Of a stretch of 20,548 nt of DNA, positions 1 to 20,548 are shown in pieces (position 1 is the first letter of the stretch; every line of letters begins with the position of its first letter). Where the stretch lies: positions 1-20,548 of the IMG/VR virus record IMGVR_UViG_3300021964_000711, one strand, 5' to 3'. The position numbers and the translations under genes are program-made. Source of the stretch: a virus. The notes beneath the pieces are model-generated. The model saw nothing but the letters and a program-made list of their open reading frames with translations. It was not told the DNA's origin and ran no database searches.

Positions 1-254
1 TCAGCTATGTTAGTTTGTACTGCAATTAAATAAGTTTGTTCAATGTATTGTTTAAGTTTAGGACGCATCTCTAAAGCTATTGTAGTTCTTAATTTTAAAC
101 TACCTCTTTTAGGATCAATCTTACTAGCTTCTTTGATAACTAAGTTCTCTAGTTCTTCTAATGATTTCTGTAATCGTAAGACTTGTTGATCTGACAAATC
201 CATAACTTTGTTTTGTCTATAATCACCTAACTTCTCCAGTAAGTCTTTAGCCAT
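1..254 (-). CDS. Head morphogenesis-like protein, N-terminal part (cut by window edge)
   Basis: The frame opens with ATG at 254-252 and stays open for 84 codons to the left edge, so only the N-terminus is present. It begins MAKDLLEKLGDYRQNK and is helical and charged, with a Leu/Glu/Lys-rich stretch (LQKSLEELENLVIKE) suggesting a coiled coil. It lies one base downstream of the portal gene on the same strand. That is where tailed phages commonly place a minor head or head-morphogenesis protein (Mu gpF/SPP1 gp7 type), and I infer such a role from position and helical character only. No catalytic motif is visible. It could equally be a scaffold or an unrelated head-completion protein. Confidence 0.55.
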   Translation of the reverse strand, partial: MAKDLLEKLGDYRQNKVMDLSDQQVLRLQKSLEELENLVIKEASKIDPKRGSLKLRTTIALEMRPKLKQYIEQTYLIAVQTNIA

Positions 255-255
255 A

Positions 256-1653
256 TTAAACTGTTGGAGTTTCTATCGCTGTTTGAGGGAACTCTCCAAG
301 TCTAGTTGTTGATTGATCTATTTCTTCATCAATTTGTGAAAGAACATCATCATCTTCAATAACTGTTCTAGCTATTTGTTTGTCTAGTTCTTTTACAAAA
401 GTATCAGATTTAATATTAGATGCTTTCGCTTGTTGTAATACTTCTAAGTCAGTTGCCCAATCTCTAAGATCAAAAGATTCAGGATACATAATTTTGCCAT
501 CAAATACTTTGTCTTGCCACAATGCGTATAATCTCCAAATCTGTTCTTCTGCTAATTGCATTAAGTTAGCTTTCTCAGCTAGTCTTGCATTAAGTAATTG
601 AAACTCAGTTCGTAAAGCTACACCTGATACTACTCTCTCACTTGTACTTCTAACTGCACCTACATGAGATAGTCTATTGATAGCATCAACTTTCATAGAA
701 ATAGTTTTTAATACTGAATCTAAGTTCTGTCCGCTAGGTTGTAAGATGTAAGGTTTTAATGACGGATCAATTCCATCAGGCATTTCTATAATCGCACCAG
801 CACCAGCAGAAGCATCAACATCTCTAGTTTTAACTAAGCTAGGGTGATTAGATAATCTAATTAATTGTTCAATCTCAGATAGTTCATTGTAGATTGCTCT
901 TTGTAAGTCAGCAATATCCGTTAAATCAGATATACCGATTGCTCTCATTGGACTTCTTTGATTATATAAAATAACTGCTGGAATTTGACCGATAGCATTA
1001 GGTTGTGAATCAATTAACTTAGGTTCACTTGTGCTAATCTTAGATAATTCAACAGTATCAATTCTGTCTAAATACCAAATACGATATGTTTCTTTTTTAG
1101 AGTCAGAGTGTTCTCTAACTTTTAAATAATCTAAATAGTATTTACCTGATGATGCTCTTGAGTAATTCCAATCAATAACATTCTCAGGTGTATAAACATT
1201 GATGTAAGGTCTAATTTCTTGTTGTAATTCTTCTGCTCTAGTTCTTGCATTAGAATTAGGCTTGTCCATGATTAACCAACAATGTCCGTAGATAGATGCG
1301 TAAGTTTGTAGTTCTCTCAATAATGCTTCATATGCTCTACCCTCTAAATCTGCATCATCTAAGAACATAGGAATAGTTTGATCTTGTTCTAAGCTACCTA
1401 GTTCTCTTACTGGTTTAACTCTAAATAAAAATGATGAATAGATGTGTACGACATTTCTACAATGGTTATCCAAAGGAGTGAATTGTAATCTCTTATAAAG
1501 TTCTGATTCTAGTTCAAGGTTATATTCTTGTAAGTATCGTCCTTGCTTGTATTCTTCTCCACCCAAGAATGATCTGATAAAATATTGCCATCTTTCTGAA
1601 AATGCTGAGTAATGTTCGTGTTGGTTTAAAACTTCTTGTCTTGAATATGCCAT
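256..1653 (-). CDS. Phage portal protein
   Basis: This 465-aa protein has the length and layout of tailed-phage portal proteins. These form the dodecameric ring at one capsid vertex through which the terminase pumps DNA and to which the tail attaches. The N-terminal half is mixed alpha/beta (for example YINVYTPENVIDW at about 150-162, and IPAVILYN). It is followed by a long helical region (about 240-300 and 340-390, LLNARLAEKANLMQLAEEQ) that would correspond to the stem and tunnel helices, and an acidic C-terminal tail. The start codon overlaps the terminase stop as TAATG, implying translational coupling. The neighbouring terminase and head gene give the usual terminase-portal-head order. Assignment rests on overall architecture and position; I did not see a single diagnostic motif. 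Confidence 0.85.
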   Translation of the reverse strand: MAYSRQEVLNQHEHYSAFSERWQYFIRSFLGGEEYKQGRYLQEYNLELESELYKRLQFTPLDNHCRNVVHIYSSFLFRVKPVRELGSLEQDQTIPMFLDDADLEGRAYEALLRELQTYASIYGHCWLIMDKPNSNARTRAEELQQEIRPYINVYTPENVIDWNYSRASSGKYYLDYLKVREHSDSKKETYRIWYLDRIDTVELSKISTSEPKLIDSQPNAIGQIPAVILYNQRSPMRAIGISDLTDIADLQRAIYNELSEIEQLIRLSNHPSLVKTRDVDASAGAGAIIEMPDGIDPSLKPYILQPSGQNLDSVLKTISMKVDAINRLSHVGAVRSTSERVVSGVALRTEFQLLNARLAEKANLMQLAEEQIWRLYALWQDKVFDGKIMYPESFDLRDWATDLEVLQQAKASNIKSDTFVKELDKQIARTVIEDDDVLSQIDEEIDQSTTRLGEFPQTAIETPTV

Positions 1654-2903
1654 TAGCTAAATCTCTTAGGTTGTGAAGGTGGTAAATTACTTGAGATAGG
1701 GAAGATATATTCTATTGCGTATCCTAGTGCATCAGTCATATGATCGTAACCACTTTTCTCAGGTTGATTTGTACCTTCTTTATACATTTGTTTCGTTAAA
1801 CTATTAATAAGGTTTTTGCAAGAAGGATCAATTAATATATTTCTTTTGCCATCAAAATTCTTCAATCTTGAATTAACACTATTGATCCGATCTCTAACTA
1901 GAGCATGAGTATTTTTACATTTAACATTAACTCCAGCATTTTGCAAGATAGTTAAATCAGTTCTTCCACCAGCACTAGTTTTACGTTGCCTACAAGCTGG
2001 ATCAGGATAAACGATAATATTATTCTTGGGGTATCTGCTTAATAATTCGTCAATAAACTCATCTGTATTACTAGAATAAATAACTATCTCATCAAAGAAC
2101 TCAGCAACATTATTCTTTAAATGAAATAAACAACCTGACATAGGGTCAATGTTAAAGTCTAAACCTACATGAATAACTGCTTGTGGATCGTACTTGCATG
2201 GCTTAACATTTTCTTCTCTGTTAAAGTTATAATAAACAACACCAGCATAGGTTTCAAAACTAGCTAAGTATTCTTGCTTAAACGATCTTTCGTCTAAATC
2301 TTTTTTTGCTTGTTCAATCTCATGTGCTTCTACTTGCCCACCTTCTACTGTTGTATATTTCCAAGACTCCCACTCAGGATCATCTGACTTTCCTTTTTGA
2401 AACATATCATAAGACCAATTACCTACACCTTTTGGAGTACCAACAAATAATACTGAACCTTGTACGTGCTTATCTGAAATAGTAGGACGTAATACTTCGT
2501 TCCAAGCTTCCTCAGGTATATCTGCAAATTCATCTAAGACTAAGAAGTTAAGACCTACACCTCGTAAATTATCAGGAGATTTATCTGCACCTTTTAAACT
2601 AATCTGACAGTTGTTTCTTAGTACAATCGTTAGTTCTGTTTCGTTAATGTATTTATCCCAACGTAAAAACTTAACTATTTTCTTGAGATTCTTCCACATA
2701 ATCTCTTTAGACATTCTATAAGTAGGACTTACATAAAAGATTTTACCATTAGGATTATCTCTACCTTTTCGTAATAACTCCATCATGCAAAGATGTGTTT
2801 TACCAAATCTACGTCCTGTGATTAGGACTCTAAATCTTTTGTTGCTAGATATAACTTGTTTTTGTGGTTCAGATAAAGGCACTTTCAATCCTATTCTTTG
2901 CAA
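1653..2903 (-). CDS. terL: Terminase large subunit (ATPase/nuclease)
   Basis: This is the packaging motor: an ATPase that translocates DNA into the prohead and a nuclease that cuts the concatemer. The 416-aa protein shows a Walker A-like loop GRRFGKT (about 30-36), a Walker B LVLDE (121-125) with the catalytic Glu, and a coupling motif with GTP at 155-157. The C-terminal RNase H-like nuclease shows GLDFNIDP (about 247-254), YPDPA (299-303) and DHMTDALGYAIEY near the end, supplying the usual Asp residues. The length is typical of the family. The start at 2903 lies inside the end of the DNA methyltransferase gene (35-nt overlap). The stop is coupled to the portal start. The small subunit is not adjacent but about 2.6 kb upstream at 5472-5843. 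Confidence 0.95.
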   Translation of the reverse strand: MQRIGLKVPLSEPQKQVISSNKRFRVLITGRRFGKTHLCMMELLRKGRDNPNGKIFYVSPTYRMSKEIMWKNLKKIVKFLRWDKYINETELTIVLRNNCQISLKGADKSPDNLRGVGLNFLVLDEFADIPEEAWNEVLRPTISDKHVQGSVLFVGTPKGVGNWSYDMFQKGKSDDPEWESWKYTTVEGGQVEAHEIEQAKKDLDERSFKQEYLASFETYAGVVYYNFNREENVKPCKYDPQAVIHVGLDFNIDPMSGCLFHLKNNVAEFFDEIVIYSSNTDEFIDELLSRYPKNNIIVYPDPACRQRKTSAGGRTDLTILQNAGVNVKCKNTHALVRDRINSVNSRLKNFDGKRNILIDPSCKNLINSLTKQMYKEGTNQPEKSGYDHMTDALGYAIEYIFPISSNLPPSQPKRFS

Positions 2904-3582
2904 TATTAAAATAATTTTTATCCAATTCTATACCAATAAAATCTCTATTAGTATTCTTACAAGCTACCCCTGTTGAACCTGAACCCATTGTAAAATCTAA
3001 TACAATATCATTTTCGTTAGTATAAGTTTTGATTAAGTATTCTAATAAAGCTACTGGCTTTTGTGTTGGATGAACACTACCATTTCTTATTTTATCAAAT
3101 GTAATAAGATTTATTGGATTTTTATATTTATATTCTTTTTTAAATCCTATCGGTAAATTGTGTGGTGCTGTTTCACTTCTTTTTATTCCACCAGATTTTA
3201 TTGGTTTATCTCTTAAAATTTTTTGTGGATAATAGTGAGTTTTGTTTTTACTAAATATAGATATTAATTCTAATTGTCGCATTGGTTGATATTTAGCAAA
3301 AGCCATACCACTTGGAATTTTTTTATTCCAATACCAATCATATTTAAACCATTTAATATTTGACATTCTAAGATTACTGCTAAATGGCTCACTACCAAAC
3401 AAAGCTATACAACCATTATCTTTAATAACTCTTTTTAACTCTTTCCACATTGGCTCAAATGGAATTATGCTATCCCATTTACATTGTGTCGTTCCATAAG
3501 GTGGGTCAGTAAGGACTAGATCAATACTGTTATCAGGTATCGTTGGTAATACCTTTAAGCAATCGTCATTAAATAATTGCAT
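2869..3582 (-). CDS. DNA methyltransferase, N6-adenine/N4-cytosine type (beta class)
   Basis: This 237-aa protein carries the catalytic motif TDPPYG (25-30, with DPPY at 26-29) before HPTQKP (171-176) and the SAM-binding DFTMGSGSTG (196-205). Catalytic motif first and SAM motif near the C-terminus is the beta-class order of the N6_N4_Mtase family. It would methylate an exocyclic amine in DNA, with adenine N6 most likely from DPPY. No restriction endonuclease accompanies it, so it is an orphan enzyme. Known roles of such phage enzymes are evasion of host restriction or marking DNA around packaging. The ATG at 3582 overlaps the preceding gene by 14 nt and has a good Shine-Dalgarno (AAGGAAAG). 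The target sequence cannot be read from the protein. Confidence 0.93.
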   Translation of the reverse strand: MQLFNDDCLKVLPTIPDNSIDLVLTDPPYGTTQCKWDSIIPFEPMWKELKRVIKDNGCIALFGSEPFSSNLRMSNIKWFKYDWYWNKKIPSGMAFAKYQPMRQLELISIFSKNKTHYYPQKILRDKPIKSGGIKRSETAPHNLPIGFKKEYKYKNPINLITFDKIRNGSVHPTQKPVALLEYLIKTYTNENDIVLDFTMGSGSTGVACKNTNRDFIGIELDKNYFNIAKNRIESAFI

Positions 3583-4117
3583 ACTTTCCTTGTTCTGCCC
3601 ATTTCATAATCCAATACTCATCTTTTCTAATCTCATGTGATGGGTACACATAAGTGTTAGATGTTGGGTGAACTTCCATTGTATATCTATTGGGTGTCTT
3701 GAAGAAATCATAACCAGTTACAGTCATAGATTTAAACTTAATATTATTGATAATCCAATAGATACTTACTAACCCTGTTGTAGGTCTATAATAACCTAAC
3801 TCTCTGCACATAAAATTATATTCGTTTGAGTTCCATAGCCAAGCATGAGGTTTAAGTTCTTTAGGTAATCGTTCCATTCTTTTGCCGTCTTTTTCTGCAT
3901 TGAGTCTAATAATGTTTTTAAACTCAGGTACATCTCCTAGAAAATCATGTGCTTTATTAACTAAGTTGTCTATCCATACATCTATTGGTTTTGTCTTAAT
4001 TCCAAGATTCATTCTTACAATGCAATTATATTTAGAGTAATCAGGTTCTTGATCAACGACTGCGTTTCCTATGACAAGCAAGTCCTTGTCCTTCATGTAA
4101 CTAAATGGATCAAACAT
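3569..4117 (-). CDS. GT29 (sialyltransferase)-like glycosyltransferase candidate
   Basis: The 182-aa protein has features of the GT29 sialyltransferase fold. Near the N-terminus VIGNA (15-19) is followed by YNCIVRMN (30-37), matching the general shape of sialylmotif L. RPTTGLVSIYWI (111-122) followed by TVTGYDFF (132-139) resembles sialylmotif S. A histidine in HEIRKDE (161-167) sits where the small VS motif falls. GT29 enzymes transfer CMP-activated sugars in eukaryotes; bacterial and phage relatives are little characterised, so donor and acceptor are unknown. It is shorter than classical members and lacks a membrane anchor. It is coupled by TAATG to the methyltransferase before it and overlaps the DNA methyltransferase after it. 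I infer a role in modifying a glycan on the virion or host surface. The assignment is by motif shape and should be tested by profile search. Confidence 0.65.
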   Translation of the reverse strand: MFDPFSYMKDKDLLVIGNAVVDQEPDYSKYNCIVRMNLGIKTKPIDVWIDNLVNKAHDFLGDVPEFKNIIRLNAEKDGKRMERLPKELKPHAWLWNSNEYNFMCRELGYYRPTTGLVSIYWIINNIKFKSMTVTGYDFFKTPNRYTMEVHPTSNTYVYPSHEIRKDEYWIMKWAEQGKYAII

Positions 4118-4584
4118 TAACCAGTAAATACTAATTTATAATTTTTATATTTGTTAAATTTATCTCTCCACCAATCTTCAGGTTTAACTGTTGCATGTGC
4201 GTTCATACCATTAGGCAATACTTCTCTAGCTTCTCTACAACATACAGAAACAAATACCCATCTATCTGAGTAATTAAATATATCTGCAATTATGTCGTCA
4301 ATGTGTTCTTCAGGAATATGCTCTAATACATCTGTGCTTATGACTAAATCAAATCGGCCTGTAGGCCTTGTACTAAACTCAGGAATAGCTGGATCATACT
4401 TAACTGCGTTCCAACTAGGATCATGGTACTGTGCTTTACCGCAACCATAATCTAACATAGTTTCTAAGTTATATTCTTTACGCAGTTTATTAATCTCAGG
4501 GATATATTGTCTTACTGTTGTACCTCTCCATTTCTTTTCATTTTGATGAAGTAATTTGGCTTGTTCTAAATATATATCGTACAT
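4117..4584 (-). CDS. Class I SAM-dependent methyltransferase
   Basis: The 155-aa protein has the class I methyltransferase core. Motif I is DYGCGK (45-50), which binds the SAM methionine part. A KYDPAIPEF strand follows with an acidic residue for the ribose (about 62-70). FDLVISTDVLEHIPEE (78-93) is the motif IV/V region typical of Methyltransf_11/23-type enzymes. It ends shortly after the beta-sheet core, so it lacks a large substrate-specificity domain. The substrate is unknown. Enzymes of this type next to glycosyltransferases often methylate sugars or small molecules, and that is my inference here. It lies between a degenerate paralog and the GT29-like gene, joined to both by TAATG junctions. 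Confidence 0.88.
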   Translation of the reverse strand: MYDIYLEQAKLLHQNEKKWRGTTVRQYIPEINKLRKEYNLETMLDYGCGKAQYHDPSWNAVKYDPAIPEFSTRPTGRFDLVISTDVLEHIPEEHIDDIIADIFNYSDRWVFVSVCCREAREVLPNGMNAHATVKPEDWWRDKFNKYKNYKLVFTG

Positions 4585-4961
4585 TAGGAATTAAAATAAA
4601 AGCTATGTCTAGGGTATTTGCTTAGTTGTTTAATGATTGGTTTAAACAAATCAGATTTAAAATTTAATATAATCATTACGTGCTTACTTGAATAACTAAA
4701 TATATCTTTAATTGCTATACTTAAATATTCTATCGGTAAATACTCCAACAAATTATTAACAACAACCAAATCATAATGATAATTGCTGTTACTCGTGAAG
4801 ACTTGTTTTTGTATATCTTCTTCGCTTTGTTTGAAAGTGTGTCCATAAAGCAAGATAGTTTTAGCTTCATAGAAGATAGCTTTGTTAGATATTTCTTGTC
4901 TAGCATCAAAGTCATAATTCCTTATGTCCTCTAGGTTTATAATTAAATGATGTTTTTTCAC
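4584..4961 (-). CDS. Degenerate methyltransferase-like protein, paralog of the next gene
   Basis: This 125-aa protein aligns by eye with the downstream methyltransferase. YDLVVVNNLLEYLP (63-76) followed by IAIKDIFSYSSKHVMIIL corresponds to FDLVISTDVLEHIP followed by DIIADIFNYSDRWVFVSV. LLYGHTFKQ (37-45) corresponds to LDYGCGKAQ. The glycine-rich SAM loop GCGK has become GHTF, the acidic ribose-binding strand is not recognisable and the C-terminus is shorter. I infer a duplicate that lost catalysis and may be a regulatory partner or a decaying copy. It opens with GTG at 4961, with AGGAG nine bases upstream, inside the 3' end of the preceding gene (50-nt overlap). It remains an intact frame coupled to the functional copy by TAATG. 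Confidence 0.7.
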   Translation of the reverse strand: MKKHHLIINLEDIRNYDFDARQEISNKAIFYEAKTILLYGHTFKQSEEDIQKQVFTSNSNYHYDLVVVNNLLEYLPIEYLSIAIKDIFSYSSKHVMIILNFKSDLFKPIIKQLSKYPRHSFYFNS

Positions 4962-5187
4962 CTTTAGTTACTCCTATACACTCAAACCAAGTGTCTAATA
5001 CTGTTAAATTTTTATCTTCCATAGATTGCCTAGCCCATTTCATTATTTCATTACCTTTATTTTTACAATCTTTTTCTGTCGCAAAATATCTTAGTTCATG
5101 CTCTTCAAACCAAAAGTCATAGACCTTAGGAATATTTGCAGTTGGATCAGCTACCATTATGTGCATGAATAAAAAAAACTTGATCAT
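4912..5187 (-). CDS. Small exported-looking protein, function unknown
   Basis: I place the start at ATG 5187, which overlaps the previous stop as ATGA, rather than at the TTG at 5208. This gives 91 aa. The N-terminus MIKFFLFMHIMVADPT is a lysine followed by a short hydrophobic run and looks like a short signal peptide or membrane anchor. The mature part has two cysteines (EKDCKNKG and WFECIGV) that could form a disulfide in the periplasm, and two tryptophans. The spacing of aromatic and Cys residues resembles small phage proteins of unknown function. Its 3' end overlaps the next gene by 50 nt in another frame. No function can be assigned. Confidence 0.6.
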   Translation of the reverse strand: MIKFFLFMHIMVADPTANIPKVYDFWFEEHELRYFATEKDCKNKGNEIMKWARQSMEDKNLTVLDTWFECIGVTKGEKTSFNYKPRGHKEL

Positions 5188-5462
5188 GCTTTGAAACCTT
5201 TTCGCCAAGATTTAACTGCCCAATAAGCTGGTGATAAACTTTTCTGTCCTTTTACCTTCGCTAGTATAGGTCTAAATCTTGCCATAAATGATTTCTGTCT
5301 TGCTGGAATATTCTTCTTGATACTCATGCCTTTAGCACCAAATCTTACTACCTTAACTTTACCTGATCTATTATCTTTAACATAGACTCCAAACTTTTTA
5401 GATGCACTTGGAGTTCTAAAGGGTTTGTTTAATGATACTGTTCTACCTTTATATTTTGCCAT
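5184..5462 (-). CDS. Small basic protein, probable virion or DNA-associated
   Basis: The 92-aa protein is strongly basic, with many Lys/Arg and almost no acidic residues. It has the run KKFGVYVKDNRSGKVKVVRFGAKG (about 22-45), SIKKNIPARQKSF and a C-terminal AYWAVKSWRKGFKA. From memory, many marine and cyanophage genomes encode a related small protein with the core KFxVYVKxxxGKVxxVxFG followed by a Cys-containing stretch ending in YWxCKxW. Here the cysteine positions of that stretch appear replaced (AYWAVKSW), which would abolish metal binding if the family uses it. It sits directly downstream of the small terminase with a 9-nt gap. The biochemical function is unknown; a structural or nucleic-acid-binding role is inferred from charge and position. 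Confidence 0.65.
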   Translation of the reverse strand: MAKYKGRTVSLNKPFRTPSASKKFGVYVKDNRSGKVKVVRFGAKGMSIKKNIPARQKSFMARFRPILAKVKGQKSLSPAYWAVKSWRKGFKA

Positions 5463-5471
5463 AGATTCTAT

Positions 5472-5843
5472 TTACACAATATCTGTTAAGGGTAAAGGGT
5501 TATTGCTTTCGTCTTCTTCATCATCTCTATCTTGTTTTAAATAAACTTTACCCAACCACATGGCTACTTGTCCTGAATTTAATTGAGTTGCTAATTTGAA
5601 TTGTGTTCTTCTGATACTAGCTTTTGCGTGAGCCACCCCCATTTTATAGTTTTTCATAGCCATTTCATTTCTTTCAATAGTGTCATGGGAACAACCAATT
5701 ATTGTACCTATTTCTTGCTTAGTACACATAATAGAAGCTAAATCGTATATTTGTTTTAATACTTTATCATTAAACTCAAATTTAGGTCTTCCTATTTTGC
5801 TAGGTTGTATGATCTCTATGTCTTTGCTGTCTATCTTATCCAT
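5472..5843 (-). CDS. terS: Terminase small subunit-like protein
   Basis: This 123-aa protein probably recognises the packaging site and loads the large terminase. The N-terminal third contains GRPKFEFND followed by a helix-turn-helix-like region (about 28-58, LASIMCTKQEIGTIIGCSHDTIERN). The central helices carry the pattern VAHAKASIRRTQFKLATQLNSG, then VAMWLGKVYLKQ (93-104). Paired Ala/Arg-rich helices ending in a WLGK-YLxQ motif are typical of many phage small terminases. The tail is acidic (DRDDEEDE). It is not next to the large terminase: about 2.6 kb of small and modification genes lies between them. The family call is by recognition, and a general HTH DNA-binding protein is the alternative. 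Confidence 0.75.
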   Translation of the reverse strand: MDKIDSKDIEIIQPSKIGRPKFEFNDKVLKQIYDLASIMCTKQEIGTIIGCSHDTIERNEMAMKNYKMGVAHAKASIRRTQFKLATQLNSGQVAMWLGKVYLKQDRDDEEDESNNPLPLTDIV

Positions 5844-5878
5844 AATTAACCGACTATGTAATCGTATAAAATCAGCTA

Positions 5879-6202
5879 CTACTTTTTGAAAACAAATGCA
5901 AGATATTCTACTAGCTTAGGATTTTGATTAAATAAATCTGCTAGAGCATTACCAGTAGTTTCACATACTAATTCTTCGTCTTTAGCTGGTAAGTTCCAAG
6001 CATAATGTTCAGCAATAACATGGATTAGTTCATGTACTAAAGTATTGAATGTTACTTTACCATCTAAGGATTTATCTATTAGAATATTATTAGTGCTTGT
6101 ATCTACTTCGCCGTAAATACCTCTCTTGGAAGCTTCTTTATGAGTAATGTATTTGATTGTGAAATCTCTATGCCCAAATTTTACGGACTTAGGTTTCCTC
6201 AT
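5879..6202 (-). CDS. HExxH zinc metallopeptidase-like protein
   Basis: This 107-aa protein contains HELIH (57-61) in the context FNTLVHELIHVIAEHY, the zinc-binding and catalytic motif of metallopeptidases. Downstream acidic residues in KDEELVCET (about 74-82) could supply the third ligand, as in minimal SprT/ImmA-like folds. It has no signal peptide, so action would be cytoplasmic. The ATG at 6202 overlaps the previous stop as ATGA. It lies between a virion-protein candidate and the small terminase. Possible roles are processing of a structural protein, cleavage of a host repressor, or resistance to host defence, all inference. The small size fits phage mini-metallopeptidases. Catalytic competence is plausible because the full HExxH is intact. 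Confidence 0.75.
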   Translation of the reverse strand: MRKPKSVKFGHRDFTIKYITHKEASKRGIYGEVDTSTNNILIDKSLDGKVTFNTLVHELIHVIAEHYAWNLPAKDEELVCETTGNALADLFNQNPKLVEYLAFVFKK

Positions 6203-6321
6203 TTTTTCTTTTTACGTTTAGTGTAACTCTTGCCTTTGCCTGATTTTATTTTGTATCGTCCTTTGCCAAATCTTTTAACGATCAATTCAGATAATGTTGA
6301 TGAAGTAGTTAATCCAGCCAT
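6199..6321 (-). CDS. 40-aa basic mini-protein
   Basis: A 40-codon frame, starting MAGLTTSSTLSELIVKRFGK and ending YTKRKKKK, runs from ATG 6321 to TGA 6199. It is coupled at both ends: the ATG overlaps the stop of the virion-protein gene (TAATG) and its stop overlaps the metallopeptidase start (ATGA). Such perfect junctions argue that it is translated. The N-terminal half could form one short amphipathic helix and the C-terminal half is Lys/Arg-rich, suggesting binding to nucleic acid. It belongs with the other tiny Lys-rich proteins just upstream in the same operon. Function unknown. Confidence 0.7.
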   Translation of the reverse strand: MAGLTTSSTLSELIVKRFGKGRYKIKSGKGKSYTKRKKKK

Positions 6322-7046
6322 TAATGATAATCTTCTAAATATAAACTAAATGAAGCTGATACTGCACAAGTAGCATCTGCCTTTGCCCTAACTTCTATGT
6401 CAGTTTTTTGATCTATAAGAATAGGTATCTCAAACTTTCTAAATACTGGTGTACTAAAAGATGATTGATAACCTACTGTGTTCCATACGTTACCATTGTT
6501 AATTCCTTTGACTAATATTTTAGATTCTAATTCTTTTTGCTTACTCATTCCTACTGATGCTGAAACAATCCATGCTCTTTTGTTAGCTGGTACTGTGTAA
6601 ATTGCCGATAAATTACTACCATAACCTACAGGAATACTAGCAACTGTTTTTGAATCTACTGTTGTTGTAATTGTACCTGCGTTAGCATCTCCAGTTGTTG
6701 CTGTAAGCATACGAGTGCTGAATACACGAATAAATGTTGTTGTAGAAGCTGATCCACCGATTGTTAATGTTTCACTAGCTGGATTAAAGTTTTGATCTAA
6801 ACCTGTTACTAAAACAGTTCCACCATCATCTGATGCTGTATTTGAACTTGTTACAACTGCTGTAGTAGCTGTAGTAGGATAAACATAGATTCCTGTTCCA
6901 CTCCAAATTGTTGCAAATGCAGTTGATACACTTGGGTTATATCCGTATTGACCGATAGCAGAAAAGTCTTCTACCAATCCTTTTTGGACATTAATTCCAA
7001 AGTCAAATTCTATAAAAGGTCTTGAGTTTTGTATGTTAAATGCCAT
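6321..7046 (-). CDS. Virion structural protein (beta-rich), role unassigned
   Basis: The 241-aa protein is rich in Thr, Ser, Ala, Val and Gly with little charge, as expected for a beta-sheet virion protein. The N-terminal part contains PSVSTAFATIWSGTGIYVYPT (about 39-59), then VVTSSNTASDDGGTVLVTGLDQ and a Thr/Ser/Ala-rich stretch to about 130. The C-terminal half has IYTVPANKRAWIVSASVG and ends SFSLYLEDYH. The pattern (start near a tryptophan, SSNTASDD, then VPANKRAW) resembles structural proteins I recall from marine podo- and siphophages. There is no signal peptide and it is not the major capsid protein as far as I can judge. Possible roles are head decoration, neck or spike protein. It is coupled at both ends to tiny basic genes. 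Confidence 0.65.
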   Translation of the reverse strand: MAFNIQNSRPFIEFDFGINVQKGLVEDFSAIGQYGYNPSVSTAFATIWSGTGIYVYPTTATTAVVTSSNTASDDGGTVLVTGLDQNFNPASETLTIGGSASTTTFIRVFSTRMLTATTGDANAGTITTTVDSKTVASIPVGYGSNLSAIYTVPANKRAWIVSASVGMSKQKELESKILVKGINNGNVWNTVGYQSSFSTPVFRKFEIPILIDQKTDIEVRAKADATCAVSASFSLYLEDYH

Positions 7047-7240
7047 TATTTCTTCTTGGGTTTATATTTCTTAATCGCTTTAGAAATGAAAATGTTTTTG
7101 TATAAACTTACTTTCTTTCCAAATTTCTTATCTGCTTGTCTTTTAGCTGATTTGTATGCTTTTGTTTTCTTATTAAAAGATTTAGGTTCACCTAGTTTTT
7201 TTGGTCTTGGTTTAGCAAAAATAGGTTTCTTTTTCGGCAT
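7046..7240 (-). CDS. Lys-rich 64-aa protein
   Basis: The protein is 64 aa with an extreme Lys content: it starts MPKKKPIFAKPRPKKLGEPK and ends KYKPKKK. One aromatic/hydrophobic patch (SLYKNIFISKAIKKY) may be a helix. The composition points to binding of nucleic acid, perhaps in the virion interior or during packaging. It shares its stop with the ATG of the virion-protein gene (TAATG), and its own ATG shares a base with the stop of the 25-aa gene before it. Three consecutive start/stop couplings in this mini-cluster support real genes rather than chance frames. No family name is recognised. Confidence 0.7.
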   Translation of the reverse strand: MPKKKPIFAKPRPKKLGEPKSFNKKTKAYKSAKRQADKKFGKKVSLYKNIFISKAIKKYKPKKK

Positions 7241-7317
7241 TATTTTTTCTTCTTTTTTTTGTTTTTCATGGGTGGTCTTCCTTTTTTAGACCCATATGTT
7301 CCTTTACCTTTTGGCAT
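7240..7317 (-). CDS. 25-aa basic mini-protein (MPKGKGTYGSKKGRPP)
   Basis: A 25-codon frame begins MPKGKGTYGSKKGRPP and ends in six lysines, with ATG at 7317 and TAA overlapping the next ATG. A good Shine-Dalgarno (AGGAG, 7 bases upstream) precedes it. The N-terminal motif MPxGKGTYGSKxGRPP is one I recall as a frequent mini-protein in marine phage genomes, often near capsid genes. It is the first gene after a strong hairpin (7337-7363), so that hairpin would be in the leader of this sub-operon. Function unknown; nucleic-acid binding is inferred from charge. Confidence 0.72.
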   Translation of the reverse strand: MPKGKGTYGSKKGRPPMKNKKKKKK

Positions 7318-7336
7318 GATTTTCTCCTGTTTAGTT

Positions 7337-7363
7337 GGTAGGGGAGAGACACCCACCCCTACC
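7337..7363. promoter_or_regulatory. Stem-loop ahead of the structural sub-operon
   Basis: GGTAGGGG (7337-7344) and CCCCTACC (7356-7363) form a perfect 8-bp stem with an 11-nt loop, strikingly GC-rich for this window. In the leftward transcript it lies downstream of the helix-turn-helix gene and 20 bases upstream of the 25-aa gene. It is not followed by a U-tract in that direction, so it is more likely a processing or stability hairpin than a simple terminator. Confidence 0.6.
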
Positions 7364-7414
7364 TTCCGTTGTTTTTACATATCCTAGTATTATTACTAAG
7401 ATGATTCGCTTATA

Positions 7415-8020
7415 TTATGATTTGCTAGAACTTTGCAACTTTAATCTAACAAATTGTTCAAATCTGTCCTTAGATAGTCGTTTTTTTGCGATCTCAAATT
7501 CGGACATAGATTCATTTTCCTTAATAGTTTCTAATAAGTTCTTCAATGAGGGTTTGCTAGACTTTATATCTACTTTCATAGAATACTTATTATCATATTT
7601 TTTACCTATACTAGTATTATTTAATTTATTTGATTTACTTAATTGTTCTGTGGAAGACTTTTTGGTCGTTTTATGGTCGTTAGGCTTCTCCAAAGATTGA
7701 TATTTGTCATATTTTACAATGCTATATACACTAAGACGTTTGGTCGTTCTTTGGTATAAATTATGGTTGTTAATTAACCTATGAATTATTGATTTTACCT
7801 TAGATTTAGTAATGTCAAATTTCTTAGCCAAATCACGTTCTGCTATACAAACTTCACCTCTTTGTAATAAGATTTTTTTACAACGATAGATAACTTCACA
7901 AGCTTCATGTGATGCCATAGCCATGAGATAAATAAATACAGAAACATCTAATTGGTTTTTAAAATCTGCTGAATTAAAAATTTTTCTGTGCAATAATACA
8001 AATCCATTTTTATGATTCAT
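7415..8020 (-). CDS. Winged-helix replication initiator-like protein
   Basis: The 201-aa protein has an N-terminal DNA-binding region typical of phage replisome organisers. A start of GFVLLHRKIFNS leads through a helical bundle to RGEVCIAERDLAKKFDITKSKVKSIIHRLINN (about 54-85), a winged helix-turn-helix, and the closing strand SVYSIVKYDKYQ (about 97-108). The pattern GxxxxxxRDLAKKFxIxKSKVxxxIxRL...IxxYDxYQ is what I know from initiator and helix-turn-helix proteins encoded beside replication loaders. After about residue 108 comes a low-complexity Lys/Ser/Asn linker and a helical C-terminus that could contact a helicase. I infer origin binding or replisome recruitment, but a transcription factor is possible. 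The start overlaps the previous stop by 4 nt. Confidence 0.6.
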   Translation of the reverse strand: MNHKNGFVLLHRKIFNSADFKNQLDVSVFIYLMAMASHEACEVIYRCKKILLQRGEVCIAERDLAKKFDITKSKVKSIIHRLINNHNLYQRTTKRLSVYSIVKYDKYQSLEKPNDHKTTKKSSTEQLSKSNKLNNTSIGKKYDNKYSMKVDIKSSKPSLKNLLETIKENESMSEFEIAKKRLSKDRFEQFVRLKLQSSSKS

Positions 8021-8280
8021 TTGACCGCCTTGAGAACTTGCTCTAAAATATTTGCGTATTTTTTCTTAGCTATCTCACAGGATTTATATACAGGAAACCA
8101 AGATAAGTTTAATTCCTTGCCTAGCTTTGCATAACTTATTCCTAGCTTATCTTTTAAAACTGATATTAATATTTTCTTTTGGTCTAAATCAAAGAACTCA
8201 TTGTCTTTATAAATTTTCTGATTCAAGAGTGCTTTTTGCACTTGCTTGGAGATTGTCGTAATACTTGATTGGCTCGTCAT
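8017..8280 (-). CDS. Small HTH protein, faintly DnaA domain IV-like
   Basis: This is an 87-aa protein. Residues about 35-75 (ILISVLKDKLGISYAKLGKELNLSWFPVYKSCEIAKKK) read as a helix, a loop and a helix-turn-helix, resembling the second half of the DnaA C-terminal DNA-binding domain. The resemblance is weak and a simple regulator is equally possible. The start ATG at 8280 lies within the end of the HNH gene (74-nt overlap in another frame). It is supported by a strong Shine-Dalgarno, AAGGAAGG at 8293-8286, five bases upstream. The stop overlaps the next ATG by four bases. Position between an HNH nuclease and a replication-initiator-like gene suggests a DNA-metabolism role. Confidence 0.6.
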   Translation of the reverse strand: MTSQSSITTISKQVQKALLNQKIYKDNEFFDLDQKKILISVLKDKLGISYAKLGKELNLSWFPVYKSCEIAKKKYANILEQVLKAVK

Positions 8281-8605
8281 AGTAACCTTCCTTGTAGAGT
8301 TGTTTTATCTTGGCACAAACACTTTTCTGTGCTAACTGCTTAGCTATATATACAGGATTTATATTAAGTGCAAACCAAAATTTTAATTCATTCATAGAAT
8401 GTTGTTTTTGATGACAAAGATAACATAGAGGAACAACCATACCATCAGATGGTTTTATACCCCAACCAATATTTCCTTTTGAATCTGTGTGTCTTATATG
8501 TGTGCTTTGAATTCCATAATTTGAACGACAACGTAAGCAAACATGATTTCTTGCAACCCATTCTAGATGTTTTTTGGATTTAACTATTTTAGTTTTCCGA
8601 ATCAT
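8207..8605 (-). CDS. HNH-type nuclease of the Ref/DUF968 kind
   Basis: The 132-aa protein carries the signature I associate with Ref-like/DUF968 recombination nucleases: HLEWVARNHVCLRC (13-26), HIRH (36-39), IKPSDGMVVPLC (50-61), then CYLCHQKQH (61-69). The CxxC plus CxxCH set can hold zinc. The family (P1 Ref) uses an HNH active site and cuts DNA in RecA filaments. The length and the trailing FWFALNINPVYIAKQLA helix fit. It is the first gene of the leftward block, with ATG at 8605 and an inverted repeat immediately before it. I infer a role in recombination or host DNA degradation. The family call is made on motifs alone. Confidence 0.75.
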   Translation of the reverse strand: MIRKTKIVKSKKHLEWVARNHVCLRCRSNYGIQSTHIRHTDSKGNIGWGIKPSDGMVVPLCYLCHQKQHSMNELKFWFALNINPVYIAKQLAQKSVCAKIKQLYKEGYYDEPIKYYDNLQASAKSTLESENL

Positions 8606-8610
8606 ATAAC

Positions 8611-8638
8611 GTGGCTAGATGGAAGGCTACCTAGCCAC
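8611..8638. promoter_or_regulatory. Inverted repeat in the leader of the HNH gene
   Basis: GTGGCTAG (8611-8618) and CTAGCCAC (8631-8638) are perfect complements around a 12-nt loop, and the repeat ends five bases before the ATG at 8605. It is GC-rich in an AT-rich intergenic region. No conventional Shine-Dalgarno is exposed between hairpin and start, so the stem could control translation of the first leftward gene. A protein operator is the alternative. Confidence 0.5.
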
Positions 8639-8674
8639 AATTCGTCAATACAACCTATAGAACAAAATAGCAAC

Positions 8675-8680
8675 ATTATA
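8675..8680 (-). promoter_or_regulatory. Candidate -10 box of the leftward promoter
   Basis: On the minus strand these six bases read TATAAT, a perfect sigma-70 -10 hexamer, about 70 bases upstream of the first leftward ATG. No good -35 is seen at 16-18 bases, so this is a weak call in a region where TATAAT-like hexamers are frequent by composition. Confidence 0.3.
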
Positions 8681-8685
8681 AGTTA

Positions 8686-8714
8686 TTGTATTTATTATAT
8701 TCTTTTTATATAAA
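8686..8714 (+). promoter_or_regulatory. Candidate sigma-70 promoter of the early rightward block
   Basis: TTGTAT (8686-8691) and TATAAA (8709-8714) are separated by 17 bases. The -35 is poor (3 of 6) and the -10 good (5 of 6). The same architecture recurs at 14139-14167 (TTGTTA, 17 bases, TATAAA), which raises confidence. The promoter lies in the divergent region between blocks. Confidence 0.45.
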
Positions 8715-8793
8715 TATGCACTTTTTACTAGATATATTATATTACTAATATATAAGGTTGCTTATGAAAACAAATCAAAAAGGAGAAAAAAAA

Positions 8794-9006
8794 ATGAAAA
8801 ACAATAAATTAAAAATACACGAAACTACTTTAATTGGTTTTAAACAAATTGTTGAAATGTTTGAAAGCAAAGATGCAAAAGAATGTAAAGATGGTATGGA
8901 AATTTCTTGGACAAAATTAGGTAAATATCTTAGTCCAATATCTCTATCTTTGTTAACACAAATTAATACTAAAACTCTTAAAAAAGCTGATACTGAAATA
9001 GCTTAA
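8794..9006 (+). CDS. First early protein, 70 aa, function unknown
   Basis: The start is placed at ATG 8794 because AGGAG (8781-8785) stands eight bases before it, giving 70 aa beginning MKNNKLKIHETTLIGFKQ. An in-frame ATG at 8764 with a weaker AAGG would add ten residues (MKTNQKGEKK). The protein is acidic/basic mixed and probably all-helical, with no recognisable motif. As the first gene behind the divergent promoter it is likely expressed immediately on infection, the position where phages often keep host-takeover or anti-defence proteins; that is inference. It is followed by a GC-rich GNRA hairpin before the next gene. Confidence 0.65.
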   Translation: MKNNKLKIHETTLIGFKQIVEMFESKDAKECKDGMEISWTKLGKYLSPISLSLLTQINTKTLKKADTEIA

Positions 9007-9014
9007 ATTAAACA

Positions 9015-9030
9015 GGGGGCGAAAGCCCCC
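9015..9030 (+). promoter_or_regulatory. GNRA-tetraloop hairpin between early genes
   Basis: GGGGGC (9015-9020), GAAA, GCCCCC (9025-9030) form a perfect 6-bp all-GC stem with a GNRA tetraloop. It sits in the 45-base gap between two co-directional genes. No U-tract follows (ACAACAAAGG), so it is probably an RNA stabiliser or partial attenuator rather than a full intrinsic terminator. Confidence 0.6.
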
Positions 9031-9051
9031 ACAACAAAGGAAGGAAAAAAA

Positions 9052-9624
9052 ATGAAAAAACAAAAATTTAAATTTTCGTCTATTATGTTAGAAGAAATGC
9101 TTTGGAAAGCATCAGGAGTAGATTACGAAAACGAAAATAAAAGAAGTGAAGAATTGCTGACCATCATAAATAATAAAGTTGAAGCAGTTATTCCCAAAAA
9201 AAAAAGATATGATGTTGTTGATAGAATTACTGAAAAACAACAATCAGCAAAATCTTATAAAGAATATGTTTCTTTACAATTATCTAAATATAAAAAAGAA
9301 TTTGCATATTTAGAAATTACAGAAGAAGAATTTAACACATGGTATGACTATTGGCTTGATTATTACTATGATGATTATTCTTGTTTTGGTGATATGAGAG
9401 ATAGTTTCATACAACCATTTAACTGGTTAAACTCACATAAAAAAATTAGAAGTGTTGAATATTTAGAAGCAAAAAAACTTTTAAATAGAATGGAAAAAGT
9501 CTTTAAAAACAATTCTTCTAATAACGATCATAGAGCAAGTAACAAATTAAAATTTGCTTATGAGTTAGCAAAAGCTGGTGTTACTACTGAAACAATAAAT
9601 CAAACAATGAAAACTAAACATTAA
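9052..9624 (+). CDS. Early protein of 190 aa, function unknown
   Basis: The ATG at 9052 follows a purine-rich Shine-Dalgarno (AAGGAAGG). The 190-aa protein is highly charged and helical. A remarkable aromatic/acidic cluster lies at about 97-114 (WYDYWLDYYYDDYSCFGD), followed by QPFNWLN, and the N-terminal part holds IPKKKRYDVVDRI. No membrane segment, signal peptide or known catalytic motif is visible, and I do not recognise the family. The dense acidic-aromatic patch could mimic nucleic acid or bind a basic partner, which is speculation. Codon and base use match the neighbouring early genes. It is the largest unknown in the early block. Confidence 0.75.
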   Translation: MKKQKFKFSSIMLEEMLWKASGVDYENENKRSEELLTIINNKVEAVIPKKKRYDVVDRITEKQQSAKSYKEYVSLQLSKYKKEFAYLEITEEEFNTWYDYWLDYYYDDYSCFGDMRDSFIQPFNWLNSHKKIRSVEYLEAKKLLNRMEKVFKNNSSNNDHRASNKLKFAYELAKAGVTTETINQTMKTKH

Positions 9625-9636
9625 GGAAGGTAACTA

Positions 9637-9723
9637 ATGGGAACATTTGTATTTTGTACTGGAATAATATTATTACTATTTATTTACAGTTTATTAGCGA
9701 TCATATTTGATTGGGAAAAATGA
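9637..9723 (+). CDS. 28-aa single-span membrane peptide
   Basis: A 28-codon frame starting MGTFVFCTGIILLLFIYSLL and ending IFDWEK has ATG at 9637 with a strong Shine-Dalgarno (AGGAAGG, six bases upstream). Residues about 3-23 are a clear transmembrane helix with a short acidic/basic C-terminal tail. Its TGA overlaps the next ATG (ATGA), showing translational coupling. An inner-membrane location is inferred. Possible roles include membrane targeting of a host function or superinfection exclusion; nothing more specific can be said. Confidence 0.65.
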   Translation: MGTFVFCTGIILLLFIYSLLAIIFDWEK

Positions 9724-9887
9724 AAACTCAATTTACTGATAGCGAGGTTGAAATTATGTATAGAATAATTAGACAATACTTAATGAACGAGGAAATAATG
9801 ACTCATGGTCATAATGATCCTAAGGTTTATAAATTATTTAAACGATTGCACCAAATAAGAGGATATAAAAATGAATCTAAAAAATAG
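9720..9887 (+). CDS. Small early protein, 55 aa, unknown
   Basis: ATG 9720 overlaps the stop of the membrane peptide by four bases. The 55-aa product starts MKTQFTDSEVEIMYRIIRQY, contains HGHNDPKVYKLFKRLHQIRG and is predicted helical with a basic second half. The 3' end overlaps the next gene by 17 bases, whose Shine-Dalgarno (AGAGGA) lies inside this frame. No family recognised. Coupling at both ends is the main support for its reality. Confidence 0.6.
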   Translation: MKTQFTDSEVEIMYRIIRQYLMNEEIMTHGHNDPKVYKLFKRLHQIRGYKNESKK

Positions 9888-10122
9888 TTTTGAACGAGCA
9901 AGAGAAGCTAACGAAAAACAACAAGAGTTACTAAAAAAAGAAGTTTATAAAGAACAACAAATAGTAACTAGGATTATGGAAGAAATCCAATGGGGAGAAT
10001 CTAAAAAAAATATGTTGTTTGATATTGTCAAAGACTATAATATTACTTCTAAAGAATTTGATTTGCTTTATCACCAAGCAGTAGAGCATATTAAAAATAA
10101 AACTAAATGGTGGAGAATCTAA
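9871..10122 (+). CDS. Helical early protein, 83 aa, unknown
   Basis: The start ATG 9871 follows AGAGGA at a seven-base spacing. The N-terminal half (about 1-45) is a long charged helix rich in Glu, Lys and Gln (SFERAREANEKQQELLKKE), suggesting a coiled coil and oligomerisation. The second half contains KDYNITSKEFDLLYHQAVEHI and ends KTKWWRI. No catalytic motif or membrane segment is seen. The stop codon shares a base with the next ATG (TAATG), so it is expressed with the downstream gene. Function unknown. Confidence 0.7.
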   Translation: MNLKNSFERAREANEKQQELLKKEVYKEQQIVTRIMEEIQWGESKKNMLFDIVKDYNITSKEFDLLYHQAVEHIKNKTKWWRI

Positions 10123-10370
10123 TGGAAGAAAGAATACTAGCTAAAATACACTTAGACAAAATTCTTGAAAACGACTCAAGAAAAGATGAGTTGATTTCAA
10201 TAATCACGCACTACTTTTCTAGCTTTCCAAATGTTAAAAAGAAATGGGAAGGTAGATATAGTGCAGAAGTAAAAACTAAAAACAAAAAAAATAAAGGGAA
10301 ACAACATGAAAAGAGTGAAGGCAGTTTCAAGGTTATCAGCAACGATAATCCTGATGACGTTACTGAGTAA
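10122..10370 (+). CDS. Small early protein, 82 aa, unknown
   Basis: I use ATG 10122 (TAATG junction, GGAG six bases upstream) rather than an ATG at 10107. The 82-aa product starts MEERILAKIHLDKILENDSR and has a helical N-terminal half with HYFSSFP near residue 30. A basic Lys/Asn-rich middle (KTKNKKNKGKQ) and an acidic tail follow. The last 65 bases overlap the lipoprotein gene in another frame. The low-complexity tail may therefore be constrained by the overlapping signal sequence. Function unknown. Confidence 0.65.
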   Translation: MEERILAKIHLDKILENDSRKDELISIITHYFSSFPNVKKKWEGRYSAEVKTKNKKNKGKQHEKSEGSFKVISNDNPDDVTE

Positions 10371-10635
10371 TTGTGCATACAAACCAATTATAGATACCAA
10401 AGGTCGTTCAGGTTCTTTTGATTTTTCAAGAGCAGAAGAACTAACTGATGATTTACAAAGTTGTGAATATCAGGCTAAAGCTAATACAAATTCAGTATTA
10501 GAAATATCTAAAAAAACTTATAATCTATTGCTTAGACCAAAGCTATTATGGCTTTCGCCTAAAGCAGAAGATAAGTACAAACAAATTACTGTGAACTGTC
10601 TTGAAGGCAGAGGGTTTTCAGTATTAAACAAATAA
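10306..10635 (+). CDS. Phage-encoded lipoprotein candidate
   Basis: The 109-aa protein begins with a typical bacterial signal: MKRVKAVSRLS, then the hydrophobic ATIILMTLL, then SNC. This gives a lipobox-like LLSNC with Cys23 as the predicted lipidated residue. The mature part starts CAYKPIIDTKGRSGSF and contains EELTDDLQSCEYQAKAN and a final NCLEGRGFSVLN. Two cysteines (in QSCEY and VNCLEG) could form a periplasmic disulfide. I recall similar small lipoproteins in alphaproteobacteria and their phages, without a known function. Phage lipoproteins such as T5 Llp block receptors and prevent superinfection, and an early lipoprotein fits that role by inference. The gene starts inside the preceding frame. 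Confidence 0.72.
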   Translation: MKRVKAVSRLSATIILMTLLSNCAYKPIIDTKGRSGSFDFSRAEELTDDLQSCEYQAKANTNSVLEISKKTYNLLLRPKLLWLSPKAEDKYKQITVNCLEGRGFSVLNK

Positions 10636-10648
10636 CAAAGGAAGGAAA

Positions 10649-10816
10649 ATGACAAACAAAGAAATAGAACTTAAATTAGAATTGCTTTATGAAAAAACAT
10701 TAAGATTTGATCTTCTTAATTATTTAGAATGGTCAGATACCTGTGAAAGTGTTTTAAAAGAAATACAGGAAGATATAATTCAATTACAAAAAATATTTAT
10801 AACAAAGGGAGAATAA
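10649..10816 (+). CDS. 55-aa helical protein, unknown
   Basis: A 55-codon frame starts MTNKEIELKLELLYEKTLRF, with ATG 10649 and a Shine-Dalgarno AAGGAAGG three bases upstream. The sequence is a continuous charged helix with heptad-like Leu/Ile spacing (LLNYLEWSD, VLKEIQEDIIQLQKIF), suggesting a coiled coil. The next gene starts one base after its stop and uses GGGAG inside this frame as its Shine-Dalgarno. I do not recognise a family. The frame fills a gap otherwise empty of genes and is in phase with operon spacing. Confidence 0.6.
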   Translation: MTNKEIELKLELLYEKTLRFDLLNYLEWSDTCESVLKEIQEDIIQLQKIFITKGE

Positions 10817-10817
10817 A

Positions 10818-10988
10818 ATGCTAACAGAAATAGACCTAGATCGTAATAATAAGTTACAAGCAGAGCAACAAGTACAGAAAGAAAAAGAAAGACAAGAACT
10901 AAACAAATATTGTGCTGATAGCAGAATACCAAGCGATTGTAAGGCAGAAGCTATCGTGGACTTTCAAATTAAATGGGGGTTAATGTAA
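10818..10988 (+). CDS. 56-aa protein with two cysteines, unknown
   Basis: ATG 10818 follows GGGAG at six bases. The 56-aa product has a charged helical first half (NNKLQAEQQVQKEKERQE) and a second half NKYCADSRIPSDCKAEAIVDF with two cysteines nine residues apart. Its stop TAA shares its last base with the ATG of the XRE regulator (TAATG). The coupling suggests co-expression with the regulator, for example as an accessory or antagonist; that is inference. Family not recognised. Confidence 0.6.
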   Translation: MLTEIDLDRNNKLQAEQQVQKEKERQELNKYCADSRIPSDCKAEAIVDFQIKWGLM

Positions 10989-11344
10989 TGGATAATAAAT
11001 GCTTAACAGAAGAAGAAATAAAACTAAAAAAAACAATAGGTAAAAATCTTAGATACCTTAGATACAGGACATTTAGGATTGCAAGAAATAAACATAACAA
11101 CATAACTCATAGACCTTTAACGCAAAGTGATCTTGGTAAAATACTTGGTGGAATAACTTTTCAACAAATACAAAAATATGAAAAGGGTGAAAACATGATA
11201 CCAACTCTTAAATTAATTAAGATTAGTGATTTTTTTAATGTGCCTATGAGAGCATTATGTAATGAAAAATTATTATCGTATCCTTATACCAAAAGCATAT
11301 CGGAGAATATAATTTATGAATTACCACAACAACATAATATATAA
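10988..11344 (+). CDS. XRE-family transcriptional regulator
   Basis: I use ATG 10988 (TAATG junction); a start at 10973 would add five residues. The 118-aa protein contains a Cro/CI-type helix-turn-helix at about 44-66: LTQSDLGKILGGITFQQIQKYEKG, followed by ENMIPTLKLIKISDFFNVPMRAL. This LTQxxLGKxLGxTFQQIQKYEKG form is common in alphaproteobacterial XRE proteins. The N-terminal region is longer than usual and basic (RTFRIARNKHNN). Just downstream lies a palindrome overlapping a TTGACA promoter for the exonuclease gene (11360-11403). I infer that this regulator binds there and controls the recombination genes. A temperate lifestyle is not shown, because no integrase is present. Confidence 0.88.
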   Translation: MDNKCLTEEEIKLKKTIGKNLRYLRYRTFRIARNKHNNITHRPLTQSDLGKILGGITFQQIQKYEKGENMIPTLKLIKISDFFNVPMRALCNEKLLSYPYTKSISENIIYELPQQHNI

Positions 11345-11359
11345 AATAATGTTTGTGAT

Positions 11360-11376
11360 AAGCATATTTTATGCTT
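11360..11376. promoter_or_regulatory. Palindromic operator candidate
   Basis: AAGCATA (11360-11366) and TATGCTT (11370-11376) are perfect inverted repeats with a 3-base centre. The last base is the first T of the TTGACA -35 at 11376. The site lies 15 bases after the XRE gene and before the exonuclease gene, so it is a good candidate for regulator binding. Confidence 0.5.
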
Positions 11377-11403
11377 TGACATATGTTATAGTTTCTATAT
11401 TAA
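11376..11403 (+). promoter_or_regulatory. Promoter of the exonuclease/SSB genes
   Basis: A perfect -35 TTGACA (11376-11381) is followed after 16 bases by TATTAA (11398-11403), a 4-of-6 match to the -10. The exonuclease ATG is 31 bases downstream with GGGAAGG as Shine-Dalgarno. It is the only perfect TTGACA I noted upstream of a gene in this block. Confidence 0.5.
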
Positions 11404-11434
11404 CTACTTAAAACAAATCAAAGGGAAGGAAAAA

Positions 11435-12172
11435 ATGATACAAACTAAATTATATAATGAAGAAGAAACTTTATTATTTGATCCAATACCACACAAATAT
11501 TATTGGAACGAAGAAGAAATACCATCAGCAACTACTATAACAAAAATACTAACTCCAGCACAAGCTATCGGTAATTGGACTGCCAAGATGTGTGCTGATG
11601 AATTTAAGAAATTAATTGTAGCTGGTAAGTCCTATGATGAGATTCAATTATTAGAATATTATGATCAGATAAAAAAATCTGCCAATGCTAATATGTCTAA
11701 TGCTGGATTGATTGGTGGTCAGGTACATGATTTAATTGAAAATTATATTCATTATAAAACTGTTCCTGAAATCCATAACGAGCAAATGCAAAAATCATTT
11801 AATAAGTTTAAAGAATGGTACGACTCACAAGAGGGATTAGAATTAGTTTCTACGGAGAGAAAAGTATTATCTCGTATTCATAAATTTACTGGAACACTTG
11901 ATGCTCTATTTAAAAAGAATGATGAGTATATCATTTATGATTGGAAAACATCATCAGGTATTAGGGATAGTTATTATGTTCAGATTTATCTTTATGCGAT
12001 CTGCATAGAAGAAGAACTAGGCATCAAAGTTCCTAAAGGTGTGATTGTTAATTGCACTAAAGAAGGAAAATTAAGAATTGCTGAGTTTGATATATCTCAA
12101 GACAATCACGATACAGCTTTGTCGTGCTTAAAAATATATCGTTTTAAACCAAATAAAAAGGAGAAAAAATAA
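11435..12172 (+). CDS. RecB/Cas4-like PD-(D/E)XK exonuclease
   Basis: The 245-aa protein shows the RecB-family nuclease layout: N-terminal PSATTITKIL (30-39), GGQVHDLIE (94-102) with the conserved His, GTLDAL (153-158) with the metal-binding Asp, IIYDWKTSS (166-174) with the D...(D/E)xK element, and YVQIYLYA (181-188), the QxxxY motif. Such enzymes resect double-stranded DNA to expose ssDNA for annealing. It overlaps by one base with the next gene, a probable ssDNA-binding protein, so the pair would form a recombination module. It has its own promoter at 11376-11403 and probable control by the XRE protein. No strand-annealing protein (Bet/RecT) is recognised nearby. Confidence 0.9.
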   Translation: MIQTKLYNEEETLLFDPIPHKYYWNEEEIPSATTITKILTPAQAIGNWTAKMCADEFKKLIVAGKSYDEIQLLEYYDQIKKSANANMSNAGLIGGQVHDLIENYIHYKTVPEIHNEQMQKSFNKFKEWYDSQEGLELVSTERKVLSRIHKFTGTLDALFKKNDEYIIYDWKTSSGIRDSYYVQIYLYAICIEEELGIKVPKGVIVNCTKEGKLRIAEFDISQDNHDTALSCLKIYRFKPNKKEKK

Positions 12173-12684
12173 TGAGTCATATACAAGGAGTCGTTACAGC
12201 AATATTTGATAACCGACTTAAAAATGGACAACCTAGTCCTTATCCTAATCATAAAATAATGATTGGCGATAATGAATATACAGCTTGGACAGCAAATGAA
12301 CTACCATGCAAAAAAGGAGATACAGTAAGTCTTCATTTTGGTGTATCTAAAAAAACTGGTAAAACTTTTGTTTCTAGTGATTTTGAAACTAAGGAATTAA
12401 AGCTACAAGTAATACCTCAAGGACAACCAATACCAACTGAGGAAATACCTTTAGATGATAATTTAGAACCTGATCATGTTGCTAATGCTGGTGTAGTTGA
12501 TAATAGTCCAACTAGCTTTAATTATGGTGCTAATGTTAAAACAAATATAGACAAAAAAGGTTTAGAGATGTTTTGCATGGCTTGTGTAAAATCCAGCTTA
12601 GAATCTGGTCAATTAAAAGCAGATAGACAATCAATTCAATCTTTTATAAATGATATGAAAGAAATTTATAAAGTATCATTTTAA
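12172..12684 (+). CDS. Probable single-stranded DNA-binding protein
   Basis: This 170-aa protein starts at ATG 12172, sharing the last base of the exonuclease stop. Residues about 1-75 read as a small beta-barrel: IQGVVTAIFDNRL, HKIMIGDNEYTAWTANELP, KKGDTVSLHFGVSKKTGKTFVSSDF. These strands, with basic and aromatic residues, fit an OB-fold. A Pro/Asp/Asn-rich linker follows (about 80-120) and then a helical C-terminus. Classical SSBs end in an acidic tip, whereas this one ends YKVSF, so interaction with partners may differ. Pairing with an exonuclease supports a ssDNA role. A direct match to a known SSB family was not recognised, so the call is by fold and context. Confidence 0.6.
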   Translation: MSHIQGVVTAIFDNRLKNGQPSPYPNHKIMIGDNEYTAWTANELPCKKGDTVSLHFGVSKKTGKTFVSSDFETKELKLQVIPQGQPIPTEEIPLDDNLEPDHVANAGVVDNSPTSFNYGANVKTNIDKKGLEMFCMACVKSSLESGQLKADRQSIQSFINDMKEIYKVSF

Positions 12685-12694
12685 ATATGAATTT

Positions 12695-12758
12695 AACCCC
12701 AGCTTTTTTTCCCAAGTACTCCCTTACTGTTTTCATTACTTGGTTTTTAGCTGGGGTT
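12695..12758. repeat. Nested inverted repeat after the exonuclease/SSB pair
   Basis: AACCCCAGCT (12695-12704) pairs with AGCTGGGGTT (12749-12758). Inside, CCAAGTA (12712-12718) pairs with TACTTGG (12737-12743), separated from the outer stem by T-rich gaps of 7 and 5 bases and enclosing an 18-base loop. The 17 bp of paired sequence is much more GC-rich than its surroundings. It lies in the 106-base gap between two rightward genes. It may be a terminator or processing structure, an origin-type structure, or a short palindromic element. No U-tract follows the right arm. Confidence 0.65.
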
Positions 12759-12790
12759 TCCCCTATTGCAACAAATACAAAATTAATATA

Positions 12791-12994
12791 ATGATTACTA
12801 AGAAAACTATAGGTAGTGTTTTTTTTTCTTATGTGGAACAGTACCCTAGTGAAGTTGAAGCATTGAACGGACAAAATGGTCAGTTCATTAGTGTGAACCT
12901 TGACAAATTACGAATAGAAAGAGTTAAGGTTACAAAACAACAAAAGGAGAATGATGGAGAAAAACATCAAGACTCTAACAAAGTTGAGGGATAA
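12791..12994 (+). CDS. 67-aa protein after the palindrome, unknown
   Basis: I start at ATG 12791, because the open frame further upstream would run through the right arm of the inverted repeat. No clear Shine-Dalgarno precedes it. The product begins MITKKTIGSVFFSYVEQYPS and has a beta-like half (GQFISVNLDKLRIERVKVT) followed by a charged, probably disordered tail (KQQKENDGEKHQD). The last 41 bases overlap the following gene in another frame. The globular part is too short to classify. Moderate confidence that it is translated. Confidence 0.5.
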   Translation: MITKKTIGSVFFSYVEQYPSEVEALNGQNGQFISVNLDKLRIERVKVTKQQKENDGEKHQDSNKVEG

Positions 12995-13112
12995 AAGAGA
13001 AAAATCTCATCAACTTTATTTGGCTAATTTATACAAAGCCAAAAGATACTTTGAAAAGTATAAAGAGTATGCTTTTAAAGTTGAGAGAGTCACCGAAGAA
13101 TTAACAGCTTAG
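12954..13112 (+). CDS. 52-aa basic helical protein, unknown
   Basis: The frame opens at ATG 12954 (or an in-frame ATG at 12951) behind AGGAG at 12945-12949. The product starts MEKNIKTLTKLRDKREKSHQ and continues as one basic helix with Tyr-rich repeats (LYLANLYKAKRYFEKYKEY), ending in VTEELTA. A helical, perhaps coiled-coil, protein that might bind nucleic acid. It overlaps the previous gene by 41 bases. I do not recognise a family. Confidence 0.6.
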   Translation: MEKNIKTLTKLRDKREKSHQLYLANLYKAKRYFEKYKEYAFKVERVTEELTA

Positions 13113-13151
13113 TTAGTTCTTAATACAACCTAAAAATGAAGGGAAGGTATC

Positions 13152-13490
13152 ATGGATATATTGCACTTAAAATCAGCAGATGAAATAAAACAAGACTTAG
13201 ACAATCTATCAGAAGTTCTATCAGAAAAAGTTTATCAATATAGATTGCTAGAAGAAAACAAAAAAATATTATTATCTAAATTAACTGTATCTGAACAAGC
13301 AAAGAATAATTGTTCTGTAGCACAAGCTGAAAAAATAGCTATGTCATCAGAAGAATATAAAAAACACATTGTTGCTTATTGTGTTGCTGAACAAGAATAT
13401 AGTAAAGCTAAGTTTGATTATGCGAATATGAATTCGTATATAGATTATTTAAGAACTTATATATCTGCACAAAAATCTTTAATGAACTAA
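13152..13490 (+). CDS. Coiled-coil protein, 112 aa, unknown
   Basis: ATG 13152 follows GGGAAGG at six bases. The 112-aa protein is helical from end to end, with heptad-like patterns (EIKQDLDNLSEVLSEKVYQY and ENKKILLSKLTVSEQ), a break near NNCSVAQAEK, then a second long helix EYSKAKFDYANMNSYIDYL. It looks like an antiparallel helical pair, as in small phage scaffold or chaperone-like proteins, but no function is known. Its stop shares a base with the next ATG (TAATG), which encodes another coiled coil, so the two may form a complex. Family not recognised. Confidence 0.7.
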   Translation: MDILHLKSADEIKQDLDNLSEVLSEKVYQYRLLEENKKILLSKLTVSEQAKNNCSVAQAEKIAMSSEEYKKHIVAYCVAEQEYSKAKFDYANMNSYIDYLRTYISAQKSLMN

Positions 13491-13648
13491 TGGATAACGA
13501 ATTTAGAGGAGATAAGGATTTGGAATTTGTGATTGAACAACAAATCAATGAAATAAAAATATTAGAAGAAAAACTAGAACAAACTCAAAAACAATTAGCT
13601 TGGCTACAACAACAAATAAGGAAGTATAGTGGAAAAGAAGATATTTAA
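13490..13648 (+). CDS. 52-aa coiled-coil protein, unknown
   Basis: The 52-aa product starts MDNEFRGDKDLEFVIEQQ and is dominated by a Glu/Gln/Leu heptad helix (IKILEEKLEQTQKQLAWLQQ). ATG 13490 shares a base with the preceding stop. Its 3' end overlaps the next gene by 20 bases, and the Shine-Dalgarno of that gene (AAGGAAG) lies inside it. It is probably a partner of the preceding coiled-coil protein or of the nuclease after it; that is inference from coupling. Confidence 0.6.
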   Translation: MDNEFRGDKDLEFVIEQQINEIKILEEKLEQTQKQLAWLQQQIRKYSGKEDI

Positions 13649-14102
13649 TAAAGGAGAGTTAAATAAGGAGTCTTATCAAGAAAGAGTTAAAAATTATGAT
13701 CCTAAGTTTGCTGAAAAAAGATTTGAGGATTATTGCTTAGAAAAAGGTTATTCTTTTAAAAAACTTCTTCTTAATGCTGATGAAAATTTATTTGAATCTC
13801 CAATACCTCATTGGGGCAAATTAGGTCTTATGAAAGCACAACCTGATTATTTTTGCTACAATTCTAAATCCCAATTCTATTGTGAAATTAAAGCATCAAA
13901 TAAATTAAAATTATTTGATCTTCAAAAATATTGTGCTTGGGAACAAATGATGTGCGATCCTAAATATACTAAATATTATATTTGTTTTTGTTTTAATGAT
14001 AAAATGGTTATTAAAACTATTTCTCAAATATTAGAGTTACTCCCTAAATCTAAGCTAGATTCGTATCACGAGGGTAATAAATACTATATTCTCCCATTAT
14101 AA
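13629..14102 (+). CDS. PD-(D/E)XK-type endonuclease candidate
   Basis: The 157-aa protein starts with GTG at 13629, chosen because AAGGAAG stands just upstream and no nearby in-frame ATG exists. It contains QPDYFCYNSKSQFYCEIKAS (71-90), giving PD (72-73), then E86-I87-K88: the PD...ExK active site of the PD-(D/E)XK superfamily. KRFEDYCLEKGYSF (30-43) and LFDLQKYCAWEQM (helix after the active site) fit the usual alpha-beta-alpha nuclease core. The size suits Holliday-junction resolvase, VRR-NUC-like or T7 endonuclease I-like enzymes, but I cannot decide among them. It ends the recombination-rich segment and is followed by a promoter region. Five cysteines are present but form no obvious metal motif. 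Confidence 0.75.
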   Translation: MEKKIFNKGELNKESYQERVKNYDPKFAEKRFEDYCLEKGYSFKKLLLNADENLFESPIPHWGKLGLMKAQPDYFCYNSKSQFYCEIKASNKLKLFDLQKYCAWEQMMCDPKYTKYYICFCFNDKMVIKTISQILELLPKSKLDSYHEGNKYYILPL

Positions 14103-14113
14103 GCTAAAAAAGC

Positions 14114-14134
14114 TAATAAAATAGCGGTTTATTA
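14114..14134. promoter_or_regulatory. AT-rich inverted repeat upstream of a second early promoter
   Basis: TAATAAA (14114-14120) and TTTATTA (14128-14134) form a 7-bp inverted repeat around ATAGCGG, ending five bases before the -35 at 14139. The position is analogous to the palindrome at 11360-11376, though the sequence differs. All stem bases are A or T, so chance occurrence is possible. Confidence 0.3.
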
Positions 14135-14138
14135 ACTA

Positions 14139-14167
14139 TTGTTATTTATATAGTTTTTATATATAAA
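14139..14167 (+). promoter_or_regulatory. Candidate sigma-70 promoter
   Basis: TTGTTA (14139-14144), a 17-base spacer and TATAAA (14162-14167) lie just upstream of two small genes. The -35 is 4 of 6 and the -10 is 5 of 6. Architecture and surrounding sequence (ATTGTT...TTTTTATATA..AAATATG) closely resemble the promoter at 8686-8714. Confidence 0.5.
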
Positions 14168-14197
14168 ATATGTATGAAAACAACAAAGGAGAAAAAA

Positions 14198-14410
14198 ATG
14201 ATAAAAGTAAAAAAAGTATGTGCTGGTTATTATGATGTATTTGTTAATGGAGTTAATAAATACGAAATTCATAATATCAAAGAAAATAAAGAAAATATTT
14301 GGAATGTTAAATTTAATTATGAATCTTTGTGGGGAGAATTTGAAACTAGATATAATTTTAAAGACTGCAAAGAATTTATTACAAAATTAGAAACAAAGGA
14401 GAATGCATAA
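14198..14410 (+). CDS. 70-aa protein, unknown
   Basis: Start ATG 14198 has AAGGAG six bases upstream (14186-14191). An in-frame ATG at 14174 would add eight residues (MKTTKEKK) but has no Shine-Dalgarno. The product starts MIKVKKVCAGYYDVFVNGVN and is beta-rich: alternating strands YDVFVNG, KYEIHNI, IWNVKFNY, EFETRYNF, then a helix (DCKEFITKLETK). The pattern suggests a small beta-sheet domain with a C-terminal helix. Family not recognised. The TAATG junction couples it to the next gene. Confidence 0.7.
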   Translation: MIKVKKVCAGYYDVFVNGVNKYEIHNIKENKENIWNVKFNYESLWGEFETRYNFKDCKEFITKLETKENA

Positions 14411-14661
14411 TGAAAGCATACAAACTAAATTTAACTGTAAGAATAGCTTTGACAGATGAACAAGCAGAGGAATTAAAAGATTTCAATATATTTGCTTATC
14501 CTCTGCAAGAACAACTTGAGTTTCTAAAAAAATACAAAGCTAATATTTCTCAAGATCACGAAATGATATGTGAGGGTAAATTAGTTTCATTAGCTGAAAA
14601 ACTTGGAACACAAGGTGGTTTCATGGGAGAAGAAGTATTTAATCAAAAATACGGAAACTAA
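14410..14661 (+). CDS. 83-aa protein, unknown; last gene of the rightward block
   Basis: ATG 14410 shares the final base of the previous stop. The 83-aa product begins MKAYKLNLTVRIALTDEQAE and holds a strand (KLNLTVRIALT), a helix (EQAEELKDF) and a Gly-rich end (LGTQGGFMGEEVF). I see no catalytic motif. It lies at the convergent junction with the leftward block and is followed directly by a hairpin. Function unknown. Confidence 0.7.
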   Translation: MKAYKLNLTVRIALTDEQAEELKDFNIFAYPLQEQLEFLKKYKANISQDHEMICEGKLVSLAEKLGTQGGFMGEEVFNQKYGN

Positions 14662-14666
14662 AATTT

Positions 14667-14690
14667 AGGGGTGGTGTAAAAGCCACCCTT
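14667..14690. terminator. Hairpin at the convergent gene junction
   Basis: GGGTGG (14669-14674) pairs with CCACCC (14683-14688), extended by a wobble inside and A-T/G-T outside, with the loop GTAAAA. It lies between the ends of two converging genes and touches the stop of the leftward gene. The leftward strand reads AAATTTT after the stem; the rightward has only TTAATG. Probably a weak bidirectional terminator. Confidence 0.55.
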
Positions 14691-14922
14691 AATGAACAGT
14701 ATTACTAATCTCAGTATCTACAGAATTAAAATCAATAGACTCTAACTCGTACTCCATTCCTGTAATAATATAACTATCATTACTTTTTAAAGTTTGCATT
14801 AAGTGATGTGTGTTAGGTAAGCTAGGATAAATGTCTTCAACTTTCGTATAAGTTAATTTTTGAATATCATTATCCAACTTATCAACGTAAGAAATTACTA
14901 TCGTAGATAAAACGTAGTCCAT
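14689..14922 (-). CDS. 77-aa protein, unknown; last gene of the right-hand leftward block
   Basis: ATG 14922 begins one base after the holin stop. The 77-aa product starts MDYVLSTIVISYVDKLDNDI and is acidic, with THHLMQTLKSNDSYIITGMEYELESI in the middle. It seems a mixed alpha/beta small domain without signal peptide; the N-terminal hydrophobic stretch is short. No family recognised. Position after the holin might suggest a lysis-timing role, but nothing in the sequence shows it. Confidence 0.6.
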   Translation of the reverse strand: MDYVLSTIVISYVDKLDNDIQKLTYTKVEDIYPSLPNTHHLMQTLKSNDSYIITGMEYELESIDFNSVDTEISNTVH

Positions 14923-14923
14923 T

Positions 14924-15301
14924 TTATTTTCTTTTAATTAAGTCAGTTGCTTTAATACCAAAAATCGCACCACAAACTGAAACCCATAATGCTTGAAACC
15001 AAAAAGGAAGATTGTTAAAATGTTCAAAAAATAAACTTACCTTTTCTTGAATTTTTGGGTCTTCACTAAACACACTCCAAAATAATAATATGATTGGTAT
15101 GCTTATTAAAATTAAAACAAATTCGTCTTTAAAATCTCCTTTTTGTGAATCTAATATTTTTCCAGTATATTCTATTTCACCACGTGCCATTTTTTCATAA
15201 TGAAGTCTTTTGGCTTGAGATTCTAATGCTTCTGATTCTTTTTTGTTCTTATAAACTTCAGCACCTGTCTTTACTGCCATTCCTATTAAATTCCACCACA
15301 T
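14924..15301 (-). CDS. Holin (GTA_holin_3TM-like)
   Basis: This 125-aa protein likely forms the inner-membrane lesion that releases the lysozyme. The N-terminal third is amphipathic and charged (VKTGAEVYKNKKESEALESQ). Then DEFVLILISIPIILLFWSVF (59-78) is a clear transmembrane segment, followed by an amphipathic stretch ending in LPFWF and a second segment FQALWVSVCGAIFGIKAT (102-119), with a positive C-terminus KRK. The pattern kDEfvlILiSIPiillFW...LPfWfQ.lwv....aifGiKatd is one I recognise from alphaproteobacterial and phage holins of the GTA_holin_3TM group. GGAG precedes the ATG by eight bases. The lysozyme lies upstream in the same operon, separated by a DUF3310 gene and a 141-base non-coding gap (15302-15442) in which I see nothing convincing. 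Confidence 0.82.
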   Translation of the reverse strand: MWWNLIGMAVKTGAEVYKNKKESEALESQAKRLHYEKMARGEIEYTGKILDSQKGDFKDEFVLILISIPIILLFWSVFSEDPKIQEKVSLFFEHFNNLPFWFQALWVSVCGAIFGIKATDLIKRK

Positions 15302-15442
15302 ATCAAAACTCCGTTCTATATTTGTTCCAAAAGGGTATTTAATCGCTCAAAAACCCCTTAAATTTTAACGAGATACATCAAAGATGTTGTCGCGTTTGAT
15401 TTTTTTGAAAATAGCCCTAAATCCGACAAAAACCTATGAATT

Positions 15443-15697
15443 TTAGCTTTTGTCTATTTTCTCTATTAGAAGTTGTATATAATGCTCACATTTCCTAAGG
15501 TCTTCAAGCATTTTTGACTTATCCTTGTGCTTACGATTATACCTTGAAATATATTTAATTATATTTCCTTCTATAAAACCTAGATTGTTTTCTAGCACAT
15601 ATGTGATTGGTTGAATAGGTAGTTTGTAATGATCTCCACCTACTTGAGTATCTTTAGCTGATTTAACTTTGTCAAAATAATCAGGATTTGTCATCAC
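15443..15697 (-). CDS. DUF3310 protein (T7 gp1.7-like)
   Basis: The 84-aa protein has the DUF3310 signature: VGGDHYK (19-25), IQPITYV (28-34), FIEGNIIKYISRY (about 41-53), then LEDLRKCEHYIQLLIE. T7 gp1.7, a nucleotide kinase for dTMP/dGMP analogues, belongs to this group, so a nucleotide-binding role is plausible. Most members are unstudied and the present one is half the T7 length. The gene overlaps the end of the lysozyme by 17 bases and lies between the lysozyme and the holin. That is an unexpected place for a nucleotide-metabolism gene and suggests modular shuffling. Confidence 0.85.
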   Translation of the reverse strand: MMTNPDYFDKVKSAKDTQVGGDHYKLPIQPITYVLENNLGFIEGNIIKYISRYNRKHKDKSKMLEDLRKCEHYIQLLIEKIDKS

Positions 15698-16127
15698 AAT
15701 TTCTCATAAGATCAGCAAGACTTTGACATCTCTCTTTAGTTTGAGAATACCATTTACTTGCTATCATTTCATCACCAGCATTTTTATAGTTCTTTTCTTT
15801 TAATGCTTTTGTCATAGCTTTAAATTTATTGACCTTACCTATTCCTAATTGAAATATCATTTCTATTAATATTCCTTTAGCTGTATCGCAAATATCAAGA
15901 TCATTAGCTTTGCAAAAAAAGTCCATTTGTTCTTTTGCATTATCAAAGTCTTTATCAAATAACTTTTCTAATTGTTCTTTAGGATATTCTTTTCCTTCTT
16001 CAAATTTATCTTTGTAAGTTACAAGATGACCATAACCTATTGTGGCTTTTCCTAAGCTATCTTCATAAACAGTATCTCTATAGCCCTCGTGTATTTTTAT
16101 TCTTGTTTTGATTGCTTCTAAGTTCAT
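15681..16127 (-). CDS. Endolysin, GH24 (T4-type) lysozyme
   Basis: This is a muramidase that cleaves peptidoglycan between MurNAc and GlcNAc at the end of infection. The 148-aa protein shows the family catalytic triad with correct spacing: E14 (in HEGYR), D23 (in YEDSLG) and T29 (in TIGYGH). The spacing of 9 and 6 residues equals that of T4 lysozyme. It starts MNLEAIKTRIKIHEG without a signal or SAR segment, so release must depend on the holin at 14924-15301. The ATG overlaps the phosphoesterase stop by four bases (ATGA). Its 3' end overlaps DUF3310 by 17 bases. Confidence 0.95.
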   Translation of the reverse strand: MNLEAIKTRIKIHEGYRDTVYEDSLGKATIGYGHLVTYKDKFEEGKEYPKEQLEKLFDKDFDNAKEQMDFFCKANDLDICDTAKGILIEMIFQLGIGKVNKFKAMTKALKEKNYKNAGDEMIASKWYSQTKERCQSLADLMRNCDDKS

Positions 16128-16828
16128 ACTAATTTACCTATCCATTTACCTTTGTGAACTACCATTGGTAATAACTTAGGTTGAGAATCTATAATCATAC
16201 CACAACCCATAATAAATCTTGTTTTAAAGTTTTTAGCATACTCAAAAGCTAAAGATTTTTGGTTAATCAAACAACCTACTTGCATACCCCAAAATAAATT
16301 GTCAGGATTAGCCCAATATTCAATTTTAAATTTGGTATGATAATGTCCTTGAACACAATTCATTCCATTGGTTTGTGATACTTTTAAAACATCTGCACTT
16401 CTTCCATGAGTAAATAAACATCTTTGTTTGTTAGGGAGTGTAATAACTAAATCATCTACCCATTTCCATTTTTTAGTTTCTAAGAAATCTCCATAATCTT
16501 TTAAGTATGCTTTTGGCAATCCATGTTTTAATGCTCGTCTAAATATCATTGATGAATGATTAGAATCTATTTCAATTAATTCAGGAAATATTCCTTCTAA
16601 TTCTTTTACATATTCTTTTGCTTTTTTAAGTTCATGTCCAGCAGAATAAAGATCACTATTTGAATCGTGGAAACTGAGTGCGTGACTATCAAGTAAATCG
16701 CCTATAGAAATCACAAAATCAGGTTTATGTATTTTCTTTATTTCTTTTAAAAATAAAAATGCGTCAGGATCTCTGTGATAGGGTAGGTGCAAATCCGACA
16801 GGACAAGCACTCTTTTATATTTTGACAT
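16124..16828 (-). CDS. Calcineurin-like metallophosphoesterase
   Basis: The 234-aa protein has the five metallophosphoesterase motifs: DLH (12-14), GDLLD (43-47), SNH (89-91, the usual GNH with Gly replaced by Ser), TH (140-141), and GHYH (161-164). These residues bind two metal ions and hydrolyse phosphoester bonds; substrates range from nucleotides to nucleic acids and proteins. The sequence before and after fits the single-domain family length. It lies between an XhlA-like membrane protein and the lysozyme. Phage phosphoesterases of this kind are common but their roles are mostly unknown. Possible roles are turnover of signalling nucleotides from host defence or trimming of DNA/RNA ends; both are inference. 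Confidence 0.9.
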   Translation of the reverse strand: MSKYKRVLVLSDLHLPYHRDPDAFLFLKEIKKIHKPDFVISIGDLLDSHALSFHDSNSDLYSAGHELKKAKEYVKELEGIFPELIEIDSNHSSMIFRRALKHGLPKAYLKDYGDFLETKKWKWVDDLVITLPNKQRCLFTHGRSADVLKVSQTNGMNCVQGHYHTKFKIEYWANPDNLFWGMQVGCLINQKSLAFEYAKNFKTRFIMGCGMIIDSQPKLLPMVVHKGKWIGKLV

Positions 16829-16832
16829 TATG

Positions 16833-17060
16833 TTATTTTATAAATTGTCCGAATAAACTTATCAATGTTATAATTAAAGCACCCATTCCACCAATTAACC
16901 AATAGATAATGTTATCTACTTTCTTTTCTATTTTATAAACAGAACAGCTTAGATGTTTTAGGTGATTTGTTTTTAAGTGCGAAATATCTTTTTTCAATCC
17001 TGTTATATGTCCGTAAAGACTAACTATTTCTTCTCCGACAGTTTTATGTTTCTTAGGCAT
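16833..17060 (-). CDS. XhlA-like membrane protein (lysis-associated candidate)
   Basis: The start is placed at ATG 17060 rather than at an in-frame TTG at 17066, giving 75 aa. The N-terminal part is basic, then comes a helical region with hydrophobic heptads (EEIVSLYGHITGLKKDISHLKTN) and a C-terminal transmembrane helix (IIYWLIGGMGALIITLISLFGQFI). A coiled coil followed by a single C-terminal span just before the end is the architecture of XhlA/haemolysin-type lysis accessories and of some phage antiholins. The motif IEKKVDNIIYWLIGGMGALI resembles that family. It is separated from the phosphoesterase by four bases. A holin partner or antiholin role is inferred. Confidence 0.65.
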   Translation of the reverse strand: MPKKHKTVGEEIVSLYGHITGLKKDISHLKTNHLKHLSCSVYKIEKKVDNIIYWLIGGMGALIITLISLFGQFIK

Positions 17061-17091
17061 ATGCAACTCTTATTAACATTTGCATATTCTG

Positions 17092-17223
17092 TCAAATTGG
17101 TTTCCCTTGTCCTCTACTTCTTTTCTTAGTGTAGCTTTTATTTGGACTTTTAGCGTGCCTACCTTTTCTTCTTATTTTCTTTTTATCTAACTTGGCTAAA
17201 CCAAGCATATTCTTTTTTGCCAT
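17092..17223 (-). CDS. 43-aa basic mini-protein
   Basis: The frame runs from ATG 17223 to TGA 17092 and starts MAKKNMLGLAKLDKKKIRRK, continuing GRHAKSPNKSYTKKRSRGQG. I recall very similar mini-proteins (MAKKxxLGLAKLDKKKIRRKGRHAKxPNK) in T7-like and pelagiphage genomes, without assigned function. It is extremely Lys/Arg-rich and likely binds nucleic acid. Its ATG shares a base with the stop of the Cys-rich gene before it (TAATG), showing coupling. The pattern match to a recurrent marine-phage mini-protein makes this a solid small gene. Confidence 0.75.
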   Translation of the reverse strand: MAKKNMLGLAKLDKKKIRRKGRHAKSPNKSYTKKRSRGQGKPI

Positions 17224-17345
17224 TACAGTATGAAGTGAAAAGGGTTAAATTCTTTATTAGGGTTTTGTGGTGTTGGTCTTCCACACTTGCAATCTTTTAG
17301 TAAGCAACAAAAACCCATGTACAATTTATAAATACAATGTTTCAT
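17223..17345 (-). CDS. Cys-rich 40-aa protein, unknown
   Basis: The frame ATG 17345 to TAA 17223 encodes 40 aa with the pattern MKHCIYKLYMGFCCLLKDC then KCGRPTPQNPNKEFNPF. Five or six cysteines in the first half and a Pro/Asn-rich second half. The ATG overlaps the previous stop as ATGA and its stop overlaps the next ATG, so it is embedded in a coupled chain. Alternatives are a small metal-binding or disulfide-bonded protein, or an outer-membrane spanin remnant. The Cys after LLKD does not match a standard lipobox, so the spanin reading is weak. Confidence 0.55.
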   Translation of the reverse strand: MKHCIYKLYMGFCCLLKDCKCGRPTPQNPNKEFNPFHFIL

Positions 17346-17518
17346 TTATTATTAATGTAATGATAAACTCTACCAAAGTTTTGATTGATTTGAAACAACT
17401 CTCCTTTAATCATAGAACTATCTTCTTTTAATTCTACTACACTTACAAGTACCCATGTAGATAAACCCATTAGAATCGTACCTAAGACTCCTATAATCCA
17501 CTTGATATCTATCTTCAT
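17342..17518 (-). CDS. 58-aa N-terminally anchored membrane protein
   Basis: The frame ATG 17518 to TGA 17342 starts MKIDIKWIIGVLGTILMGLS and gives one N-terminal transmembrane helix (about 7-28) followed by a polar, partly helical tail (VVELKEDSSMIKGELFQINQNFGRVYHYI). This is the topology of a small inner-membrane anchored protein with a periplasmic or cytoplasmic tail, comparable in layout to i-spanins but much shorter. Coupled by ATGA both to the previous gene and to the Cys-rich gene after it. No diagnostic motif, so function unknown. Confidence 0.62.
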   Translation of the reverse strand: MKIDIKWIIGVLGTILMGLSTWVLVSVVELKEDSSMIKGELFQINQNFGRVYHYINNK

Positions 17519-17703
17519 ATTTCTTTGCTCTTAATTTTGATATGACCAAGTATCTTATCTTTATTAGTACCTTCTTTAATTGTGTAACCTGAACCATTCT
17601 TATTGATCTCAACTTCTTTTCTATTATTGAGAAGAACTTTATTGCTTTGTTCTTTTTTCTTTTCTTCATGGTTCTTGATGATTAAATCTTTAAGTCGTTC
17701 CAT
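17515..17703 (-). CDS. 62-aa charged protein, unknown
   Basis: I start at ATG 17703; a GTG at 17709 would add two residues. The product starts MERLKDLIIKNHEEKKKEQS, with a basic helical first half. The second half is VEINKNGSGYTIKEGTNKDKIL, likely two short strands. It overlaps the membrane protein gene by four bases (ATGA). A Shine-Dalgarno-like GGAAGG lies about 20 bases before the ATG, rather far. Another frame of the same stretch is open but has no coupling to neighbours, so I prefer this one. Function unknown. Confidence 0.6.
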   Translation of the reverse strand: MERLKDLIIKNHEEKKKEQSNKVLLNNRKEVEINKNGSGYTIKEGTNKDKILGHIKIKSKEI

Positions 17704-17735
17704 AAGCACATATATTTCGTGCCTTCCTTAATTAA

Positions 17736-17903
17736 CTATTCTTCTTCGGAGTCGTCTTCCCATTCTTCATCTTCTTCATAGTCATCAGCTTGATCAGCTT
17801 CTTCCATGTCGTAAAGATAGTTTTTTATTTGTTCTATTAGATCAGCTTCTTTTTCTTTGATAGCTTCTAGCTTATCAAATAATTTTTCTAGTTTATTATC
17901 CAT
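17736..17903 (-). CDS. 55-aa acidic coiled-coil protein
   Basis: ATG 17903 has GGAG seven bases upstream. The 55-aa product starts MDNKLEKLFDKLEAIKEKEA, a heptad helix, and ends in an extremely acidic tail (DDYEEDEEWEDDSEEE). The acidic tail contrasts with the Lys-rich mini-proteins of this phage and could bind or neutralise them, or mimic nucleic acid. That is speculation. No family recognised. It stands alone, with 32 bases to the next gene. Confidence 0.65.
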   Translation of the reverse strand: MDNKLEKLFDKLEAIKEKEADLIEQIKNYLYDMEEADQADDYEEDEEWEDDSEEE

Positions 17904-17967
17904 TATACAACTCCATTGTTAAGGTTAGAATTGTTTAATAGCAAACTTAGTTCTTAGATCAATAGAA

Positions 17968-18111
17968 TTATTTTTTATTTTGCTTAAAAAAATCTTTCCA
18001 AAATTCAGCTACTTGTTCTTGGTAAGATTTAGCATCTTCTGCCCAGTCTTTGTAAAACTTAGTCCAAAAAGATTTAATGCTGTTGTAATCGTACATCATT
18101 TGCTTATCCAT
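17968..18111 (-). CDS. 47-aa aromatic helical protein (phasin-like pattern)
   Basis: The frame ATG 18111 to TAA 17968 encodes 47 aa, starting MDKQMMYDYNSIKSFWTKFY and continuing KDWAEDAKSYQEQVAEFWKD. The regularly spaced Trp/Phe/Tyr residues form an amphipathic helix with an aromatic face, reminiscent of phasin-like surface-binding helices; the likeness is general, not a motif match. It may bind a membrane or another protein. Upstream, no strong Shine-Dalgarno is seen. Function unknown. Confidence 0.55.
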   Translation of the reverse strand: MDKQMMYDYNSIKSFWTKFYKDWAEDAKSYQEQVAEFWKDFFKQNKK

Positions 18112-18160
18112 TCTTGTTCGTGTTGGTTATATGTCCACATGACAAGCTATATATGTTGCG

Positions 18161-18176
18161 TTGCAATAAATTGCAA
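18161..18176. repeat. Short palindrome between small genes
   Basis: TTGCAAT (18161-18167) and ATTGCAA (18170-18176) are perfect inverted repeats around AA. It lies directly after the stop (18179) of the 35-aa membrane peptide in the leftward transcript and before the 47-aa gene. It might end or stabilise the transcript, but no U-tract follows. Confidence 0.4.
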
Positions 18177-18178
18177 TA

Positions 18179-18286
18179 CTATTTTGAAAATATATTTTGA
18201 AGTTTATTTTTAGCTTTATCTATTAAAGCATTAATCTTATCTTTAAAGAAATAGCCAATTAATAAACCTATTATAAATGTAATCAT
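18179..18286 (-). CDS. 35-aa single-span membrane peptide
   Basis: The frame ATG 18286 to TAG 18179 starts MITFIIGLLIGYFFKDKINA, one transmembrane helix (about 2-14) followed by a basic amphipathic helix (LIDKAKNKLQNIFSK). Its ATG overlaps the stop of the tail-chaperone-like gene (ATGA), strong support for translation. Small peptides with this GLLIGYFF pattern occur in many marine phages as far as I recall. A role in lysis or membrane remodelling is possible, but unproven. Confidence 0.65.
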   Translation of the reverse strand: MITFIIGLLIGYFFKDKINALIDKAKNKLQNIFSK

Positions 18287-18573
18287 GGTTTTGTAGGAAA
18301 CTCAACAGCATTAACTTCTTCAACAGTAGTTAAACCATCAGTAATATCTCTTAGTGCTTGTCGGTATGTTTCCCAAGCTGTTTTATCTGTTACAGGTGAA
18401 TCCGATAACATAACCCAATCGCAAGATGAGATAAGAGCATTTCTTCTTTGTCTTAAATCATTTATAGCACGATCAAACGCACCAGCAGTCCAATTAGCTT
18501 CATCAGCTTGTCTTTGTGCAATTTCTTCTGCGGTTAGAGGTACTTGAATACCATTTACTATTTTATGTTCCAT
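18283..18573 (-). CDS. Tail fibre assembly/chaperone-like protein (Phage_tail_APC-like)
   Basis: The 96-aa protein has an N-terminal short part (MEHKIVNGIQVPLTAEEIAQ), a charged helix, then RRNALISSCDWVMLSDSPV (about 43-61), WETYRQALRDI (67-77) and FPTKP at the end. The motif RRNxLISxxDWxxLxDSPV...YRQALRDI is the core of the Phage_tail_APC family of tail assembly chaperone-like proteins, which bind tail-fibre proteins during assembly. A Shine-Dalgarno AGGAG precedes the ATG by five bases. Its place directly after three appendage genes is what one expects of a fibre chaperone, and the call is consistent with both sequence and context. Confidence 0.75.
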   Translation of the reverse strand: MEHKIVNGIQVPLTAEEIAQRQADEANWTAGAFDRAINDLRQRRNALISSCDWVMLSDSPVTDKTAWETYRQALRDITDGLTTVEEVNAVEFPTKP

Positions 18574-18588
18574 ATGTTCTCCTATATA

Positions 18589-19179
18589 TTAGTTAATTCC
18601 AAACATCAATATCTTACCAGCATCTATATTTCCGCTAGACATTTGGAATTTTATATTTGTCAGTGCTGATGTTGTATTGGCATATCCAGCAGAACGATCA
18701 TTTCTTGTAAAATCACTAGCATCATATGCTTGTAAATCAGAAACCCAATGTTTTACAAATGTAGTAGAACTTGGATTAAAAAGGTGCATACTACCACTTG
18801 CACTTTCATCACTACCATTACCTACTGCCAAACATAATCTTTGAAAAGATGTGCTTTGTGCTAAATCTGATGGTGTGTGATATTCCAAAGTAGTAGAAGT
18901 GTCAGATTCATCATGGTATGTCATAAAAAAAGTAGATGTTTTAGTTACGTTATAATTAGAACCACTATCTGTGCTAAAATTAAAAGTTAAATTGGTATTG
19001 TCAGTAGCTGGGTGAATATTAACAAAGAAAAACTTATACTCTTTATAACTCCCCAATGAAAATTCTATACTAGCAGAAGATGAAGCAGTAGCACTAGATA
19101 CGAATACCATTGATCCACCAAAACCTGATGCCATCGCACCATTATCAAAGACTGTAGTTCCGTTAGATATTAATCCCAT
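18589..19179 (-). CDS. Appendage protein, tandem copy 3
   Basis: The 196-aa protein is the last of three tandem paralogs. Shared motifs are an N-terminal ISNGTTVFDNGAM, SSSASIEF, NIHPATD, SNYNVTKT, DLAQST, LFNPSSTTFVKH, AGYANTTSA and FQMSSGNIDAG. Rich in Ser, Thr, Asn and Gly with few charges, it should be a beta-structured virion protein. Families with this layout in marine phages are usually annotated near tail fibres, and I infer an adhesin or fibre tip, probably trimeric. Sequence between conserved blocks differs strongly between copies, as expected for receptor-contact loops. The ATG follows AAAGG. It directly precedes the fibre chaperone-like gene. Confidence 0.8.
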   Translation of the reverse strand: MGLISNGTTVFDNGAMASGFGGSMVFVSSATASSSASIEFSLGSYKEYKFFFVNIHPATDNTNLTFNFSTDSGSNYNVTKTSTFFMTYHDESDTSTTLEYHTPSDLAQSTSFQRLCLAVGNGSDESASGSMHLFNPSSTTFVKHWVSDLQAYDASDFTRNDRSAGYANTTSALTNIKFQMSSGNIDAGKILMFGIN

Positions 19180-19181
19180 AA

Positions 19182-19232
19182 TTAAATCCTTTTAATTATT
19201 TCTTTGTTGAAGTGCAACGAAAACAAAGCCAT
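19182..19232 (-). CDS. 16-aa micro-ORF between appendage copies 2 and 3
   Basis: ATG 19232 to TAA 19184-19182 encodes MALFSLHFNKEIIKRI. It starts one base after the stop of copy 2 and ends two bases before the ATG of copy 3, and it contains the Shine-Dalgarno (AAAAGG) of copy 3. The peptide matches the micro-ORF at 19827-19883 (MALxSLHxxKEI). Codon differences in the shared residues are third-position synonymous changes, which suggests selection on the peptide. Confidence 0.45.
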   Translation of the reverse strand: MALFSLHFNKEIIKRI

Positions 19233-19233
19233 G

Positions 19234-19836
19234 TTATTTCACTCCATACATTTTGATAATGCCATCATCAATGTTTCCTGATGACATTTGGAAACGAACA
19301 GCATTAATTGCTGATATGGTATTGGCATACCCAGCAAGATAATCATCTTCAGCATAATCACTAGATTGTGCTGTAGAACTTCTTCCTATAAAATGTTTTA
19401 CATAAGTTGTGCTAGAAGGATTAAACAAATGTAAAATTCCAACCCCAGCTTGATCATTATCACTTCCTATTCCTCTAATAAATTCTTGGTCTGCTGTACT
19501 TTGTGCTAAATCTGCACCAGTTAAATAACCTAATAATGTAAAACCGCTAGTTTCACCATTATAAGCATAAAATCTAGTTGTAGTTTTAGTTACATTATAG
19601 TTTGAACCACCATCTGTAGAAAAATTAATCATTAAATTTGCACCATCAGCACTTGGGTGAATATCTATAAACTTAAACACATAGGAATCATAGGTACTAT
19701 CTATTCCTGATGTAAAACTTAATGAAGCTGAACTACTTGCAGTTTGGGTAGATAATAAAATAAGTGATCCTGTTGGTACTCCAGCGTCTAAAGCACCATT
19801 ATCTATTAAAGTTGTTCCGCCTGATACTACTGCCAT
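19234..19836 (-). CDS. Appendage protein, tandem copy 2
   Basis: The 200-aa middle paralog has SGGTTLIDNGALDAG near the start, LLSTQTASSSASLSFTSGID, YVFKFIDIHPSAD, SNYNVTKTTTRF, LAQSTADQEF, LFNPSSTTYVKHFIG and AGYANTISAINAVRFQMSSGNIDDG. It is closest to copy 1 (both have GxLxLLSTQTAS and SIDSTYDSYxFKF). Beta-rich virion adhesin candidate as for copy 3. Differences are concentrated in the regions about 90-125 and 145-165. It begins with ATG 19836 behind AAAGG; the upstream micro-ORF overlaps its first ten bases in another frame. Confidence 0.8.
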   Translation of the reverse strand: MAVVSGGTTLIDNGALDAGVPTGSLILLSTQTASSSASLSFTSGIDSTYDSYVFKFIDIHPSADGANLMINFSTDGGSNYNVTKTTTRFYAYNGETSGFTLLGYLTGADLAQSTADQEFIRGIGSDNDQAGVGILHLFNPSSTTYVKHFIGRSSTAQSSDYAEDDYLAGYANTISAINAVRFQMSSGNIDDGIIKMYGVK

Positions 19837-19883
19837 AAGATACCTTTTATTTCTTTATACGAATGTAATGAGTGTAAAGCCAT
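19827..19883 (-). CDS. 18-aa micro-ORF between appendage copies 1 and 2
   Basis: ATG 19883 to TAG 19829-19827 encodes MALHSLHSYKEIKGILWQ. It starts one base after the stop of copy 1 and runs ten bases into copy 2 in a different frame. Residues M-A-L-x-S-L-H-x-x-K-E-I equal those of the micro-ORF at 19182-19232, with Leu, Ser and His codons changed synonymously. It contains the Shine-Dalgarno (AAAGG) of copy 2. Confidence 0.45.
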   Translation of the reverse strand: MALHSLHSYKEIKGILWQ

Positions 19884-19884
19884 A

Positions 19885-20487
19885 TTATGATCCTTTTATC
19901 CCATACATTTTAATTGTACCAGCGTCTATGTTGCCTGAACTCATTTTAAACTGAATTGCATTTACAGCAGAAGTTGTGTTTGCGTAACCTGCTGAAAAAT
20001 AATTAAAAGTATAATTAGAAGAATGATACCCATTAAGATTAGCAATAAAATGTTTCACAAAGACAGTTGATGAAGGATTGAATAATGTTAATGAACCAGA
20101 AACAGATTGGTCAGCATCATTACCAATAAATCCCATTATAGTTTGAAACGCAGTTGATTGAGCTAAATCTTCTGTTGTTCTGTATGAAAGTTCTGTTTCT
20201 GTATCTGCTTCATTATGAATTGTTCTAAACACAGTTGTAGTTTTTGTTACATTGTAATTTGAACCTGCATCAGTTGATAAATTAAATTGAAACGCTATAT
20301 CATCAGTAGCTGGGTGTATATTAATAAACTTAAACATATAGCTATCATAGGTACTATCAATACTGCTTGTGAAACTAATAGAAGCTGAAGCAGAAGCTGT
20401 TTGAGTAGATAATAAAACCAATCCACCTAATCCAACACTAAATGCACCATTGTCTAAGATGGTTGTTCCACTAGAGATAAAAGCCAT
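19885..20487 (-). CDS. Appendage protein, tandem copy 1
   Basis: The 200-aa first paralog shows ISSGTTILDNGAF, GLVLLSTQTASASASISF, YMFKFINIHPATD, SNYNVTKTTTVF, DLAQSTAFQTI, SLTLFNPSSTVFVKHFIA, AGYANTTSAVNAIQFKMSSGNIDAG and ends IKGS. As for the other copies the composition is beta-rich and neutral. Start ATG 20487 follows GGAG. The preceding truncated gene (20490-20548) ends two bases before this start region, and its C-terminal motif looks like a fibre protein end, so the copies may be adhesive tips or accessory fibres attached to it. Confidence 0.8.
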   Translation of the reverse strand: MAFISSGTTILDNGAFSVGLGGLVLLSTQTASASASISFTSSIDSTYDSYMFKFINIHPATDDIAFQFNLSTDAGSNYNVTKTTTVFRTIHNEADTETELSYRTTEDLAQSTAFQTIMGFIGNDADQSVSGSLTLFNPSSTVFVKHFIANLNGYHSSNYTFNYFSAGYANTTSAVNAIQFKMSSGNIDAGTIKMYGIKGS

Positions 20488-20489
20488 TC

Positions 20490-20548
20490 TTAAATCTCCT
20501 CTAGTTTGAACTTATATTTTTTACCTGATTTATTATTAAGTAAGTAAA
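20490..20548 (-). CDS. C-terminal end of a protein cut by the window edge
   Basis: Eighteen codons plus stop (TAA 20492-20490) read YLLNNKSGKKYKFKLEEI from the right edge. The stop is in the leader of appendage copy 1, and the frame is uninterrupted to the edge. The basic/aromatic ending (KKYKFKLEEI) resembles C-termini I recall from marine phage tail-fibre or tail-tube-like proteins. Identity cannot be set from so few residues. Confidence 0.5.
   Translation of the reverse strand, partial: YLLNNKSGKKYKFKLEEI

Follow-up and report, generated by a model that had tools for sequence, protein, structure and literature searches.

A small phage gene cluster in the window analysed here (the whole 20,548-base virus record, to which all gene coordinates refer unless another locus is named) encodes a 182-aa protein, GT, that by its structure model has the fold of GT29 sialyltransferases together with most of the sialylmotif residues. 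Judging by gene content across related genomes, this protein and a class I methyltransferase, MT155, are found as a pair and constitute the mobile unit of the cluster. We give about an even chance to the reading that GT and MT155 form a two-gene glycan-modifying unit, composed of a CMP-sugar transferase and a sugar methylase, that acts on a glycan of the virion or host surface.

The genes lie on the minus strand in the order p98, mt125, MT155, GT, DNA methyltransferase, TerL, and portal (Table 1). As the original prediction had proposed, the four ORFs from p98 to GT are chained by overlapping ends, which we confirmed from their coordinates and from independent contigs that repeat the same gene order and junctions. 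Specifically, p98 and mt125 overlap by 50 nt, and the mt125/MT155 and MT155/GT junctions each share one base (TAATG). The prediction had omitted the PF01555 DNA methyltransferase, a member of the same chain that (at 3582-2869) overlaps GT by 14 nt and also overlaps TerL (2903-1653). The ratio dN/dS relative to the window is 0.06-0.11 for GT and 0.05-0.10 for MT155, and 0.10-0.30 across mt125 pairs, all of which are simple NG86 estimates with some pairs near saturation. Purifying selection on the genes, together with a gene order and junctions that are repeated across independent contigs, shows that the chain is not a product of chance. Its predicted placement between small and large terminase holds for TerL, while the small subunit is only putative and had no match in a Pfam search. 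The ATG at 5187 previously taken as the start of p98 lies within an ORF that extends to a TTG start at 5208. The closest isolate by TerL is Pelagibacter phage HTVC026P (54%; nearest isolates overall, 53-54%), from which we guess at a SAR11-type host.

Table 1. Features of the packaging region in the window.
Feature	Position	Strand	Start codon and basis of assignment
Portal protein	256..1653	-	PF05133 6.2e-9
TerL, terminase large subunit	1653..2903	-	PF03237 2.2e-12
N6/N4 DNA methyltransferase	2869..3582	-	PF01555 3.8e-38
GT, 182-aa GT29-fold putative CMP-sugar glycosyltransferase	3569..4117	-	ATG start; model, fold matches, motifs
MT155, predicted class I SAM-dependent methyltransferase, GT partner	4117..4584	-	ATG start; PF13489, PHROG 24759
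mt125, methyltransferase-like protein without SAM loop	4584..4961	-	GTG start; profile match to MT155 family
p98, 98-aa small protein	4912..5208	-	TTG start; 29/64 intervals
p92, small basic protein, flank of variable interval	5184..5462	-	PHROG 7595 2.5e-20
Putative small terminase subunit (TerS)	5472..5843	-	Position and HTH-like sequence

The AF2 model of GT (pLDDT 72.5, pTM 0.74) has weak stretches at residues 52-61 and 142-148. When it was compared to the PDB with Foldseek, ranks 1-10 were all GT29 enzymes, namely animal sialyltransferases (ST6GALNAC2 at 2.8e-4, prob 1.00), and CstII of family GT42 came next. VIA likewise returned porcine ST3Gal1 (Z 10.8, rmsd 2.8 over 156 residues), ST6GalNAc2 (Z 10.3), ST8SiaIII (Z 9.7), and CstII (Z 8.1), so that both searches place GT in the GT29 fold (GT-A variant 2). 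At the sequence level, PF00777 (Glyco_transf_29) was matched by 26 of 38 aligned GT relatives, with a best value of 5.3e-7 and some of them above the cut-off; the GT of relative L077, about 50-51% identical to that of the window, scores 26.7 bits against a gathering score of 23. The window's own GT found no match in searches of PF00777 or of PDB sequences, a PDB profile search gave chance-level matches only, and searches of isolated phages with GT had no match. Genome-contig scans with peptide patterns, which are of limited sensitivity, turned up no bacterial relative, and one candidate from a motif scan (L030) was a chance match. Relatives that have a GT directly upstream of TerL, or upstream of a DNA methyltransferase, came from a TerL scan.

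Sialylmotifs L, S, and VS (H-x4-E) have been described for this family (PMC8433944), and we looked for them in 74 distinct GT sequences. All 74 share G17, N18, R35, N37, P112-T113-T114-G115, and H161, which gives an invariant motif L (GN...RxN) and motif S (P-[ST]-[ST]-G) as well as a motif VS with invariant histidine and either E (48 sequences) or D (26, including the window) at position 166. Motif III, (H/y)-Y-x-(D/E), is only partly kept as [YW]145-T-x-E148 with the motif His not conserved, and this region is poorly modelled because it falls into one of the two weak stretches. In one locus, L007, codon 45 of GT (1859-2404) is an in-frame TGA, which is either real or a sequencing error. Fold match, Pfam matches of relatives, and motifs together uphold the original assignment of the 182-aa protein to GT29. 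However, VIA also returned an archaeal HPPK from Methanocaldococcus with Z 8.8, whose fold is common to MptE-type diphosphokinases, and the fold alone therefore does not fix the activity of GT. GT might thus be a nucleotide-binding relative of shared fold, for example an MptE-type diphosphokinase, instead of a glycosyltransferase, and the missing Pfam match of the window's own protein would fit such an enzyme. We regard this as very unlikely given that GT29 entries top both fold searches, that PTTG and H-x4-[DE] are conserved, that relatives exceed the Glyco_transf_29 cut-off, and that GT8-like genes accompany GT in some phages (see below).

MT155 belongs by its sequence to the class I SAM-dependent methyltransferases, as indicated by motif I (D-x-G-C-G, within an invariant LDYGCGKA) and by family profiles: it matches PHROG 24759 (methyltransferase) at 4.4e-25 and PF13489 at 5.5e-6, 0.3 bits below a cut-off that its relatives exceed. 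A more specific assignment as pseudaminic-acid methylase TIGR03587 (best 5.7e-5, with 10 of 20 members matching) was dropped because the scores are far under the 112-bit cut-off and other methylases match more MT155 members. The neighbouring mt125 matches the MT155 family by profile (prob 97, E 7e-11) and has LLYGH where MT155 has DYGCGKA, so that the Gly-rich SAM loop is absent; its structure model was too weak to judge the fold, and the fold search was uninformative. The original description of mt125 as a degenerate twin is thus right about the lost loop but not about degeneracy, since its dN/dS values are those of a maintained gene, which is conserved independently of GT. For p98, a KD19 maximum of 1.20 and the lack of any strong hydrophobic segment speak against the exported-looking protein that had been proposed.

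Which of these genes belong together was assessed by their co-occurrence between the terminase genes. Of 88 tabulated loci, we used the 64 that have TerL and a complete interval (anchored by TerS, p92, or DUF6321). GT is present in 32 of these and MT155 in 21, never without GT, while 11 intervals have GT without MT155 (Fisher p 6e-9 for the association, with around 3 independent contrasts on the TerL tree). In contrast, 13 of the 18 intervals with mt125 lack GT, and p98, present in 29 intervals with a single change along the TerL tree, is clade background that follows the phage clade. In L008, which lacks MT155, mt125 joins GT directly at a single TAATG junction where relatives have two, and mt125 is also the gene preceding GT in L124. 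Between GT and TerL, L003 and L008 have a DNA methyltransferase that is 33-34% identical to the window's, and other relatives have none. Such a gene occurs in 7/64 intervals overall and in 6/32 of those with GT (p 0.1), as would be expected of an exchangeable slot outside the MT155-GT pair. Additional genes are carried by L077-type phages, which we call freshwater phages as our reading of the group and not as a sample label. These phages encode two GT8-like proteins (PF01501), of which one passes the cut-off and the other narrowly misses it. They also encode a protein of 302-325 aa (ParBMT) that has a weak ParB-like stretch and, by visual reading, a methyltransferase-like motif. All three were found only with GT (GT8a and ParBMT in 20/64 intervals each, 0 without GT).

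A scan with the GT alignment further revealed around 20 other phages in which the MT155-GT pair is located in the tail-fibre/lysis module instead, for example in the order C1q tail fibre, XkdW, M15 peptidase, MT155-GT, p241, and metallophosphatase in L134. MT155 adjoins GT at this second location wherever the upstream gene is covered, and neither mt125 nor p98 was recognised beside the pair in a neighbour tally that includes "other" and "end" classes, not all of them identified. TerL is encoded elsewhere in three of these contigs (G013, G014, and G015) and is 54-55% identical to that of the window. The GT of the window is 65-66% identical to those of L134 and L138 but only 51% identical to those of L077 and L053, even though the latter two phages have TerL proteins 78-81% identical to the window's. 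This closer kinship of GT to phages with distant TerL argues for exchange between phages. The predicted cassette therefore does recur in other phages as a glycosyltransferase-methyltransferase pair, with MT155 and GT linked, and not as the proposed four-gene system, since mt125 and p98 are kept independently of GT and are both missing from what was recognised at the second location.

Some further observations concern these tail regions. The window itself encodes p241 (6321-7046), a Ser/Thr-rich protein (23%) with a relative directly following GT in L134 and L138, and p241 is a possible candidate acceptor for the GT-added sugar. Three tandem, mutually similar proteins of around 200 aa at 18589-20487 are tail-fibre-like by position and resemble ORFs upstream of MT155-GT in L137. 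Genes similar to HlyC-family acyltransferases (PF02794) lie among tail-region ORFs by position in the relatives L110 (5903-6331, E 4e-18) and L118 (16217-16654, E 5e-19).

If the pair modifies glycans, GT would be a soluble enzyme (no transmembrane segment was found) that, with His161 as base, passes a sugar to an acceptor from a CMP-activated donor. The donor sugar would be of nonulosonic acid or Kdo type and supplied by the host, and MT155 would then methylate the sugar added by GT. It counts against this reading that no sialic acid or CMP-sugar gene was recognised among the 25 of 32 Pfam families listed for a 32.6-kb relative. Judging by gene location alone, the most likely target is the virion, where the pair, expressed with the packaging or tail-fibre/lysis genes, would decorate a protein of the particle surface, for example a tail fibre; in freshwater phages, the GT8-like enzymes would lengthen the glycan beneath this cap. 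Our second choice is a glycan of the host surface. In this case, the same chemistry would alter LPS or another glycan of the host envelope and thereby block superinfection or keep progeny from adsorbing to debris. GT8 enzymes typically act in LPS core synthesis, and the two GT8-like genes accompanying GT in freshwater phages would fit this idea; yet no flippase or membrane protein was recognised in the cassette and the pair adjoins tail-fibre and packaging genes, so that we see an envelope target as a possibility on the unlikely side. PADLOC profiles of anti-phage defence had no match among six proteins.

The nearby terminase, as well as the DNA methyltransferases in the neighbouring slot of the window and some relatives, could also suggest that the pair modifies phage DNA by base glycosylation and methylation. 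This is less likely because no family for DNA-base hypermodification is among the same 25 of 32 listed Pfam families and the pair is also found away from packaging genes; the DNA methyltransferase moreover comes and goes independently, and we consider DNA as the target to be highly improbable. The glycan reading can be taken further, and rather doubtfully so, to the proposal that SAR11-type phages carry a transferable GT29-methyltransferase unit with which they attach a methylated sugar of nonulosonic type to their own virions, a viral counterpart to the sialylation seen in animals, and that alleles of this unit pass from phage to phage.

Compared to the animal GT29 sialyltransferases ST3Gal1, ST6GalNAc2, and ST8SiaIII, GT is alike in fold over nearly its whole length and in most of the residues that make up motifs L, S, and VS, but it has only 182 aa, no transmembrane anchor, no conserved His in motif III, and around 10-13% identity in structural alignment. 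The statement that GT29 enzymes are known mainly from eukaryotes needs qualification, given that 23 bacterial GT29 sequences have been analysed (PMC5811610). Like GT, these lack the eukaryotic transmembrane domain and have sialylmotifs, a likeness by description and not residue by residue, whereas GT is found in phages and paired with a small methyltransferase. CstI and CstII of GT42 have a related fold, and CstII ranked below GT29. Phage DSL-LC06, among the nearest isolates by TerL, has a protein annotated as alpha-2,3/8-sialyltransferase upstream of its packaging genes (L106, 926-1483), which had no Pfam match and was not recovered with the GT profile. Mycobacteriophages Che8 and Rita, as cited in PMC11256854, have glycans on capsid proteins and encode glycosyltransferases; their hosts differ, and the likeness to MT155-GT lies in encoded glycosyltransferases and not in a compared gene family. 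Variable metaviromic islands of marine phages include TerS and TerL genes (PMC3909814), though unlike for the window's interval the text of that study does not mention glycosyl- or methyltransferases.

Phage glycosyltransferases and bacterial GT29 are already known, and what appears to be new is a recurring, moving GT29-methyltransferase pair in small aquatic phages; we found no report of a phage GT29 or of such a pair in the open-access literature subset. If active, the pair would offer a minimal soluble GT29 for study and would reveal how small phages that infect abundant aquatic bacteria diversify the chemistry of their surface. It may also help to account for the presence of terminase genes in variable islands.
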